Below, one piece after another: positions 1 through 64,000 of a DNA stretch of 64,000 nt. The translations under genes and the position numbers were made by a program. Where the stretch lies: the NCBI RefSeq assembly GCF_000271665.2, contig NZ_CP010978.1, positions 5,290,501-5,354,500 on the forward strand, in the 5' to 3' direction. The notes below the pieces were generated by a model. That model made no database searches. It was not told where the DNA came from and was given only the letters and a program-made list of their open reading frames with translations. How positions within the stretch are numbered: position 1 is the first letter of the stretch; every line of letters begins with the position of its first letter. Origin of the DNA: Pelosinus fermentans JBW45. GTDB lineage: Bacteria; Bacillota; Negativicutes; DSM-13327.

Positions 1-1458
1 AATCCAATTATTACACCTAGCGGAGACATTGAAGCGGTTATGTGCAATGTTACGGATACTACAGAGAGCAATTTATCAGAAATCTCCCTCCCTAATCAAG
101 TTACAACAATCAGCGAGTTAATTGAGTCATGCCCAATGGCTATTTTTATAGTTGATAAACAAGGGAGAATACTTACTGTAAATAAAGAATTTATAAAAGA
201 TATTTCCTCTAACCAATCTGACCTTATTGATAAACAAGATAGATTTATCAATGAATACTCTGGGATTGAACACGCTGAATCTGCGATTGCCAAAGCGCTG
301 ATTGGAGTTGAAACCAGCCAAGAATTTTTATCTACATTAGAAAGAAAGTATCAAATAAGTGAGCAAGAGGATTTTAGGGAAAAAATCCAGGAAAAACAGC
401 AACAGCTCTTAAACCAATATTTAACCGAAAATAAGAAGCTAAACCAATTAATTGAGTTATGCCCTTTGGGAATTGTTTTGTATGATAACAAAGGTAATGT
501 TATCGCATTAAACAAAGCCCATCGTGAACGTATATCAAATTTCAAAAAAGAAGAATTTCTAGGTAAGTCAGGGCGATATCTTTTAGAAGCACTAGGATTA
601 GATTGGGAGCACTCACCTTGTAATCAAGCGTTAAAAGGAATAGAAACTTTGGATTATTATCTAAAGAACACATATGGAACTTGTTATTTACTGAATGCAA
701 TTCCGCTTCGTAATTACGAGAATACCATTATTGGTGCCATGACAATCATCCATGATATTACCGAATATGAAAAACTCAAGGAAGACATGACAAAACTTGA
801 CCGCTTAAATCTGGTAGGAGAAATGGCGGCTGGAGTAGCCCATGAAATCAGAAATCCTATGACAGTTATTAAAGGCTATCTGCAATTCCTTAGTAAAAAT
901 GTTTCAGACAGTATGGTCGAGCAGTTTTGTCTTGTTTTATGCGAATTAGAACGAATTGAGCAAATTATTACTGATTTCCTCTCTTTGGCAAAAAATAAGC
1001 TGGTAGAGAACAAAAAGCAAGACTTAAATGCTATCATAAAAGGAATTATTCCACTTATAGCAACTAACGCAACGGAGCGAGATATTGAGTTGAAAGTAAA
1101 TCTAGCAGAAGGATTACCTCACCTCTTATTGAATGAAAAAGAAATTAAACAGTTGCTCTTAAATCTTGTAAGAAACGGCATCGAAGCTATGGGCCAGCAG
1201 GGAACGCTAATTATTGAAAGTATCCTTGAAGGTGATACGGTTTCCTTATGTGTTGCAGATTGCGGATGCGGGATTTGTAAAGAGAATCAGGAAAAAATAT
1301 TTGATCCATTCTTCACAACAAAGGAAAGCGGTACTGGGCTAGGGCTTTCTGTTTGTGCAGGAATTGTACGACGCCACAGCGGAATTATAGAGGTACAATC
1401 GGAAGAAGGTAAGGGAACCCGATTCATAATTACTTTTAATGCATTAGACGCAAGGTAA
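1..1458 (+). CDS. PAS-domain sensor histidine kinase (5' end outside window)
   Basis: The reading frame is open back to base 1, and the residues before the first ATG (base 40) look like the end of a PAS domain, so the gene begins upstream of the window. Numbered from that ATG, PAS-like segments lie at about residues 24-110 and 137-250. A HisKA H-box with the phospho-acceptor His near residue 268 (VAHEIRNPM) follows, then an HATPase domain with N-box NLVRNGIEAM, G1 DCGCG and G2 GTGLGLS. No membrane segment is visible in this part. The layout resembles the Spo0A-feeding sporulation kinases and other soluble PAS kinases. It autophosphorylates on His and passes phosphate to a response regulator; no regulator gene is adjacent. 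The signal and partner are unknown. Confidence 0.93.
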   Translation, partial: NPIITPSGDIEAVMCNVTDTTESNLSEISLPNQVTTISELIESCPMAIFIVDKQGRILTVNKEFIKDISSNQSDLIDKQDRFINEYSGIEHAESAIAKALIGVETSQEFLSTLERKYQISEQEDFREKIQEKQQQLLNQYLTENKKLNQLIELCPLGIVLYDNKGNVIALNKAHRERISNFKKEEFLGKSGRYLLEALGLDWEHSPCNQALKGIETLDYYLKNTYGTCYLLNAIPLRNYENTIIGAMTIIHDITEYEKLKEDMTKLDRLNLVGEMAAGVAHEIRNPMTVIKGYLQFLSKNVSDSMVEQFCLVLCELERIEQIITDFLSLAKNKLVENKKQDLNAIIKGIIPLIATNATERDIELKVNLAEGLPHLLLNEKEIKQLLLNLVRNGIEAMGQQGTLIIESILEGDTVSLCVADCGCGICKENQEKIFDPFFTTKESGTGLGLSVCAGIVRRHSGIIEVQSEEGKGTRFIITFNALDAR

Positions 1459-1550
1459 AACAACTTTTGTTCGGATAACTATATTGGATTGTTAACTATA
1501 TCTTTTCGAGATGATTCTTGACTTTAATATTAAAGCGATTCTCTTTGTTT

Positions 1551-1597
1551 AATCCAAAAAAAAAAGGTCCCTTATTGGGGCCTTTTTTTATTGGATT
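1551..1597. terminator. Bidirectional intrinsic terminator between convergent genes
   Basis: A nearly perfect inverted repeat has outer arms AATCCAA/TTGGATT and an inner GGTCCC/GGGGCC stem, flanked by A and T runs on both sides. It lies between the histidine kinase and the convergent exporter gene and can serve both; the exporter stop codon sits on its edge. Confidence 0.9.
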
Positions 1598-2792
1598 AAC
1601 AAACATTAAACTTTTCTTTGTATATCGTATAATAAACCCAAAATCCGTTCACTAGCAACAATGCCCCCGTAAAGAAAAACACATAACGAATACCAAACGT
1701 ACCTGCCATTTGTCCACCTAGTACCGAACCTAGAAATACACCAAAAAATTGCGCGGATTGATTATAGCCCAAAGCTCGGCCTGTGATGAACTGTGGTGTA
1801 CTTTGCGCAATAAGACTGTTAATGGAAGGTAATAGACCTGCCGTAGCCAGCCCCAGCAAAAAGCGAAGTACTCCCAGCTCCCAAGGATGTTCCACAAAGG
1901 CCTGAGGAACGAACAACACCCCCGCTACAACCAATGCTGCTAATAGCACTTTTTGCGGTCCAATTCGATCTGAAATTTTCCCAAGCCGAGGAGCCGAGAT
2001 TATACTTGCCAGACCTGAAGCAGCAAAAACCGCACCTGAAATAAGAGCAATATGATTCGTACCTGAAGATAATTGAGCAATGTAGACAGTAATAATCGGC
2101 TGTATGGACATAAGCGAAAGCTGCATAATCAAGGTAGTAATGAACAAACACACCGTTATTCTATGATTGGGAAGAAGCTCCCAAACCTCACAAAAGTTAA
2201 GGTTGCACTGCTTCTTTATAACAATCTTATTTTCTTTAATAAATAGGAAGGAAGCAATAAAAGCAACAAAACACATGCAGCCAATTGCAATAAAGGTTGC
2301 TCGAAATCCTATTATTTCTGCTAAATACCCGCCAAATAAAGGACCAAGTAAGGTACCTCCGACTTGCCCGCTAAAAAGGATGCCCATTGCCCATCCAACT
2401 TGTTCATTTGGTGTTTGCGTCGCAACTAATGTAATGACTGCCGATTGAAAACCAGAAAGGGCTCCTTGAAAAATCCGCAAACCCGTTAGCTGATACACAT
2501 TATCCACAAACCCCATACAAGTCACGATTATAGATAACCAGAGACTTGCTCTTAGAATCATAGATTTCCGTCCATACTTGTCTGCAAACTTACCCCAAAT
2601 AGGAGCAAAAATCGCCAAACTTATAAAGTTACTCCCGAAAACGATTCCCGACCATTTCGCAATCGACGCTGCCCCATGGACACCGAGATGTTCAATATAA
2701 AGGGGCAGTGACGGAGCCATCTGACTCATACCTGAAGAGACAATAAACACTGCAAACCAACAGACATATAAATTTTTCTTCCAAATCTCCAT
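1596..2792 (-). CDS. MFS multidrug/drug-proton antiporter, MdtG-like
   Basis: This 398-residue protein is strongly hydrophobic with about twelve membrane segments, the usual size for the DHA1 drug:H+ antiporter group of the major facilitator superfamily. The loop 2-3 motif A is readable as GKFADKYGRKSM near residue 67, and a second copy-like motif (GKISDRIGPQK) occurs in the second half. The N-terminal half (SGIVFGSNF, RIFQGALSGF, VGWAMGILFSGQVGG) resembles enterobacterial MdtG, so export of small toxic compounds from cytoplasm to outside is the likely role. The ATG is preceded by AGGTG. It is a single-gene unit sharing a terminator with the convergent kinase gene. The substrate cannot be read from the sequence. 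Confidence 0.88.
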   Translation of the reverse strand: MEIWKKNLYVCWFAVFIVSSGMSQMAPSLPLYIEHLGVHGAASIAKWSGIVFGSNFISLAIFAPIWGKFADKYGRKSMILRASLWLSIIVTCMGFVDNVYQLTGLRIFQGALSGFQSAVITLVATQTPNEQVGWAMGILFSGQVGGTLLGPLFGGYLAEIIGFRATFIAIGCMCFVAFIASFLFIKENKIVIKKQCNLNFCEVWELLPNHRITVCLFITTLIMQLSLMSIQPIITVYIAQLSSGTNHIALISGAVFAASGLASIISAPRLGKISDRIGPQKVLLAALVVAGVLFVPQAFVEHPWELGVLRFLLGLATAGLLPSINSLIAQSTPQFITGRALGYNQSAQFFGVFLGSVLGGQMAGTFGIRYVFFFTGALLLVNGFWVYYTIYKEKFNVC

Positions 2793-2894
2793 AAAGCACC
2801 TGCGTTATTCTACATTCTATTTTAAAGACTACTTTTAGTCTACTCTTCTCTATTCAATTAAATTCCCAGGTTTCCTTCACAAAAAGATCACTAT

Positions 2895-2936
2895 TGTGGA
2901 TAACCCTGTGTATAAGGTGTGAATGTTTGTGGATAA
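2895..2936 (-). promoter_or_regulatory. Cluster of three DnaA boxes
   Basis: TGTGGATAA occurs at 2895-2903 and 2928-2936 and TGTGTATAA at 2907-2915, all in one orientation. They are the complements of the consensus DnaA boxes TTATCCACA and TTATACACA. The cluster lies between two minus-strand genes. It may be a DnaA-binding, titration or regulatory site; no dnaA or dnaN gene is in the window, so it is not shown to be oriC. Confidence 0.6.
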
Positions 2937-2971
2937 CTTAATTCCAGCCTTATAGACGGTTCTAAATCTAA

Positions 2972-3004
2972 TAAAGCCTTCTGGCGAAACGCCAGAAGGC
3001 TTTA
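2972..3004 (-). terminator. Intrinsic terminator hairpin
   Basis: AAAGCCTTCTGGC and GCCAGAAGGCTTT form a 13-bp or longer GC-rich stem with a tiny loop, downstream of the membrane-protein gene at 3040-3684. A closely similar hairpin stands at 6805-6845. Confidence 0.7.
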
Positions 3005-3039
3005 ATCTACTGATCGGGTGGAAAGATTCGAATTTTATT

Positions 3040-3684
3040 TTACCTGAGATTTTCTTTTTTAAAACCAATAACGAGTACCATGCTGACCATACACCAATAA
3101 ACCATAAGTTCAGACCATTCTTCCAGCACCTGCGAATACGGCTGTAGTATCAAGATTAAATTTCTTTCAAAGATAAGCTGTGAAGCTATGGCAGCTAGAA
3201 TTAATAGAATTCCATCAACAGCCGATATACACAGTTTTTGTTTCATATTACCCCAGTTAAAATTACGCCATAGACCGATCAGCGTAGTAATGATAATAAG
3301 AGTGAGAACTGGATAGACGTATTGACCATACCACACTGCACGAATGGAAGGAAATATAGGCCCCTCTGGTCCAGTGCTGACTGGATCAAAAAATACCCGC
3401 CCCCAACTTAGTTCGCGCCCCGCCATGAGCAGCCAGACAGGTATCGACCACAGCCACAGGTTACGAATTTGTCTATCATCACAATTACGACGTGCCGCCA
3501 ACCAGGATACTATTGCTCCGACAATCAGGATAACCACTTGCGTGTTTTCTATCGGACCATTTTCCCAGCCCCACCACCCTGGAAGATAAAAACCAATTGG
3601 AAACAGCAGCACTGCCAATAGTACAGATACCCCAGTTGACGGGAACAATCGCCATGTAATTAGTTGTTTTTTTGGGGTTGGCAT
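3040..3684 (-). CDS. Uncharacterised membrane protein with GRELSWGR motif
   Basis: The 214-residue protein has about five or six hydrophobic segments (roughly residues 17-35, 48-62, 78-90, 118-140, 152-170 and 190-207), so it is an inner-membrane protein without a separate soluble domain. A conserved-looking polar cluster GRELSWGRVFF follows the third segment and an ENTQ pair precedes the second, which could line a substrate site. I do not recognise a characterised family. The ATG is preceded by GAGGAGAGGGTG. It is monocistronic, with the hairpin at 2972-3004 downstream and DnaA boxes beyond its 3' end. Confidence 0.7.
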   Translation of the reverse strand: MPTPKKQLITWRLFPSTGVSVLLAVLLFPIGFYLPGWWGWENGPIENTQVVILIVGAIVSWLAARRNCDDRQIRNLWLWSIPVWLLMAGRELSWGRVFFDPVSTGPEGPIFPSIRAVWYGQYVYPVLTLIIITTLIGLWRNFNWGNMKQKLCISAVDGILLILAAIASQLIFERNLILILQPYSQVLEEWSELMVYWCMVSMVLVIGFKKENLR

Positions 3685-3989
3685 TAGACACCCTCTCCTC
3701 TAACAAAGTATAAGATATACATTCATAGGCAGTCAGCCTTTCATACTACTGCCTCTACTCTAAGACTCGTATCTACAATCGAGCTGCCATGGACAGGCAG
3801 ATTTCTAAAGTAATCTTTATTCTACATGTTACACCTTGGAAAATGATTTGAGGCTCTCGATATTCACAATAACACAATAGCTCGCTCTAAAGCATAATAA
3901 TGAAAATTATTTAGATCGCGATGATTTATATCTTTTTGAACCAAAAATGTAATCTTGCATAGAATAATTTTGAAGGAGATGAGCAACCA

Positions 3990-4331
3990 ATGAAAAAGCA
4001 CATTGCCGTAAATCTTACCACTTTTCGTACTTCTTATTATGAAGATGATACGTTAATCAAAGAATATTCCGTAGGTATTGGTAAAGCTGATACACCTACC
4101 CCACCAGGAAATTATCAGATTATCGAAAAGTTGATATTTGAAAAGATAGCTGATGTAGACCTTGGCTCCCGAAGGTTGGTCCTATCGTCTGATAAAACAT
4201 GCCTGCATGGCTCATGGAATGGTCCGGTAGAAGGCTATGTCTCTGGCGGCTGTGTTCGAATGTATAATCAGGATATTGAAGAGTTATTTGAAAACGTCGA
4301 AATTGGCACACCAGTAATTATGATACCATAG
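3990..4331 (+). CDS. Small L,D-transpeptidase (YkuD fold) domain protein
   Basis: The 113-residue protein is essentially a bare YkuD catalytic domain. The signature His (H73 in LHGSW) and the SGGCVRM motif with catalytic Cys (C88) and following Arg are all present. Family members form or exchange 3-3 cross-links in peptidoglycan through an acyl-Cys intermediate. There is no signal peptide, membrane anchor or LysM domain, which is unusual for an enzyme acting on the wall; it could be exported by another route or act in the mother cell or forespore. GAAGGAGATG precedes the ATG. It stands alone, followed by a terminator. Confidence 0.88.
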   Translation: MKKHIAVNLTTFRTSYYEDDTLIKEYSVGIGKADTPTPPGNYQIIEKLIFEKIADVDLGSRRLVLSSDKTCLHGSWNGPVEGYVSGGCVRMYNQDIEELFENVEIGTPVIMIP

Positions 4332-4369
4332 TCATATGGAAAACTGTTCATAATTAAAAAATAAATAGT

Positions 4370-4414
4370 AAAAATAAGCATGCAAGATTGTTATCATCTC
4401 TGCATGCTTATTTT
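4370..4414 (+). terminator. Intrinsic terminator
   Basis: AAAATAAGCATGCA and TGCATGCTTATTTT pair into a 14-bp stem ending in a T run, just after the L,D-transpeptidase gene. Confidence 0.85.
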
Positions 4415-4543
4415 CATCATAATCATTCTTTATAATTGCTATTAAGATTCTCTTCTTTTTCGCAATGAACCACCAAACTTGTCTTCTGGATTTTTTTAAC
4501 ATTTTTCGGTTCTAAACTTCTATAACAGCGCATATATTTTATA

Positions 4544-4569
4544 AGGGCAGAGTTTCGGCCTCTGCCCCT
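4544..4569 (+). promoter_or_regulatory. Leader hairpin before a tiny ORF
   Basis: AGGGCAGAG and CTCTGCCCCT form a GC-rich stem over a 7-nt loop, ending 12 nt before the ribosome site of the 29-codon ORF at 4595. It may protect the transcript or control its translation. Confidence 0.5.
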
Positions 4570-4594
4570 AAACCGAATATGGGAGGTGACTCTA

Positions 4595-4684
4595 ATGCGT
4601 CTTGAGACGAAACGCTTCAACTTTAACGTCTCAGACTGGCTACTACTAGTCTTGCTGCGCATTATTGCCGAATTGTTCACCTGA
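4595..4684 (+). CDS. Putative 29-residue amphipathic/hydrophobic peptide
   Basis: An ATG is preceded by a near-perfect ribosome site (GGGAGGTGA, 5-nt gap) and opens a 29-codon frame. The N-terminal third is basic (MRLETKRF) and the rest is hydrophobic (WLLLVLLRIIAELF), which suits a single short membrane helix. It sits between two strong hairpins (4544-4569 and 4705-4732), so it looks like a free-standing transcription unit. Small type I toxins and holin-like peptides have this general shape, but no sequence family is recognised and no antisense RNA was identified. It lies beside the phage-type lysis cassette on the other strand. Function is unknown. Confidence 0.45.
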   Translation: MRLETKRFNFNVSDWLLLVLLRIIAELFT

Positions 4685-4704
4685 TCGCTCCCATTATTCT
4701 AGCC

Positions 4705-4732
4705 GAGCGCCCTTGTTAACGCAAGGGCGCTC
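4705..4732. terminator. Strong hairpin, probable terminator
   Basis: GAGCGCCCTTG and CAAGGGCGCTC form a perfect 11-bp stem. There is no long T run on either strand, so termination is inferred from its position between the small ORF and the convergent lysis cassette. Confidence 0.55.
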
Positions 4733-4829
4733 AATGATGTATCATACGCTTATTATATTCAAATTAGAACCTTCGCAAAAAAATAATATAGAGCCACATG
4801 ACTCCTACTGCAGCTGTCCCAGGTACGTT

Positions 4830-5480
4830 TTAAAATTTAAATCCGGCACCAACATAAGCAGCCGACTGACTGCTTGCCAGTTGATAAGCACCAACTTTAC
4901 CGATACTGCCAGTGTAGCCAGCAGCAGGTTCAATCTTACCTTCTGTGAACATCGCACCGACTGTGATCACGTTGTGCCTTGTCAAATCAATAGTCGGAAT
5001 CTCAGCTTTAATTGTGATTGTGCTGGTCTGCTTTAAATCGATCATATTTTTATCAAATACAAATTGTTCGTCATTCGCCTTATCAAACTTACCAACCTTG
5101 CCATTTACCATGTAAATAAAATTTGCTTTGCCAATATCAAATTTACCATCTAACTTTGCAGGGATAGCACCATTTGTATTTTTATCAACTGGCTCTACTA
5201 AGACTTCTTTAACTTCACCTGGCAAATAGACCGTTTGCCCTGGCACATATTGCAATTTTGTATCTGTAACCGTCTTGACTGTCTCCTTAATGGTAGGAGG
5301 CTTATTTTTTTCGACTGCCAAAGCTTGTCTATCACTTTCTCCCAAGACATGCCCTATGGCCAATCCTGTAACGATGCCTATAATTAAAGAGATTGCAGCA
5401 ACGATTATGAGAGTTCTAAGTGTATATTTTCCTGTGCCAAGTTTGGAGTTAACAAGGCTTAAAAGTTCTTCCTCACTCAT
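4830..5480 (-). CDS. Membrane-anchored protein of phage lysis cassette; possible spanin-like role
   Basis: This 216-residue protein is the last gene of a four-gene, tightly overlapping cassette. The ATG at 5480 shares an ATGA overlap with the amidase stop and has AGGTGAG upstream, which makes it a better start than the in-frame ATG at 5498. One membrane segment lies at about residues 24-44 (TLIIVAAISLIIGIVTGLAI), followed by a Pro/Val-rich extracytoplasmic stretch. The last residues, AAYVGAGFKF, end in Phe and look like the final strand of an outer-membrane beta-barrel. I recognise no family. Because the likely host has two membranes, a role in disrupting the outer membrane after holin and amidase (spanin-like) is an attractive but unproven inference. 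Confidence 0.6.
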   Translation of the reverse strand: MSEEELLSLVNSKLGTGKYTLRTLIIVAAISLIIGIVTGLAIGHVLGESDRQALAVEKNKPPTIKETVKTVTDTKLQYVPGQTVYLPGEVKEVLVEPVDKNTNGAIPAKLDGKFDIGKANFIYMVNGKVGKFDKANDEQFVFDKNMIDLKQTSTITIKAEIPTIDLTRHNVITVGAMFTEGKIEPAAGYTGSIGKVGAYQLASSQSAAYVGAGFKF

Positions 5481-6040
5481 TTCGCACTCACCTGCCAATC
5501 CGTTATGCCCCTAGCAATTGCTGCCGCAAACATACGCTTACCTTCATCACTTGCTAAAATAGCCTCTTCCTTTGGATTGGATATGAATGCAAGCTCAACC
5601 AATACTGCTGGCGCAACCGTATTATTAAGAACATACAATCCTGCCTCTTTATCCACATCACCATCTGACCAATCACCACGGACTGGCAACGTGGGAAATT
5701 CCCCAGCCATTTGCGCCATAATATAAGTGGACAAACTATCAGCTCTTGTTTGTCCTCTGCTGGTCCAGATCTCCATGCCAGTGGCTGAAGGAGCAGAAAA
5801 GGAATTACAATGGATACTTACTACTGCATCTGCTCCCCAGGCATTGGCTCGATCGCAAATATCTTGCAAACTGTCCGACTGATATACTATAACATCGCAG
5901 CCAGCCGACCTTAAATAAACTGAGACCATGGCACCCACATCGACAGCAACGTCCGATTCGCGCAATCCAGATGGTCCAACGGCTCCTGGATCAGGATATC
6001 CCCCTGGTGCATGTCCAGGATTAATAAATATTTTATTCAT
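5477..6040 (-). CDS. N-acetylmuramoyl-L-alanine amidase (Amidase_3), phage-type endolysin
   Basis: The 187-residue protein is a stand-alone Amidase_3 domain of the zinc-dependent family that cuts the amide between MurNAc and L-Ala. Zinc ligands and the catalytic Glu are readable in order: INPGHAPGG (His), GLRESDVA (Glu), SIHCNSF (His) and VLVELAFISN (Glu). There is no signal peptide or wall-binding domain, which fits an endolysin released through a holin. The start at 6040 is preferred because GGGAGG lies just before it; the frame is open to 6058. It overlaps the holin gene by 8 nt upstream and the next gene by 4 nt downstream, so the cassette is co-transcribed. Confidence 0.93.
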   Translation of the reverse strand: MNKIFINPGHAPGGYPDPGAVGPSGLRESDVAVDVGAMVSVYLRSAGCDVIVYQSDSLQDICDRANAWGADAVVSIHCNSFSAPSATGMEIWTSRGQTRADSLSTYIMAQMAGEFPTLPVRGDWSDGDVDKEAGLYVLNNTVAPAVLVELAFISNPKEEAILASDEGKRMFAAAIARGITDWQVSAK

Positions 6041-6389
6041 TAATTTTGTCCTCCCCATGTAAATTTGGTGTATTTGTTGCCTTTTGCATCTTTCTTATTA
6101 CCGCCACTTCTGCGTCAATTGCCCAACCAATCAGCGCGCCAGGGATAATAAATTTTCTCCATCCTAAAATATCATTTATCTGCTGGATTGCAGATCTTCG
6201 CTTATCGGTGTTTTCCATACTGTCGGCAAATCGATCGAGCTCAAAGATAATATTTCGAATCGATTCTTTTAGCCGTCCATCCCGAAGTTTCGCAAACATC
6301 ACGAATAACCCAATAGCCAAAACATTAGCCGCCACCAGTATGCCAGCAGCTACATAAATGATTTGTAATTCACTTGTTGGTATCATCAT
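6033..6389 (-). CDS. Putative phage holin (Holin_LLH-like)
   Basis: The 118-residue protein has an N-terminal membrane segment (about residues 8-31), a charged helical middle with LKESIRNIIFELDRF, and a C-terminal part GWRKFIIPGALIGWAIDAEVAVI that is typical of the LLH holin superfamily. Its start overlaps the upstream stop as TAATG and it ends inside the amidase gene, the usual holin-endolysin coupling. It should sit in the cytoplasmic membrane and release the amidase. The family call rests on layout and the C-terminal pattern only. Confidence 0.7.
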   Translation of the reverse strand: MMIPTSELQIIYVAAGILVAANVLAIGLFVMFAKLRDGRLKESIRNIIFELDRFADSMENTDKRRSAIQQINDILGWRKFIIPGALIGWAIDAEVAVIRKMQKATNTPNLHGEDKINE

Positions 6390-6637
6390 TAATGTACCCC
6401 CATTCCATCTAATCTTTTATGGGCCGATTTTGCCGCTTCTTCCACAGCAACAAGCCTTTTATCAATTCCTTTTTGATCTTGATCTAACCGAAAAAGCATA
6501 TCTTTCATTTCGGTAATTGCCTCTTTTAGCGCTGTTATTGCAGTTTGCAAAGGCTTAACGATTAAATATTTTACTAACCCTGCTGTAAAACTAATGATTG
6601 TAATGAGCTGTACCGTATTGCTAAGATTTAATTCCAA
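6389..6637 (-). CDS. XhlA/hemolysin-like phage accessory lysis protein
   Basis: The 82-residue protein has one N-terminal hydrophobic helix (TVQLITIISFTAGLVKYLIV) followed by a coiled coil with heptad character (LKEAITEMKDMLFRLDQ, KRLVAVEEAAKSAHKRL). Small proteins of this shape (XhlA type, mirrored topology) sit next to holins in phage and PBSX-like lysis modules. The start is TTG, with GGGGGTGGG just upstream; no better ATG is present in frame. It is the first gene of the cassette and its stop overlaps the holin start. Confidence 0.65.
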   Translation of the reverse strand: MELNLSNTVQLITIISFTAGLVKYLIVKPLQTAITALKEAITEMKDMLFRLDQDQKGIDKRLVAVEEAAKSAHKRLDGMGVH

Positions 6638-6748
6638 TGTCCCACCCCCAAAATCAATTCTTATTTATCTACATTCCAGACTTAAACTAAATTAAACCCC
6701 TCTCTCTTTATCCGTACAATTACAGCCAGATTGAGGTAGGTATAAAAA

Positions 6749-6779
6749 CCAGCTAAATTTCGTCAAGTTTTTTAGCTGG
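6749..6779. terminator. Hairpin near the start of the lysis cassette
   Basis: CCAGCTAAA and TTTAGCTGG pair across a short loop with a T run on the plus side. It separates the lysis cassette from the BKACE operon. Confidence 0.5.
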
Positions 6780-6804
6780 CAGTTATTTTCGTTCATCTTT
6801 AACC

Positions 6805-6845
6805 AAATTTAAGCCTTCCGACAAAACGCCGGAAGGCTTAAATTT
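6805..6845 (-). terminator. Intrinsic terminator of the BKACE operon
   Basis: AAATTTAAGCCTTCCG and CGGAAGGCTTAAATTT form a perfect 16-bp stem, downstream of the minus-strand operon ending at 6914. The core resembles the hairpin at 2972-3004. Confidence 0.8.
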
Positions 6846-6913
6846 ACGAATATATATATATCTTTTCAAGCAGAAACTTTACTCCATCTAAGGTATCTCC
6901 TCTGTCAAGATAC

Positions 6914-7741
6914 TCATATTAGGCTGTTCTCTGTTATACCCCATATTCTTCTTACATCTTCTGGAGTTGCTATTTCTCGCCCCATAGCCTTTGCAATATT
7001 AGTAATACGCTCTACCAAAGCAACATTAGTTGCCAATACACCTTTACTATAATATACGTTATCTTCAATTCCTACCCGCACATGTCCGCCTAATGCCATT
7101 GCCATTACGGATAAATTAACATGTTGAGGACCAATGACCGAGACACTCCAAACTGCATTATGGGGTAAGCTTTCATACAGGAAAAAGAGGTTTTTAGGAG
7201 TTGCTGGTAGAGAACCTTTAACTCCTAATACAAAATTGAATAACAAAGGTTCCTTAATCAATCCCCCCTGCTCTAAACGAACAGAATTGCTAATCATCGC
7301 CGTATCAAATACTTCTATTTCCGGTTTAATATTTCTTTCCAGCATGGTTTTTGCCAGATATTCAACAAGCTTTGGCTCATTGGCATTAATACTTGTTGGA
7401 AAATTAGAAGATCCGGACGATAAACTAGCAGAAAGTGGATTTAACACTAATGCTTCTGCCCTGGCCTCTCCTGATTTTCCACCTCGTGCACCAGTGGATA
7501 TTTGTTTTACAATGGGACATCCCGCCTCATCAAGTAACCGAACCGTTTCTTCAAAATATTGTAAATCACAAGTTGGGACTCCCTCCCCGTCCCTTGCATG
7601 AATATGAGCTACAGCAGCTCCCTTCTCATAACAAGCGACAAGATCCTTGGCAATTTCCTCTGGCGTCACAGGAACATGAGGCGTCATACTTTTCGTTGGC
7701 ACATTACCAGTCGGTGCGATTGTGATAATTAGTTTTTCCAT
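6914..7741 (-). CDS. Beta-keto acid cleavage enzyme (BKACE, DUF849 family)
   Basis: The 275-residue protein matches the BKACE family: a zinc-dependent TIM barrel that condenses a beta-keto acid with acetyl-CoA to give acetoacetate and a new CoA ester. The founding member, Kce, acts on 3-keto-5-aminohexanoate in lysine fermentation. Zinc ligands H46 and H48 appear in AHIHARD, and the later GGHVRVGIEDN carries the third-ligand Glu. The start at 7741 is chosen because AGAGGTGA precedes it; the frame opens at a GTG at 7750 inside that site. The gene follows a class III aminotransferase by 12 nt, so the keto acid is probably made by that partner from an amino acid. The exact substrate is not readable, and other kam/kdd lysine genes are absent nearby. 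Confidence 0.92.
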   Translation of the reverse strand: MEKLIITIAPTGNVPTKSMTPHVPVTPEEIAKDLVACYEKGAAVAHIHARDGEGVPTCDLQYFEETVRLLDEAGCPIVKQISTGARGGKSGEARAEALVLNPLSASLSSGSSNFPTSINANEPKLVEYLAKTMLERNIKPEIEVFDTAMISNSVRLEQGGLIKEPLLFNFVLGVKGSLPATPKNLFFLYESLPHNAVWSVSVIGPQHVNLSVMAMALGGHVRVGIEDNVYYSKGVLATNVALVERITNIAKAMGREIATPEDVRRIWGITENSLI

Positions 7742-7753
7742 TCTACTCACCTC

Positions 7754-9091
7754 TTATTTCATTGATCCAATATTTTTATCAAATTCAGTAAATCCAGCTA
7801 CCATGCCTTCGACCAATTCATCAGCCTGGTTCTTTGTGATAATCAGTGGTGGTGCAAGAAGGAACTGATCCCCATTTTCTCCATCCGCATTACCATTACC
7901 AGGATATACAATCACCCCATGCTTTATTAATGTACTGGTAAGCTTTTCTGCCATCCCCATTTTAACTGGGAAAGGTTCTTTCGTTACTTTGTCTTTTACA
8001 ATTTCCACACCAAGCATTAATCCCTTACCTCTCACATCCCCCACATAAGAAAACGGCAATAACTTTTCCTTTAATTGTGCCAGCAGATACTCCCCAACAA
8101 TACGAGAATTTTCTACTATTTTATCCTCTACCAATGTTTTAACTACGGCCAATGCAACCGCTGCTGATAAAGGATTTCCCCCATAGGTGTGACCATGAAC
8201 AAATACGCCAGAGCCTTGTTTAAAGGTATTGTAAATTTCTTCTTTCGCAATGACAGCGCCTAATGGAGAATATCCGGCACTCATACCTTTAGCAGCACAA
8301 ATCATATCCGGTACAACGCCCCAATCCTCAATACTGAACATAGATCCTGTCCGGCCAAAACCAGCCATTACTTCATCAGCTATAAATAAAATATCATAAT
8401 GATCACAAATTTCTCGAATAATTTTAAAATAATCCTTATGAGGAACAATCGCACCACAGGCTGCGCCGCCTACTGATTCTGCAATAAAGGCGGCAACATG
8501 ATCCGCTCCTTCCATTTTAAGGGTCCGTTCCAAATCAAGAGCACAATCCACATTACAGGTGTCTTGACTTTTACCAAAAGGACAGCGATAACAATATGCT
8601 GGCGCAATATGAGGAAAATTTAAAAGTAGTGGCGTATATTTGCCACGCCTTTTATCACCTGTCATGGACAAGGAGCCAATGGTATTTCCATGAAAACTCT
8701 TCCAGCGAGAGATCATTCGATATTTTCCTGTTTTTCCATCTCGCTCCATATAGTACTGCCGTGCCATCTTTAGTGCTGATTCAGTTGCTTCTGAACCTCC
8801 AGATACCAAATATAGCTTACTCAAGGAGCCGGGAGCCAAGCTAGCTATTAAATCGGCCAATTCTTGAATGGGCGTGGATGTCCAGCGTGATAAATGGCTA
8901 AAGGCTACCGATTTAGCTTGTTTCACCATCGCGTCGATAATCCGGGGATGAGCATGACCTAAATTTGATACAGCCGCTCCTGAACAAGCATCAATATACT
9001 TGTTGCCTTCTTTATCATATAGATATATCCCCTCACCATGATCGACCTCAAGATAGTTTTTATTTACATTACGATAAAATACATTACTCAT
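7754..9091 (-). CDS. Class III PLP-dependent aminotransferase (omega/GABA-type)
   Basis: The 445-residue protein is a full-length class III aminotransferase. The Schiff-base Lys is K268 in AAKGMSAGY, and the PLP-ring Asp is D239 in FIADEVMAGFGRTG; the GGSEATE phosphate-binding segment is near residue 98. A four-Cys patch (C167, C170, C179, C183) in YCYRCPFGK...TCNVDC is distinctive and could bind a metal. It is co-transcribed with the BKACE gene, which suggests it converts an omega- or beta-amino acid to the keto acid that the BKACE then cleaves. The substrate is inference. A LysR regulator is divergent, 231 nt away. Confidence 0.92.
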   Translation of the reverse strand: MSNVFYRNVNKNYLEVDHGEGIYLYDKEGNKYIDACSGAAVSNLGHAHPRIIDAMVKQAKSVAFSHLSRWTSTPIQELADLIASLAPGSLSKLYLVSGGSEATESALKMARQYYMERDGKTGKYRMISRWKSFHGNTIGSLSMTGDKRRGKYTPLLLNFPHIAPAYCYRCPFGKSQDTCNVDCALDLERTLKMEGADHVAAFIAESVGGAACGAIVPHKDYFKIIREICDHYDILFIADEVMAGFGRTGSMFSIEDWGVVPDMICAAKGMSAGYSPLGAVIAKEEIYNTFKQGSGVFVHGHTYGGNPLSAAVALAVVKTLVEDKIVENSRIVGEYLLAQLKEKLLPFSYVGDVRGKGLMLGVEIVKDKVTKEPFPVKMGMAEKLTSTLIKHGVIVYPGNGNADGENGDQFLLAPPLIITKNQADELVEGMVAGFTEFDKNIGSMK

Positions 9092-9322
9092 ATTTACTTA
9101 TCATCCCTTTTATTTATATTTATTTCTGTTTTACACCCATTCCATGGTTTTGGAGAAAAATGCATTGGAGCAAGAGAATCTCATCAGAGTGATCCTCTAT
9201 CTTTTTTGAAAGCATATAGACTTATTTTTGACGACAGTATATCATATAATTATCAATAGGAATAACGATTATTTCATATGATTATAATCACTTTTATATA
9301 TGGTTAAGAGGAGATGAAGGGT

Positions 9323-10204
9323 ATGGAATTACGCCAGTTACAGATATTTTACGTTGCCGCCCAAACACTTAACTTCACAAAAGCAGGTTTGAAACTAGGC
9401 TACGCGCAATCCAACATTACCGGTCAAGTTCGTCAACTCGAAGAGGAACTAAAAGTGAAACTATTTGATCGGATAGGACGGAGAATTCAGCTAACAAGCG
9501 ACGGTAAAAAACTTCTAAACCATGCCAAGTGTATACTAGATCTATATGAAAGAGCTAAAGAAGATTTTCTACCTCAAGGCATTGGCGGCGTCCTAAACAT
9601 TGGTGCCGCTGAAACCGTTTGCGTCTATCGTCTTCCTCAAATCTTAACTGAATACCGGAAACTCTATCCCCAGGTTGAAATACGAGTTCAAACAGAAAGC
9701 TGTGAGCATTTTTTTGAATTAATCAAGACCAACACTATTGATATAGCTCTGGTACTGACCGACAAAATAAAATCTACGGAAATGGTGGTACAAACACTAC
9801 ATGATGAAGCGATGACAGTTGTGGCAAGCCCGCTTCATCCTCTGGCACATAAGAAAACTATTAAACCCCATGATTTTACCGATGAATGTTTGATCATCAC
9901 ATTACCAGGCTGCGGCTATCGCCCTATGGTCCTCTCTTTGTTTAAGGAGAATCATGTTAAACCTGGAGCACTTATGGAACTTTCCAGCATTGGTGCCATA
10001 AGACAATGTACCATCTGCGGTTTAGGTGCTGCCATCTTACCAAAAATTGCTGTTCAAGATGATTTAGAGCGAGGTAAACTTGTCGTGTTAGACTGGACCG
10101 GACCTAAGATTGACGTAAAAACCCAACTAATTTACCACCATGAAAAATGGCTGACGCCAGCAATGCGTGCTTTTTTAGAACTATGTGGTTCTATGAATCA
10201 ATAA
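9323..10204 (+). CDS. LysR-family transcriptional regulator
   Basis: This is a full-length LysR protein of 293 residues: winged helix at about 1-60 (MELRQLQIFYVAAQTLNFTKAG) and a two-lobed effector domain from about residue 88 (GGVLNIGAAETV). The second ATG (9323) is taken as start because AAGAGGAGA lies 9-10 nt before it and LysR proteins usually begin MELRQL; the first ATG (9314) is inside that site. It is divergent from the aminotransferase-BKACE operon, the classic layout for a regulator of its neighbour, with AT-rich partly palindromic sequence between them (about 9235-9300). The effector is probably an operon substrate or product. Confidence 0.92.
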   Translation: MELRQLQIFYVAAQTLNFTKAGLKLGYAQSNITGQVRQLEEELKVKLFDRIGRRIQLTSDGKKLLNHAKCILDLYERAKEDFLPQGIGGVLNIGAAETVCVYRLPQILTEYRKLYPQVEIRVQTESCEHFFELIKTNTIDIALVLTDKIKSTEMVVQTLHDEAMTVVASPLHPLAHKKTIKPHDFTDECLIITLPGCGYRPMVLSLFKENHVKPGALMELSSIGAIRQCTICGLGAAILPKIAVQDDLERGKLVVLDWTGPKIDVKTQLIYHHEKWLTPAMRAFLELCGSMNQ

Positions 10205-10355
10205 TTAATTAAATTTTGCAGCACCAAATCGTTAGCACAATGAAGCGTGAATCACCTCCCAACAGCAGCATGCTGTCACTTTTAGTAAATAAATGATAAA
10301 AAAAACTCACTTCAATTTGATGAAAAGAGTCTTCTTTGACTGCAAAACATTTACG

Positions 10356-10384
10356 ATTGCATTTACCAGTTCAGCAATCATAAG
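10356..10384. repeat. Copy A of a 28-bp imperfect direct repeat
   Basis: GCATTTACCAGTTCAGCAAT and the bases after it match 12520-12548 with two differences. In both places the frame reads HLP(V/I)QQS then stop, so both look like the 3' tail of the same lost gene. The surrounding 10204-10640 stretch has no convincing gene; it also holds the hairpins listed next. Confidence 0.5.
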
Positions 10385-10433
10385 TATGATTTTTTCCTTG
10401 GTCACGGTATAACATGTGTATATCATTATTAAA

Positions 10434-10470
10434 TATCACCATTCATGATTACGATAATCATGAACGGTGA
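10434..10470. repeat. Inverted repeat in intergenic DNA
   Basis: ATCACCATTCATGATTA and TAATCATGAACGGTGAT form a long stem with one mismatch and a minimal loop. It may end the LysR transcript or be a protein-binding dyad. Confidence 0.55.
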
Positions 10471-10512
10471 TGATGAATCACATCTTAGTAGTAGATTCTA
10501 TCTTTTTATATA

Positions 10513-10546
10513 AAATAGGAGCGTACCAAAGTACGCTCCTATTTTT
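10513..10546. terminator. Intrinsic terminator
   Basis: AAATAGGAGCGTAC and GTACGCTCCTATTT form a perfect 14-bp stem with a 4-nt loop and T/A runs on either side. It can serve the LysR gene and the convergent RCC1 gene. Confidence 0.85.
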
Positions 10547-10639
10547 CACTAATTGCTGTACTATATAACTATTATTTATCCATCCATTATATTGAAAACG
10601 AGATGCTATGTAGATATCCATTAGTTAATATCTACAGCA

Positions 10640-11710
10640 CTATTTAACCGGTACATCAGATAAATAAACTGCATCAGTTAATCCCTGAACAAAAATGGGA
10701 CTAGTTTTATTTGACTTATAAGGATCGCCTAATTGACCGTAATCACTATGTCCACAGGCTTTTGCTGTGCCGTCATTTAAAAGAAAAAGTGTATGAATAT
10801 TTCCACAAGCTACTTGCGTTACATTTGTTAATTCAGGAATTATAGTTGGAACCGTTGCAGTGGTTTTCATGCCCAATTGCCCATAAAGATTCCATCCACA
10901 TGACTTTACAGTACCATCATTTAATAAATAAACTGTATGACTTTCCCCACAAGCAATCTGTTTTACATTTGTTAGCCCTGAAATCAATGTTGGGCTATGC
11001 TTTTCTTTAGTTGAATGATTACCCAATTGCCATTGACCGTTGTATCCACATGCTTTTACAGTTCCATCACTAAGAAGAAATACTGTATAGAAACTTCCAC
11101 AAGCTATTTGTTTTACATTGTTTAATCCCGGAACTACAATTGGACTAGTTCTGGTACTTGTTGTTCCATCACCTAGTTGACCATATTTATTGAAACCACA
11201 AGCTTTCACAGTACCATCCTTCAAGAGAAAGAATGTTGAATTACCGTCACCATTATAAGAAATCTGTTGTACGTTTGATAGTCCTGGAATTTCAATCGGA
11301 GTATATTGACTTACATATGATGTTGTTCCATTACCGAATTGACCATATTGATTTGACCCACACGCTTTTACGGTTCCATCATTAAGAAGAAACATAGTAC
11401 TAATATCTCGACTCGCCACTTGTTTTACATTACTTAATCCTGGAAGTATCGTTGGAGTAATTCTTTGATTGTTGGTTCCATCACCTAGTACACCACCACT
11501 GTTTCTTCCACATGCTTTTACAGTACCATCATTCAATAGATAAAATGTCTGATATGACCCACAAGATACCTGCTTCACATTGGTCACTTCTGGTACAACT
11601 AATATACTTTTATCCACGATAGTTTCATCGCCTAGTTGACCATATTGGTTCCATCCACACGCTTTCACAGAACCATCACTTCTTACAAAAACTGAATGCC
11701 AGCTTCCCAT
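10640..11710 (-). CDS. RCC1-repeat beta-propeller protein
   Basis: The 356-residue protein consists almost entirely of seven RCC1 repeats of about 50 residues, each with the pattern LLNDGTVKACGxNxYGQLGDGT followed by PGLxNVKQIACG. Seven blades make a complete RCC1 propeller, normally a protein-binding platform. No signal peptide, membrane segment or fused enzymatic domain is present, so it is probably cytoplasmic unless exported unconventionally. ATG 11710 is preferred because GGAGGTAATATTT precedes it; the frame is open to 11725. No partner gene is adjacent. The repeats are similar at DNA level, which favours repeat-number change. The function of bacterial stand-alone RCC1 proteins is largely unknown. 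Confidence 0.9.
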   Translation of the reverse strand: MGSWHSVFVRSDGSVKACGWNQYGQLGDETIVDKSILVVPEVTNVKQVSCGSYQTFYLLNDGTVKACGRNSGGVLGDGTNNQRITPTILPGLSNVKQVASRDISTMFLLNDGTVKACGSNQYGQFGNGTTSYVSQYTPIEIPGLSNVQQISYNGDGNSTFFLLKDGTVKACGFNKYGQLGDGTTSTRTSPIVVPGLNNVKQIACGSFYTVFLLSDGTVKACGYNGQWQLGNHSTKEKHSPTLISGLTNVKQIACGESHTVYLLNDGTVKSCGWNLYGQLGMKTTATVPTIIPELTNVTQVACGNIHTLFLLNDGTAKACGHSDYGQLGDPYKSNKTSPIFVQGLTDAVYLSDVPVK

Positions 11711-12226
11711 AAATATTACCTCCATTTTTTCTTTTTTCTAGCCTTTTCAAGCGATATATCCACGGACCTTATTCTCTTTGTGTGTATCCTGTATATCGGC
11801 TTTCACTGATATACATTCTTGTGATAATGATATTTAAACGTCGAAAATACAATTATTTTAGGCATAAAAAAAGCACCCCGAAGGATACCTCATTTCAATC
11901 TTTTTAACTTATTATCATTTTACCACAGCTAAAGTCAAAAAACTATGACACGATACTGACATTGAAACTCTAATAAAATTATAATCATATATTTACGAAG
12001 AATATCAGTAAGGTACGTCTCTACCGTTTATGGTAAGAAGAGAAGTCAGCAGCATCCAGTTAATGGAGACTGGCTTTTATTTTGGCCGTTCCATGTAACT
12101 TTTCCAATACGAAGTACATATGCTATTGAGAAATATGTTTTGTAAACAAGGAATTGACGCCATAGAAGATATTGTTCTTGATTCTTTAGGGACTCCTTTT
12201 CTATGACTCTACAAGGAGGTTACAAA

Positions 12227-12549
12227 TTGTTCCCTATAGTAACGAAGTATTCCCAATCAGGTATCCCCCCAGAACAAGAGAAGCATATCCTTGACTCTCT
12301 GACGGACCTATCACAAACTTTCATTCCTAACGCCGGTCAGGTGCCCACACCTGCACATTTTTACACCCGCGGCGCAGGCAGGCTATGGCTTTTACTTTAC
12401 TCCAGAGGCAGTAAATATGGCATTCATCGAACGTCCGGCAAAGCAAACCAAATTAGACCGCCATCGCCGACGTTTTCGTCCGGATGAGGCTCAGCAGGAA
12501 ACGGAACAAACCAGGCAGGGAATGCATTTACCAATTCAGCAATCATAAT
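12227..12549 (+). pseudogene. Frameshifted gene of unknown function
   Basis: A TTG with an ideal ribosome site (AAGGAGG) opens a frame reading MFPIVTKYSQSG...HFYTRGA; near 12375-12385 the plausible protein continues in another frame (GYGFYFTPEAVNMAFIERP ... GMHLPIQQS, stop at 12549). Both parts look like coding sequence, so one frameshift in an otherwise intact gene of about 107 codons is the simplest reading. The 3' tail is duplicated at 10356-10384. I do not recognise the family. A sequencing error could give the same picture. Confidence 0.45.
12520..12548. repeat. Copy B of the 28-bp imperfect direct repeat
   Basis: This matches 10356-10384 with two differences and forms the 3' end of the frameshifted gene above. 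The two copies bracket the RCC1 gene. Confidence 0.5.
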
Positions 12550-12570
12550 ATTAGTGCCCCCACCTCATAA

Positions 12571-12717
12571 GACTAATATATGGACATCATTGGCTGCTAT
12601 AACACTTGATAAATACGTGGTTCTGTTCACTCTAGACCATTTCCCCCACAGTATTATCCCGGCAAGATTGTTCCTTGCAAGGATGACTGTGCAGCTCCTG
12701 ATAGTAAAATAATAAGT
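12571..12717 (-). pseudogene. Relic of a cyclic-nucleotide-binding domain 3' end
   Basis: About 147 bp align along their length with 14279-14425, the 3' part of the acyltransferase-like/cNMP-binding gene. Translated on the minus strand, one frame gives LIILLSG..QSSL.GTILPG, then a stop, then YCGGNGLE; the intact paralogue has LIILLSGRARSSLYGILLPG and YCGENGLE. A second frame then gives TTYLSSVIA...HILVL, against TTRSSSVIA...DILVL. Stops and frameshifts make it non-functional. It overlaps the last 28 codons of the upstream histidine kinase, which runs into it in a third frame. Confidence 0.75.
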
Positions 12718-14059
12718 TTTTCGGAAAACTAAAGGAGAAAACGGCTCCTTCATTTACCTTTCCATTAATCCAAGCTTTTCCATTATGTCGTTTTAAAATC
12801 TTCTGGCATACTACAAGCCCGACACCCGTTCCTTCAAACTGATCAACAGAATGAAGTCTCTCGAAAATCTTAAAAAGCCGGGATGACTCACTCATATCAA
12901 AGCCTGCACCATTATCTTTTACTGAAATAATGTAATTGTCTTCGTCTTCCGCGGAAGTCACTTCAATAATTGCCTGTTCGCAATTGCGGGTATATTTCAG
13001 AGCATTGGAAAGGATATTGGTCATCAGTATTTTTATCATGATAGGATCACCATGAATCATAGGGAGCTGTTTTATCTTAAAAACCACTTGTCTTTCTGGC
13101 TGGAGTTCTATTAGTTCATCATACACTTCACGAAATAAAGGTTCTAATTTAATATCTTCCATTGCTATTTGCTTTTGGGACATTCTAGAGAGTTCCAGCA
13201 AATGATCCGTAATATCAACGACTTCCGCTGATTTGTTTTGAATATGTGTAATTAACTCCTGTCCATTACTGTCAACCTTATCGGCATAATCACGCATAAA
13301 ATATTGTGAAAGCTTATTGATTGACTGTAACGGGGATTTAAAATCATGCGCTACGGAATGGCAGAAATGATTAAGTTCTTGATTAGCTTGATGAAGTTCC
13401 AAGTTAACTTGTTGAAGAACTTCTTGATTACTAATCAAATCTGCTCTGGTTTTTTCAAAATATACTAACAGAATACCACCTGCAATAAATAGACGTAATA
13501 ATGCGCATATAAAACTGATCACCGAATAAATTCCCATCTCCTGAAAATTTTTATAATAGAAGGAAATTACTAAGGTGAGAATGCCCCATAAAATCAAAGA
13601 ACACCCTGTAACATATTTCCCAAGCCATTTCGTTTTAATATTAAAAATAATAAATCCTGTGTAGATAAGTGCAATAGCACTAAACAAAGTAAGAGGAATT
13701 AGTTTATAAACCAATGGTAGTTGACTTATCGTAGACAGAATGCTCAGAGTTATTATAATTGCAACGATGTAGGACCAGTATTTTTCTACTGGTCGGTTGA
13801 TAAAATTATGTGTACCGCAAATAAGAAGAAAACCGGATACAATGTATAATGCTTGGTAAAACAAGGAGGCAATAACTGAACCATTCCAATCAATCACTCC
13901 ATAGTCAAAGAGAATTACCCTAGTAAAAAGTATAACCCAACACATGGTCCATATGCCCAAAAAACGTTCGCGATATATAACATATAAATAAGCATACATC
14001 GGAATCGTTAAAATTGTTGCTACCAATATTGCAAAATTAGACATTTGGGAAGAATTCAT
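12632..14059 (-). CDS. Membrane sensor histidine kinase with altered C-terminus
   Basis: The 475-residue kinase has about seven N-terminal membrane helices (residues 8-205) with no recognised extracellular domain, a coiled-coil linker (EVLQQVNLELHQANQELN), a HisKA H-box with His near residue 238 (HSVAHDFKSPLQ) and an HATPase domain (NILSNALKYTRN, VKDNGAGFD, GTGVGLVVCQ). The normal end of the catalytic domain is about FSFSFPK; a further 27 residues are read out of frame from the relic at 12571-12717, so the natural stop has been lost. Start 14059 (MNSSQ) follows AAGGAG with a rather long gap; a TTG at 14092 is the alternative. Its partner regulator may be the YesN-type gene at 15691, but this is only proximity. 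Confidence 0.88.
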   Translation of the reverse strand: MNSSQMSNFAILVATILTIPMYAYLYVIYRERFLGIWTMCWVILFTRVILFDYGVIDWNGSVIASLFYQALYIVSGFLLICGTHNFINRPVEKYWSYIVAIIITLSILSTISQLPLVYKLIPLTLFSAIALIYTGFIIFNIKTKWLGKYVTGCSLILWGILTLVISFYYKNFQEMGIYSVISFICALLRLFIAGGILLVYFEKTRADLISNQEVLQQVNLELHQANQELNHFCHSVAHDFKSPLQSINKLSQYFMRDYADKVDSNGQELITHIQNKSAEVVDITDHLLELSRMSQKQIAMEDIKLEPLFREVYDELIELQPERQVVFKIKQLPMIHGDPIMIKILMTNILSNALKYTRNCEQAIIEVTSAEDEDNYIISVKDNGAGFDMSESSRLFKIFERLHSVDQFEGTGVGLVVCQKILKRHNGKAWINGKVNEGAVFSFSFPKNLLFYYQELHSHPCKEQSCRDNTVGEMV

Positions 14060-14197
14060 TTTAATTATTATCTCCTTCTTTAAAAGCAACAAATAATGTT
14101 TTTTAAAATTATAACGAATTTTTGCATTAATATCAATGAAATTCCAATATATTACTGTCTAATATGTTGGAAATATCCTAGTAAATGATATGTCTTT

Positions 14198-15322
14198 TTA
14201 TTTCTGCAAATTACAAAGTATCTTGCATGCAATAACAGAATGTCGTTTTCTGAAATTACCAAAATTATAAAACGATAAGACTAGAATATCTAAATCGACT
14301 AAAGCTATAACACTTGAGGAACGTGTTGTTGGATACTCTAAACCATTTTCCCCACAATATTGTCCAGGTAAGAGGATGCCATACAATGATGATCGTGCTC
14401 TTCCTGACAATAAAATAATAAGTTCTTGACTTGTGCTACCACACGCTGCAATATAATCACCTACATGACAATGAACGAGGCTGCCACAGGAATGCAAAAA
14501 GAGTTTTGCTTCTGAAACAGACAAGCCCTTCAGTAGGGATATGTTGTTATTTGGCCTATTACCAAAGTACTGATACATAATAGTCCATAGTTCTTCTTCG
14601 CTAACGAGCCGGCTATTAACAGTTGTTTTAATTTCGCGGAAAAATTCTGAATAAAACCAATCAGTTGCTTTACTATTTAATGATGTTCTTTTGCGAGCAA
14701 TACGAAATAACGGAGAACCTACTGTACGCAAGTGTTCAACATCATCTATTAACATAACCAAACTGGCTAACGAACTATTGTCGTTAGGGTCTATGGTATT
14801 TTTATCAATGCGAACTTGTCCAGTATGTTCATAAAATGGGATTAAATGAAAAGTACAGTTTAAAAAAGCAAACTGTACTTGATAAGCGCAACTTAACTCA
14901 TACATCTTTACTGTAAATAAGTATATTGTTGCTGAACTACGATATTGTGAAGTTACCATACCTCTTGAAATCACGGTAAAGAAAGGATCATCTTCTTCAT
15001 TGTAAAACTTCCTGAATTTAGCCATGCGATACGTCTGTACTAAATCGGAAGAAAACTCCGATATCCTGCCAATATTTACTCTCACCGTACCAATAAGTGT
15101 TGATCCGATATGAGCAGTGAGCAATATAGCCCATTCATCTAACTCATCGTATAAAAGTTTGATATTATGGTCTGCATCTGCAAGATCATAACCTATTTCT
15201 TCGGCATAAATGCTGTACCGTAATCGATAGACTTCCCTTTTTTCCTCGGGTGTTTTTGCGACACCTATTCGTATAGGTTCTTCTTTTGTGGATACAGATG
15301 TTGCTTGGTTAATGTTTGTCAT
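14198..15322 (-). CDS. Acyltransferase-like (GNAT/FeeM-type) domain fused to a C-terminal cNMP-binding domain
   Basis: The 374-residue protein has two parts. Residues about 18-200 look like a GNAT/autoinducer-synthase fold of the N-acyl amino acid synthase type (EVYRLRYSIYAEEIGYDL, then ILLTAHIGSTLIGTVRVN). Residues about 255-374 look like a Crp-type cyclic-nucleotide-binding domain (GDYIAACGSTSQELIILLSG, LPGQYCGENGLE, SSVIALVDLDILVLS). No DNA-binding helix-turn-helix follows. Acyltransferases gated by a cyclic nucleotide are known (mycobacterial PatA, with the sensor domain N-terminal); here the order is reversed. AAAGGAGGCG precedes the ATG. Substrate and ligand are unknown. A decayed copy of its 3' end lies downstream of the neighbouring kinase. 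Confidence 0.72.
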   Translation of the reverse strand: MTNINQATSVSTKEEPIRIGVAKTPEEKREVYRLRYSIYAEEIGYDLADADHNIKLLYDELDEWAILLTAHIGSTLIGTVRVNIGRISEFSSDLVQTYRMAKFRKFYNEEDDPFFTVISRGMVTSQYRSSATIYLFTVKMYELSCAYQVQFAFLNCTFHLIPFYEHTGQVRIDKNTIDPNDNSSLASLVMLIDDVEHLRTVGSPLFRIARKRTSLNSKATDWFYSEFFREIKTTVNSRLVSEEELWTIMYQYFGNRPNNNISLLKGLSVSEAKLFLHSCGSLVHCHVGDYIAACGSTSQELIILLSGRARSSLYGILLPGQYCGENGLEYPTTRSSSVIALVDLDILVLSFYNFGNFRKRHSVIACKILCNLQK

Positions 15323-15457
15323 AAAAACGCCTCCTTTTGATATAAAAAGACAGTAATCTTTTTATTCCTAATTAATATCTACTTAACTATAATAATTTGC
15401 AAGTTTATAATAGATATAGGACAGGAGACAAGCCCGATGTACCGAAAGCAAAAAGAA

Positions 15458-15489
15458 AGATAGATAAAGCCTCCCAGCTTTATCTATCT
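15458..15489. terminator. Hairpin in the 15322-15691 intergenic region
   Basis: AGATAGATAAAGC and GCTTTATCTATCT form a perfect 13-bp stem with a 6-nt loop. It lies in the otherwise empty divergent interval upstream of the acyltransferase-like gene and the regulator gene. Confidence 0.55.
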
Positions 15490-15690
15490 ATGTAAAAGTA
15501 AAAAAGATCCTTTTCAAATTACCTCTTCAAACAACATCTATAGAAACATTAGAGTTTCTATGGTAAATTAAAGAAGTATTGTTGTGATTAAATGGGAGTA
15601 CTAGAAATCATTTGCATTTATTGATACATTTCAATTACATATTAAATATTTTCCATTATTAAAAAATATGTTGAACTGGAGGGATATGAT

Positions 15691-16776
15691 TTGTATAAAG
15701 TGTTGCTTGTTGATGATGATAAGTCAACTCTATGTGGGCTTAGACAATTTAAAGATTGGGAGTCGTGTGGATTTACTATTGAAGATGAGGCGTATGATGG
15801 CGTAGGAGCGTTAGAAAAACTATCCAAAAAAAGCTTTGACTTAACAATTACCGATATCAGAATGCCTGGTATGGACGGACTCAAGTTTTTAAGTAAACTT
15901 AAAGCCAGGAACTTAGATATTTGTTTAATGATAATAAGTACGTATAATGATTTTGAATATGCCCAACAGGGCATACGCATTGGAGTATTTGACTACATAA
16001 TGAAACCAATAGACGATAATATTCTGAGTAATGCATTAAAACGGGTAAAAATGCATTTGGATGAAAAAAAACACCTGGAAAAAAGGCGTAAAGAAGAAAA
16101 ACAAATGCTATTTGAAGATAACCTTAGATTCTTTTACCCGACGAGTCAGGAAAGAAAACTTATTGATTTAATGATATCCGGTAACTATGAGGTCATTGAT
16201 GAAGCAGCAAGTACTTGTTTAGATCTATTTAATTTGACAAATCAAGACCCAGTTAAAACAGGTATACTGCTGGAAAAAATGCTTTTGAAAATAAGAGAGG
16301 AAATTAATAAGGCTTTTCCCTGGCTGGGAACCCTTGAGAAAATAGCCTTTAACGGTACTTTGAGTCATATAGAATCTATTGATGATATTAAGGAAAAGTT
16401 TTTGAGTTGTATAAATACCATGATGGAAATTATAAGAAAATATGAACTGCATCATCCAGACAGCGTAGTGGGAAAAACCTGCCGCTATGTTATGGAGCAT
16501 GTAGAAGAGAATATTAAACTAGATGATATCGCTAACGAAGTGCACATAAGCAGAGATTATATCGGTAAATTATTTAAGCAGAAAACGGGAAGTAATTTTA
16601 TTGATTATGTTACTAAAGTAAAAATGGAACATGCAAAATATCTGTTAGGGACAGGTGAATATAAAAACTATGAAGTAAGCGAAAAGCTTGGTTATAGTAG
16701 CTCGGATTACTTTTGTCGCCTATTTAAAAGTTATACAGGGCATACACCGATTGAATTCAGAAAAATGGATACATAA
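15691..16776 (+). CDS. YesN/AraC-type response regulator
   Basis: The 361-residue regulator has an N-terminal receiver domain (acidic DDD at 8-10, phospho-acceptor D55 in TDIRMPGMDG, conserved ST at about 88 and Lys in MKPID near 106), a helical linker, and a C-terminal AraC-type double helix-turn-helix (KLDDIANEVHISRDYIGKLF, VSEKLGYSSSDYFCRLFKSY). The start is TTG with GGAGGG seven bases upstream; the nearby ATG is out of frame. Such regulators usually pair with a Pfam 5TM or sensor_kinase-type histidine kinase, often for sugar uptake; none is adjacent on this strand, so its partner may be the kinase at 12632 or elsewhere. Confidence 0.92.
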   Translation: MYKVLLVDDDKSTLCGLRQFKDWESCGFTIEDEAYDGVGALEKLSKKSFDLTITDIRMPGMDGLKFLSKLKARNLDICLMIISTYNDFEYAQQGIRIGVFDYIMKPIDDNILSNALKRVKMHLDEKKHLEKRRKEEKQMLFEDNLRFFYPTSQERKLIDLMISGNYEVIDEAASTCLDLFNLTNQDPVKTGILLEKMLLKIREEINKAFPWLGTLEKIAFNGTLSHIESIDDIKEKFLSCINTMMEIIRKYELHHPDSVVGKTCRYVMEHVEENIKLDDIANEVHISRDYIGKLFKQKTGSNFIDYVTKVKMEHAKYLLGTGEYKNYEVSEKLGYSSSDYFCRLFKSYTGHTPIEFRKMDT

Positions 16777-16793
16777 GAGCATTTTTAACACAA

Positions 16794-16828
16794 AGCAGTC
16801 TGCATGCTAAAATAGCATTGCAGACTGC
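16794..16828 (+). terminator. Intrinsic terminator
   Basis: GCAGTCTGCATGCT pairs with AGCATTGCAGACTGC (one bulge), followed by a T-rich stretch, directly after the response regulator gene. Confidence 0.85.
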
Positions 16829-16928
16829 CTTAAATTTTGCGCTTTTTTAAGGTAAAAAAAGCTGTTTTCTCAGGTTCATTTCAATTGGGTAAAAGTGTAA
16901 AATATGATAGAAATAAACAAATTATACT

Positions 16929-17192
16929 ATGCGATTACATTCGACAGGAGAGATTTCTATTATAAATGGAAATGCAAGAAACATGATAACAGTCCATACT
17001 TCTAACAGTACAATGGAGTTAGCAGAAGTTATATTTAATAGATATATACTAATTGACTATGACGGTAACGAGTATATAATTTTGGACTACTTTGGGCAAA
17101 AAAGTCTATATAAACTGCACCACGATGAAAGAGAGCGAATGGGAATTACATACATTGATGCTATTGATAAAATAAATTTTGATGAAAAATAA
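16929..17192 (+). CDS. Small hypothetical protein
   Basis: The frame encodes 87 residues, with a body rich in beta-prone segments (ITVHTSNSTMELAEVIFNRYILIDYDGNEYIILDYF) and a charged C-terminus. The ATG at 16929 has a poor ribosome site; CAGGAGAG at about 16947 would better serve an internal start, perhaps the ATG at 16983. No family is recognised. It lies just outside the terminator of the response regulator and just before the accessory zone. Confidence 0.45.
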   Translation: MRLHSTGEISIINGNARNMITVHTSNSTMELAEVIFNRYILIDYDGNEYIILDYFGQKSLYKLHHDERERMGITYIDAIDKINFDEK

Positions 17193-17364
17193 AATCGTAT
17201 CCCCATGTGTGCCCTGAATTTGTCCAATCCCATGCTGACGAATGGTTTGCCCAATGACCATATGCCTTTGTATGTAAAGCTGTAATCCCAAATAAAGCTA
17301 TTGAAAATTTATTTAATACCTTACTTCTTAAATCATATACCGATTGCCTAGAGTTGTAACCCAT
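17161..17364 (-). CDS. Doubtful small ORF, aromatic-rich
   Basis: The 67-codon frame has AAGGGTGA before its ATG and an unusual composition (YGHWANHSSAWDWTNSGHTW), which is not typical of a chance shadow. Its 3' end runs into the plus-strand gene above by 32 bases. It may be real or the residue of a broken gene. Confidence 0.28.
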   Translation of the reverse strand: MGYNSRQSVYDLRSKVLNKFSIALFGITALHTKAYGHWANHSSAWDWTNSGHTWGYDFIFHQNLFYQ

Positions 17365-17442
17365 TAATCACCCTTATTTGCCATAGATCATATTATGTAT
17401 AGAATAATTTTCTATTGGTAAGTTAGGAGGTAATCTACAAAT

Positions 17443-17685
17443 ATGGATTATCGTAAATGGGATCAACCTGAAATTGAAAACTGGAAAGAAGATCCATCTT
17501 CGAGAAAAAAACTTTATGCATCAGACTTATGGGAATTTGGCCTAGGCTGCTACCCTGTTTACTCTTGTTATAATTGGTATTGCTGGCCTAATGATAGTTG
17601 CTGTCCTAGACGATCTTGTTGGCCCAGACGGGGTTGTTGGCCTAGACGAAGTTGCTGGCCTAGACAAGGTTGCTGGCCGCGCTAG
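17443..17685 (+). CDS. Cys/Trp/Pro/Arg hexapeptide-repeat protein
   Basis: The 80-residue protein starts with an acidic, polar half (MDYRKWDQPEIENWKEDPSS) and ends in six tandem hexapeptides: CWPNDS, CCPRRS, CWPRRG, CWPRRS, CWPRQG and CWPR. An ideal ribosome site (TAGGAGGT) precedes the ATG, and a hairpin terminator follows. The regular Cys-Trp spacing with Arg pairs suggests a cross-linkable or metal/nucleic-acid-binding tail; Cys-rich repeat proteins of this size are common among spore coat and exosporium proteins, but no family is recognised. The 18-nt DNA repeats are still very alike, which suggests recent expansion. There is no signal peptide. Confidence 0.75.
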   Translation: MDYRKWDQPEIENWKEDPSSRKKLYASDLWEFGLGCYPVYSCYNWYCWPNDSCCPRRSCWPRRGCWPRRSCWPRQGCWPR

Positions 17686-17705
17686 CTTCGCAGGTACTTA
17701 TTTAT

Positions 17706-17733
17706 TATTAGAAAGCTTTCGGGCTTTTTCTTT
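17706..17733 (+). terminator. Intrinsic terminator
   Basis: GAAAGC pairs with GCTTTTTC around a TTCGG loop and is followed by a T run, shortly after the repeat-protein gene. Confidence 0.65.
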
Positions 17734-17778
17734 TTTGCCTAATTCTCTAATAACAAATATCACTCCTACCGGTAAACG

Positions 17779-18022
17779 CTACATTTCTATCCAGTCCACG
17801 TCTTCCATCTTGTAATAATGCGATTCTTTAATTTGATAACTAAAAGGTACTTTTTTTCAAGCAGAAGTTTTCGATATTTCCCTACTGAAATCATCGGGTC
17901 AGTCAGGCACAGACTCCTTTCAGGGAACTGCTCTAATGACCTAGTCTGTTGCTGAAAAGCATCAATAAACCGCAACGCTGCTGTTTCACTAACCTGTGCT
18001 AGAAACCGAGTTTGAACTATAA
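17779..18022 (-). pseudogene. Broken RelE/ParE-family toxin gene
   Basis: Reading the minus strand gives IIVQTRFLAQVSETAALRF, then IDAFQQQTRSLEQFPERS and VGKYRKLLLEKKYLLV, which matches the RelE/ParE toxin fold (helical hairpin, then the KYRKLL core strand). After LLV a single-base loss shifts the frame; the other frame continues YQIKESHYYKMEDVDWIEM and stops at 17779. The start codon is also missing, and no antitoxin gene is seen upstream. ParE/RelE proteins poison gyrase or cut mRNA on the ribosome; this copy cannot. A second copy of only the last codons is at 22004-22051. Confidence 0.7.
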
Positions 18023-18027
18023 TGAGA

Positions 18028-18052
18028 AAAGCGCCGCTAGGGCGCTTTTTTA
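18028..18052. terminator. Intrinsic terminator
   Basis: AAAAGCGCC and GGGCGCTTTT form a compact stem followed by T runs on the plus strand. It overlaps the 3' end of the minus-strand small ORF at 18037-18195. Confidence 0.7.
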
Positions 18053-18195
18053 TTATTTTCTACTATAGTCCTACTGGTATCAGAATTAATACTGGTTTTT
18101 GCATTCAATGCGGCATAGGCAGTTGTAATATTAGGGAAGGTATTCCTTTTTGCAGCTTTAGCAATAACTTCATCTGATGATTTCTGTTCAGACAT
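18037..18195 (-). CDS. Small hydrophilic protein (52 aa)
   Basis: GGAGGTGCGAGT precedes an ATG opening 52 codons: MSEQKSSDEVIAKAAKRNTF, then NITTAYAALNAKTS and a charged tail. Composition is polar and helix-forming, with no membrane segment. No family is recognised. The strong ribosome site and the terminator-like hairpin at its 3' end argue that it is expressed. It is one of several such small genes in 17.4-19.6 kb. Confidence 0.6.
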   Translation of the reverse strand: MSEQKSSDEVIAKAAKRNTFPNITTAYAALNAKTSINSDTSRTIVENNKKAP

Positions 18196-18435
18196 ACTCG
18201 CACCTCCTAGTAAGAGTGTTTACTGTGTTTTTAAAAACTATTCAGTTATTATGGAGCTTTTTACTGTTTCTATATAATGCCACAAATTCAATAAAATCAA
18301 GGGTTCTTCCATTTACCATTTTACTCGATCTACTAATCTACTGTTTTATACTGGCTATTCCTACTCATACAAAATGCAATTATAAAAACCGCCTCACTTC
18401 AAAGTAAGGCAGTATAATTACCTTCGTTACAAATT

Positions 18436-18618
18436 TTATTCGTATTTTTCCCATTCTTCATTTTCATATGTTTCAATATATGCGACTCCATACTTTGATT
18501 GCCATTCAACAACTTTATCGCGAGCTTCTTCGATCGTTGAGCCAGGAGATAACTCAAAATAATAATAGTTGTTTTTAGACCTTTCATAAGCAATTATTCT
18601 AATTTTATTATTAATCAT
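18436..18618 (-). CDS. Small hypothetical protein (60 aa)
   Basis: The 60-residue frame (MINNKIRIIAYERSKNNYYY...) has alternating beta and helix potential, with GSTIEEARDKVVEWQSKYG as a helix, and could be a small alpha/beta domain. AGGGGGA stands before the ATG. It begins 30 nt after another small gene (18649-18819), so the two are probably one operon. No family is recognised. Confidence 0.6.
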   Translation of the reverse strand: MINNKIRIIAYERSKNNYYYFELSPGSTIEEARDKVVEWQSKYGVAYIETYENEEWEKYE

Positions 18619-18648
18619 TTTAATTCCCCCTATAGGAATAAATCCCCA

Positions 18649-18819
18649 TTATCCTGTTATTTTCTTACGTCTTTCAAAATCAACTAACTCTCTAATTTTA
18701 GCATGGGTCATAATTTCTAATTCTCTAGTAAGGTCCCCTAGTAGTATATCTATCTGTTCTTCACTAGCCTCAGCAAAGTATTTTTTCGTTAATTGTTTTA
18801 ATTCTTCAAAATTTAGCAT
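18649..18819 (-). CDS. Small helical protein (56 aa)
   Basis: AGGAGG lies before an ATG opening 56 codons, beginning MLNFEELKQLTKKYFAEASE and ending in the basic VDFERRKKITG. The whole chain is predicted helical and acidic, like small regulators or partner proteins, but no family is recognised. It is the first gene of a two-gene unit with 18436-18618. Confidence 0.6.
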   Translation of the reverse strand: MLNFEELKQLTKKYFAEASEEQIDILLGDLTRELEIMTHAKIRELVDFERRKKITG

Positions 18820-18912
18820 TTTAGAATACCTCCTATTCTATAATAATTATTATCTATTTTTTAGTATATTTACCCCTTGTCAGTTAATATTCTCAACAAA
18901 CCACTTCCCTCT

Positions 18913-19044
18913 TCATCGAAATAAATAGGCTTGTTTATTGCAAATCATACAAGTATACCGTATTCCCATACTACGGCTCTTCAGTGATAGCTCCTGCCCC
19001 ACCTCTAAAACGATATCAAATTCAAATACCCGCCCATCTTCCAT
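18913..19044 (-). CDS. Doubtful 43-codon ORF with CxxC
   Basis: The frame reads MEDGRVFEFDIVLEVGQELS and later YTCMICNKQAYLF, with a CxxC pair that could bind zinc. The ribosome site is weak. It may be a fragment of a phage gene. The rest of 18820-19420 shows no convincing gene. Confidence 0.22.
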   Translation of the reverse strand: MEDGRVFEFDIVLEVGQELSLKSRSMGIRYTCMICNKQAYLFR

Positions 19045-19421
19045 TTATAGCTAGTGGTCACCCTCACCATCTATGCAATACCTAGCTGTATTTGTACGAA
19101 GACTTTACTCATATTTCACCTTACATTTAGAACGTATGTTCGTTATAATTATAAGTTTTTAACGCTAGTAAATCAAGTGGCAAATGCTTATTTTTTTAAA
19201 ACCGCCTCACCAGTTACCTCTATTTACTTTTTAAAGTCCACATCGCAAAGGAACTTTATTAAAAGGGTACATTTCCTAATAAATAGGCTTTCACTAATAC
19301 ACATTCCGCAGTAACATAAATTAGACTACCATCTGAAAATTTATTTCTTATTCTTTATCCGTACAGATTAACGTAATTTTATAAGCTTGACTCGGAAATA
19401 CTAACATCGGAGGTGATTTTC

Positions 19422-19559
19422 TTGAAAAATTCTACTGATCATAGCAAAAAAATTGATCGTAAGACTCATGTCTTTTCAAGTTTGAATGGTAAAGACACAC
19501 CCCCTGATATTAAGAAAAACAGCTATGTGAATCAAGGAGAAGAGCCCAGGAAAGTATAA
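19422..19559 (+). CDS. Small polar protein (45 aa)
   Basis: A TTG start is preceded by CGGAGGTGATTTT, a near-perfect ribosome site, and opens 45 codons: MKNSTDHSKKIDRKTHVFSS, then a Pro/Asp/Lys-rich tail. The protein is basic and probably unstructured. Short, Lys-rich polar proteins are frequent among minor spore proteins, but no family match is recognised. A terminator follows at 19579-19618. Confidence 0.55.
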   Translation: MKNSTDHSKKIDRKTHVFSSLNGKDTPPDIKKNSYVNQGEEPRKV

Positions 19560-19578
19560 CTACCACACCTTTCATCTT

Positions 19579-19618
19579 TAGAACCAGAGTAACTGTAAAA
19601 ATAGTTCTCTGGTTCTTC
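19579..19618 (+). terminator. Intrinsic terminator
   Basis: AGAACCAGAG and CTCTGGTTCT form a stem ending in T-rich sequence, just after the 45-residue protein gene. Confidence 0.7.
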
Positions 19619-19745
19619 TAGTGCGTATCCATTCTAATAACAAATATCAATCCCAGATTTATCTTTAAATCCAATCCCGCCCATACATCACTTTCACCGA
19701 TTAAGTCATAATTCAGTTCCCGTATTCCTTCGCGAAACTCTGACA

Positions 19746-20035
19746 CTTGCCGTGGATCATCACCCAGCGCCTAAAGTAACCCGGGAAGAAGTGGAGATAT
19801 ATACCGAGGATGAAATCAAGGTTATCCTAGCCACTGCAAAGACCATGCGTAATCTTTCTGATTACCCGAAGCATCAATGGTATCCTGCTGTATATATGGC
19901 TGTTACTGGCGTTCGAATGAGTGAACTTTTTGGGCTGCGCTGGATGGACGTGCAAAAGGTAATACTATTTCCATTCGTCAAGGTTTGCATATGACAGAAG
20001 CAGGTGAATTTATTTTCGAAGAACCGAAGGAGACA
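19746..20035 (+). pseudogene. Tyrosine recombinase (integrase) fragment
   Basis: The frame PAPKVTREEVEIYTEDEIKV to GVRMSELFGLRWMDVQ covers the end of the core-binding region and the first catalytic Arg motif of a phage-type tyrosine recombinase. From about 19890 the DNA is nearly identical to 28021-28160, but two extra A bases after GTGCAA shift the frame, and homology ends near 20030. Start, N-terminus and the HxxR/Y catalytic part are missing. It marks an older integrated element. Confidence 0.85.
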
Positions 20036-20169
20036 ACACAGGGACAGGGACTACGTTTCCTTCTGTCCCCGTGTTTCCTTCTTTTCTAGCGGGGGTTATG
20101 CTGGTTTCTGTAACAGAATTTTGGCAATTAACATAAAATAATTTGAAGAAATAAGAAAGGGTGAGTATT

Positions 20170-21498
20170 TTGGATTGTCAAGGGCTAACAGGAAAGGTGA
20201 TATTACCTTGTGATGCTGAATATAATAGGGCGAGACAAGAATACAATGAAGCGATAGACAAGTGCCCCTTAGCTATTTGTTATTGCTGTAATATACAGGA
20301 TGTAGTCAATGCTTTATTATGGTCAGAAAGACGGGGAATACAAGTGAGGATTCGCTCTGGAGGACATAATTACGAGGGCTACTCTGTCGGTACAAATAAA
20401 TTGGTTATAGATACTTCTTTCATGAATGGCATCAGGGTCCATTCTGAGGACGATACTGTTGAAGTGCAAGCTGGAACGCGACTTATGCATTTATATAAAA
20501 CTCTCTATAATTCAGGATATACCTTCCCCGGTGGAACTTGTCCGACGGTAGCTATTTCTGGGTTGGTATTAGGAGGGGGCATAGGCTTATCTACACGATA
20601 TTTGGGGCTTACGACGGATAGTCTTATTGAAGCACAAATAGTAGATGCGAATGGAAACCTGTTAACAGCAAATCACTGTCAGAATGAAAAATTATTTTGG
20701 GCGTTGCGAGGAGCAGGAGGCGGGAACTTTGGGGTCGTGACCTCATACAAATTCCATCTGAGGAAGATAAACAAAATAACTCTCTTTCAGTTAAAGTGGA
20801 GTAATCAGTCTGCTAGGCTTAAATTTTTACAAGTCTGGCAAGAGTGGTTAAGGAATTTAGATACGAGGATTAGTGCTTTCGGGAGAATATATAAGCCAGG
20901 TCCTTGGATTTTTGGATTCTTTTATGGATATCCTGAGGAGGCTAGACAGATTTTAGAGCCTTTTTTAAGCATACCGGGAATAATTTTCGAGAATATTGAG
21001 TATGTAGACTTTATTGATGCTGTAAAGATAATAGGGGAAATCTATCCGAAACGGGAGGCTTTTAAAGCGACAGGAAGATTTATTGAAAGACAGCTTTGCC
21101 ATTGTGAATTGGAAAAAATTATAGACATAGTAGAGGCCGCACCTACTGAGGATAATTCATTTATTGGGCTGTATTCATTAGGCGGAGCCGTTAGGGCCAT
21201 GAAAACAGATAGTACCGCTTTCTTTTACAGGCAGGCTAATTATATAATGGGAATTTCGTCAAGCTGGGAGTGTAAAGCAGCAGCACCAGCTGTTATTGAA
21301 TGGGTAGAATCAGGATTTAAGTATATCTATACGTTGTCTATGGGTTCATATGTAAATTTCCCCTATAATAATTTGCCGTGTTATGAGTGTGCTTATTATG
21401 GGGAGCATATACAAAAGTTGCGGAGCATCAAGAAAGAGTATGATCCTCATAATGTGTTTGAATTTCCGCAGAGTATTAAAACGGTGTGCTGTGAATAG
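20170..21498 (+). CDS. FAD-linked oxidoreductase, berberine-bridge-enzyme type
   Basis: The protein (442 residues from TTG 20170) has an N-terminal PCMH FAD-binding domain and a C-terminal BBE segment (YYGEHIQKLRSIKKEYDPHNVF). Both covalent flavin anchors are present: His in RSGGHNYEG (about residue 66) and Cys in GGTCPTVAISG (about 124), so the flavin should be bicovalently bound as in BBE-like oxidases such as Bacillus YgaK/YvdP. These oxidise sugars, alcohols or secondary metabolites with O2. GTG 20161 is an alternative start, but AAAGGGTGAG overlaps it and fits TTG 20170. No signal peptide is seen. It sits between two integrase remnants, suggesting acquisition with the island. Confidence 0.9.
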   Translation: MDCQGLTGKVILPCDAEYNRARQEYNEAIDKCPLAICYCCNIQDVVNALLWSERRGIQVRIRSGGHNYEGYSVGTNKLVIDTSFMNGIRVHSEDDTVEVQAGTRLMHLYKTLYNSGYTFPGGTCPTVAISGLVLGGGIGLSTRYLGLTTDSLIEAQIVDANGNLLTANHCQNEKLFWALRGAGGGNFGVVTSYKFHLRKINKITLFQLKWSNQSARLKFLQVWQEWLRNLDTRISAFGRIYKPGPWIFGFFYGYPEEARQILEPFLSIPGIIFENIEYVDFIDAVKIIGEIYPKREAFKATGRFIERQLCHCELEKIIDIVEAAPTEDNSFIGLYSLGGAVRAMKTDSTAFFYRQANYIMGISSSWECKAAAPAVIEWVESGFKYIYTLSMGSYVNFPYNNLPCYECAYYGEHIQKLRSIKKEYDPHNVFEFPQSIKTVCCE

Positions 21499-21547
21499 TT
21501 CTGCTCGCTCCTACTTGCGTCGCGATGGCTATAGTCTCTTTCTAAAA

Positions 21548-21645
21548 ATAATCATAAAAAAGGAAAAAGTATGTCCTTTTTATGGTATTGTTTAACTGCT
21601 AAGCCAAACAATCCAAGGAACATACTTTTTATTTTATGATTATAT
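21548..21645 (+). terminator. Long imperfect hairpin, terminator or MITE-like
   Basis: Nested arms pair across about 98 nt: ATAATCATAAAA with TTTTATGATTAT, AAAAAGTATGTCCTT with AAGGAACATACTTTTT, and ATTGTTT with AAACAAT. It follows the flavoenzyme gene and may act as its terminator, although it is far longer than usual. Confidence 0.5.
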
Positions 21646-21880
21646 CATGCAATTAATTCAATATATTATTTGCAGGGTTAAGTGGCATAACGGATGGTTA
21701 ATAAACTTGCTCCTTGGTATCCAGACAAGACTCCGCCCCAGTAACATGATCTAGGTATTAGAAGTATTTCTAATACCTTAAAATCCTTTTTGCATTTCTA
21801 CTCTTCCTATAAAAGCGACATAACATACAAATAGCATACAGAAACACAAAAAAGCCTTCGCAATAACCTGCGAAGGCTTG

Positions 21881-21932
21881 AATTTACTGGAGCGGGTGAA
21901 GGAATTCGAACCCTCGACCCACGGTTTGGGAA
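21881..21932 (-). repeat. Left attachment repeat: copy of the tRNA-Gly(CCC) 3' half
   Basis: These 52 bp match 28715-28766 with two differences and correspond to the 3' end, T arm and anticodon-stem side of the intact tRNA-Gly at 28722-28796; beyond 21932 the match ends. This is the signature of site-specific integration into a tRNA gene. The upstream GAAGGCTT hairpin at about 21850-21880 precedes it. Confidence 0.8.
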
Positions 21933-22003
21933 TTGGAGAAAATGTGTTTTGGATGATCTATCTCTTTTTTTAAAAGTCCATAAAATCAAGGCATGTGCAG
22001 CTT

Positions 22004-22051
22004 ACATTTTCTATCCAGTCCACTTCTTCCATCTTGTAATAATACGAATCG
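22004..22051 (-). pseudogene. 3' scrap of a RelE/ParE toxin gene
   Basis: The minus strand reads DSYYYKMEEVDWIENV and is nearly identical in DNA to the 3' end of the broken toxin gene at 17779-18022. Only about 16 codons remain. The scrap lies just inside the left end of the tRNA-Gly element. Confidence 0.5.
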
Positions 22052-22090
22052 GTCCGCAAAATGGTCCGCAGATATAACAACGATTACTGC

Positions 22091-22708
22091 TCATTCACCA
22101 GTGATATCATTAAGATACTGCACCAGTTTGCTCACATGTGTTGATGGATTCGAAACCCGCCCGTATAAATCTCTTCCTAATCCCCTATGGAAGCTGCTTA
22201 AAATAGAAGCATTCGCTATAGCTATTTTTTGCTTTGACTTTAAATCATCATAATAATTTGATGCTTTATTGTATCCAGGAATGTAGCGATTCAAATTTTG
22301 AACTAAATTTGTATTTGTTAATAATGCCGTCGAAGTAGATCCAAAATGGATTAAGTACCATAGCTCGAATGATGGATTTGATAAAATTACTTCCATGTTT
22401 TTTCTCTTTGCTAGCTTCCTTGCCTTCTCGATAAGAGCATCACTATTACCATCTACATCAAAAACAATCCAAACACTGCCTGTTTTTTTGTTTATTCCCA
22501 ATTCATCAGCCTTTAATGCTGCAAATCTAACTAGATTTAGTGGATCAGTATTGCTCGTATTGGGGATTTCAATTTTTACCCCCGTATCCCGCCTTCTGTA
22601 ATTTCGTAAATAAGTTCGTTCTGTTTTTTCCCCCTCACAAACGATGAGTACCGTAAACCCAGCCTGCCTTCTATTTCTGCTTCTTGGCGATTCAACTATT
22701 TTGGCCAT
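22091..22708 (-). CDS. RloB-family protein
   Basis: The 205-residue protein matches the RloB family: an N-terminal TVLIVCEGEKTERTYL segment and a later VWIVFDVDGN, which together look like a Toprim-type acidic centre (E, then DxD), followed by NPSFELWYLIHF. RloB partners an SMC-like ATPase (RloA) in restriction- and phage-defence-linked loci; lactococcal AbiL is a related two-gene abortive infection system. The ATG lies within the last codons of rloA (13-nt overlap), so the two are translationally coupled. Nuclease activity is plausible but not demonstrated by the sequence. Confidence 0.85.
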   Translation of the reverse strand: MAKIVESPRSRNRRQAGFTVLIVCEGEKTERTYLRNYRRRDTGVKIEIPNTSNTDPLNLVRFAALKADELGINKKTGSVWIVFDVDGNSDALIEKARKLAKRKNMEVILSNPSFELWYLIHFGSTSTALLTNTNLVQNLNRYIPGYNKASNYYDDLKSKQKIAIANASILSSFHRGLGRDLYGRVSNPSTHVSKLVQYLNDITGE

Positions 22709-23976
22709 TTACAAATCTGCTCCTCTCCAATAAAAGGTACAGCTCCATATCGACCTGCTAAATAGCCTTTTTCTATATTTTCGTCTTTTCGAACCTTCAA
22801 ATCTAACAAGGAATATATATCTGTCGCTCCTGATGCTTGGTTTTTTTCAACAAACCAGATTTGATCACGACGAAATATTGTTTGAGTCAGCAAATTTGTA
22901 TTATGTGTAGTAAAGATTAGCTGAGCATTACCTGTATTTTGATTTGGGTCATGAAATTTTTTTACTATGTTTTCTACTAATAAAGGATGAAGCTGAATAT
23001 CCAATTCATCAATGACTAATACATGTCCATTTTCTAGTACCTCTAATAACGGTGCGGCTAATTCAAATATTTTAATTGTGCCTGCTGACTCATCATCTAA
23101 ATCAAAAATTTCATCATGAAATTGACCATTTTCATTTTGGGTCCTGTGAGAAGTACGAACACTGATTACCTTTTTATCGCTCAAGTCCGATGAAATCGTT
23201 TTCTGTAATGTACTAGGTAACACTTTGTACATATCAGTTTCCCGTATATCCCGCTCTTCAGTTAAGTAATCTTGAATACTTATGTCAGCCTCAGCAAGTA
23301 AGCACCTGACAGCCTCTTTCATATCCGAATTCTGATGTATAACAGATGCTGTGTAGTTTACCCAGTTTCGTAAGCTCCCAAATATATTGATCTTTAAATT
23401 CCGTTTAAACCACTCAAAAGCTTTTGCAATAGGCTTATAGTTCCATTCTGTAGCACTAGCTAAATATAGTCGATTGCTCAGAGTTCGCCTTGATAGAGCT
23501 TCTTGCTCTTCTTTATCTTTCGTAAACTTAAATCTATTGGTATCCGTACGCTCAAATAAAGTTGCCTGCCGTCCTTTAGGGTAATTATATAGATATTCAG
23601 AATGCACTTTTTTTCTATCAATAGTAAATCCATATGCATACTTTATTCCTTGGTGAATGAAAATAATGTCGAATTTACTTGGCATATCTTTATACTTTTC
23701 ATCCATTCTAAATGGTATTACATTGATTTCATCGCCATCCTGGCGTGTATTATTTTCTAAAATAATACGTTCAATAAATTTCAAGCCTCGTAATACGTTT
23801 GTTTTGCCTGCAGCATTCGCTCCATAAAATACAGCGCTCTTTAGTATTCTAGTACTTTTATAATTCTCTGGACTGTATAAATTATAATTCATTGTAGTAT
23901 CTGGACCTGCAAGCATACTAAATACTACTTGTTCTTTAATTGAATAGAAGTTTTCTATTTTGACTTCTAAAAGCAT
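22696..23976 (-). CDS. RloA-like AAA ATPase (SMC/ABC-type)
   Basis: This 426-residue ATPase has the Walker A motif FYGANAAGKTNVL near residue 35 and a Walker B/D-loop VIDELDIQLHPLL near residue 340, with the N-terminus LLEVKIENFYSIKEQ typical of the AAA_15/AAA_21 anti-phage ATPases. A switch His lies in FTTHNTNLL. ATG 23976 is preferred (AGAGGGA upstream); the frame is open to 23994. It heads a two-gene unit with the RloB gene, inside the tRNA-Gly element, which makes an accessory phage-defence role likely by family and context. Confidence 0.88.
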   Translation of the reverse strand: MLLEVKIENFYSIKEQVVFSMLAGPDTTMNYNLYSPENYKSTRILKSAVFYGANAAGKTNVLRGLKFIERIILENNTRQDGDEINVIPFRMDEKYKDMPSKFDIIFIHQGIKYAYGFTIDRKKVHSEYLYNYPKGRQATLFERTDTNRFKFTKDKEEQEALSRRTLSNRLYLASATEWNYKPIAKAFEWFKRNLKINIFGSLRNWVNYTASVIHQNSDMKEAVRCLLAEADISIQDYLTEERDIRETDMYKVLPSTLQKTISSDLSDKKVISVRTSHRTQNENGQFHDEIFDLDDESAGTIKIFELAAPLLEVLENGHVLVIDELDIQLHPLLVENIVKKFHDPNQNTGNAQLIFTTHNTNLLTQTIFRRDQIWFVEKNQASGATDIYSLLDLKVRKDENIEKGYLAGRYGAVPFIGEEQICKWPK

Positions 23977-24058
23977 CTTTAATCCCTCTCTCATCGTCGG
24001 AATAGCTATATTATACCCCTATTTTCGTGATAAAATCACAAATTCCTTTTATAAATAA

Positions 24059-24533
24059 TCAAAAATGTGCATTTATATTTTTGTAAGGCTTATGTAGCAC
24101 AACAATTTTTAATCGATAGCCGCATATCACCAAATGTTCTCGCATCCGTATCACCAATATCCCAGCTCTCTTTAAAATTTTCTCATCCTCGCTTTTTTCA
24201 TGTTCACGCTTTCCAAAAAATTCATCAACTCTAGCAACTGCGGGATCAAACCAATCAGCCTTTTTCTTTGCCCAATCGATCCATGCCAAGGCTTTATCAT
24301 CTAAGCCGTAATTGCCCGCTGCTTCAGCAGCGGCTACATAGTTTCTTATACTACAAGCAGATTCATAGTCCCGCGCCGCATTTGTCAATGCTATTGTCGG
24401 CTTAATCTCGTTATTGTATCGGCTACGCCGTTCTTCTTGTAATCTCTCTTCTTCCTACCGTTTACGGGCGGCTTCTTCCTGCGCTTCGCGATCAATGCGA
24501 ACTACTTCTGATTTCAGTTCTGTATATTACAAA
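24059..24533 (-). pseudogene. Degraded coiled-coil protein gene
   Basis: The frame from 24388 down reads NAARDYESACSIRNYVAAAE, ...GLDDKALAWIDWAKKKADW and a charged tail. It continues upstream in the same frame as EEERLQEERRSRYNNEIKPT, then a TAG, then LKSEVVRIDREAQEEAARKR up to about 24533. So the gene has an in-frame stop and has lost its 5' end. The Glu/Arg-rich N-terminal part is a coiled coil. Function unknown; a phage or island origin is likely from position. Confidence 0.5.
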
Positions 24534-24630
24534 AGCCAAGCCTGCCCTTAAAATTCTTAAAGAGTACTTGCAGGAAAATTGTATTGTAATAGTAAATAAA
24601 GTAGAAAGATTTAAATTTTCCAAAAAATAA
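24529..24630 (+). pseudogene. 3' fragment of an unidentified gene
   Basis: The plus strand reads ITKAKPALKILKEYLQENC, IVIVNKVERFKFSKK and stop, a plausible alpha/beta C-terminus, but no start or sensible upstream frame exists. It abuts the broken gene above, so a deletion junction lies near 24530. Between here and 24797 nothing else is evident. Confidence 0.3.
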
Positions 24631-24796
24631 GACACCGCAAGAGTCTGCATTCACCGCTCCCATTACACCAGTTAATTATAGGTGACGAAGCGCTAATTCA
24701 GCTATTTACTCGCCTTTATTAGGTGCGGCAGAATTTCATTTCATACCCACCTAGACTATCTCAAAACGTATATATATATTAAAGGCAAAAGCTACT

Positions 24797-25096
24797 TTAG
24801 GGGATATTGGAGTTATTTATGTTCTTGTACGTTAGCACATCATAAACAATTTTTGCAATAGCATAATCAACATATGCTTTTTGATTAGGACTCAGCTTTC
24901 TAAATTTAATTAGCATATTCTCAAATTGCTTAGCGTTTTCTAATTTCCCACTATTGTATAGTTCCCTAAAGTCTTGCCCGCAACATAGGCAAGATAATAT
25001 GTCATTACCTGGCAAAGTATAGTATTTGACAAATTCACCATAAACAACAACTTCTAAAGGATAACCACATTCACACCATCGTACTTCTAATCCCAT
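24797..25096 (-). CDS. Small hypothetical protein with Cys pairs
   Basis: The 99-residue protein has a likely zinc ribbon made of CECGY near the N-terminus and CLCCGQDF near residue 37, followed by a helical C-terminal half (KQFENMLIKFRKLSPNQKAY). ATG 25096 is preferred because GGAGTGA precedes it; a GTG at 25108 is the longer option. No family is recognised. It lies inside the tRNA-Gly element. Confidence 0.5.
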   Translation of the reverse strand: MGLEVRWCECGYPLEVVVYGEFVKYYTLPGNDILSCLCCGQDFRELYNSGKLENAKQFENMLIKFRKLSPNQKAYVDYAIAKIVYDVLTYKNINNSNIP

Positions 25097-25466
25097 GTAA
25101 TTTATCACTCCATTCTAAATTATCGATTTAAACCTAAGATTATTCGGGTTTGCACTAATTCAGAAAACAATCCAGTTTCTAGCTATACAATCACTAGAAT
25201 CTGCACAGTCTTATGAATTAACTGCCCTAAAAATTAAAGTTGAATCCAAAAGATGTCACGGAGATGATTAAAACGAAAACATCTTAGAGAATAGGAATGG
25301 TTTTCTGGAAAAAGTTATGCAGCTATGCAATACAATTACGCCAAAACAGCTCGTTCTAATCAGTGTGATTCACTGCTCAATCAATATAAAATAAGGTTAA
25401 AGTGACCTATGCAAACGCCTTGTGTGTAGCAGGTTGCCCCACCTCCTTAATTAGCTTTCTTAAATC

Positions 25467-25580
25467 TTATTGACCATTATTCTTGGACTTTAGGAGTAAA
25501 AAAATATCTGTCGTACCTCCGTATATCTTTGCCAATTCAACCGCTGTAACTATATGAACTTCACGGGCTTTACAACTCAT
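25467..25580 (-). CDS. Doubtful 37-codon ORF, divergent from the repressor
   Basis: The frame (MSCKAREVHIVTAVELAKIY, then GGTTDIFLLLKSKNNGQ) resembles the C-terminal end of a small Cro/CI-like DNA-binding domain and is divergent from the XRE repressor across the operator region, which is where a cro-like gene would sit. The ribosome site is weak, and the helix-turn-helix is incomplete. It may be a remnant. Confidence 0.25.
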   Translation of the reverse strand: MSCKAREVHIVTAVELAKIYGGTTDIFLLLKSKNNGQ

Positions 25581-25605
25581 CCGTTACATTCTTTTAAAAA
25601 GTCTA

Positions 25606-25712
25606 TTATTCTTGGACAAATTCAGTATAATCCATTATTTGGGGATTGTCAACGTTTTAGACAAAGTTTCTTGGACTTCATTTAAGTCCATACATTTTAG
25701 ACTTATAATGGT
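25606..25712 (+). promoter_or_regulatory. Repeated operator-like half sites before the XRE gene
   Basis: ATTCTTGGAC occurs at about 25470 and again at 25608; a dyad TGGACTT-CATTT-AAGTCCA lies at 25672-25690; and TTTTAGAC(A/T) repeats at about 25655 and 25696. Such repeated dyads between a repressor gene and the opposite strand fit autoregulation by the XRE protein. Confidence 0.5.
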
Positions 25713-25728
25713 AATAGGAGTGATTTTT

Positions 25729-26070
25729 ATGGAATTTAAAGAAAGACTAAAAGAGTTAAGATTAAATAAAAAAATGACACAAGAAGAGCTTGGCAAAACA
25801 TTTAATGTAATTAAACAAACTATTTCAAGTTGGGAAAACGGCAATAGCCGTCCTGACATTTATATGGCGAGCAAAATAGCAGACTTTTTTGAAGTTACTA
25901 CGGATTATCTATTAGGTCGTACTAATGAACCCAAAGCAACAAAAGAAATTCCAACAGTTTCAGCTCACCATACTAACAATCCAATGTCCGACTTACCTCC
26001 CGAAGCATTAGAACGAGTTGAGGAATTTAAAGAACTAATGAGATTAAAATATGGTAAGAAGCCTACTTAA
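25729..26070 (+). CDS. XRE-family (CI-like) transcriptional repressor
   Basis: The 113-residue protein begins with a HTH_3 domain (FKERLKELRLNKKMTQEELG, IKQTISSWENG, residues 2-60) and has a short polar linker and a C-terminal helix. It lacks the peptidase domain of LexA-type repressors, so release probably depended on the ImmA-like protease encoded next to it, now broken. The ATG at 25729 follows AGGAGTGA; earlier in-frame starts lie in the operator region and are rejected. It belongs to the tRNA-Gly element, presumably controlling its excision or other genes. Confidence 0.9.
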   Translation: MEFKERLKELRLNKKMTQEELGKTFNVIKQTISSWENGNSRPDIYMASKIADFFEVTTDYLLGRTNEPKATKEIPTVSAHHTNNPMSDLPPEALERVEEFKELMRLKYGKKPT

Positions 26071-26085
26071 TATACGGAAGGTGAC

Positions 26086-26515
26086 ACTGTGCCAGATATC
26101 TTACTATAATTTGCAAAAGACGAAGTAATCGCAGTTGAATTTTTTGATTTTGTTCCACCAATAAGGGGATTTATTTTACGAAAAAATGCTTGCCTCCGAT
26201 CATTGGATTGGATAACTCCTTACCTCATGACACGCCTATGCTCCGCTGCATCTTAGCAGAAGAGTTAGGACATCATTTTACAACTGTGGGGTATTATACC
26301 CCCTGTGAATTTTATAATTATAGTGACCGCTTACCTATTAGCGAAATTGAGTATAAAGCCATGCGCTGGGCAGCAGATACCTGGTGCCAGAAAACGATCT
26401 CCTAGACATAATCGGCAACGGTTTGTACGAGCCTTGGGAACTAGCAGAGTACTTTACTATTACTGAAGAGTTTACCACTTTTAGAATGCGACTTTTCGGA
26501 GCCAATAAAATATGA
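26086..26515 (+). pseudogene. Broken ImmA/IrrE-type metalloprotease gene
   Basis: Pieces in different frames give an ImmA-like protein: an N-terminal part with an early stop (FAKDEVIAVEFFDFVPPI), then GLDNSLPHDTPMLRCILAEELGHHFTTVG with the HExxH-type zinc site (EELGHH), and after a further frameshift near 26390 PENDLLDIIGNGLYEPWELAEYF to the stop at 26515. At least two frameshifts and one stop are present. In ICEs and phages ImmA cleaves the neighbouring XRE repressor to switch the element on; here that switch is lost. Confidence 0.75.
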
Positions 26516-26659
26516 GGACGCAGCAAAAGACACAGCACTATCCCACTACGAGTAGGGACATCTGTGTTTATTTTGTAGTTTTCATCTCGAACATAGGTTC
26601 TTTAATGACTTATCGTATGCTAAAAATATACAAGATAAGTATCAAGGAGGAAGTTTATA

Positions 26660-27727
26660 ATGTTTTTCTTTTTTCCAGATGATCAAAGTACGGGTAGCAT
26701 TACAGATCCCGTCCCAAATGAATTAAATGATATTATCTTATATCAAGGTTCTGATGGTAATGTGAAAGTAGAAATACTTTTTGAAGATGAAACTTTTTGG
26801 TTAAATCAAAAAAGATTATCGGAGTTATTTGGTAAGGATATTCGTACTATTAGTGAGCATCTTAATAACATTTATTCCGAAGGCGAATTGACCAAGGAAG
26901 CAACTATCCGGAAATTCCGGATAGTTCAAAAAGAAGGTCATCGAGACGTTACACGTGAAGTCGATTTTTATAATCTTGATGCTGTTATTGCTGTTGGTTA
27001 TCGAGTAAATAGCCGAGAAGCTACTCAATTTCGTATTTGGGCAACACAAGTATTAAAAGAATTTATCATCAAAGGATTCGTCTTGGATGACGAACGATTA
27101 AAGCAAGGTAAGAAATTTGGCAAGGACTACTTCGATGAACTCTTAGAGCGCATCCGCGAGATCCGCGCTTCTGAAAGACGATTCTACGAAAAGATTACTG
27201 ATATCTATGCGCAATGCAGTATTGATTATGTTTCTAACTCAGAGATAACAATTCGATTTTATCAAACGGTGCAAAATAAACTCCATTGGGCAATCACAGG
27301 AAAGACCGCTCCAGAAATCATTGCAGATCGAGCAGATTCAAATAAAGAACATATGGGATTACAAACATGGAAGAATGCCCCGGATGGGAAAATTCTACAA
27401 TCAGATACCTTAGTTGCTAAAAATTATCTACAGCAACCAGAAATTAAAGAGTTAGAACGGATTGTCAGTATGTATCTTGATTATGCAGAAAATCAAGCAG
27501 CAAGACAAATCCCTATGAAGATGCAAGACTGGATACAAAAACTAGATGCTTTTTTACAGTTTAATGAATACGAAGTCTTACAAAATGCCGGAAAAATAAC
27601 GCGTCAATTAGCTGATGAATCCGCAAAAATGGAGTATCAGAAATTTCGAGTCATCCAAGATCGCTCCTATTTGTCAGACTTTGATAAAGAAGTAAAAAAA
27701 ATAACGCAAAAAAATAAAAAGAAATGA
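26660..27727 (+). CDS. RhuM-family protein
   Basis: The 355-residue protein matches the RhuM family: N-terminal ILYQGSDGNVKVEILFEDET followed by WLNQKRLSELFGKDIRTISEHL (a Bro/KilA-like winged helix), then VTREVDFYNLDAVIAVGYRV and RIWATQVLKEFIIKGFVLDDERL. A long helical C-terminal half follows. RhuM was first described in a Salmonella pathogenicity island and is frequent in mobile and defence islands, but its activity is not established. AAGGAGG precedes the ATG, and the gene is full length. It lies between the repressor and the integrase remnant of the element. Confidence 0.9.
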   Translation: MFFFFPDDQSTGSITDPVPNELNDIILYQGSDGNVKVEILFEDETFWLNQKRLSELFGKDIRTISEHLNNIYSEGELTKEATIRKFRIVQKEGHRDVTREVDFYNLDAVIAVGYRVNSREATQFRIWATQVLKEFIIKGFVLDDERLKQGKKFGKDYFDELLERIREIRASERRFYEKITDIYAQCSIDYVSNSEITIRFYQTVQNKLHWAITGKTAPEIIADRADSNKEHMGLQTWKNAPDGKILQSDTLVAKNYLQQPEIKELERIVSMYLDYAENQAARQIPMKMQDWIQKLDAFLQFNEYEVLQNAGKITRQLADESAKMEYQKFRVIQDRSYLSDFDKEVKKITQKNKKK

Positions 27728-27763
27728 TCCATCTGCTTGATAGTCTGAAAGGAGTGAAGCCGT

Positions 27764-28625
27764 TTGGCTACCAAGAAAAACAGATAAGCCCAAACGCCAC
27801 AATAACCAGGGCAGCATTTACTATGATGAAGCCACAAAAAAATATAGAGCTGCCATTACTACGGAAGATGGCAAGCGTACCAGTAAACGTTTTGAAACGG
27901 AACCTGAGGCAGAAGATTGGGTAGCTTTAAAACGTGCTGAGATGGGATTAGGCACCTTCATTGCGCCATCAGAAGTTAAGCTAGGATCATCTATGGCAGA
28001 ATGGTTAGAAACACACATCGTATATATGGCTGTCGTTAATGGCGTTCGAATGAGTGAACTTTTCGGGCTGCGTTGGATGGACGTGCAAGGTAATACTATT
28101 TCCATTCGTCAAGGTTTGCATATGACAGAAGCGTGTGAATTTATTTTCGAAGGGCCGAAGAGTGTCGCAGGTAAAAGAAAAATATCTTTACCTCCTGAAT
28201 ATATCCCTATATTAACCGAACACAAGACAAGAGCCGAGAAAAAGAACCCCGATGCCTTTATCGCTGAATCTCTTGTCTTTACCTCTTTAGAAGGAACACC
28301 TGTAAATCCTCAAAACTGGCAACGCTTCTGGCGCAAATTATTACACCAGGCAGGTGTAGACCATAAGAAATTCCATGCCCTGCGTCATACCCATGCTACT
28401 AAATTATTAGCGGCCAGAATGCCACTCATGGACGTAAGCCGTAGACTTGGACACTCCAAGCCATCACACACCTTAGATTTATATGGACATGCTATGCCAG
28501 GGCAAGATGATGTAATCGCAAATTCAATCGGACATATCTATAATCTGGCAGATAAAAAGAAAAAACCCGCCCTTAGATTAGGCAGAAAATTAAAGAGAAA
28601 AATAACAAAAGACGGACTTCCATAA
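27764..28625 (+). pseudogene. Tyrosine integrase gene with frameshift and internal deletion
   Basis: A TTG with AAGGAG upstream opens MATKKNR, then one extra T causes a stop. The next frame carries the integrase N-terminal domain (GSIYYDEATKKYRAAITTED to SSMAEWLETHI), then joins directly to the catalytic domain at VYMAVVNGVRMSELFGLRWM. The catalytic Arg, HALRHTHAT box, LGHSKPSHTLDLYGH and Tyr are intact to the stop at 28625, but the core-binding (SAM-like) domain between them is deleted. Its position beside the intact tRNA-Gly copy is typical of such integrases. It is most likely inactive. Confidence 0.85.
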
Positions 28626-28645
28626 TAGGAAATCCGTCTTATTTT
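28608..28645. terminator. Terminator overlapping the integrase stop
   Basis: AAGACGGACTTCC pairs with GGAAATCCGTCTT (one mismatch) and is followed by a T-rich stretch. Confidence 0.75.
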
Positions 28646-28714
28646 AAACTGATTTTAGCCTCGTTGCACCATGTTGACCACTGTACAGGATTGCACCACA
28701 CGCTAAAACCCGCT

Positions 28715-28766
28715 AATTTACTGGAGCGGGTGAAGGGATTCGAACCCTCGACCCACGGCTTGGGAA
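28715..28766 (-). repeat. Right attachment repeat within the tRNA-Gly gene
   Basis: This is the partner of 21881-21932: 52 bp with two differences. It spans the 3' flank and 3' half of the intact tRNA-Gly gene. Together the repeats define a 6.8-kb integrated element. Confidence 0.8.
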
Positions 28767-28796
28767 GCCGGTACTCTACCACTGAGCTACACCCGC
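28722..28796 (-). tRNA. tRNA-Gly (anticodon CCC)
   Basis: The minus strand begins GCGGGTG and ends CACCCGC-T-CCA, giving a full acceptor stem with encoded CCA. D arm, T arm (GGTTCGAATCC) and the anticodon loop TTCCCAA are present, reading CCC. It is the intact integration target of the element to its left. Confidence 0.95.
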
Positions 28797-28959
28797 ACAC
28801 TATATAAAAAGATTGAGGTACTGATAGAGCCTTCTTTTGCTCTGCTATGACTGCTTAGTATCCCAACGCTAATCATTATACCATATGCGTATAATAATAG
28901 CAATGAGTGGCGATAAATTCCTATTTACATCACATGAAGTGCGTTTCTATTGATTTAGG

Positions 28960-29566
28960 CTAAACCTTAAACTTAACAATTTCCAATTGCAGTTTTTCAG
29001 CTAATTGTGATAATGCGTCACTGGCAATAGCAATTTCTTCAATGGATGCGGTTCGTTCTTCTGTGGAGGCTGATACCGTCTGCGTCTTGCTCGCAGTTTT
29101 ATCGCTAACCCCGTCCAGTACTTCCATGGATGATGCCACCTGCTTTGCTCCTTCTGCTATATCGTGAATTGCAGCGACGGCTCTTTGAATCTCATCAGTT
29201 ACGTGGTTTACTAATGTAGCAAATTCACCAAAAGTATCTCCTGTTGCATTCATATTTTCCGTTACCGCCAATGTACCTTCATCCATCGCATGTACCGCTT
29301 TTTCAACCATCACTGCCGTAGCGCATTTTACTGATCACTTCTTTTGCTCTTTCTTGCGCTTCTTGATCTGCCATCACACCGGACTTAGAAAGGGTGTAAT
29401 AATATTCTACGGTGGAATGTGCTATTTCTACATTATTTTTTATTTGAATGTCCTTTTGCAAATAAATGTTTTCTTTTGTTTTAGGAATGATATAAAAGCA
29501 ACTTATGAGAACAAATAATATTGTGGGTATTACACTTAATAACATTAATTTTTTGTTTAATTTCAT
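28960..29566 (-). pseudogene. Truncated methyl-accepting chemotaxis protein gene
   Basis: The 5' part (29303-29566) encodes a membrane anchor and the beginning of a Cache-type sensor (MKLNKKLMLLSVIPTILFVL ... MADQEAQERAKEVISKM). The 3' part (28960-29313), in another frame, encodes only the last methylation helix of a chemoreceptor (VEKAVHAMDEGTLAVTENMN to QLEIVKFKV). Most of the sensor, the second membrane helix, HAMP and the CheA-binding hairpin are missing, so a large internal deletion with a frameshift has occurred. It overlaps the diguanylate cyclase stop as ATGA and was part of that c-di-GMP-controlled operon. Confidence 0.85.
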
Positions 29567-30627
29567 ACTATGATTCCTCTCCCATTGACTTCAAAAATGT
29601 CTAGTTCATCAATCCTCGAAGTAACTTTATTTTTTCCGGTTATTTTACTTTGGTACATGGCACGATCCGCCTGCTGTAAGAGTTCAAAGACGGTATCACC
29701 ATCTTCTGGAAAACAAGATATGCCAGCACTAAAGGTAATATGATTTTCGCTGTTGCCTCTTCCTATAAAGGTACTTTTCTCAACGCTTTTTCGTACTTTA
29801 TTAGCAAATGCTACGGCCTTTTTTTTATTAGTATGTGGGGCTAGTATTACAAATTCTTCTCCGCCAAACCGTCCTATGGAATCTGATTTTCTACAACTTT
29901 TCTTTAAGATTTTTGCAAAGTCACACAAAAGCTTATCACCTAGAAGATGCCCATGAGTATCATTAAACATTTTAAAATTATCGATATCAATAAAAATTAC
30001 ACTCATCGCGCTAGAATATCTTTTTGACAATAATAATGTTTTCTCGAGTACTGAGTTTAAAGCATTCTTATTATAAATTTGTGTTAGATAATCATACATC
30101 GCCTGTTGCTGTAGTGAATTAACTAATTTTACAATCTTTATGGCTTCACTAGCTTGTAAACCAAACATATTCAAGAGAAATACTTCTTGTTCTGTAAAGG
30201 GCTCTACCTTTTTTCTCATGACAGTGATAGCTCCCGTGCTGCTTTCCTTCCCCTTTAATGGTACACATACTATAGATCGTATCCCTTCCTTATTAGCAAG
30301 TCCGCTAGTATTCCATTCTATCGCTTGAGATATATCGCTATGTATATAAGGCTTACTTTCCGATACGACACAGCCAATTACCCCCTCCTCAAGACGAATC
30401 GGGGGTTCATTGATATAGCTTTTTGAAAGTCCATAACTTTTTACAATTGTAAGGTGTCCGCTTACAAGATTAAAATCTCTAATTACAACTGCGTCAGCTC
30501 TTGTAATAGTAAGAGCTGTTTTGGCAATATAATCCCATATATCATCCACTCCATCGTAGCTCGATAGGCGTTGTGAAATGAAAAATATTTTTTCCAGAAT
30601 CTCCTCACTAGGTAAGGTACAAAGCAT
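29563..30627 (-). CDS. GAF-GGDEF diguanylate cyclase
   Basis: The 354-residue protein has an N-terminal GAF domain (about 15-165) and a C-terminal GGDEF domain with active-site GGEEF and an RxxD inhibitory site (RKSD) five residues before it. It should therefore make c-di-GMP from GTP with product inhibition. No membrane segment is present, so it is a cytoplasmic sensor. It lies downstream of a c-di-GMP-I riboswitch and a 49-codon gene, and overlaps the chemoreceptor pseudogene; c-di-GMP therefore probably feeds back on this operon. GGGGTG precedes the ATG. Confidence 0.93.
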   Translation of the reverse strand: MLCTLPSEEILEKIFFISQRLSSYDGVDDIWDYIAKTALTITRADAVVIRDFNLVSGHLTIVKSYGLSKSYINEPPIRLEEGVIGCVVSESKPYIHSDISQAIEWNTSGLANKEGIRSIVCVPLKGKESSTGAITVMRKKVEPFTEQEVFLLNMFGLQASEAIKIVKLVNSLQQQAMYDYLTQIYNKNALNSVLEKTLLLSKRYSSAMSVIFIDIDNFKMFNDTHGHLLGDKLLCDFAKILKKSCRKSDSIGRFGGEEFVILAPHTNKKKAVAFANKVRKSVEKSTFIGRGNSENHITFSAGISCFPEDGDTVFELLQQADRAMYQSKITGKNKVTSRIDELDIFEVNGRGIIV

Positions 30628-30721
30628 CTCTTACACCCCTAAATCCCTATACTTCTTTGCTATTGACCAGCCCGGCGAATGGGTAGGCTACGATGCGAAG
30701 AAAGTGAAAATCCCCATAGCA

Positions 30722-30871
30722 TCAAGTTTTCTTTGCATCTGGAATATCATTAATAACTAGCTGTTCTTTATTAATTGCTTTAATATCTTGGAGAATCTCA
30801 AAAATATCACAAATTAGTTCATCTAATTCCTTTCCAATATCACCAATTTCCAAATTCTCCTCTTCTTTCAT
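30722..30871 (-). CDS. Small acidic protein under riboswitch control (49 aa)
   Basis: GAGGGGGA precedes an ATG opening 49 codons (MKEEENLEIGDIGKELDELI, then a helical middle and VINDIPDAKKT). The chain is strongly acidic and helical. No family is recognised. It is the first gene after the c-di-GMP-I riboswitch terminator and lies 94 nt before the diguanylate cyclase gene, so it is probably a partner or regulator in c-di-GMP signalling; this is inference from position. Confidence 0.65.
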   Translation of the reverse strand: MKEEENLEIGDIGKELDELICDIFEILQDIKAINKEQLVINDIPDAKKT

Positions 30872-30888
30872 AAAAAATCCCCCTCAAT

Positions 30889-30932
30889 ATAAAAAAACCG
30901 ACAGGTACATCAAATAAACATGATGCAACCTG
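30889..30932 (-). terminator. Terminator of the c-di-GMP riboswitch
   Basis: On the minus strand CAGGTTGCATCA pairs with TGATGTACCTG, followed by seven T. Its 5' arm uses the same bases as the 3' edge of the aptamer, so aptamer folding and termination are mutually exclusive; ligand binding should allow read-through. Confidence 0.8.
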
Positions 30933-31001
30933 GCAGTCATAGAACAATTGTATCGTTAGACCCAAGGCTTTGCGTCCCTGCCTTTCGGCAGGTTTGCTTA
31001 T
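30924..31001 (-). ncRNA. Cyclic-di-GMP-I riboswitch (GEMM-I)
   Basis: The minus strand contains the GEMM-I core: GCAAACC, a stem with GAAA tetraloop, GGGACGCAAAGCC, then GGGTCTAA and a closing GCCAGGTTGC segment. The tetraloop, its receptor and the ligand-binding bases are all recognisable. It precedes a small gene, a diguanylate cyclase and a chemoreceptor remnant on the same strand. With the overlapping terminator it is most likely a transcriptional ON switch. Confidence 0.95.
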
Positions 31002-31165
31002 AATTCTAATGTATAGCTGTTCATGTCATTTTGCGATGTATGCTAGTTTTCTGATGGAAATATTTGACGAAAATTAGAATTACACTACTATTGGCTACTC
31101 TATAAGTATAGTCTAGTAGTAAGGGATATTCTATTATCTCCATAAGCTAAATTTCCAATAAAAAA

Positions 31166-31194
31166 ATATCTTATCATTATCCCTATAAGATATT
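31166..31194 (-). terminator. Intrinsic terminator
   Basis: AATATCTTAT and ATAAGATATT form a 10-bp stem followed on the minus strand by a T run, just after the PucR-type regulator gene. Confidence 0.8.
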
Positions 31195-31204
31195 AGTTAT
31201 GGAC

Positions 31205-32785
31205 TTAATTTGCTTTAATAACTTGATTTACAAGGCGCAATTTCAGAGCTACTCCAAGGGCGAGTCTTGTCTCAAAAGAATCAAGGGATACTCCTAATAT
31301 TTTTTCAATACGCTGCTTGCGAAAAACAACTGTTTTGGGGTGCAGAAACATTTTTTCCGCAGTCTTTTTTAAATTGGAGTGCTGCAATATCTCCTCTAAG
31401 GTGGTTACAAGGTTGGTTCCCTTTTCTTCGTCATAACGAATAAGAGTACCAATTTGCTCTTTAACAAATTCCTTTGCACCTTCATTACCAATATTTTTAA
31501 CTAAAAGCTGTAAAATTCCTAAGTCTTTATAATGAAAAATACCATCTTCCTTGCCTTGACATTGTGCCGCCACGGTAGCACTCCATCCTTGCCAGTAAGT
31601 CTTCCTAACACTATTTAAGCCTGTTTGTACATTACTAATTCCAAGCACGAGTTTTAGTTGAGAATCATATTGATAAATCTTCTCTAGTAACGCATGAGCA
31701 AACATCATACTGCTTTCCACTGTTGCGTATTCGACGTTCCCCCCTTGATATAAAACGCCTATATCATTTCTACAATTCCATACAATGCAGCCTTTCTCAT
31801 TCCCCAACACTTCAATAATATTATTCTGTTCTTTTTCCCTGCCAATAAAGTCCTTGCAAACTAATAAACAACAAATTAGGGGACGAGAAAAATCCAACCC
31901 TAATGTATGCATATAATCTTTTATTCTTTCATCTACGCTGGTAGTTCCCATTACGATATCATTTAAAAAATCACTTCTGCGTCTAAGTTCATAGGCTAAG
32001 TGAAGCATTTTCTCGGTTTTTCGTTGAACTGTAATATCATGTAAGGTACCCAAGGTACCGGAGATATTCCCATATTGATCCTTTGTAAGTCGAGCATATA
32101 CCTCGATCCAGCGAAATTCACCATTTTTAGTAGAATAACGAATTTCATACCGACTATATGACCGTTTCTCTTCGATTATGGATTGGAACTGTTTATAATG
32201 AAATTCCTGATCATCTGCATACACATAATTCAAAAAAAATTTTCCGATACTTTCCTCTATCGTAAAACCTGTAATCCTTGTCCATATAGGACTTAAGTAA
32301 GTCCAACATCCTGCTTTATTTGTTTGAAATATGACACCTTTTACATTATCAATAATTGCTTTATGCTTCTTCTCTAAATACAGCAGCTTACTTTCTAGGT
32401 TATCAATATATTTTACTAATTCTGTATTGCTCAATTTATATTGTTTTCCTGCCTCTTTATCAAAGGGCTTTTCTTTTAATTGATTTCCTTTTTCAAGAAT
32501 AGAAGCATCCTGAGAGATTATCGTTTGATAAAAATAGGGGAATAGTACACTCTTTCCGATACCTAACTCACGTATGATTTTTTCATAGTTATGATGTAAA
32601 ATAGCCGCTTCACGTTTGAATTCTTCAGTAAGAACCTTTTTTACATTTCCCAAAGATATGTCCCTCCCCGTTGTGATACTATGTTCTCTTGAATTAGCAA
32701 CCATTCCTGTCTCGACCAGCCCTACAAGTATTTTAACTGTATCTAGCCAATCTCCCTTTCTTATCGTAAGGTAAGAATCAGCCAT
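31205..32785 (-). CDS. PAS-domain transcriptional regulator with PucR-type helix-turn-helix
   Basis: The 526-residue protein has an N-terminal helical region, a PAS domain with PAC motif at about 140-260 (ITGFTIEESIGKFFLNYVY, FRWIEVYARLTKDQYGN), a degenerate GGDEF-like CdaR domain at about 300-410, and a C-terminal HTH_30 (LKKTAEKMFLHPKTVVFRKQ, about 470-500). Proteins of this build (CdaR, PucR) activate catabolic genes in response to small molecules; the PAS domain suggests a redox or ligand signal. The ribosome site is weak. No obvious target operon is adjacent except the chemoreceptor upstream. Confidence 0.85.
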   Translation of the reverse strand: MADSYLTIRKGDWLDTVKILVGLVETGMVANSREHSITTGRDISLGNVKKVLTEEFKREAAILHHNYEKIIRELGIGKSVLFPYFYQTIISQDASILEKGNQLKEKPFDKEAGKQYKLSNTELVKYIDNLESKLLYLEKKHKAIIDNVKGVIFQTNKAGCWTYLSPIWTRITGFTIEESIGKFFLNYVYADDQEFHYKQFQSIIEEKRSYSRYEIRYSTKNGEFRWIEVYARLTKDQYGNISGTLGTLHDITVQRKTEKMLHLAYELRRRSDFLNDIVMGTTSVDERIKDYMHTLGLDFSRPLICCLLVCKDFIGREKEQNNIIEVLGNEKGCIVWNCRNDIGVLYQGGNVEYATVESSMMFAHALLEKIYQYDSQLKLVLGISNVQTGLNSVRKTYWQGWSATVAAQCQGKEDGIFHYKDLGILQLLVKNIGNEGAKEFVKEQIGTLIRYDEEKGTNLVTTLEEILQHSNLKKTAEKMFLHPKTVVFRKQRIEKILGVSLDSFETRLALGVALKLRLVNQVIKAN

Positions 32786-32921
32786 CCTCAGATGCAGTAT
32801 TCTACATCATTATGGGTTAAATTACAAAATATCTCATATTTATAATAGTATACTATCCTGCCTTACTTTTCTATAGTTCCCTTATTAAGGTTTCTCTCTC
32901 TTTGTTAATTTAGAGCTCGCA

Positions 32922-32953
32922 AAAAAACTCTGCCCCCTATAGGCAGAGTTTCT
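32922..32953 (-). terminator. Intrinsic terminator
   Basis: AACTCTGCC and GGCAGAGTT form a stem with A/T runs on the outer sides, directly after the chemoreceptor gene. Confidence 0.85.
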
Positions 32954-32974
32954 TATAGTAGTACCTGAATTTTG

Positions 32975-34672
32975 TTATACTTTAAACTTCTTTACAATCT
33001 CCATCATTTGAGTTGCTAACTGCGCTAATTTAGCCGCATTCGTATCTATCTCATGCATACCGGCCGTCTGCTCTTCAGCCGAAGCTGCGACGACTTCAGA
33101 ACTTGCTGAGGTAGCATGGGCAACTGTCGTAATATTTTCTACACTGGCCACGACTGTCTGGATACCCTGAGAAGTCTCATGCATTGAAGCGGCCACATGT
33201 TCAATCTCATTTTTTACCATTTCCATTTTCTCTATAATTACATCAAAACCCTTTTGCGTTGCAATGGTAGAACTTTTTCCCTTGTCAACTTCCTGATTTG
33301 CTTTCTTTACAGTAGAAACGGCAAAGTTAATGTCATTTCCCATATTATCAATAATCTTAGCAATCTCATCCGTTGCGCTAGCACTTTGCTCCGCCAGCTT
33401 TCGCACTTCTTCAGCCACAACGGCAAAACCACGGCCAGCTTCCCCTGCACGCGCCGCCTCGATAGCAGCATTTAATGCTAAAAGATTGGTTTGGGCGGCA
33501 ATACTGTTAATTAAATCTACAATTCCCTTTATCTTTACCGATCCTTGATCCAAATTTGTAGTAACTGTCGTAATCTGATTCATGGAAGAGGTAATCGACT
33601 CATTTTGCGTAACCGTTTGTGCCAACAGCTCCATTGCCTTCCCGGCTTCTACTACGGCATTTTGAGCATTGTTATTGGCTTCCGCGGTACTAGCATTAAT
33701 TTCTTCTGAGCTTGCTGAGATTTCTTCCATCGTAGCAGAAATATTACTAATATTATCTGCATTCTGAGAAGATCCAGCAGCAATGTTGGTTACACTCTCT
33801 GCTACGGTTTCTACTGCTTTTAATTGTTCACTCACGGAATCACTTAATTCGATACTCGTCGAACTTAGTACCTGGCTGCTGTTGGTAAGCTGGGAAACGA
33901 AACCTTTAAGAGATTTTTTCATCTCAATGACGATATATCCCATATCACCAATTTCATCATTACGCGTAGGATAAACGTCTTTTCCTGTAAGATTCAGATT
34001 TCCTACCTCAGCTAATTCGCTATTGATATTTTTAAGGCGACTCGCCAAGTTTCTACTGTACCAGATACCCATACAGACCACGATACAGGCTATAACAATA
34101 CTATAAATAAGAGCATTCCTGCCAGTAGCTGTTGCATCCTGCAGTACAGCATCTGCTCTTTCACTTATGTATTTTTGTTGTCGTACATCTAACTTACGAA
34201 ATTGGTCATCAATATCTTTTACTAAATTTCGTCCTTGGGTTGTGAGCTGCGTTAAATTCGGAGCATTTGCCTTTTTTGCAGCAATAACTTTATCACCTAA
34301 TACTACATAATCACTTACTAATTTCGCCAGCAGGATTCCATCCTCTTTTGTTTCAGCCATCTTGGAAGTATCACTATATTCTTTGGCCAATTCACTACTC
34401 TTCTTAATTTTCTCACGGTATCCCTGTTCATAAACTGCACCATCAGGGTAAAAGAGAAAACCTCTCATATCAAGTAATGCTCCCGTAAATTCTAAGTGAC
34501 CTGTTTTTACAAGGTTAGCGCTTACTACATTGTGCTTTACCAACTCCTCGGTGGTCTGACCGCTTGATATAAGCTTATACACCGTAAAACCCAATACAGA
34601 TACTAACAAAAATATAACTAGAATGAACATACAGGTAAGTTGTAATACGATTGGCAACCTTTTCTTTTCCAT
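32975..34672 (-). CDS. Methyl-accepting chemotaxis protein
   Basis: The 565-residue chemoreceptor has an N-terminal membrane helix (about 10-32), a four-helix-bundle-like extracytoplasmic sensor (about 35-185), a second helix (about 187-207), HAMP, and a long signalling domain. The CheA/CheW-binding tip is readable as [16 protein letters not shown] near residue 395. TGGAGGAAG precedes the ATG and a terminator follows. No CheB/CheR pentapeptide is seen at the C-terminus. The ligand is unknown. Confidence 0.95.
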
Positions 34673-34878
34673 TTCTCTTCCTCCATTTAGACAAAAGTTC
34701 GAAAACTCTCTCTATTCTCTTTTTTCTAAATTTATCTATACTAATATATTCTATGTAAAATTACATAATCCTCCAAATATTACATGAATTGTCCATAACA
34801 TTTTATTCTAATTTGTCAAATTCCATCAGAATAAATAAGAAAACCTCACGTTTCATCAACGTGAGGTTAGTTTACGAT

Positions 34879-34954
<76 letters not shown>

Positions 34955-34958
34955 GAAT

Positions 34959-35033
34959 TGGTGACCCGTGGGGGAATCGAACCCCCGTTATCGCCGTGAA
35001 AGGGCGGTGTCTTGACCGCTTGACCAACGGGCC
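34959..35033 (-). tRNA. tRNA-Glu (anticodon TTC)
   Basis: Cloverleaf with GGCCCGT acceptor and encoded CCA; anticodon loop CTTTCAC. Duplicate of 35378-35452. Confidence 0.96.
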
Positions 35034-35038
35034 ATAAA

Positions 35039-35114
35039 TGGTGGCTCACCCGCGGCTCGAACGCGGGACACCCTGATTAAAAGTCAGGTGCTCTACCAAC
35101 TGAGCTAGTGAACC
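35039..35114 (-). tRNA. tRNA-Lys (anticodon TTT)
   Basis: Acceptor GGTTCAC/GTGAGCC with encoded CCA; anticodon loop CTTTTAA. Near copy of 35459-35534 with a different acceptor stem. Confidence 0.96.
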
Positions 35115-35119
35115 GGAAA

Positions 35120-35196
<77 letters not shown>

Positions 35197-35199
35197 TAA

Positions 35200-35275
35200 T
35201 GGCGACCCAGATCGGATTTGAACCGACGACCTCCGCCGTGACAGGGCGGCATTCTAACCGCTAAACTACTGGGCC
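35200..35275 (-). tRNA. tRNA-Asp (anticodon GTC)
   Basis: Acceptor GGCCCAG with encoded CCA; anticodon loop CTGTCAC. Single copy in this cluster. Confidence 0.96.
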
Positions 35276-35296
35276 ATGTTTTGTTGTAAGAGGTAA

Positions 35297-35372
<76 letters not shown>

Positions 35373-35377
35373 GTGTT

Positions 35378-35452
35378 TGGTGACCCGTGGGGGAATCGAA
35401 CCCCCGTTATCGCCGTGAAAGGGCGGTGTCTTGACCGCTTGACCAACGGGCC
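35378..35452 (-). tRNA. tRNA-Glu (anticodon TTC), second copy
   Basis: Same sequence as the tRNA at 34959-35033; anticodon loop CTTTCAC; encoded CCA. Confidence 0.96.
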
Positions 35453-35458
35453 GTAAAA

Positions 35459-35534
35459 TGGTGACCCACCCGCGGCTCGAACGCGGGACACCCTGATTAA
35501 AAGTCAGGTGCTCTACCAACTGAGCTAGTGGATC
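35459..35534 (-). tRNA. tRNA-Lys (anticodon TTT), first gene of the cluster
   Basis: Acceptor GATCCAC/GTGGGTC with encoded CCA; anticodon loop CTTTTAA. The body matches the other Lys gene, while the acceptor pairs differ in a compensatory way. Confidence 0.95.
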
Positions 35535-35555
35535 ATCTCGCTCTCACAAGATATG

Positions 35556-35584
35556 ATTATATAGGAATATTCGATTACTGTCAA
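35556..35584 (-). promoter_or_regulatory. Consensus sigma-A promoter of the tRNA operon
   Basis: TTGACA and TATAAT on the minus strand are separated by 17 bp and lie about 20 bp before the first tRNA, fitting a strong promoter for all eight tRNAs. Confidence 0.92.
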
Positions 35585-35668
35585 CTTGTTTTTATTGTTA
35601 ATTTCATCTGCTATGTCAAATAGATCATATTTTCGACAAAAAGTATTACTCTATTTTTCTATACTGTA

Positions 35669-36598
35669 TCACTCTGGCGCATTTCCCAAACAGAACTTTC
35701 TTTGTTTTTCAATAAAGTCTTCCACAGCATTATATCCCGATTTATTGAGTCGGTAATTCATTGCTGCCACTTCAATAATATTAGATAAATTCCGTCCAGG
35801 ACGTACAGGAATGGTTTTACAAGGTAAGCCGACTCCTAAAATCTCATGATGCTCTTCATCAAGACCTAGACGATCATAAGCCTTGGCTTGATCCCACTCT
35901 TCTAACTGAATGACAAGATGAATTTTTTGATTCGGCCTAACAGCACCAATACCAAACAATGCCTTAACATTTAAAATACCAAGTCCTCTAACTTCCATCA
36001 CATGACGCAATACTTCTGGCGCCGTACCGGTCAATACATTCTCTTCCGTGCAGGTGACCTCTACGGCATCATCTGCCACCAGACGATGTCCCCTCTTAAT
36101 CAGATCCAGTGCAGTTTCACTCTTTCCGATTCCACTTTCTCCAATAATTAAAGTTCCTACACCATGCACATCTACTAGAACAGCATGAAGAGTCGTACTT
36201 GGCGCGAGTTTATGCTCTAGATAATTAGTTAGCTGAGCAATAAAACGAGTCGTAGCTAAACGGGTACGAAAAACTGGCAATTGACGGTTTGCCGCCAATT
36301 GCAGCCAACGTTCAGGGAGTATGATGTTGCGAGTGATCACTAAACAGGGAAAATGCAGATTAATAAATGACAGCCACCGCTCAGTTGCCAAATTTTCGCT
36401 TAAGGTTTCTAGAAATGCCGATTCTGCTGTGCCAATTACTTGAATGCGCTGTTCATCAAAATGCTGCAAATAACCAGCTAAAGCCAGTCCCGGACGATTG
36501 ATATCAGACACTTCTACTGGAACGTTAAGATTACAATTTTTATCCACGACTGTAAGACAAAAAGAATCAACAATTTCTCTTAACAACAAGGCTGCCAT
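35669..36598 (-). CDS. hprK: HPr kinase/phosphorylase
   Basis: The 309-residue protein is a full-length HprK: an N-terminal MurF-like domain and a C-terminal kinase domain with P-loop GESGIGKS (153-160), the preceding catalytic His (H145 in VHGVG) and the HprK signature MEVRGLGILNVK (201-212). It phosphorylates HPr or Crh on Ser46 with ATP and reverses this with phosphate, controlling carbon catabolite repression. AGGTGA precedes the ATG. It follows purA by 36 nt and is probably co-transcribed. No PTS genes occur in the window. Confidence 0.97.
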   Translation of the reverse strand: MAALLLREIVDSFCLTVVDKNCNLNVPVEVSDINRPGLALAGYLQHFDEQRIQVIGTAESAFLETLSENLATERWLSFINLHFPCLVITRNIILPERWLQLAANRQLPVFRTRLATTRFIAQLTNYLEHKLAPSTTLHAVLVDVHGVGTLIIGESGIGKSETALDLIKRGHRLVADDAVEVTCTEENVLTGTAPEVLRHVMEVRGLGILNVKALFGIGAVRPNQKIHLVIQLEEWDQAKAYDRLGLDEEHHEILGVGLPCKTIPVRPGRNLSNIIEVAAMNYRLNKSGYNAVEDFIEKQRKFCLGNAPE

Positions 36599-36634
36599 TT
36601 ATATCACCTACATGCTAATTATTCCCTTGCCATT

Positions 36635-37921
36635 TTATCCAAAAATCTCATGCATTACAATGGTCTGATCACGACCAGGACCAACCGATACAATGCCAAG
36701 CTTAATGTCGGCAACTTCACTTAAACGTTCTAAATAAAGACGTGCATTCAAAGGCAGATCAGCATAGTTACGAACACCAGTGGTATCACTTTGCCAGCCT
36801 GGCAGTTCTTCATAGATAGGTTCTACTTCTGCTAATGCTTTTAAACTGGCAGGAAACTCTTCCAATAACTTACCTTTATATTTATAGCCAACACATAACT
36901 TCACTGCTTTTAACTCATCTAAAATGTCTAAGCGAGTGATCGCCATATAATCAATACCACTTAATCGGCCAGCATAACCTACTACACTGGCATCTAGCCA
37001 ACCACAACGGCGAGGGCGACCAGTAACCGTACCATACTCATGACCTCTATCTCTAATATGATCGCCAACTTCATCAAATAATTCTGTAGGGAACGGACCT
37101 TCTCCTACACGAGTCGTATAGGCTTTCACTACGCCAATCACTTTGTCAATTTTAGTAGGTCCAATACCTGCACCTACGCACACTCCACCAGCAATGGGGT
37201 TGGATGAAGTAACATATGGATAGGTTCCATGATCCAAATCCAATAAGGTTGCTTGCGCGCCTTCAAATAATACTTTTTCTCCATTTTTTAATGATTTATT
37301 TAAAGCTGCCGATGTATCGCAAACATAAGCACGTAATTCATCTGCGTAACCTAAATACTCTTTTCTCACGGTTTCATAGTCAAAGCCGTCTAGACCATAT
37401 ACAGCTTTTAGTAAATGGTTTTTAGCCTCTAGATTGCGCTTGAGTTTTTCTGAGAACTCTTCCTCATCCATTAAGTCTACGATACGAATTCCACATCTAG
37501 AGTTTTTATCCATATAACATGGACCAATGCCTCTTTTGGTCGTACCAATCTTATGATCACCACGATAGGTTTCTTCTGCTTCATCCAATAAACGATGATA
37601 TGGCATAATAACATGAGCCCGGTTAGAAATTTTTAAACCTGAGGTATCAATGCCTTGACTCTGCATGCCCTTAATTTCCTTAAGTATGACGCCTGGATCA
37701 ACTACCACGCCATTACCAACAACGCAAGTCTTGCCTTTATATAAAATTCCTGATGGCAATAGCTGCAATTTAAATTGTTTACCCTCTACTACCACAGTAT
37801 GACCTGCGTTATTACCACCTTGGTATCGAGCAACAACATCTGCTTTTTCTGCCAAATAATCTACGATCTTTCCTTTTCCTTCATCGCCCCACTGAGTTCC
37901 CATTACTACTACTGCTGGCAT
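36635..37921 (-). CDS. purA: Adenylosuccinate synthetase
   Basis: The 428-residue enzyme joins IMP and aspartate using GTP, the first step from IMP to AMP. The N-terminal GTP-binding glycine loop ([12 protein letters not shown]), the catalytic His (GNNAGHT) and the GTP-specific signature near the C-terminus (SVGPGRDQT) are all present. The ATG at 37921 follows AAGGGTGA; the frame is open to 37939 but without a ribosome site. A long leader of about 260 nt from its own promoter (38191-38219) contains a DnaA-box palindrome. It lies downstream of dnaB, as in Bacillus. Confidence 0.98.
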
Positions 37922-38050
37922 AATATTCACCCTTCCCATCTTTTTAAAATCCTTTTGCCAAAAGTTCTTTTCTCTCTTTTTTAACTTCTGGTATCATTTG
38001 ACTTTAGAATCTATTTCTACTTATAAACCAAACCTAATGTACCTAACCAG

Positions 38051-38071
38051 TTATCCACAAACTGTGGATAA
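38051..38071. promoter_or_regulatory. Inverted pair of DnaA boxes in the purA leader
   Basis: TTATCCACA at 38051-38059 and TGTGGATAA at 38063-38071 are perfect consensus DnaA boxes in opposite orientation, and with flanking bases form a near-perfect 25-bp palindrome. They lie in the untranslated leader of purA in the dnaB-purA interval. Regulation by DnaA is inference. Confidence 0.65.
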
Positions 38072-38190
38072 CTTTGTTAATAAGTTGTTTATAATTAGGC
38101 ATGCTTATTTTATCCCTAGACCATAAAATTCACTCACCATCTTAGTACTCACTCAATTTTTATTTAAAGTCTAGATTTTTTCCCTCATAT

Positions 38191-38219
38191 AGCATAGCAC
38201 TTAGTGCTAAAAGTGTCAA
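38191..38219 (-). promoter_or_regulatory. purA promoter with spacer dyad
   Basis: TTGACA and TATGCT are 17 bp apart on the minus strand. The spacer is almost filled by the dyad TAGCACTTAGTGCTA (38195-38209), an operator-like palindrome between -35 and -10. The sequence is not the Bacillus PurBox, so the regulator is unknown. Confidence 0.65.
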
Positions 38220-38323
38220 TGTTTTTTCGAATGTTTTTTATTTTTGGACAACCATTGTTCGGATTTTCTTGCAAAACCTCTATTTATTTTTGATAGAAGT
38301 ACTGATTTTTCCGCAAAACATCA

Positions 38324-38357
38324 TAAAAATAGAGGAGATATCATCTACCTCCCCTAT
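38324..38357 (-). terminator. Terminator of the dnaB operon
   Basis: On the minus strand TAGGGGAG and CTCCTCTA pair around the dnaB stop, followed by TTTTTAT. Confidence 0.75.
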
Positions 38358-39688
38358 CCTGGCAATTTCGACAAATCACTAAACTTCGTAAATTGTTTAT
38401 GGAAGAATAATTGAACAGTGTCAACTGGACCATTACGATGTTTGGCAATAATAACTTCCGTAATATTTTTCTGCTCACTATCAGGATTGTAATAGTCATC
38501 CCGATAGAGAAAAGCCACAATATCCGCATCCTGTTCTAGTGATCCTGATTCTCGAAGATCGCTTAGCATCGGTTTCTTTACCTGCCTGGATTCCACACTA
38601 CGACTAAGCTGAGACAAGGCAATAACAGGGACATTGATTTCCCTGGCCAAAGCCTTTAGGGAACGGGAGATTTCTGAAATCTCCTGTTGACGATTCTCGC
38701 TCCCTTTCCCCTTTCCACTGCCTTGCATAAGCTGCAGATAGTCAATAATAATTAAGCTCAAGTTATGCTCTATCTTTAAGCGTCTTGCCTTTGAGCGCAT
38801 TTCCATTACGGTAATACCTGCTGTATCATCGATAAAAATAGGTGCTGCGGACAATCTGTCTGCCCCGCTGACAAGTTTCGTCCAATCTTTAGCTTCCAGC
38901 TCACCAATTCGCAATCGCTGAGAATCAATGGCGGATTCTGCACACAACATACGTTGAACCAATTGCTCTTTGGACATTTCCAGACTGAAGAATGCCACTG
39001 CCTTTTTCTCGGCAATTCCAATATGCTGGGCAATATTCAGTACAAAAGCCGTTTTACCCATACTAGGACGAGCTGCAATCAGAATCAAATCAGAGGGCTG
39101 CAGACCTGAAGTCAGCTTATCTAAGTCTTTAAATCCAGTGGAAAGGCCAGTAATACTGCCTTTTGAAGCATATAGCTGTTCAATTTTATTAAATGCATCA
39201 AAGATAATACTCTTAATGGGAGTAAATTCTCCCCCCATTTTTCGACTGGATACAGATAGTATCATTTTTTCAGCACTATCTAAAATAGTAGTTACTTCTT
39301 CACTGCCTTCATATCCCATGCCGGCAATATTGGTAGCAGCATTAATCAATTGACGCAACAGCGCTTTTTCTTCTACGATTCTTGCATGATACAATACATT
39401 AGCAGCAGTCGGTACACTGTTCGCCAGGGAGGTTACATAAGCAATCCCGCCCGCTGCTTCCAGCTTGTCTTCTTTGCGCAGAAACTCAATAACAGTAACC
39501 ATATCCACTGCATCATTTTTATTAAAAAGTTCCAGCATAGCATTATAGATTAAGCGATGAGCTTCGCGATAACAATCTTCCGGCCGTAACAACTCAGCAA
39601 CCTTAGAAATTGCCTCCCGCTCAATCAGCATGGCGCCAAGTACTGCCTGCTCAGCCTCCATATTTTGTGGTGGTATTCTATCTAACAA
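38354..39688 (-). CDS. dnaB: Replicative DNA helicase
   Basis: The 444-residue protein is a DnaB-family helicase (DnaC in Bacillus): N-terminal DnaB_N domain (PPQNMEAEQAVLGAM, about 5-105) and a RecA-like motor with Walker A ARPSMGKTAF near 205 and Walker B IIIDYLQLM near 310, ending with SDLRESGSLEQDADIV. It unwinds DNA at the fork as a hexamer. It is the last gene of the mazG-like/yybS/gdpP/rplI/lonC/dnaB run, 24 nt after lonC. Confidence 0.98.
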   Translation of the reverse strand: MLDRIPPQNMEAEQAVLGAMLIEREAISKVAELLRPEDCYREAHRLIYNAMLELFNKNDAVDMVTVIEFLRKEDKLEAAGGIAYVTSLANSVPTAANVLYHARIVEEKALLRQLINAATNIAGMGYEGSEEVTTILDSAEKMILSVSSRKMGGEFTPIKSIIFDAFNKIEQLYASKGSITGLSTGFKDLDKLTSGLQPSDLILIAARPSMGKTAFVLNIAQHIGIAEKKAVAFFSLEMSKEQLVQRMLCAESAIDSQRLRIGELEAKDWTKLVSGADRLSAAPIFIDDTAGITVMEMRSKARRLKIEHNLSLIIIDYLQLMQGSGKGKGSENRQQEISEISRSLKALAREINVPVIALSQLSRSVESRQVKKPMLSDLRESGSLEQDADIVAFLYRDDYYNPDSEQKNITEVIIAKHRNGPVDTVQLFFHKQFTKFSDLSKLPG

Positions 39689-39712
39689 TCAACTTGCCTC
39701 CTCCCCATCTTG

Positions 39713-41641
39713 CTATGCACTTTTTTGCTCTGTATCAGACAATAGAATGGCTAGTGCTTCTTCTACGTTATCTACAGGACAGATTTCTAAGCCCAAATGC
39801 CCTTGGGGAATATCTTTTTCATTTTCTTTCGGAATAATCATAGTCGTAATACCTGCCTGTTTGGCACCATACGCTTTCTCAAAGACACCACCGACAGCCT
39901 TCACTTTACCCTGAATGGAAATTTCACCTGTCACTGCAACATCCTGACGAATGGGACGCTCTGTAATAGCGGAAATAATTGCAGCCAAAATGCCCGTCCC
40001 AGCTGAAGGACCATCAATGCGTCCGCCGCCAATAATATTAATGTGAACATCATAGTTGCCTAAATCTTCACCTGTTATCTTTCTGACTACAGCTGCAGCA
40101 TTAAAGACTGAATCTTTTGCCATACTGCCGGCTGTATCATTAAAACGCAAACGTCCCTTACCCTTTTCTCCTGCTGCAAAGGATACAGCTTCAATTTCTA
40201 ATACAGAACCAAGATAACCAGCAACACCTAGACCAAATACTTTACCAACTTCACCAATCTTAGCCGCCTTAAGATTTACAAAAGGAGTTAGACGGCTAAC
40301 CTGTACTACTTTATATACATCATCATGGGTAATGACTACCTTTTCATGATCACTGGACCGATATAAAGCGATACCAAAGGCATCCGATAAGATATTAACA
40401 GCCTTACGGCCTTCAATGGTATATTCACTAATCAAAGCAGCTACATCAGATTCTAAAGCTACACCTAATTTGACTGCCGCATTATAAACAATTTCTTCTA
40501 TATGCTTTGGCGTCAAAGGCTCAAAGTAAATTTCAGCACAGCGTGACCGTATCGCAGGATTAATTTCCGAAGCATCTCTTGTGGTCGCACCAATCAGAAT
40601 GAAATCAGCGGGCGCACCATCTTCAAAAAGCTTTTTAATGTACTTGGGAACATTCGGGTCAGAAGGATCATAATAGGCGGATTCAAAAGATACCCGCTTG
40701 TCTTCTAGTACCTTTAGCAGCTTATTTTGCAGCATTGCATCCATTTCACCAATTTCATCAATAAATAAAATACCACCATGAGCATCTGTAGCTAAGCCGG
40801 GTTTCGGTTCTGGCACACCCGTCTCAGCTAAATCTCGCCGCGCTCCTTGGTAAATAGGATCATGAACGGAACCCAAAAGAGGGTTGGTCATCCCTCGGGA
40901 ATCCCACCGCAATGTGGTTCCATCCACCTCGATAAAAGGAGCCTCTTGTGCAAAGGGCGTAAACTTAAGAGACTTTGCCGCTTCTAATACTAAGCGGGCA
41001 GCCGTTGTTTTACCAACCCCCGGCGGACCATAAAGAATCAGATGCTGAGGATAGGGTGATGCCAATTTAGAACGAAGGGCTTCTACCGCTCTTTCTTGCC
41101 CTACAATTTCCCCTAATGTTTCTGGACGAGTGATTTCCATAGCTGACTTAGTCAGTTTCTTCTGCTCTAACACTTCCAGCATGGCATATTTTTTTAAAGT
41201 TTGAGGATTTTCAACATTGTTTTCTTCCTCTTTGAGAACCTGCATCTTTATTTCTCTTACATACTCTTGATGGCGTTCTTCCATCTTATCATTAATCTTC
41301 TTTTCTAACCGATCTTCCAGGGACCGACGAGCCATTAAACTAGCTATCTCTTCTTCAATCGCAACTAAAATTTCCGGTACCTCTTGCAATGTAGGTATTT
41401 TTTCCATTGTTGGATCTTCAAATACCAGCTTTTGCAAGGCCAATACTCGCTCTCCTGTATTTTCAGAATTCATTAAAGATAAGGCATCCAGTTTTACAGC
41501 TTTTAGCACCACTTTATCTGGACCAAAAATACCCGCATACATTTCATATAATGCTGTTGTTTGATGCTTTAGCTGTTCATTGACCCTTGCCCTACTAGGC
41601 AACGGTCGTCTAGGAATAAATTTGTTAAAAAAGTTTTTCAT
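39713..41641 (-). CDS. lonC: Lon-family ATP-dependent protease, spore-former LonC type
   Basis: The 642-residue protein has a long helical N-terminal region (about 1-160), an AAA+ domain with Walker A LYGPPGVGKTTAA near residue 205 and Walker B GILFIDEIGEMD near 295, and a C-terminal Lon protease domain. The catalytic dyad is Ser546 (GPSAG) and Lys589 (FEKAYGAKQAG), 43 residues apart as in Lon. The substrate-capture N-domain of LonA is absent. Length and the dnaB-adjacent position fit the LonC-like family of endospore formers rather than LonB. ATG 41641 follows AAAGGA; the frame is open to 41686. Confidence 0.9.
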   Translation of the reverse strand: MKNFFNKFIPRRPLPSRARVNEQLKHQTTALYEMYAGIFGPDKVVLKAVKLDALSLMNSENTGERVLALQKLVFEDPTMEKIPTLQEVPEILVAIEEEIASLMARRSLEDRLEKKINDKMEERHQEYVREIKMQVLKEEENNVENPQTLKKYAMLEVLEQKKLTKSAMEITRPETLGEIVGQERAVEALRSKLASPYPQHLILYGPPGVGKTTAARLVLEAAKSLKFTPFAQEAPFIEVDGTTLRWDSRGMTNPLLGSVHDPIYQGARRDLAETGVPEPKPGLATDAHGGILFIDEIGEMDAMLQNKLLKVLEDKRVSFESAYYDPSDPNVPKYIKKLFEDGAPADFILIGATTRDASEINPAIRSRCAEIYFEPLTPKHIEEIVYNAAVKLGVALESDVAALISEYTIEGRKAVNILSDAFGIALYRSSDHEKVVITHDDVYKVVQVSRLTPFVNLKAAKIGEVGKVFGLGVAGYLGSVLEIEAVSFAAGEKGKGRLRFNDTAGSMAKDSVFNAAAVVRKITGEDLGNYDVHINIIGGGRIDGPSAGTGILAAIISAITERPIRQDVAVTGEISIQGKVKAVGGVFEKAYGAKQAGITTMIIPKENEKDIPQGHLGLEICPVDNVEEALAILLSDTEQKSA

Positions 41642-41704
41642 ATAATAGTCCTTTCTATAATCCCCGTTAGAGGACAGCAAAAGCATACATAACCAATGCT
41701 CTTG

Positions 41705-42151
41705 CTATTTAGCAATAATGTGTACCTGTATCTTAGCACTAATCTCAGGGTGCAGTTTAATGGATACAGGGTATGTACCTAATGCCTTGATCGCATCTTT
41801 CAAATCAATTTTGCGTTTGTCCATTTCGATTTTATGTTGAGCATGAAGAGCATCGGCAATATCCTTACTCGCAACAGAGCCAAATAATTTGCCGCCTTCG
41901 CCCATTTTCACACCAATGGTTACTTCTACTTTGGACATTTGCGCTGCTAACAGATTGGCTTCATCCAGTGCTCTTTGTTGCTTGCGTTCTTCCGATGCCT
42001 TTTGTTGACTTGCCTGATTGACATTTGAAGCAGTCGCAGGAATCGCTAATTTCTGCGCTAATAAATAATTGCGCGCGTAGCCTTCTGAAACCTCTATAAT
42101 ATCGCCTTTTTTGCCTAATTTTTTAACCTCTTGTTGTAGAATTACTTTCAT
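41705..42151 (-). CDS. rplI: 50S ribosomal protein L9
   Basis: The 148-residue protein is a complete L9 with its N-terminal domain (MKVILQQEVKKLGKKGDIIE, GYARNYLLAQKLAIPAT), long connecting helix and C-terminal rRNA-binding domain (KLFGSVASKDIADAL). GGAGAG precedes ATG 42151, which lies inside the 3' end of gdpP (29-nt overlap), so translation is coupled. The gene order gdpP-rplI-dnaB is conserved in Firmicutes. Confidence 0.98.
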   Translation of the reverse strand: MKVILQQEVKKLGKKGDIIEVSEGYARNYLLAQKLAIPATASNVNQASQQKASEERKQQRALDEANLLAAQMSKVEVTIGVKMGEGGKLFGSVASKDIADALHAQHKIEMDKRKIDLKDAIKALGTYPVSIKLHPEISAKIQVHIIAK

Positions 42152-44129
42152 TTTCTGCACTCTCCTCTATATACTTTGCGCTTAGTTCTATCACTTGGCG
42201 CTTTACTTCTTCCATAGTGCCTTTTTTAACCTGAGCACCAGCTACTGTCTGATGTCCGCCTCCACCTAGCTCTTCCATGATAACTTGTACGTTGAAAGCT
42301 CCGTTGGATCGTGCGCTAACACCAATGCCGCCATCTTCAAGGAAGAACAATACAAAGCTGATTTGTACTCCTTCTACTCCTAGCAGCATATCAGCAACTT
42401 GCGCTGCTACAATTTGTGCATTTTTTATATTATCGGGACAACCTGCTACGACTACGCCGCCAGGTAACATGATTGCCTGATTCAAAATTTCAGCCCGTGA
42501 CTTAACCGTCTCAAAGTCTAAGCGAAACATTTGACGAACTAAAGCAGGATCAGCTCCTGAACGCCTTAAATAGGCTGCAGCATCAAAGGTACGCACTCCA
42601 CTTTGTACCGAAAACTGCTTCGTATCGACAACAATGCCAGCATACAAGGCCGTTGCATCCATTTTATTAAACTCTAGGTAATCATCAAAGTACATCAATA
42701 ACTCTGTAACCAGTTCACAAGTAGAAGACGCTGACGGTTCAAGATACACTAATAGCGGATTTGCAATGAATTTTTCAGAGCGGCGATGGTGATCAATAAC
42801 AACCACTCGATCGACTTTACTTAATAACTCTGGTGCTGCAGATAATTCTGGATGATGAACATCTACTACAAACAGTAAGGTTTGGGGAGTAATCAGTGGC
42901 ATCGCCTGAGCTGACGTGATAAATAAATCTTGATATTCTTCATAATCGGCCAAAATCTCCTGCAGTTTGCTTAATGAAACCCCTGGCTGGCTAACGACAA
43001 TGTGTAATTCTTTTCCTAAATGGCGAGCCATAATACCCACGCCAATAGCAGCACCTAAACTGTCAAAATCCTCATTGGTATGACCCATGACCAGAACCCT
43101 ATCAGCATCATCAATAATTTCCCGCAATGCCTGGGCTACAATCCGTGCCTTAACTCTTGTATTTTTTTCTACCGCTTTAGCTTTACCTCCATAGAATTGG
43201 AGTTTACCTCCTACATGAACAGCCACCTGATCGCCGCCTCGGCCTAATGCTAAATCCAGACCGGCTTGGGCTCGTTCTCCCAATATAGCTACAGAATCTT
43301 CATCAGCCGCAACTCCCATACTGAGTGTAACGGGAATTTTATTGCCAATATGAATGGCACGTACCCGATCAAGAATGTCAAACTTTTCCTGCAGGCATTT
43401 ATTTAAGTTCTGACGGTTAAACACCGCAAGATACATGTCCTCTGCATATTTCTTTAATACAGCCTCATTCTCTGCCACCCATTCTGCTAGAAGCTTATTG
43501 ACTTCCGCGACTACAGACGTTCGCTGACCTTCACTTAATCCTTGCAATACATCATCATAATTATCAATTTGGATGTAAGCCATAACCGGTACAGAATTTA
43601 CACATTCAGCTCTCACTTTTTCACTGGCTGTAATATCACTAATATAAGCGATTATTAGCTCTTCATGATCCATTTTATGAATTATGGGTTCATGAATCAC
43701 ATCATAATATTTATCCTCTGTCGAAAATACTTCCCGGCCGGATTTGCCCCATACCTTATCCAAAGGAAACTCGGGACAAATGCCCATAATCGACTCTCCT
43801 AGTTCAACTTCATCACCAAACCAGTCGATAAGAACATCATTATGCCAATATAATTTTCCCTCTTTGTCAATGATCATCATAACTAAAGGCAAACTTTTTA
43901 ACGCATAGGATGCTCCTTCTTCAATGCAGTTACTCATCGTATATAGGTAGCTATCCAACGCCTTTTGCCGCTCTTTGTGGCGTTCGCGCCCATACAAATA
44001 CAAAGAACATAACAAAATTGCACCTAATACTGCTACATAGGGATTATAAAAAACAATTACCACTAATAAAGCTGTGGCAACAGCAAGATAAATTCTTGTA
44101 TCAAACCAAAAAGACGGACCTTGCGGCAT
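42123..44129 (-). CDS. gdpP: Cyclic-di-AMP phosphodiesterase GdpP (YybT)
   Basis: The 668-residue protein has two N-terminal membrane helices (about 10-55), a PAS domain, a degenerate GGDEF domain with no intact active site, and a C-terminal DHH/DHHA1 phosphodiesterase. DHH motifs are readable as GHTNEDFDSLG, VVDVHHPE and VIDHHRRSE, and DHHA1 as GGGGHQTVAGA. It hydrolyses c-di-AMP to pApA, controlling potassium, turgor and wall stress. ATG 44129 follows AAGGAGG; an upstream in-frame ATG at 44159 has no such site. Confidence 0.97.
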   Translation of the reverse strand: MPQGPSFWFDTRIYLAVATALLVVIVFYNPYVAVLGAILLCSLYLYGRERHKERQKALDSYLYTMSNCIEEGASYALKSLPLVMMIIDKEGKLYWHNDVLIDWFGDEVELGESIMGICPEFPLDKVWGKSGREVFSTEDKYYDVIHEPIIHKMDHEELIIAYISDITASEKVRAECVNSVPVMAYIQIDNYDDVLQGLSEGQRTSVVAEVNKLLAEWVAENEAVLKKYAEDMYLAVFNRQNLNKCLQEKFDILDRVRAIHIGNKIPVTLSMGVAADEDSVAILGERAQAGLDLALGRGGDQVAVHVGGKLQFYGGKAKAVEKNTRVKARIVAQALREIIDDADRVLVMGHTNEDFDSLGAAIGVGIMARHLGKELHIVVSQPGVSLSKLQEILADYEEYQDLFITSAQAMPLITPQTLLFVVDVHHPELSAAPELLSKVDRVVVIDHHRRSEKFIANPLLVYLEPSASSTCELVTELLMYFDDYLEFNKMDATALYAGIVVDTKQFSVQSGVRTFDAAAYLRRSGADPALVRQMFRLDFETVKSRAEILNQAIMLPGGVVVAGCPDNIKNAQIVAAQVADMLLGVEGVQISFVLFFLEDGGIGVSARSNGAFNVQVIMEELGGGGHQTVAGAQVKKGTMEEVKRQVIELSAKYIEESAENESNSTTRG

Positions 44130-44170
44130 AAACAACTCCTCCTTGAAGGCTAGTCTCACACATCCAGTTT

Positions 44171-45133
44171 TTAATCTTTGGATTGAGGCCCTCGCAAACG
44201 TCGATAATCCATAACCATATCAATTGCACCTGCAACTATCAAGATCTGCGCAAAAAAACCATTTGTCAATATCAAGAACAGTATAAGTCCTTTAATCATT
44301 TTTGACAAATTGTATTTATCGGCAAAGTAGTTAAATAACGCCAAACCTTGCACTAAAATGAGGGTACTCGTGATCACTTGAAGATTCATGCCAACCTGAG
44401 TCAACAAGCTAATTTCCCTGCTATTACCCCAATAGATCATCACTAAGGATAATGCAAAAAAGTACACAATGTGATACGGCAAGGACCATTCTTTAAATGC
44501 TGGAAAGTTAGGAACATTATGCCCTAGTTTTCTTAATACAGTTTTGGCAATTAGAAAATTCAGCCACGTATCAAGTACCGATGCCATAATAAAACCTGCC
44601 GGTAAAATAATCTTCATTAATTCAATCATGGACTGCATAGACTCAGACATCTTAGCCAGTTCCTGCTCTGCCATGCCAAAATCCCGGTATACTTCAATGG
44701 CCTGAGCTACAGCATTATTCATTACATCACTTTGCATAGTAAGAGGATTCACACCGAGTACTAAGGCACTAATCGCCAATAACGCAGCTTTAGAAACCAA
44801 GGAAGCAGCCGTTCCCCACAACATCGTTTTACCAGCACTAAAATTCATACGAAAGGCATAGCCTAACACAATACCAATTAAACCAAATCCAACAACCACA
44901 CTAAGAGAATGCAGCGGATGCATTAACATGGCAATCATAACACCAGAAACAACTGTTGCCATAATGCTCCACTTATAGCCATGACGAACACCTAATAAAA
45001 TAATGGGCACGGGCCACATTAAATTAACAAAAGGTCCAATCAGAGGAAGATAAGCACTAATCAAGGCAAATAGTATGGCAATCCCTGATAATATTCCACC
45101 CTCTACCATAGGCCTGAGCCGTGTCTGTCTCAT
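44171..45133 (-). CDS. yybS: DUF2232 membrane protein (YybS-like)
   Basis: The 320-residue protein has about eight membrane helices and matches the YybS/DUF2232 family (start GGILSGIAILFALISAYLPL, then LMWPVPIILLGVRHGYKWS). Its biochemical role is unknown; some members resemble S components of ECF transporters, which bind vitamins or metals. It sits between the MazG-like gene (4 nt) and gdpP (41 nt), as in other Firmicutes. Confidence 0.88.
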   Translation of the reverse strand: MRQTRLRPMVEGGILSGIAILFALISAYLPLIGPFVNLMWPVPIILLGVRHGYKWSIMATVVSGVMIAMLMHPLHSLSVVVGFGLIGIVLGYAFRMNFSAGKTMLWGTAASLVSKAALLAISALVLGVNPLTMQSDVMNNAVAQAIEVYRDFGMAEQELAKMSESMQSMIELMKIILPAGFIMASVLDTWLNFLIAKTVLRKLGHNVPNFPAFKEWSLPYHIVYFFALSLVMIYWGNSREISLLTQVGMNLQVITSTLILVQGLALFNYFADKYNLSKMIKGLILFLILTNGFFAQILIVAGAIDMVMDYRRLRGPQSKD

Positions 45134-45137
45134 TCAT

Positions 45138-45455
45138 TCACCCCTTTTGGCGGAGATGACGCCGGTACTCACTAGAGTCACCAAACCATTTCTCCACTTC
45201 CCGTTCTTTTTTTATATCTTGTTCTACTTGCATTAAAACCGACTTATCTAATGATTCAAAGCTAATCCCTAGTCGTCTTCCTAAAATATAGCAAGAAACG
45301 ACTACGGCAGCCAATCCTTCGCCAATCGCCTGTTCACTATTCTTTGCCATGGCTTGGTATAGTTGACCAATATGGGTGATCAACTCCGCCTTTAGCCACT
45401 CTATCAAACGCATTTTGCGTAAAATATCCGACTCATTCGAAAACAAAACAGCCAC
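45138..45455 (-). CDS. MazG-like family protein
   Basis: The 105-residue helical protein fits the MazG-like family seen in this operon of Clostridia and Negativicutes (RLIEWLKAELITHIGQLYQA, then GEGLAAVVVSCYILGRRLGI). MazG proteins are nucleoside triphosphate pyrophosphohydrolases, but the EExxE metal-binding motif is not clearly complete, so activity is uncertain. It starts the operon that ends with dnaB. Confidence 0.8.
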   Translation of the reverse strand: MAVLFSNESDILRKMRLIEWLKAELITHIGQLYQAMAKNSEQAIGEGLAAVVVSCYILGRRLGISFESLDKSVLMQVEQDIKKEREVEKWFGDSSEYRRHLRQKG

Positions 45456-45566
45456 TCCCCCCCTTTTTACTATATCTGATATAGTATTCGCAAATCAATA
45501 GTCTGTTTCCTGCTTTATCATAAAGTATATCCCAGATAAGAAGATACGATGACCCATTCTTAGCAG

Positions 45567-45610
45567 AATAAAATAAAAGAGAGGTTAAGTAACCTCTCTT
45601 TTGTTTTATT
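45567..45610. terminator. Terminator of the rpsF-ssb-rpsR operon
   Basis: AAAAGAGAGGTTA and TAACCTCTCTTTT form a perfect stem with A/T tails on both sides, overlapping the rpsR stop codon. Confidence 0.9.
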
Positions 45611-45836
45611 CTGCTGTGAATGGCAACAATGCAACAATACGTGCACGTTTAATCGCCAAAGTAACACTACGTTGATGCTTTGCGCAGTTACCAGAAATAC
45701 GGCGAGGCAATATTTTGCCGCGTTCCGTAGTGTAACGACGGATTTTACCAACTTCTTTATAATCGATCGTTTCTACTTTATCCACGCAGAAACTGCAAAT
45801 CTTTTTCTTAGGTTTTCTTCCTCTTTCACGTTTCAC
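45606..45836 (-). CDS. rpsR: 30S ribosomal protein S18
   Basis: The 76-residue protein has the S18 core ([50 protein letters not shown]). Cysteines CSFC near the N-terminus plus the later Cys make this a zinc-type S18. It is the third gene of rpsF-ssb-rpsR and pairs with S6 on the ribosome platform. Confidence 0.98.
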
Positions 45837-45851
45837 CGATAATACCTCCCT

Positions 45852-46262
45852 TTAAAATGGAATCTCTTCTTCAGGGAAGACCTCTGTACCAAAGGAGCTG
45901 ACATCATATCCGGATGATTTTGCAGGACTAGCAGCAGTACTGCCACCGCTTACAGCTTGCTTCGTATCCAAAAATTCAACATTTTGGGCTACTACATCAG
46001 CTGCACGCCGTTTTTGTCCATCTTTCTCATAATCACGAATTTGCAAACGTCCTTCAACTAGTACACGACGACCCTTGGTAAGATTGTTGCCACAAACTTC
46101 GGCCAGCTTATCCCATACTACTACAGGAATAAAATCAGCTCGCTTATTCTCACCATAACCGGTATCAACTGCTACACTGAAAGATGCTACTGCCTTACCA
46201 GTCTGTGTATATCGAACTTCCGGATCACGAGTCAAACGACCGACTATTATAACCTTATTCAT
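45852..46262 (-). CDS. ssb: Single-stranded DNA-binding protein
   Basis: The 136-residue SSB has an N-terminal OB fold (MNKVIIVGRLTRDPEVRYTQ, VASFSVAVDTGY) and the acidic partner-binding tip EEEIPF at the C-terminus, with a short flexible linker. It binds single-stranded DNA at forks and recruits repair proteins. It lies between rpsF (18 nt) and rpsR (15 nt). Confidence 0.98.
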   Translation of the reverse strand: MNKVIIVGRLTRDPEVRYTQTGKAVASFSVAVDTGYGENKRADFIPVVVWDKLAEVCGNNLTKGRRVLVEGRLQIRDYEKDGQKRRAADVVAQNVEFLDTKQAVSGGSTAASPAKSSGYDVSSFGTEVFPEEEIPF

Positions 46263-46280
46263 GGTTTAATTCCCCCTGGT

Positions 46281-46565
46281 CTATTCGTCTACTTTAATAA
46301 TCATAAATTTCAAAATATCTTCAGTAATCTTCATTATACGATCAAGCTCAAGAATGGTCGCTGGTACAGCTGTAAAGGTAGTCAGGCAGTAAAAACCTTC
46401 AGCAAAGTCTTTTACTACATAAGCCAAACGCTTTTTGCCCCAACGATCAATTTTTTCTACTTGACCACCGTTGTTATTAATCAGGTTTTCAAATTTGGTA
46501 ATTACCGCATTTGTCGCTTCTTCTTCCAACGGTTTAACAATAAACATGACTTCGTACTTTCTCAC
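46281..46565 (-). CDS. rpsF: 30S ribosomal protein S6
   Basis: The 94-residue protein is a complete S6 (MRKYEVMFIVKPLEEEATNA ... WGKKRLAYVVKDFAEGFYCL). The start is GTG with GGAGGAGGTGATTTC upstream. It heads the rpsF-ssb-rpsR operon behind a structured leader and a good promoter. S6 with S18 binds its own leader in many bacteria. Confidence 0.98.
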   Translation of the reverse strand: MRKYEVMFIVKPLEEEATNAVITKFENLINNNGGQVEKIDRWGKKRLAYVVKDFAEGFYCLTTFTAVPATILELDRIMKITEDILKFMIIKVDE

Positions 46566-46592
46566 GAAATCACCTCCTCCTGTGGACTAATG

Positions 46593-46655
46593 GCTCCCTA
46601 GTGGGAGCAGGGAAGGTTTGTAAACATTTATAAACATTTTTTCAAACCTCTCTAG
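46593..46655 (-). promoter_or_regulatory. Structured leader of rpsF, possible S6:S18 autoregulatory site
   Basis: Two hairpins lie between the promoter and the ribosome site: GAGGTTTG/CAAACCTTC with a long AT loop, and GCTCCC/GGGAGC immediately before the Shine-Dalgarno. Leaders bound by the S6:S18 complex occupy this position in many bacteria; the consensus itself is not verified here. Confidence 0.4.
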
Positions 46656-46673
46656 GCTACCCTAGACTGACAT

Positions 46674-46703
46674 ATTATATCACTAATAGTAATACAAATG
46701 CAA
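46674..46703 (-). promoter_or_regulatory. Probable rpsF promoter
   Basis: TTGCAT and TATAAT on the minus strand are 18 bp apart, about 110 bp before the rpsF start. Confidence 0.7.
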
Positions 46704-46724
46704 CTATATATATTGAAAGAAATA

Positions 46725-47831
46725 TTATACATTAAATCTAAAGTACGTAACATCCCCATCTTGCATAACGTACTCTTTACCTTCTAAACGAACCAATCCC
46801 TTTTCACGAGCCGCATTGGAGCTGCCTGTCAGTACAAGATCATTATAGGAGACAATTTCTGCACGAATAAAGCCACGCTCAATATCAGAGTGAATCTTGC
46901 CTCCGGCCTGAGGTGCTTTTGTCCCTTTTTTTATCGTCCAGGCACGTACTTCCTGCTCACCAGCCGTTAAGAACGTCACTAAGCCTAAAAGCTTGTATGA
47001 AGCCTTGATCAGCTTATCCAATCCAGATTCTGACAATCCAAGTTCCGCTAAAAATTCCTTCGCGTCCTCCGCTGGCAGTTCTGCGATCTCTGACTCAACT
47101 TTGGCCGATACTGCAATAACTTCTGCACCCTCTTCTACGGCGTACTTTCTCACAATTTTAACATACTCATTATCCTCTGCATTGGCTACTTCTTCTTCAC
47201 TGACATTGGCAATAAACAATACTGGTTTTAACGTCATCAAGTTTAGGTCACCAATGAGTCCGGCTTCATCCTCTGTCATATTGGCGCGCCGTGCAGGCAA
47301 TGCTTGCTCTAAAAGCTCTTTAATTTTTACCAGTACCGCCATTTCATTCGGTGCTTTCTTATCGCCAGTTTTAATGAGCTTCTGCACACGCTCCATACGC
47401 TTCTCCAATGTGTCTAAATCAGCTAAGCATAATTCGGTATTAATGATTTCAATATCCCGCAAAGGATTTAATGCTCCCTCAACGTGAGTGATATTTTCAT
47501 CTTCAAAACAGCGTACCACTTGAGCAACAGCATCTACTTGGCGAATATGAGCTAAAAACTTATTGCCTAAGCCTTCTCCTTTAGACGCACCTTTCACCAA
47601 TCCAGCAATATCAACAAAACGCATTGCCGTCGGGATACAGCGTTTTGTTTTATACATTTCCACCAAATGCGGTAAGCGCTCATCCGGAACATCTACGACA
47701 CCCACATTTGGCTCTATTGTGCAAAAAGGATAATTAGCAGCCTCTGCACCTGCTTTTGTAATCGCATTAAACAATGTACTTTTACCTACATTTGGTAAAC
47801 CAACAATACCCACTTCTAAATTTGTACTCAT
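46725..47831 (-). CDS. ychF: Redox-/ribosome-associated P-loop ATPase YchF
   Basis: The 368-residue protein is a complete YchF (Obg family): G1 [11 protein letters not shown] at 10-20, switch region and G3 [14 protein letters not shown] near 73, a coiled-coil arm, an NVSE motif in place of NKxD (these proteins prefer ATP), and a C-terminal TGS domain ([19 protein letters not shown]). It binds ribosomes and affects stress responses. It is monocistronic; in Bacillus (yyaF) it is likewise next to rpsF. Confidence 0.97.
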
Positions 47832-47912
47832 TCATCTATTCCACCTTACTTACAATTTCTTTTTAGTATGTCTTATTGTAGATGATTCTTCCCCTATTTT
47901 CAAGCAGGCACT

Positions 47913-48101
47913 TCACTCTTCTCCATGTTCACGACGATAAGCAATGGCATTCTTCAATCTTGCCGTACCTAATAACAACATAATAGAGCCTATGATAACA
48001 CCCACTGTTAGATTGATTTTATTACCAAAATCTGTTCCCATTGCAATGAGCACAATCCCCGTCACCAAGGTCATGCCTCCTACAATAAACTGATACTTCA
48101 C
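47913..48101 (-). CDS. Small two-helix membrane protein
   Basis: The 62-residue protein has two membrane helices (about 5-24 and 30-48) and a basic C-terminal tail (RLKNAIAYRREHGEE). It starts 2 nt after the DUF951 gene, so it is in the same operon with mscS. No named family is recognised. Confidence 0.7.
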   Translation of the reverse strand: MKYQFIVGGMTLVTGIVLIAMGTDFGNKINLTVGVIIGSIMLLLGTARLKNAIAYRREHGEE

Positions 48102-48103
48102 AT

Positions 48104-48307
48104 TTATCCCTCCTCTTGCGTACCTTTGTGTGTTACGATTTCTTTTACACCTTTTTCAAACTTTACGCGTGGCACCAGGACAAAACGCCCACACCCTTGG
48201 CATTTTAAACCAAAATCAATCCCTGTCCGCGTAATTTCCCACAAAGCAGTTCCACAAGGATGGTTCTTCTTCATTCTCACAATATCACCAATTTGATAAC
48301 GTACCAT
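48104..48307 (-). CDS. DUF951 family protein (YyzM-like)
   Basis: The 67-residue protein matches DUF951: MVRYQIGDIVRMKKNHPCGT, then KCQGCGRFVLVPRVKFEK, with a compact fold and a CxxC that may bind zinc. Its function is unknown, but it is widely conserved beside ychF and mscS near the origin in Firmicutes. Its start overlaps the mscS stop by one base. Confidence 0.93.
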   Translation of the reverse strand: MVRYQIGDIVRMKKNHPCGTALWEITRTGIDFGLKCQGCGRFVLVPRVKFEKGVKEIVTHKGTQEEG

Positions 48308-49140
48308 TATCTAACACCTTCTTGCCTTTTACTATTATCCATCACAGGATGGGGAATATTCGCTTCATTAAATAAACGTGTTACTGTGTAACGAAGAGTA
48401 TTTTCCACTTTTCCTTGCTGCAAAGGCACAGTCTTCGCTACAATACGTACCATTAGCATCTGAGCACCAAGGTCTACTACACCTAATACTTTCGGTCCCT
48501 CTAAGACCTCTTCCATCTCCTTGCCTACACAAATACAAGCCTCTTCTAATAATAGAAGTACCTTATCCAAATCAGCCTCATAAGCAACAGGTATATTGAC
48601 TACAGCTTGCATATGGCCTCTTGTATAATTACTAATCCTAGATATTGCACCATGGGGAATAATGTGCAGCACACCATTGCCATCTCGCAATTTAGTCACG
48701 CGCAAACCAATGTCTTCCACAGTACCTGCCATATCACCACTGACAATGTAATCCCCGACAGCAAACTGATTTTCCAATACAATGAAAAAACCAGTTACAA
48801 AATCACGGATCAAACTTTGAGAGCCAACACCAAGAGCCAATCCTATAATACCAGCTCCGGCCACAAGAGAGGTGGTATCAATATGGAATTCTTGCAGCAC
48901 CATGAGGATTGTAATAAAATAAATAAAATACCGAATAATGCTTTGCAGCATTCCCCCCAGTGTTCTAGCACGTCTTTCGTCAAAAGAAAAAGCACTAATA
49001 CCAACATTAGGGATAAACATTTTATTCACCATGAGGGAGAATAGACGCAATATAAGCATTGATCCTAATAAAATAGCTAAAAGACGTACTATTTTATTAC
49101 CTGCTGCTAATAAAAATTCCGGCGTGAGCAACATGGTCAT
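48307..49140 (-). CDS. Small-conductance mechanosensitive channel (MscS family)
   Basis: The 277-residue protein has three membrane helices and the MscS beta domain. The pore helix and following loop are readable as GIIGLALGVGSQSLIRDFVT and VLENQFAVGDYIVSGD, with the C-terminal domain continuing to about residue 265. It opens under membrane tension to release solutes in osmotic downshock. The start follows AAAGGAACT. It heads a three-gene operon with DUF951 and a small membrane protein. Confidence 0.94.
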   Translation of the reverse strand: MTMLLTPEFLLAAGNKIVRLLAILLGSMLILRLFSLMVNKMFIPNVGISAFSFDERRARTLGGMLQSIIRYFIYFITILMVLQEFHIDTTSLVAGAGIIGLALGVGSQSLIRDFVTGFFIVLENQFAVGDYIVSGDMAGTVEDIGLRVTKLRDGNGVLHIIPHGAISRISNYTRGHMQAVVNIPVAYEADLDKVLLLLEEACICVGKEMEEVLEGPKVLGVVDLGAQMLMVRIVAKTVPLQQGKVENTLRYTVTRLFNEANIPHPVMDNSKRQEGVR

Positions 49141-49330
49141 AGTTCAGTTCCTTTCACAATCATCATTATTTTACTTTTCATGATCATATTGTTTCCAGCT
49201 TTCTATAATTGCATATATATTATACATTATATGAAAAAATCCTTCTACTTAAGTCTTTCTTAATAAAGAAGAGCAAATGCACTGCCTCTGGCATATAATG
49301 TTGCACCAACGCTAAAGTGAGGCGACTATC

Positions 49331-50071
49331 ATGTCAGATACCAATCAAAATCCTCAACCTATTATTGACCTGATATTGGCTGATATAAACGCAGTTATTC
49401 CTAATCTTTCTTCGTTAGTAGCTTCATATCGCCTGCTTGTAGGTGCCTCTGAAGAAATTCATCGTACACCAGAAATTTGTCCTGAAGTCTTCGAGCGGGC
49501 AGTAAGGCGTGCTGATAACGCTGGAACGTTGATCGATGTCTTCCTTGAATTACTCTGCTGCAAAGTAGCTTTTAGCAGCGATTTTTTAAAAATTTCTTGT
49601 GCGCCAGTGGATTTATTTCGGTTATTAGCCAATAAGTCCCCTACAACAGATGTTCCTTTTCACACAGCCGAGCAGGTCGTTGAGATGGAGGCCTTACGGC
49701 GTGTCCTAGAGTGCTGTCACCATAAAGGCTCTTGCCTTCCAGACAAGGAAGTGCTCTGCCCCAAACCTGAAGGAGCTCCTGAGCCACCTGCCCCAGCGCC
49801 GTCGTCAAACTCAGATATCCAAGAAGTAGAAGCTGTCGCCCTACAACAATTAGTCAATACATTTGGTGCACGAACCAATGAAGCAGTATCCCCGGATACT
49901 CCATCTACTTCCTCAGCAAATCCTGCCCCTTCAGAAATCAAAGATGCCTCCACCGATAGTAGCAGCTCGGAAAAATTCGACGATGAACGTGAAAGTCGTG
50001 TCCGCTGCAAACATTTATATACGTTTCATAATAAAAAAAGTAGTTCAAAGGAAATTGACAAAAAAAAATAA
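49331..50071 (+). CDS. Hypothetical protein with helical N-domain and Ser/Pro-rich tail
   Basis: The 246-residue protein has an N-terminal helical, Cys-containing region (about 1-135; LELLCCKVAF, VLECCHHKGSCL) and a low-complexity C-terminal half rich in Pro, Ser and Ala (PEGAPEPPAPAPSSN, TPSTSSANPAPSE) ending in a Lys-rich stretch. There is no signal peptide or membrane helix. Such a build suits a surface-of-spore or scaffold protein, but no family is recognised. It is alone on the plus strand between minus-strand genes and ends at a shared terminator. Confidence 0.65.
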   Translation: MSDTNQNPQPIIDLILADINAVIPNLSSLVASYRLLVGASEEIHRTPEICPEVFERAVRRADNAGTLIDVFLELLCCKVAFSSDFLKISCAPVDLFRLLANKSPTTDVPFHTAEQVVEMEALRRVLECCHHKGSCLPDKEVLCPKPEGAPEPPAPAPSSNSDIQEVEAVALQQLVNTFGARTNEAVSPDTPSTSSANPAPSEIKDASTDSSSSEKFDDERESRVRCKHLYTFHNKKSSSKEIDKKK

Positions 50072-50105
50072 GCAAGAATCCCAAACGATTCTTGCTTATT
50101 TTTCT
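50068..50105. terminator. Bidirectional intrinsic terminator
   Basis: AAATAAGCAAGAATC and GATTCTTGCTTATTT form a 15-bp stem with A and T runs, between convergent genes. Confidence 0.92.
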
Positions 50106-51009
50106 ATTCATCAAGAGGACATGCCCCTAGTTCCTCGAGATGATCACATGGCTCTAGGTGAATGACGACATCACAAGAACCTAGCTTTTGCTTTATTTCC
50201 TCTTCAATTTGATCACAGATATCATGAGCCTTATTCAAATGCATATCTTTGTATAAAATAAGATGCATATCAATTAAACGCCAACTGCCGGAACGCCGAG
50301 TGCGGAGCTGATGAAAGGAAATGATCTCTTTGTGACTCTTAATGATGTCAATGATCATCTGTTCTTCATGTGCCGGCAAACTAATATCCGTTAACTCATA
50401 TAAACTCTTCTTTGTCATGCCATAACCAGCTTTAAACACAATACCAGCTACAATGATTGCAATCACAGGATCAAGCCAGGCAAGACCAGTTACATGAATA
50501 ATCACCAATCCTACTAACACCCCAACAGAAGTCCAGATATCCGCCCTTAGATGCAAACCATCTGCCTCTAAGGCATGAGAACCAGTCTGTTTAGCCACCT
50601 TAAATAATCTTTCTGATACCCAGTAATTAATAGCAATTGAAATGATCATAAGAGCAATACCATATTCTAAAAAACCTGGAACCGTAGCCGAATTCATTTT
50701 ACTCCCGGCTTCATATACAATCCATACTGCTGCCCCGATAATCAATATCGCTTCGATAGCACCTGATAAATTTTCAAATTTTCCATGACCATAGGCATGA
50801 TTGTCATCAGGAGGGGTATCTGCTTTGCGGACCGCATAAAAAGCAATCAAAGATGCAAGTAGATCAAAGCCAGAATGAGCAGCTTCTGAAATAATACTGA
50901 CGGCCCCAGTATAAAATCCCACGATCAATTTCAATACAACCAAAACCGTATTAGAAATAACGGACAGCCTAGCAGTACGCTCCTTTAAATTACTATCCAC
51001 ATATCCCAA
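50104..51009 (-). CDS. Cation diffusion facilitator (probable Ni/Co-Zn exporter)
   Basis: The 301-residue CDF protein has six membrane helices (about 10-205) and a cytoplasmic C-terminal domain (about 215-290; RTRRSGSWRLIDMHL, HDICDQIEEEIKQKL). Metal-site residues are HSGFD in helix 2 and HLRAD in helix 5 (an H-D/H-D site). It exports divalent cations in exchange for protons. The leader carries a NiCo riboswitch, which points to nickel or cobalt as the physiological metal. The ATG is about 180 nt downstream of the riboswitch. Confidence 0.93.
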   Translation of the reverse strand: MGYVDSNLKERTARLSVISNTVLVVLKLIVGFYTGAVSIISEAAHSGFDLLASLIAFYAVRKADTPPDDNHAYGHGKFENLSGAIEAILIIGAAVWIVYEAGSKMNSATVPGFLEYGIALMIISIAINYWVSERLFKVAKQTGSHALEADGLHLRADIWTSVGVLVGLVIIHVTGLAWLDPVIAIIVAGIVFKAGYGMTKKSLYELTDISLPAHEEQMIIDIIKSHKEIISFHQLRTRRSGSWRLIDMHLILYKDMHLNKAHDICDQIEEEIKQKLGSCDVVIHLEPCDHLEELGACPLDE

Positions 51010-51168
51010 TCATACTACCTCCTACCTTTTGCTTAGCAGCTCTATTCTTTGTTATAACCTTCAATAGCCTACACTATTCAAACGAACTATAAAAGGTACC
51101 AATTTCAGCTCATTTTTAGCAGATGCTACAGCCCATAAACGAATCATGCGCCTATAGGATGACATAAC

Positions 51169-51206
51169 AAAAAAGCCTGCAGGCCCTCTAAGGTCCCGCA
51201 GGCTTT
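51169..51206 (-). terminator. Terminator of the NiCo riboswitch
   Basis: On the minus strand AAAGCCTGC pairs with GCAGGCTT, followed by six T. Its 5' arm overlaps the 3' part of the aptamer, so metal binding should prevent termination. Confidence 0.8.
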
Positions 51207-51262
51207 AATACATACCTGCTGCTTTCCGCCCGGCTGCGCCATGATGACCGCCTGTTCCTAGC
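51188..51262 (-). ncRNA. NiCo (czcD) riboswitch
   Basis: The minus strand carries the conserved NiCo segments in order: ACAGGC, GCGCAGCCGGGC, GAAAGCAGCAGG, then GCCTGCGGGACC, with flanking CTAGG and CCTTAG able to close the outer stem. The known NiCo aptamer has the same GCAGCCGGGC and GGGAC junction bases. It lies upstream of a CDF exporter, its usual target, and overlaps a terminator. TATAAT-like sequence just upstream may be its promoter. Confidence 0.88.
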
Positions 51263-51351
51263 ATTATATTATATATAGTACCACATTAGGAATTTGCTTG
51301 TAAATATCTTTTATGGGTTGATTCTTAAAGAACATGACAGGCAAGCTTAGT

Positions 51352-51999
51352 TCATGATTTAATATGTACCACGTGGCTAATGGGGTATCCTTTAGCTGCA
51401 AGGGCCTTTTCTAATTCTTCCGTATCAATAATATCGGCCCGTATAATCATCTCAATTTTTCCATCGGGTAAGGCATAACTAACCATACTGGTAATATTGA
51501 TATTCATTGCCAAAAATACTTCGGAAATTTCATGAAGCAATCCAATTTTATCTGTCACATCAAGGGTCAGACGAGTTTTCCCATCCACTAGACCCATAAT
51601 ATCAACAAAACTTTTAAAAATATCCGTTTCCGTAATGATGCCGGCGACTGCTCCTTGCTCATCTACTACTACCAAACCGCCAATGCGGTGGTTGTACATT
51701 AGAATTGCGGCTTCTTCAACTGTAGCACCCGTATTAATGCTAATCACTTCTTTTTGCATGATATCCTTAATTTTCATCTTCGCCAATAAGTAGTTAAGTT
51801 CAAAAATAGAAAGAGCAGTTGCTGGCGATGCCGATACCGCACGAAGATCTCTGTCAGTTACAATACCAACTAATTTTCCACCCTCAACCACTGGAAGACG
51901 GCGAAATTTATTATTACGCATAATCTCCGATGCATCGGCAATTGTTGTATTCGAACTGATTGTAATTGGGTTAGCTGTCATCCTGCTTTCTACAAACAT
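51352..51999 (-). CDS. CBS-pair and ACT domain protein (AcuB-like)
   Basis: The 215-residue protein has two CBS motifs (about 1-55, RRLPVVEGGKLVGIVTDRDL; and 75-130, GGLVVVDEQGAVAGIITETD) and a C-terminal ACT domain (TRLTLDVTDKIGLLHEISEV). CBS pairs bind adenosine nucleotides and ACT domains bind amino acids, so it probably senses energy or amino-acid state; AcuB is a member. ATG 51999 with TGGAG upstream is preferred over 52014. It follows the livFGMH operon. Confidence 0.88.
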   Translation of the reverse strand: MFVESRMTANPITISSNTTIADASEIMRNNKFRRLPVVEGGKLVGIVTDRDLRAVSASPATALSIFELNYLLAKMKIKDIMQKEVISINTGATVEEAAILMYNHRIGGLVVVDEQGAVAGIITETDIFKSFVDIMGLVDGKTRLTLDVTDKIGLLHEISEVFLAMNINITSMVSYALPDGKIEMIIRADIIDTEELEKALAAKGYPISHVVHIKS

Positions 52000-52031
52000 T
52001 TTCATCATCTCCATTGATTTTTATTAAAGAA

Positions 52032-52134
52032 AACGCACTAAAGATTTTTCCCATGTCAGAAATTATGAATAATACAATTTAGGAATTCACCTTTTGTCTT
52101 TCATAACACTCTGCCACTACTATCTTTAGTGCGT
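52032..52134 (-). repeat. Perfect 13-bp inverted repeat spanning the livF to CBS-ACT gap
   Basis: ACGCACTAAAGAT (52032-52044) and ATCTTTAGTGCGT (52122-52134) are perfect complements about 77 nt apart, followed on the minus strand by a T-rich stretch. The stem could close a structured leader or act as a terminator of the liv operon. Confidence 0.45.
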
Positions 52135-52142
52135 CTTATCGA

Positions 52143-52847
52143 TTAACCACCCAAATAGGCCTTACGTATTTCTTCACTTGCGGCCAACTCTTTCGCATCG
52201 CCGGAAAGGGTGATGCGTCCTGTTTCCAGTACATAGGCTCTATGGGCAATGGATAATGCCATATGAGCATTTTGTTCCACCAGCAAAACCGTGGTTCCGC
52301 TAGCATTAATTTCTTTAATAATAGAAAATATTTCTTTTACCAGCAATGGTGCAAGACCCATAGATGGCTCATCTAAGAGCAATAGCCGTGGGCGACTCAT
52401 TAAGGCACGCCCCATAGCCAACATCTGCTGCTCACCACCTGACAACGTACCAGCTAATTGACTGCGCCTTTCTGCCAAGCGAGGGAACTTTACAAAGACA
52501 TTCTCCATATCTTCCTGAATCCCTTTTTTGTCATTACGGATATAAGCACCTAACTCTAGATTTTCTAGAACAGACATATTTGCAAAAACCCTTCGCCCTT
52601 CCGGTACTTGAGAAATGCCAAGCTTTACAATGTCTTGAGCAACTACACCAGCAATGCTTTTTCCTTCAAAATTAATTTGACCTGCTTTCGGTTTTAGCAA
52701 TCCAGAAATCGTACGTAAAATAGTACTTTTACCAGCACCATTCGCACCAATCAAGGTAACAATTTCCCCTTCATTCACCTCTGCGCTAATACCCTTTAAG
52801 GCATGTATCGCACCATAATATACATCAATATTCTCGATTTTTAACAT
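52143..52847 (-). CDS. livF: Branched-chain amino acid ABC transporter ATPase LivF
   Basis: The 234-residue ATPase has Walker A GANGAGKST near 37, the ABC signature LSGGEQQMLAMGRAL and Walker B LLLLDEPSMGLAP. Size and the SQVPEGRRVFANMSVLENL segment identify LivF rather than LivG. It forms the ATP motor together with LivG. It is the last gene of livH-livM-livG-livF, with its start overlapping the livG stop. Confidence 0.97.
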   Translation of the reverse strand: MLKIENIDVYYGAIHALKGISAEVNEGEIVTLIGANGAGKSTILRTISGLLKPKAGQINFEGKSIAGVVAQDIVKLGISQVPEGRRVFANMSVLENLELGAYIRNDKKGIQEDMENVFVKFPRLAERRSQLAGTLSGGEQQMLAMGRALMSRPRLLLLDEPSMGLAPLLVKEIFSIIKEINASGTTVLLVEQNAHMALSIAHRAYVLETGRITLSGDAKELAASEEIRKAYLGG

Positions 52848-53614
52848 TATTCAACCTCCTCTCCGAGGTAGGCCTCAATAACCCGTGGGTTATTCTTGAT
52901 TTCCTCAGGTGTTCCTTGAGCGATTATACTACCATATTCTAATACATAAATACGTTCACACACATTCATAACCAATTGCATGTCATGTTCTATTAATAAA
53001 ATAGTTAAATCAAATTCTTCTTTTATCCATTTTATCATTTGCATTAGCTGCTGAGTTTCCTGAGGATTCATGCCAGCCGCAGGTTCATCTAATAATAATA
53101 ATTTAGGCTGAGCCGCTAGTGCTCTGGCAATTTCCAAACGCCGTTGCTCACCATAAGGTAAGTTTTTAGCGATTTCATCTTTTTTATCGCTTAATTTAAA
53201 AATTTCTAATAGCTTGATCGCTCTTTCTTCAATCTCTTTTTCTTCTTGATGGTATCTGCCTATACGCAAAACAGATTCTAATATTCCGTATTTTACATGA
53301 AAATGATAAGCGATCTTAACATTATCTAAAACGGATAGTTCCGAAAAGAGGCGAATATTTTGGAAGGTTCTGGCTACCCCTTTTTGAGTAATCTGAAAAG
53401 GTTTGAGTCCAACAATACTTTTACCATCAAAATCTATTTCGCCAGTTGTTGGTTGATATACACCCGTCAGTAAGTTAAAAGCGGTTGTCTTACCAGCTCC
53501 ATTAGGACCAATCAATCCAATTAACTCACCTTTGCCAATATCGATGGAAAAATCGGATACGGCCTTAAGTCCGCCAAATACTTTGGAAAGTTTAGTTGCC
53601 TTGAGTATTGCCAC
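52847..53614 (-). CDS. livG: Branched-chain amino acid ABC transporter ATPase LivG
   Basis: The 255-residue ATPase has Walker A GPNGAGKTTAFNLLTGVY, a LivG-typical RTFQNIRLF, signature LPYGEQRRLEIARAL (YGEQ variant of LSGGQ) and Walker B LLLLDEPAAGMNP. It overlaps the end of livM by about 20 nt. Confidence 0.97.
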   Translation of the reverse strand: MAILKATKLSKVFGGLKAVSDFSIDIGKGELIGLIGPNGAGKTTAFNLLTGVYQPTTGEIDFDGKSIVGLKPFQITQKGVARTFQNIRLFSELSVLDNVKIAYHFHVKYGILESVLRIGRYHQEEKEIEERAIKLLEIFKLSDKKDEIAKNLPYGEQRRLEIARALAAQPKLLLLDEPAAGMNPQETQQLMQMIKWIKEEFDLTILLIEHDMQLVMNVCERIYVLEYGSIIAQGTPEEIKNNPRVIEAYLGEEVE

Positions 53615-54551
53615 GCTTATTACCTCCCATCAAACGGCCAAAGATTTTAAGACTGATTTCCTTATTGCCAAATAATCCTTGTGGCCGATACAACATTAAT
53701 ACGATCAGCATTAATGAATAAATGATCATACGCCACTCAGGATAGCTAGCTAACGCTGCAGAAACGAAAGTCAGTAATATAGCTGCCGTAATCGATCCAC
53801 TAATACTGCCTAAACCACCCAATACTACAATTGTCAAAATATCAAAGGACTTCATAAAAGTAAAGGACGCAGGATGAGCGATATAAAAATAATGGGAGAA
53901 TAAGGTTCCTGCAATACCAGCAAAAGCAGCACCAATCGTGAAAGCCATTACTTTATATTTCGTAGTATCAATTCCCATTGCCTCAGCTGCAATTTGATTC
54001 TCTCGAATCGAAATACACGCTCGGCCATGGGTAGAATTAATGAAATTTCTAATAAAGAATACAGTAAAAACGGTAGCGAAGAATACCCACGTGAAGTTAC
54101 TATAACGAGGAATACCCATAAAACCAGATGCGCCGCCTACATAAGGAATATTCAGAATGGTAATTCTGATGATTTCTCCTAAGCCTAAGGTCGCAATGGC
54201 TAGATAATCACCATCTAAACGCAATGTTGGTAAACCAATTACAAATCCTAAGAAACCAGCCGCTGCTGCTCCACCTAAAATAGCAACAATAAAGGGCAAT
54301 TGCAATTTAACAGTGAGTACAGCGCCAAGATAAGCTCCTACAGCCATAAATCCTGCATGACCGATAGAAAACTGACCTGTAAAACCATTAATTAGGTTTA
54401 AGCTTACCGCCAAAATCACATTAATACAGATTAAAATTAAATTTAGCTCCCAAAACGGTCCAATAACATCTAACATAATTAAGCTTTGCACAACAGCATA
54501 CAATGCTATACATGCCACTAACGACAGCAATTCCTTCTTATTCTTTCCCAT
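53592..54551 (-). CDS. livM: Branched-chain amino acid ABC transporter permease LivM
   Basis: The 319-residue permease has about nine membrane helices and the BPD_transp_2 features (NGFTGQFSIGHAGFMAVGAY, then LRLDGDYLAIATLGLGEIIR). ATG 54551 follows AGGTGG and lies 13 nt after the livH stop; a longer frame back to 54578 would overlap livH. It pairs with LivH to form the channel. Confidence 0.96.
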   Translation of the reverse strand: MGKNKKELLSLVACIALYAVVQSLIMLDVIGPFWELNLILICINVILAVSLNLINGFTGQFSIGHAGFMAVGAYLGAVLTVKLQLPFIVAILGGAAAAGFLGFVIGLPTLRLDGDYLAIATLGLGEIIRITILNIPYVGGASGFMGIPRYSNFTWVFFATVFTVFFIRNFINSTHGRACISIRENQIAAEAMGIDTTKYKVMAFTIGAAFAGIAGTLFSHYFYIAHPASFTFMKSFDILTIVVLGGLGSISGSITAAILLTFVSAALASYPEWRMIIYSLMLIVLMLYRPQGLFGNKEISLKIFGRLMGGNKRGNTQGN

Positions 54552-54564
54552 TATTATTTGCCAC

Positions 54565-55458
54565 CTACACTTTCTCACGAACGTTTTTACCCAATAAGCC
54601 AGAAGGCTTAAACAGTAAAATAATAATTAAAATGGCAAACGCTGCAGCATCACGGAAAGTGGAAGAAATAAAGCCACTTACCATAGCTTCAATAACGCCC
54701 ATTATAATACCACCAAGCATCGCCCCTGGAATCACTCCAATGCCACCCAAAACAGCAGCTACGAATGCTTTAAGACCTGGCATAATACCCATTAAAGGAT
54801 CAATTGAATTATAATATACACCGACTAGCATGCCTGCTGCGGCTGCTAATGCAGAACCAATCGCAAAGGTCATGGAGATAACACGGTCAACATCAATACC
54901 CATTAATCGAGCCGCATCGGTATCAAAAGATACAGCACGCATCGCTTTACCGATTTTGGTACGTTGTACAACAAAGGTTAAAATAACCATTAGCACTACG
55001 GATATTGCCAATATAATTACCTGCTGACTATTCACTACAATATTGCCAAAAGTATAAACTTGAGATTCGAATAGAGCTGGAAACGTTCTCGGCTGCGGTG
55101 TAACAAGAAGCATCCCACCATATTCTAATAATAAAGATACACCAATTGCAGTAATTAATATCGCAATTCTAGGTGCTTTTCGCAATGGACGGTAGGCCAA
55201 TCTTTCAATTGTCATCCCAACTATGGCAGCCACTACCATGGATACAATTAGCGCTGGGAAAAAAGAAAGTTTGAGCGTCGTTGTAGCAAAAAATGCTACA
55301 TAAGCGCCTACCATATAAATATCACCATGCGCAAAATTAATCAACTTAATAATTCCATACACCATTGTGTAACCTAAAGCAATAAGTGCATAAATGCTGC
55401 CAAGAGATATACCATTTATTAATTGCTGTAAAAATTGCTGAGTAATTGAAAAATCCAT
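54565..55458 (-). CDS. livH: Branched-chain amino acid ABC transporter permease LivH
   Basis: The 297-residue permease has about eight membrane helices and LivH motifs (GISLGSIYALIALGYTMVYG, NFAHGDIYMVGAY, MRAVSFDTDAARLMGID). GTAGGAGGCG precedes the ATG. It is the first gene of the operon, behind a leader of about 330 nt from the promoter at 55789-55817. Confidence 0.97.
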   Translation of the reverse strand: MDFSITQQFLQQLINGISLGSIYALIALGYTMVYGIIKLINFAHGDIYMVGAYVAFFATTTLKLSFFPALIVSMVVAAIVGMTIERLAYRPLRKAPRIAILITAIGVSLLLEYGGMLLVTPQPRTFPALFESQVYTFGNIVVNSQQVIILAISVVLMVILTFVVQRTKIGKAMRAVSFDTDAARLMGIDVDRVISMTFAIGSALAAAAGMLVGVYYNSIDPLMGIMPGLKAFVAAVLGGIGVIPGAMLGGIIMGVIEAMVSGFISSTFRDAAAFAILIIILLFKPSGLLGKNVREKV

Positions 55459-55788
55459 GATTTCGCCTCCTACATTTCTTTTATTTTCAAGGGGTAAAGC
55501 GATGCCTTTCCCCTATATTTTTCACACTGAAGAAACAACTGCAATAAAGTCTAATAGAGTCTATTTCAAAATTCCCATCTACCTTTATTGTCCCTGTGCG
55601 TTTTCACTAAACATACGTCTTTGTACGTCTCGCTCAAATGCTCGTAAGGACTAGCATCTGGATATTTTAAAACAGCCTCTCAACAGGTTATATGTGCTTT
55701 TTAATCCCACTTTAGAATCCCTCGTAACCCCTCTTAGAATTATATACCTATCTTTTCTCTGTGGATATTCTCCTATAATATATACGTA
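55459..55788 (-). promoter_or_regulatory. Long untranslated leader of the liv operon
   Basis: About 330 nt separate the consensus promoter from livH. The segment contains short complementary stretches (ACGTAC/ACGTATGT, GATGCT/GAGCAT), but no T-box, leucine or other riboswitch core is recognisable. The upstream part of this gap, 55820-56190, shows no gene. Confidence 0.35.
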
Positions 55789-55817
55789 ATTATAGATACA
55801 TTGTCTTCTAGTGTCAA
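55789..55817 (-). promoter_or_regulatory. Consensus sigma-A promoter of livHMGF
   Basis: TTGACA and TATAAT are separated by exactly 17 bp on the minus strand. Confidence 0.88.
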
Positions 55818-56193
55818 TACTTTTATCTTTTAATTTGTCGGTTAATCTCTTCCAAAAATACAAACACGCATTTACACCATACTTTTATATAATTTTTCAT
55901 GTTAGAATCGTACCACTTTATACTTATTGCAATAATCATGCCATTTATGTTCTATTATCAATACTTTTGCGGCTTTATTCCTCGTAAGCTTTATTCCATA
56001 CGTTCTAGCAAGTAAGTCAATTTTTTTAAAAAAACATATCAACTTCTAAAAAGCTCTTAGTGTTCATCAGGTTTATCCTTATGGGTGGCTTTTTTCGTCT
56101 GTAATTTGACATATTCGTCAACTCATTGACAGTGTCACTCCATACCGATACTTTATATCTAAGCAATGTTTCCCTTTCTTTCACTTGCTAAAA

Positions 56194-56241
56194 AACCACA
56201 AAAGCACAATGCCACACCAGTAGTATTGTGCTTTTGTGGTT
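56194..56241 (-). terminator. Terminator downstream of the first livJ
   Basis: AACCACAAAAGCACAAT and ATTGTGCTTTTGTGGTT form a perfect 17-bp stem. Confidence 0.85.
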
Positions 56242-56341
56242 AATAATAATACAATTTATGCTCTTTATTTCAGCAAGGGTAGCTCTGGACTCAATCTTAT
56301 AAATGTCAATATGCTGACGCTTATCGATCTTACATAAACAA

Positions 56342-57514
56342 TTAAGGATTTATTTTTTCTTTAAAAGTTTGCTTGCCATCCTTCATTTCAATAATAACAG
56401 CACTTTTTACGGCATCATGAGTTTCATTCAACGTAATTAAACCTGATACAGCATTATAGTCTTTTGTCTTAGCCAACTCATCTTTGATCTTCACCGTATC
56501 AACACCATTGGCACGCTTAATGGACTCAATGACCATCATCGTCGCATCATAAGCTAATGCAGCAAAAGCATCTGGAGTTTCTTTATATTCTGCTTTATAT
56601 GCATCAACAAAAGTCTTAATTGCTGGACTATTGTCATCTGGTGAGTAATGATTTGCAAAGAACGTATTATTCAGCGCTTGCGCTCCAGCGATTTCTGGAA
56701 GCTTCGCAGAATCCCAGCCATCACCACCGAGAAGCGGCATAGTTAAACCAATTTCTCGAGCCTGTTTCGCAATCATACCGACTTCTTGATAATAACCTGG
56801 TACAAAGACGACATCCACATTCGCAGCTTTAATTTTCGTTAATGTAGCTTTAAAATCCGTATCTTTTGCCAGATACGCTTCTTCTACTGCAATTGTACCG
56901 CCATTCTTAATAAAGGTTTCTTTAAAGAACTGCCCTAAGCCCTTAGCATAGTCACTGGAGTTATCAATGTAAATTGCTGCAGTCTTAGCTTTTAAGGTTT
57001 TCGTAGCAAAGTTTGCCATTACTGAACCTTGGAAAGGATCAATAAATGCTGCTCTGAATAAATAGTCCCGAACCTTATTAGTTGTAGGATCTACTGTCAC
57101 TTTAGGATTGGATGCTGTTGGACTAATTGCTAAGACTTTATTATCGTTATTGACTTGGGCACCGGCAATCACGCTGGAAGAAGCAATTGGAGCAATAACA
57201 GCTACTACCTTATCCTGGGTAATTAATTTCTGCATAGCATTTGCAGCTTCTGCAGCTTCGCTCTTATTATCTGCAACTACTAAACTTAACTGTTTACCTA
57301 GAACACCACCATTAGCGTTTACTTGTTTAATTGCTAAATTTGCACCATTGCTTGCAGATTTACCAAAAGTCGCATTGCCACCAGTCATTTCTAAGTTGGC
57401 ACCAAGTTTAATTACATTACTATCTTGTTTACCGCTGCACCCTGTTGCCATTAAGCCCAGCATAGCAACAGCAATAAAGGTACTGATCCACTTACTTGTT
57501 TTTTTCATAAACAC
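56342..57514 (-). CDS. livJ: Branched-chain amino acid binding lipoprotein (copy 1)
   Basis: The 390-residue protein is a type I periplasmic binding protein of the LivJ/Leu-Ile-Val family with a lipoprotein signal peptide (MKKTSKWISTFIAVAMLGLM, lipobox ATGC). Domain signatures are IKLGANLEMTGGNATFGKSA and VFVPGYYQEVGMIAKQAREI. It should be tethered outside the cytoplasmic membrane and deliver Leu/Ile/Val or relatives to LivHM. The start is GTG (57514), 5 nt after AAGGAG, or the ATG two codons later. It has its own promoter and terminator and is the most divergent of the three paralogues. Confidence 0.95.
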   Translation of the reverse strand: MFMKKTSKWISTFIAVAMLGLMATGCSGKQDSNVIKLGANLEMTGGNATFGKSASNGANLAIKQVNANGGVLGKQLSLVVADNKSEAAEAANAMQKLITQDKVVAVIAPIASSSVIAGAQVNNDNKVLAISPTASNPKVTVDPTTNKVRDYLFRAAFIDPFQGSVMANFATKTLKAKTAAIYIDNSSDYAKGLGQFFKETFIKNGGTIAVEEAYLAKDTDFKATLTKIKAANVDVVFVPGYYQEVGMIAKQAREIGLTMPLLGGDGWDSAKLPEIAGAQALNNTFFANHYSPDDNSPAIKTFVDAYKAEYKETPDAFAALAYDATMMVIESIKRANGVDTVKIKDELAKTKDYNAVSGLITLNETHDAVKSAVIIEMKDGKQTFKEKINP

Positions 57515-57626
57515 TGATTCTCCTTTTAAATAATATGTATTTTCTCCATTTTAAAAAGTCCGTATCCACTGTTCGAAATACGCCTTAGTCCTCCCCAGGC
57601 GAATATTCGTACTTGTCACATGCTGT

Positions 57627-57655
57627 ATTATAGACATATTGCGCTTTGCTGTCAA
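57627..57655 (-). promoter_or_regulatory. Consensus promoter of livJ copy 1
   Basis: TTGACA and TATAAT are 17 bp apart on the minus strand, about 105 bp before the start codon. Confidence 0.88.
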
Positions 57656-57840
57656 TACTCATAGAAAGGACATTAGGCAATTCGTCCTTGTGTAATAGAC
57701 ATTTGCGATTTTTTTTATAGATTATACTAAAATCGAATTATTTCTTCTCTTCTTGTGATAATACGGTCTTGCAATTCTCACTATTTATCCAGAAACACCT
57801 GGCACATATTTCCAAAATACAGCTGACTATTCTAAATCAA

Positions 57841-57890
57841 TCCATAAATGTAAAAAACTTGGCCAATGCCAAGTTTTTTACATTTATGGA
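57841..57890 (-). terminator. Terminator of livJ copy 2
   Basis: A perfect stem of about 21 bp (CCATAAATGTAAAAAACTTGG and its complement) with a 6-nt loop overlaps the last codons of livJ copy 2. Confidence 0.9.
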
Positions 57891-59056
57891 TTGATTTTTT
57901 CTTTAAAGGTTTGCTTGCCATCTTTCATTTCGATAACAACACCACTTTTGACCGGGTCATGGTTTGCATCTAGAGTAATGACTCCTGTTACGACTTGCAA
58001 ATCTTTTGTTTTTTCTAATGCATCCCTAATTTTATCAGGTTCCGTGCTATTTGCCCGTTTAATCGCGTCAATAACCATCAAACCAGCATCATAACCTAAT
58101 GCTGCTAAAGCATTTGGCTCTTGGCCATACTCTTTTTTATAGGCTTCTACGAATTTTACAATACGAGGGTCTGTATCTTGAGAAGAGTAGTGATTACTAA
58201 AGAAAGTATTATTCATCGCTTCTGCCCCTGCAACTTCCACGACCTTAGGATCATCCCAGCCATCTGTACCAATAAGAGGTATGGTAATTCCTAACTCACG
58301 AGCTTGCTTTGCTATTTTACCTACTTCTTCATAATATGCAGGGATAAAGATAGTATCTGTATTCATTACTTTTATCTTCGTTAACGTAGACTTAAAATCT
58401 TGGTCTTTTTGCAAGAAAGCTTCCTTGCCTACGACTACACCACCATTTTTAACAAACTGGGCCTCAAAAGATTCGGCCAGCCCCTTGGAATAATCCGAAC
58501 TATTATCAATATAAATCACAGCTGTTTTTGCCTTTAATGATTTGCTAGCAAAGTTAGCCATTACAGTTCCTTGGAATGGATCAATAAAGCAGCTGCGGAA
58601 GGCATACGGTCTTACTTTACCATTATCCACAGTAATCTTCGAATTCGTACCTGTGGCTGTAATGACAGGAATTTTATTATCTTGTGATACCTGCAGGGTT
58701 GCTAATACATTAGAGCTAGCAACAGGTCCCATAACAAGAGGAACTTTGTCTTGGGTAATCAGTTTTGTGATTGCATTGGTAGCCTCAGAAGGTTCTGATT
58801 TATTATCGGCCAATATTAACTTTATTTGCTTACCAAGAACACCGCCTGATGCATTGGCTTCTTTAAAAGCTAGCTGAATGCCATTTGTTGTCATCTTACC
58901 AAAGTTAGCAACTCCACCAGTTAACTCAAAATTTCCGCCAATTTTTATTTCTTTGGAATCATTCGCAGACGGAGTTGAACTACATCCTGCCAACATGAAA
59001 CCGGACATGGTTACCGTAAGCAATAAACCAATGAAAGAGAACCCTTTCTTTGACAT
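57884..59056 (-). CDS. livJ: Branched-chain amino acid binding lipoprotein (copy 2)
   Basis: The 390-residue paralogue has a lipobox LAGC after its signal peptide, the binding-protein segments IKIGGNFELTGGVANFGKMT and IFIPAYYEEVGKIAKQAREL, and the same C-terminal MKDGKQTFKEKINP as the other two copies. ATG 59056 follows GGGAGG; the upstream in-frame ATGs lie in or before that site. It is closer to copy 3 than to copy 1 throughout. It forms a separate transcription unit. Different amino-acid specificity from its sisters is possible but not readable. Confidence 0.95.
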   Translation of the reverse strand: MSKKGFSFIGLLLTVTMSGFMLAGCSSTPSANDSKEIKIGGNFELTGGVANFGKMTTNGIQLAFKEANASGGVLGKQIKLILADNKSEPSEATNAITKLITQDKVPLVMGPVASSNVLATLQVSQDNKIPVITATGTNSKITVDNGKVRPYAFRSCFIDPFQGTVMANFASKSLKAKTAVIYIDNSSDYSKGLAESFEAQFVKNGGVVVGKEAFLQKDQDFKSTLTKIKVMNTDTIFIPAYYEEVGKIAKQARELGITIPLIGTDGWDDPKVVEVAGAEAMNNTFFSNHYSSQDTDPRIVKFVEAYKKEYGQEPNALAALGYDAGLMVIDAIKRANSTEPDKIRDALEKTKDLQVVTGVITLDANHDPVKSGVVIEMKDGKQTFKEKINP

Positions 59057-59273
59057 CATTATTCCTCCCATATTCTAACTTGTAATAAGATTTGTACTAA
59101 TAATTCCAACTGTATATAACCCAAGGGCACCTAGATGAAATACTATTTGAATTTCTTTCAAACATAATCTGTAACTTTTACCTGCCTCCTTATTATTTAT
59201 GTTACACTTTACAGTTTTATTAATACATTCCGAAAATAAGTACTCTATCAGAATATATTTGTGTATGTATGAT

Positions 59274-59302
59274 ATTATATTTATTCCTAACTTTACTGTC
59301 AA
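59274..59302 (-). promoter_or_regulatory. Consensus promoter of livJ copy 2
   Basis: TTGACA and TATAAT are 17 bp apart on the minus strand, about 215 bp before the start codon. Confidence 0.88.
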
Positions 59303-59379
59303 TACTTTTATATTAGGACTTATGTTTAAAAATAGTCTTTTTAAATAACAGTTCAAGAAAATGTGTCTTCCACCCATAA

Positions 59380-59427
59380 ACAAACAAAAATGGACTCGGC
59401 TTAAGCCGAGTCCATTTTTGTTTGTTT
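59380..59427 (-). terminator. Terminator of livJ copy 3
   Basis: AACAAAAATGGACTCGGCTT pairs with its exact complement, ending in TTTTTG on each strand. It touches the livJ copy 3 stop codon. Confidence 0.9.
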
Positions 59428-60598
59428 ACGGATTGATTTTTTCTTTAAAGGTTTGCTTGCCATCTTTCATTTCGATAACTACACCACTCTTAATTGGATC
59501 ATGATTTGCATCCAACGTGATTTTACCTGTTACCACTTGCAAATCCTTGATCTTTTCCAAGGCTTCTCTTATTTTTTCAGGTTCCGCGCTATTGGCTCTT
59601 TTAATAGAATCAACAACCATTAAAGCCGCGTCATACCCTAATGCTGCAAAGGCGTTAGGTTCCTGCCCATATTCTTTCTTATAGGCCTCTACAAATTTCA
59701 CAATATTAGGATCTGTATCTTGAGATGAATAATGATTACTAAAGAAAGTATTATTTAATGCAGCAGCGCCAGCAACCTCTGCTATTTTAGGATCATCCCA
59801 TCCGTCAGTACCGATGAAAGGTACTGAAATTCCCATCTCACGAGCTTGTTTTGCAATTTTACCTACTTCTTCATAATACGCAGGAATAAAAATTGTCTCA
59901 GGATTTAATGCTTTTATTTTGGTCAAAGTGGATTTGAAATCTTGATCTTTCTGTAAGAATGCTTCTTTTCCAATAACAGTGCCACCATTTTTTACAAATT
60001 GGGCTTCAAAAGATTCTGCCAGATTCTTAGAATAATCTGAGCTGTTATCAATGTAAATAACAGCCGTTTTTGCGTTTAATGTTTTCGTTGCAAAATTAGC
60101 CATCACAACACCTTGGAATGGATCGATAAAACAGCTGCGGAAAACATAAGGTCTTACTTTGCCGTTATCCACAGTAATTTTAGCATTTGTTCCTGTTGGA
60201 GTGATGACAGGAATTTTATTATCTTGTGCTACCTGCAATGCTGCTATTGCATTGGAGCTAGTAATAGGTCCCATAATAAGGGAAACTTTATCTTGTGTGA
60301 TTAGTTTAGTCATTGCATTAGTAGCTTCAGATGCTTCTGACTTATTATCAGCTTGAATAATTTTAATCTGCTTACCCAGAACTCCCCCAGCAGCGTTGAC
60401 TTCCTTAAATGCTAATTGGATGCCATTAAAAGCGGATTTACCATAATTGGCAACACTACCGGTCATTTCAATATTTGCACCTATTCTTATTTCCTTAGAG
60501 TCTGAAGCTGATGGAGTGGAACTACATCCTGCTACCATCAATCCCAACATAGCCACTGCCACTATTAAAGCAGTGAAAGATATTCCTTTTCTTGACAT
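59426..60598 (-). CDS. livJ: Branched-chain amino acid binding lipoprotein (copy 3)
   Basis: The 390-residue paralogue begins MSRKGISFTALIVAVAMLGL with lipobox VAGC, and has IRIGANIEMTGSVANYGKSA, FIPAYYEEVGKIAKQAREMG and the shared C-terminus. GGGAGG precedes ATG 60598 by 7 nt. With copy 2 it forms a recent duplicate pair (same length, mostly same sequence). It is transcribed on its own from 60830-60858. Multiple binding proteins serving one LivHMGF channel are known to broaden substrate range. Confidence 0.95.
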   Translation of the reverse strand: MSRKGISFTALIVAVAMLGLMVAGCSSTPSASDSKEIRIGANIEMTGSVANYGKSAFNGIQLAFKEVNAAGGVLGKQIKIIQADNKSEASEATNAMTKLITQDKVSLIMGPITSSNAIAALQVAQDNKIPVITPTGTNAKITVDNGKVRPYVFRSCFIDPFQGVVMANFATKTLNAKTAVIYIDNSSDYSKNLAESFEAQFVKNGGTVIGKEAFLQKDQDFKSTLTKIKALNPETIFIPAYYEEVGKIAKQAREMGISVPFIGTDGWDDPKIAEVAGAAALNNTFFSNHYSSQDTDPNIVKFVEAYKKEYGQEPNAFAALGYDAALMVVDSIKRANSAEPEKIREALEKIKDLQVVTGKITLDANHDPIKSGVVIEMKDGKQTFKEKINP

Positions 60599-60829
60599 GA
60601 TAATTCCTCCCATTCTTAATGATTTGATAAGAGTCTTATACTTTTTGCTTTAACCGTCACGAAACAAAAGCACTTTGCTCTTTAGCGCCTCCTAGATAAA
60701 AAAATGCCTTTTTTAATAATATACAGCTATCTTTTCTGATTTTCCATTCATTTAATTACACGTTTACATCTTTTTAAAGGACATTTGCTAGAAAAGTACA
60801 CAACTGCAACATATTTGTATCTGTAGGCT

Positions 60830-60858
60830 ATTATATTTACTTCGTTACTTACTGTCAA
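60830..60858 (-). promoter_or_regulatory. Consensus promoter of livJ copy 3
   Basis: TTGACA and TATAAT are 17 bp apart on the minus strand, about 230 bp before the start codon. Confidence 0.88.
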
Positions 60859-60935
60859 GGCTTTTGTTAGTTTTTTTTATCACTTTATAAACATATGTCT
60901 CTTGTTATTGCACATTCACTTTTTCTGCAAAAAAA

Positions 60936-61007
60936 CAAAAAAGAAAAAATCGGTGTGAAGTAAAGCGCAGACTAGGCTTTTACCTTTTACCGATTTATTT
61001 CTTTTTG
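60936..61007 (-). terminator. Terminator of the amidase gene
   Basis: An A/T-rich stem (AGAAAAAATCGGT with ACCGATTTATTTCT) encloses about 35 nt and ends in T runs, downstream of the amidase gene at 61043. Confidence 0.6.
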
Positions 61008-61042
61008 TAACATCACCTATTTTATTATATGAACGGAATTTC

Positions 61043-61882
61043 TTATATTTTCTGACGAAGCTCATATACATCGGTTCTGCGGTGCTGCAATAATGGCAAC
61101 TCCCTTCGAACCTTATTTAGGATTTCAAGATCAATTTCTACGATAAGCAGTTTTTCTTTGTCATCCGCTACAGATACGATTCGTCCCCATGGATCAACTA
61201 CCATGGAGTGTCCATATACTTGATACGAAGCTTCCGGAACATTAGCAGGTGCTACTCCTGCTACAAAAACTTGATTATCAACAGCCCTAGACCGCATTAA
61301 TAATTCCCAATGAGCAGGACCTGTTGACATACCAAAGACACCTGGAAAGATGAGAAGTTTGGCGCCAGCAAGGGCCATTAAACGTGATAACTCTGGAAAT
61401 CGTATATCATAACAAATTCCAATTCCCAGAGTCAAGCCCGCTGCCTTTATTACCGTTACATCCTGCCCCGCTGATAAGATGCTCGATTCTTTAAATACAG
61501 TACCACCTGCAATTTCAACATCAAATAAATGTGTTTTTCGATGTCGCCCCAATAGGCCGCCTTGTTCATCAAAGATAAAACAGGTATTGTAAAGATTTCC
61601 CCACTCATCTCTTTCAGGCATAGATCCGCCTACTACTACCATCCGCTCTTGTGCTGCTGTTTGAGACAACATGGTAAAGGTATCTCCATCGGGATAGGAT
61701 TCAGCATACCTTGAGAACAATTCTGCTTCATAAGGACAATTGAACATTTCAGGTAATATAGCAACCTGGCATTTTTCTTTAGCTGCCGCTTTTAACATCC
61801 TTTCTGCATTACGAATGTTTAATGCTTTATCTGGTGTAACAGCTAATTGGCAAATTCCTAAGGTAATGGAACTGGATTTCAC
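61043..61882 (-). CDS. Carbon-nitrogen hydrolase (Nit2/omega-amidase type)
   Basis: The 279-residue protein has the nitrilase-superfamily Glu-Lys-Cys triad: E in ILPEMFNCPY (about 46), K in GRHRKTHLFD (about 117) and C in GICYDIRFPE (about 158). The RFPELSR context is typical of Nit2/omega-amidases and related YafV-like enzymes that hydrolyse alpha-keto glutaramate or succinamate. GTG 61882 is preferred as start because AAGGAGG stands 9 nt before it; TTG 61888 would be too close. It is a single gene near the amino-acid transporter. Confidence 0.9.
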   Translation of the reverse strand: MKSSSITLGICQLAVTPDKALNIRNAERMLKAAAKEKCQVAILPEMFNCPYEAELFSRYAESYPDGDTFTMLSQTAAQERMVVVGGSMPERDEWGNLYNTCFIFDEQGGLLGRHRKTHLFDVEIAGGTVFKESSILSAGQDVTVIKAAGLTLGIGICYDIRFPELSRLMALAGAKLLIFPGVFGMSTGPAHWELLMRSRAVDNQVFVAGVAPANVPEASYQVYGHSMVVDPWGRIVSVADDKEKLLIVEIDLEILNKVRRELPLLQHRRTDVYELRQKI

Positions 61883-61942
61883 TAACAATCCCCTCCTTGG
61901 TTATAAACAAAAAATACGATTTCTACATCCCAGCAGTGGGCA

Positions 61943-63022
61943 TTACATGACTTTTAACAATGAGCTCAAATCAGAAGTACAGATTTCGCCATTAGGACAT
62001 CCAATTAAATTTCTACCGCTATCCTTAGCATTATATAAAGCATCGTCTGCAATCTTAAAGAGTTCTTCTGCTGTTTTAATTTTCTCATCACCAATCCCAT
62101 AGCCAATGCTAACAGTAACATGTAGTTCCGTTTCATCTCCAAAATGAAAGGCATGTTGTTCTATGTTATTGGAAATCCTCAAAGCGGCAGCTTGTATTTC
62201 CTGTTCATTGTTGCATTGCAGTATAACTGCAAACTCCTCCCCCCCATAACGAAAAATCATATCCCTCTCCCGCAAACTATTTTTTAGCACGATAGCGATA
62301 TCCCGCAGTACAGCATCACCACATAAATGCCCATACGAATCATTAAAAACTTTAAAATAATCTACATCAAGAAGTAATATTGCTATGTTACTAGGTTGCA
62401 TTTCATTTAGTCTTTGCCTAAAGGATCGATAATTATATAAATTTGTCAATTCATCTTTTTCTGCCAAACTACTAACCATCTTATAAGAAGATTCCATCTG
62501 ATTTAATAATTGATTAACCTTTTCGCTTTGGGAAAGAGCGCGCCCCTCTAGTTGAGATAAGTGTTGAACTAATACATTCATATTAATAATAAGCAGCGAA
62601 TGCATATATATGGATAACCTATTTTCTACAATCCCTTCTGCCTGACTCAGGCTAACTGCAATGTATATACAGGAAATAAGCATGGATCCAATTAACGAAT
62701 ATCTAGGATTATATTGTAGGGCGATCTGTACGGCATAGAAATAAAATAATATTGTTGCCATAGAATCCGGTGTATGCCAATATAAGTATCCCAGTACAGC
62801 ATTTGTAGCAATAAAAGAAAGAATCTCATAATAGATACTCCGTCTATCGATAGAAAAGGCAATCAATATTCCATATATTACCATCGCCATGCCATAGAGA
62901 GAAAGCTGATCATTGGATTCATCCGGTGCTTTTGTAAGGACTAAAGCCAAACAAAAAGCTAATGTAATAACATTTGCAACAAATACAATCCGTACCTTCC
63001 TATACGTTTTTTCTTCAAACAT
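61943..63022 (-). CDS. Membrane diguanylate cyclase (GGDEF)
   Basis: The 359-residue protein has about six N-terminal membrane helices (residues 10-160), a short coiled linker (VNQLLNQMESSYKMVSSLAE) and a C-terminal GGDEF domain with active site YGGEEF and an RxxD inhibitory site (RERD) just before it. It should make c-di-GMP and be product-inhibited. The membrane part has no recognised family. AGAGGG precedes the ATG. It lies upstream of the amidase gene on the same strand, 60 nt away, and might be co-transcribed with it. Confidence 0.93.
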   Translation of the reverse strand: MFEEKTYRKVRIVFVANVITLAFCLALVLTKAPDESNDQLSLYGMAMVIYGILIAFSIDRRSIYYEILSFIATNAVLGYLYWHTPDSMATILFYFYAVQIALQYNPRYSLIGSMLISCIYIAVSLSQAEGIVENRLSIYMHSLLIINMNVLVQHLSQLEGRALSQSEKVNQLLNQMESSYKMVSSLAEKDELTNLYNYRSFRQRLNEMQPSNIAILLLDVDYFKVFNDSYGHLCGDAVLRDIAIVLKNSLRERDMIFRYGGEEFAVILQCNNEQEIQAAALRISNNIEQHAFHFGDETELHVTVSIGYGIGDEKIKTAEELFKIADDALYNAKDSGRNLIGCPNGEICTSDLSSLLKVM

Positions 63023-63120
63023 GCCTAACCCTCTTTTGTTTTATAACTCAATTTTATCTCTATTGCTGGGTTCTCCACTTTTTTCCAAATTCCTGCCTGA
63101 AAGTTCATCTTTCTAATATT

Positions 63121-63172
63121 TAAAAGCGCATTCCGAATCACCAATATGAATTGGGATCAGAAATGCGCTTAT
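63121..63172. terminator. Intrinsic terminator
   Basis: TAAAAGCGCATT and AATGCGCTTATA pair with a further inner GATTC-like stem; it lies between the diguanylate cyclase promoter region and the flavoprotein gene. Confidence 0.7.
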
Positions 63173-63219
63173 ATTTTATAAAATCATTCTATCCGATGTC
63201 TTAAGGATAGCTGCGGCTA

Positions 63220-63255
63220 CGATTCAAACGGAGCTAATACTCTATTTGAATCGTG
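63220..63255. repeat. Perfect 10-bp inverted repeat after the flavoprotein gene
   Basis: ACGATTCAAA and TTTGAATCGT flank a 16-nt loop immediately after the stop codon at 63260. There is no T run, so it may be a 3' stabilising hairpin rather than a terminator. Confidence 0.5.
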
Positions 63256-63259
63256 TCTT

Positions 63260-64000
63260 CTAGGCATGAATCGGTTGCTTATTCGCATGCATTGACCAAA
63301 TACCGCAAGGGCAAATACCGGCACATATTCCACAGCCGATACATTTATTGGCATTAGAAATATATTCAAAATTTCCATCTGATCCTAATGTGCGAGTAAT
63401 AGCATTTTCTGGGCAGGACCGTTCGCACATGTGACAATCACGACATGTGCCACAACTAATACAACGTAAATGATCGTCATCTGCCTTGGGAACATCACAT
63501 GAATGGCATTTCTTAAAATATGCCGTACTCAACCTATTTTTATCAATTTTAGTTTTTGTCTGCAATTGATAGGTGGTTCCTGTCAGATAAGCATCTACCG
63601 CTGCTGCTGCCTGCTGGGCCGCGCCAATGGCATCTACCATACGTCCCGGTTTTACAGCATCACCTGCTGTGTAGACGCCTTCTGCAATACGATAATCTCC
63701 GGCAACTTTCAAATGCCCTTTTTCAATGACAATTTCTTCTGGTAAGAACTCAAGTTCAGGCAATTCGCCAATTGCAATAATAATAGTATCACCTTTAATA
63801 AATTGATTATCTTGCGTAATAATGCCTTCAGCAGTAACCTCTTTTGTGACAACTGGCCACATTAAAGTCGCTCCCAAATCTTCTACATGGGCAATTTCTT
63901 TATCATCAGCTGCTGGTCTTTGCACATCAATACAGGTTACATGTTCAGCTCCCATTTCATAAGCACCGACAGCTGCGTCCATCCCAGAATTCCCACAGCC
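63260..64000 (-). CDS. FAD/NAD(P)-binding FeS oxidoreductase, GltD-like (5' end outside window)
   Basis: The frame is open through the window end; the residues there (GCGNSGMDAA) are the NAD(P)-binding GxGxxG of a pyridine-nucleotide oxidoreductase, so most of the N-terminal part is missing. The visible 247 residues include the FAD-binding GVYTAGDAVKPGRMVDAI segment and a C-terminal ferredoxin-like domain with CHSCD, CISCGTCRDCHMCERSCPE and CIGCGICAGICPCGIW, room for two or more 4Fe-4S clusters. The build resembles glutamate synthase small-subunit-like electron-bifurcating or NADPH-linked flavoproteins. The exact enzyme cannot be decided from this part. Confidence 0.85.
   Translation of the reverse strand, partial: GCGNSGMDAAVGAYEMGAEHVTCIDVQRPAADDKEIAHVEDLGATLMWPVVTKEVTAEGIITQDNQFIKGDTIIIAIGELPELEFLPEEIVIEKGHLKVAGDYRIAEGVYTAGDAVKPGRMVDAIGAAQQAAAAVDAYLTGTTYQLQTKTKIDKNRLSTAYFKKCHSCDVPKADDDHLRCISCGTCRDCHMCERSCPENAITRTLGSDGNFEYISNANKCIGCGICAGICPCGIWSMHANKQPIHA

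Follow-up and report, generated by a model that had tools for sequence, protein, structure and literature searches.

The closest described relatives of the riboswitch considered here are the class I c-di-GMP switches (c-di-GMP-I, or GEMM-I; Rfam RF01051) and the GEMM-Ib cGAMP switches of Geobacter (Gmet_0970, pgcA, and pilM). In the latter, A20 is the cGAMP-selecting base, and the A20G change alone shifts Gmet_0970 from cGAMP to c-di-GMP; the natural Ser/Thr (Hypr) GGDEF enzymes have GGDE[F/Y] exclusively (PMC6456294). The pilM switch is ON: its aptamer 3' strand lies in the terminator, which sequesters C75, the equivalent of C92 (PMC9262584). For Vc2, a crystal structure of the G20A mutant has been deposited (3MUM). 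Secondary sources describe that mutant as binding cGAMP (PMC7288161; 4YB1 in PMC6274999), and a simulation study gives mutants at G20 and C92 a higher Kd than the wild type (PMC9049102). Positive feedback on the c-di-GMP level is a property of the trigger-type circuits of E. coli (PdeR/DgcM and PdeL; PMC5052742); these are protein-mediated, whereas the loop proposed below for the soil bacterium Pelosinus fermentans JBW45 would be RNA-mediated and act in cis.

The window, i.e., the whole stretch of DNA analyzed, comprised 64,000 nt of P. fermentans JBW45 (contig NZ_CP010978.1). On its minus strand, a PAS-PucR regulator is followed, after a gap of 196 nt, by the aptamer, its terminator, a 49-residue ORF, a GAF-GGDEF cyclase, and a broken chemoreceptor (Table 1). 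The order of regulator, aptamer, small ORF, and cyclase is conserved in five of the eight Pelosinus genomes compared, among them P. propionicus DSM 13327 and a P. fermentans assembly. The first-pass annotation had placed the operon at 29563-31001; the locus is real, but that interval makes the aptamer 7 nt too short and omits the chemoreceptor remnant. A TTG ORF (30840-30965) overlapping the region was taken as spurious because its frame runs through the aptamer. A promoter-site scan and inspection found no confident promoter upstream of the aptamer. A promoter between the switch and the cyclase, bypassing the former, had been named as the case that would count against the original proposal; it found no support, as promoter-like sites were at chance level (15 found vs. 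16.2 expected), despite which an internal operon promoter may exist. Because the fold of the ~95-nt gap between the small ORF and the cyclase differs in P. propionicus (in an alignment without genome G007), we do not propose a further conserved RNA element there. Elsewhere, the window contains a NiCo riboswitch match (51189-51269, minus strand; 43.2 bits vs. a gathering score of 37) and a second GGDEF protein (62009-62461, minus strand; a 365-aa frame).

Table 1. Features of the cyclase operon and its upstream neighbor (window positions)
Feature	Position	Strand	Evidence
PAS-PucR-type regulator, upstream neighbor	31205..32785	-	Pfam PAS_3, HTH_30; synteny kept
c-di-GMP-I (GEMM-I) aptamer, A20 variant	30921..31008	-	Rfam RF01051; alignment across five Pelosinus genomes
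Ligand-discriminating nucleotide (Vc2 G20; model position 11), A not G	30998	-	Rfam alignment
Expected C92-equivalent, in terminator 5' arm	30925	-	Column mapping, inferred
Intrinsic terminator and U tract; 5' arm formed by the aptamer 3' strand	30891..30936	-	Folding energy, shuffles
49-residue small protein gene, first in operon	30722..30871	-	Kept in 5/8 Pelosinus genomes
GAF-GGDEF diguanylate cyclase (GHLLGD, GGEEF, RKSD I-site)	29563..30627	-	Pfam; motifs; PDB match
Chemoreceptor (sCache_2 MCP) pseudogene	28960..29566	-	Intact 570-aa MCP at equivalent place in four relatives

The aptamer matches RF01051 over the full length of the model (positions 1-87; 74.8 bits, E = 7.5e-13, against a gathering score of 35 bits) and is thus a member of the c-di-GMP-I family, membership of which does not need a G at the specificity base G20. 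To call it a textbook GEMM-I aptamer, as was done originally, is right except at one base: the equivalent of Vc2 G20, which by Vc2 numbering we take to be model position 11, is an A. The mapping also draws on the J1/2-P2 description (PMC6274999) and on the A found in that column of the Geobacter copies. The C92-equivalent, which is expected to pair with the second ligand base, was placed from the Rfam columns and the J1/3 G74-C75 description (PMC6274999). Otherwise, the context is canonical: the whole secondary structure, the G-C/C-G junction pairs, the GAAA loop and its receptor, and the A47- and C92-equivalents are as in RF01051. All five orthologues of the cyclase-operon switch have the A.

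A binding-pocket base that departs from the consensus could mean that A20 abolished ligand binding and left a decaying element or a constitutive terminator, and in JBW45 decay has already reached the chemoreceptor gene downstream. We judge this very unlikely, as the aptamer and terminator are nearly invariant over five genomes whose cyclases diverge up to a dS of 0.76, and A20 recurs with the remaining core motif intact: a search pattern combining A20 with the canonical context matched 59 sites, spread over 30 of 380 Negativicutes genomes (13 genera), and its reversed control matched nothing in the same 380.

The terminator (CUGCCAGGUUGCAUCA-loop-UGAUGUACCUGUCGG-U7; -16.4 kcal/mol, z = -5.2, with 0 of 200 shuffles equally stable) overlaps the aptamer as originally claimed: its 5' arm, CUGCCAGGUUGCAUCA, shares 18 nt with the aptamer 3' strand and includes the predicted C92-equivalent. 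The stem is kept across five genomes via one-sided changes, and in P. propionicus it pairs without a mismatch. The lowest-energy structure of the full-length sequence forms the terminator but not the aptamer junction; by folding, the two structures are mutually exclusive, as in a transcriptional ON riboswitch. Whether feedback would be positive or negative had been left open. Since the terminator uses the aptamer 3' strand, ligand and terminator should exclude each other, and the architecture points to an ON switch, hence to positive transcriptional feedback. The sign is not to be assumed from the class, because every class I switch tested in C. difficile is OFF (PMC6200980). That precedent, together with the clearly separate terminators of 5 of the 14 c-di-GMP-I switches in JBW45 (6 of the 14 are ON-type by the terminator-overlap criterion), would favor an OFF switch, in which ligand promotes termination and feedback is negative. 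There is only a slim chance of this at the cyclase operon, where 18 nt of the aptamer are taken up by the terminator, the predicted fold holds the terminator without the junction, and neither a separate terminator nor an anti-terminator was found.

The first gene had been described as encoding an unknown, small acidic protein; the gene is genuine and is retained within the genus. The 49-aa ORF has GAGGGGGA upstream, and its product has a net charge of about -8 by direct count. Across the five genomes that have it, dN/dS was 0.11-0.42, and between JBW45 and P. propionicus codons 12-31 encode an identical protein with five synonymous changes, both of which indicate that the gene is evolving as a protein, under selection. 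AlphaFold2, run on five sequences, models it as helical, with one helix at residues 9-41 (confident for residues 11-30). Searches with the protein in Pfam (best E = 0.08, chance-like), NCBIfam, and PHROGs and among plasmids and viral contigs gave no match, and no homologue beyond Pelosinus was confirmed among 380 Negativicutes genomes; by these searches it is restricted to the genus. Weak Negativicutes matches (best E = 0.002) sit inside open frames of ~1060 aa.

The predicted GAF-GGDEF cyclase was confirmed by Pfam (GGDEF, E = 4e-45; GAF_2, E = 2e-11). It bears the canonical diguanylate cyclase signature (GG[DE]EF, Asp at the base-selecting position, and an RxxD I-site, here five residues ahead of GGEEF), and its dN/dS among Pelosinus orthologues is 0.06-0.12; the G007 copy has a stop codon after the GGDEF domain. 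Among PDB sequences, the cyclase domain is nearest to the Hypr GGDEF of Geobacter metallireducens (6d9m, E = 1.6e-35), but 6d9m has Ser with GGDEF, whereas the JBW45 enzyme has Asp with GGEEF. As the Ser/Thr enzymes have only GGDE[F/Y], the JBW45 cyclase should make c-di-GMP, and its RxxD inhibitory site is likely to act as a brake on feedback.

The chemoreceptor remnant reported previously is a broken sCache_2 MCP, its start ATGA-overlapped with the cyclase stop; one reading frame contains the sCache_2 start and another the MCP tail. JBW45 has an internal deletion of ~1.1 kb that is out of frame, with its junction near 29307, where there is little homology. In the four relatives, the operon includes a whole chemoreceptor gene; its loss, by deletion, is confined to JBW45. 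A phage-type integrase fragment (27942-28796) lies beside a tRNA gene (28725-28796), and the sequence of the relatives differs beyond it; this site is likely the boundary of an integrated element adjoining the operon.

The proposal that c-di-GMP controls its own maker holds insofar as a cyclic-dinucleotide aptamer precedes a cyclic-dinucleotide synthase, but with A in place of G at the specificity base, the identity of the ligand is less secure than originally stated. The JBW45 switch shares A20 and the ON architecture, with a terminator on the aptamer 3' strand, with the Geobacter GEMM-Ib switches (PMC6456294, PMC9262584). It could be a sensor of 3',3'-cGAMP, or of both cGAMP and c-di-GMP, placing the cyclase under a second dinucleotide and not only its own product. 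The A at the position that sets GEMM-Ib selectivity, the cGAMP binding described for G20A Vc2, and retention of the A in all five cyclase-operon orthologues and in all four orthologous switches of a PRC-barrel gene favor this. We nevertheless consider it improbable. The complete JBW45 genome has no Hypr GGDEF, all of its full GGDEF domains having Asp, and no SMODS nucleotidyltransferase (CD-NTase) was found in the eight Pelosinus genomes; in the Geobacter positive control, GEMM-Ib switches occurred alongside two Ser/Thr GGDEFs. The Geobacter copies also combine A20 with a CU..GG junction pair and loss of the GAAA receptor, whereas the JBW45 aptamer has G-C/C-G pairs, not C..U/G..G, and keeps its receptor. 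Moreover, orthologous Pelosinus switches alternate between A and G (3 A/5 G in a chemoreceptor cluster, 2 A/6 G in an HD-GYP cluster), as expected if the ligand were unchanged. The A20 aptamer thus most likely still senses c-di-GMP, and by analogy with Vc2, A20 probably lowers its affinity. One switch of Geobacter sp. AOG1 (L199) combines A20 with GC junction pairs of the canonical type and is intermediate between GEMM-I and GEMM-Ib.

The 14 c-di-GMP-I elements of JBW45 precede chemoreceptors, a Flp pilus operon, an agr-like operon, genes for an HD-domain protein and a GGDEF-EAL protein, and others. Over the eight Pelosinus genomes, the G20-equivalent of 93 elements is G in 72, A in 19, and U in 2; the two U variants, both in P. 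propionicus (L269 and L275), precede a chemoreceptor-like gene and an uncharacterized secreted-type protein. A further JBW45 A20 switch (L018; 5264206-5264292), ON-like but with a weak terminator, precedes the agr-like quorum-sensing operon. Among the first genes behind the A20 pattern sites in Negativicutes are likewise those for chemoreceptors, Flp pili, and canonical cyclases, and all seven cyclases checked for motifs have Asp. ON-like A20 switches stand before canonical cyclases in P. propionicus and four other Negativicutes genera (G013, G187, G020, and G325/G331); two further A20 switches before cyclases (L339 and L371) have separate terminators. The A20 genomes were picked by pattern for A20, and the G20 background is from Pelosinus only, so no enrichment before cyclases is claimed. 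It is conceivable, if rather doubtful, that Negativicutes harbor a subclass of A20 ON switches in canonical GEMM-I context, either cGAMP sensors with an unrecognized synthase or low-affinity c-di-GMP sensors for self-amplifying cyclase loops.

From the aptamer, its overlapping terminator, the operon and its conservation, the cyclase motifs, and A20, all observed directly, we infer a ligand, antitermination, feedback, and a brake. We consider it reasonably probable that an A20 GEMM-I transcriptional ON riboswitch drives an operon of the small protein and a canonical cyclase, joined in relatives by a chemoreceptor. In the unliganded RNA, the terminator would capture the aptamer 3' strand and transcription would halt ahead of the first gene. 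With ligand bound, most likely c-di-GMP, and at an elevated level given the weaker binding expected of A20, the aptamer would keep its 3' strand, the terminator would be blocked, and the operon would be read. The cyclase would then add c-di-GMP in a positive feedback that product inhibition at the I-site would hold in check. Standard c-di-GMP-I annotation hides the change of specificity base, which in Pelosinus is to A in 19 of 93 copies and to U in two. If the proposal is correct, c-di-GMP would be amplified in cis through a riboswitch that governs its synthase, a compact positive-feedback design present in several Negativicutes genera.
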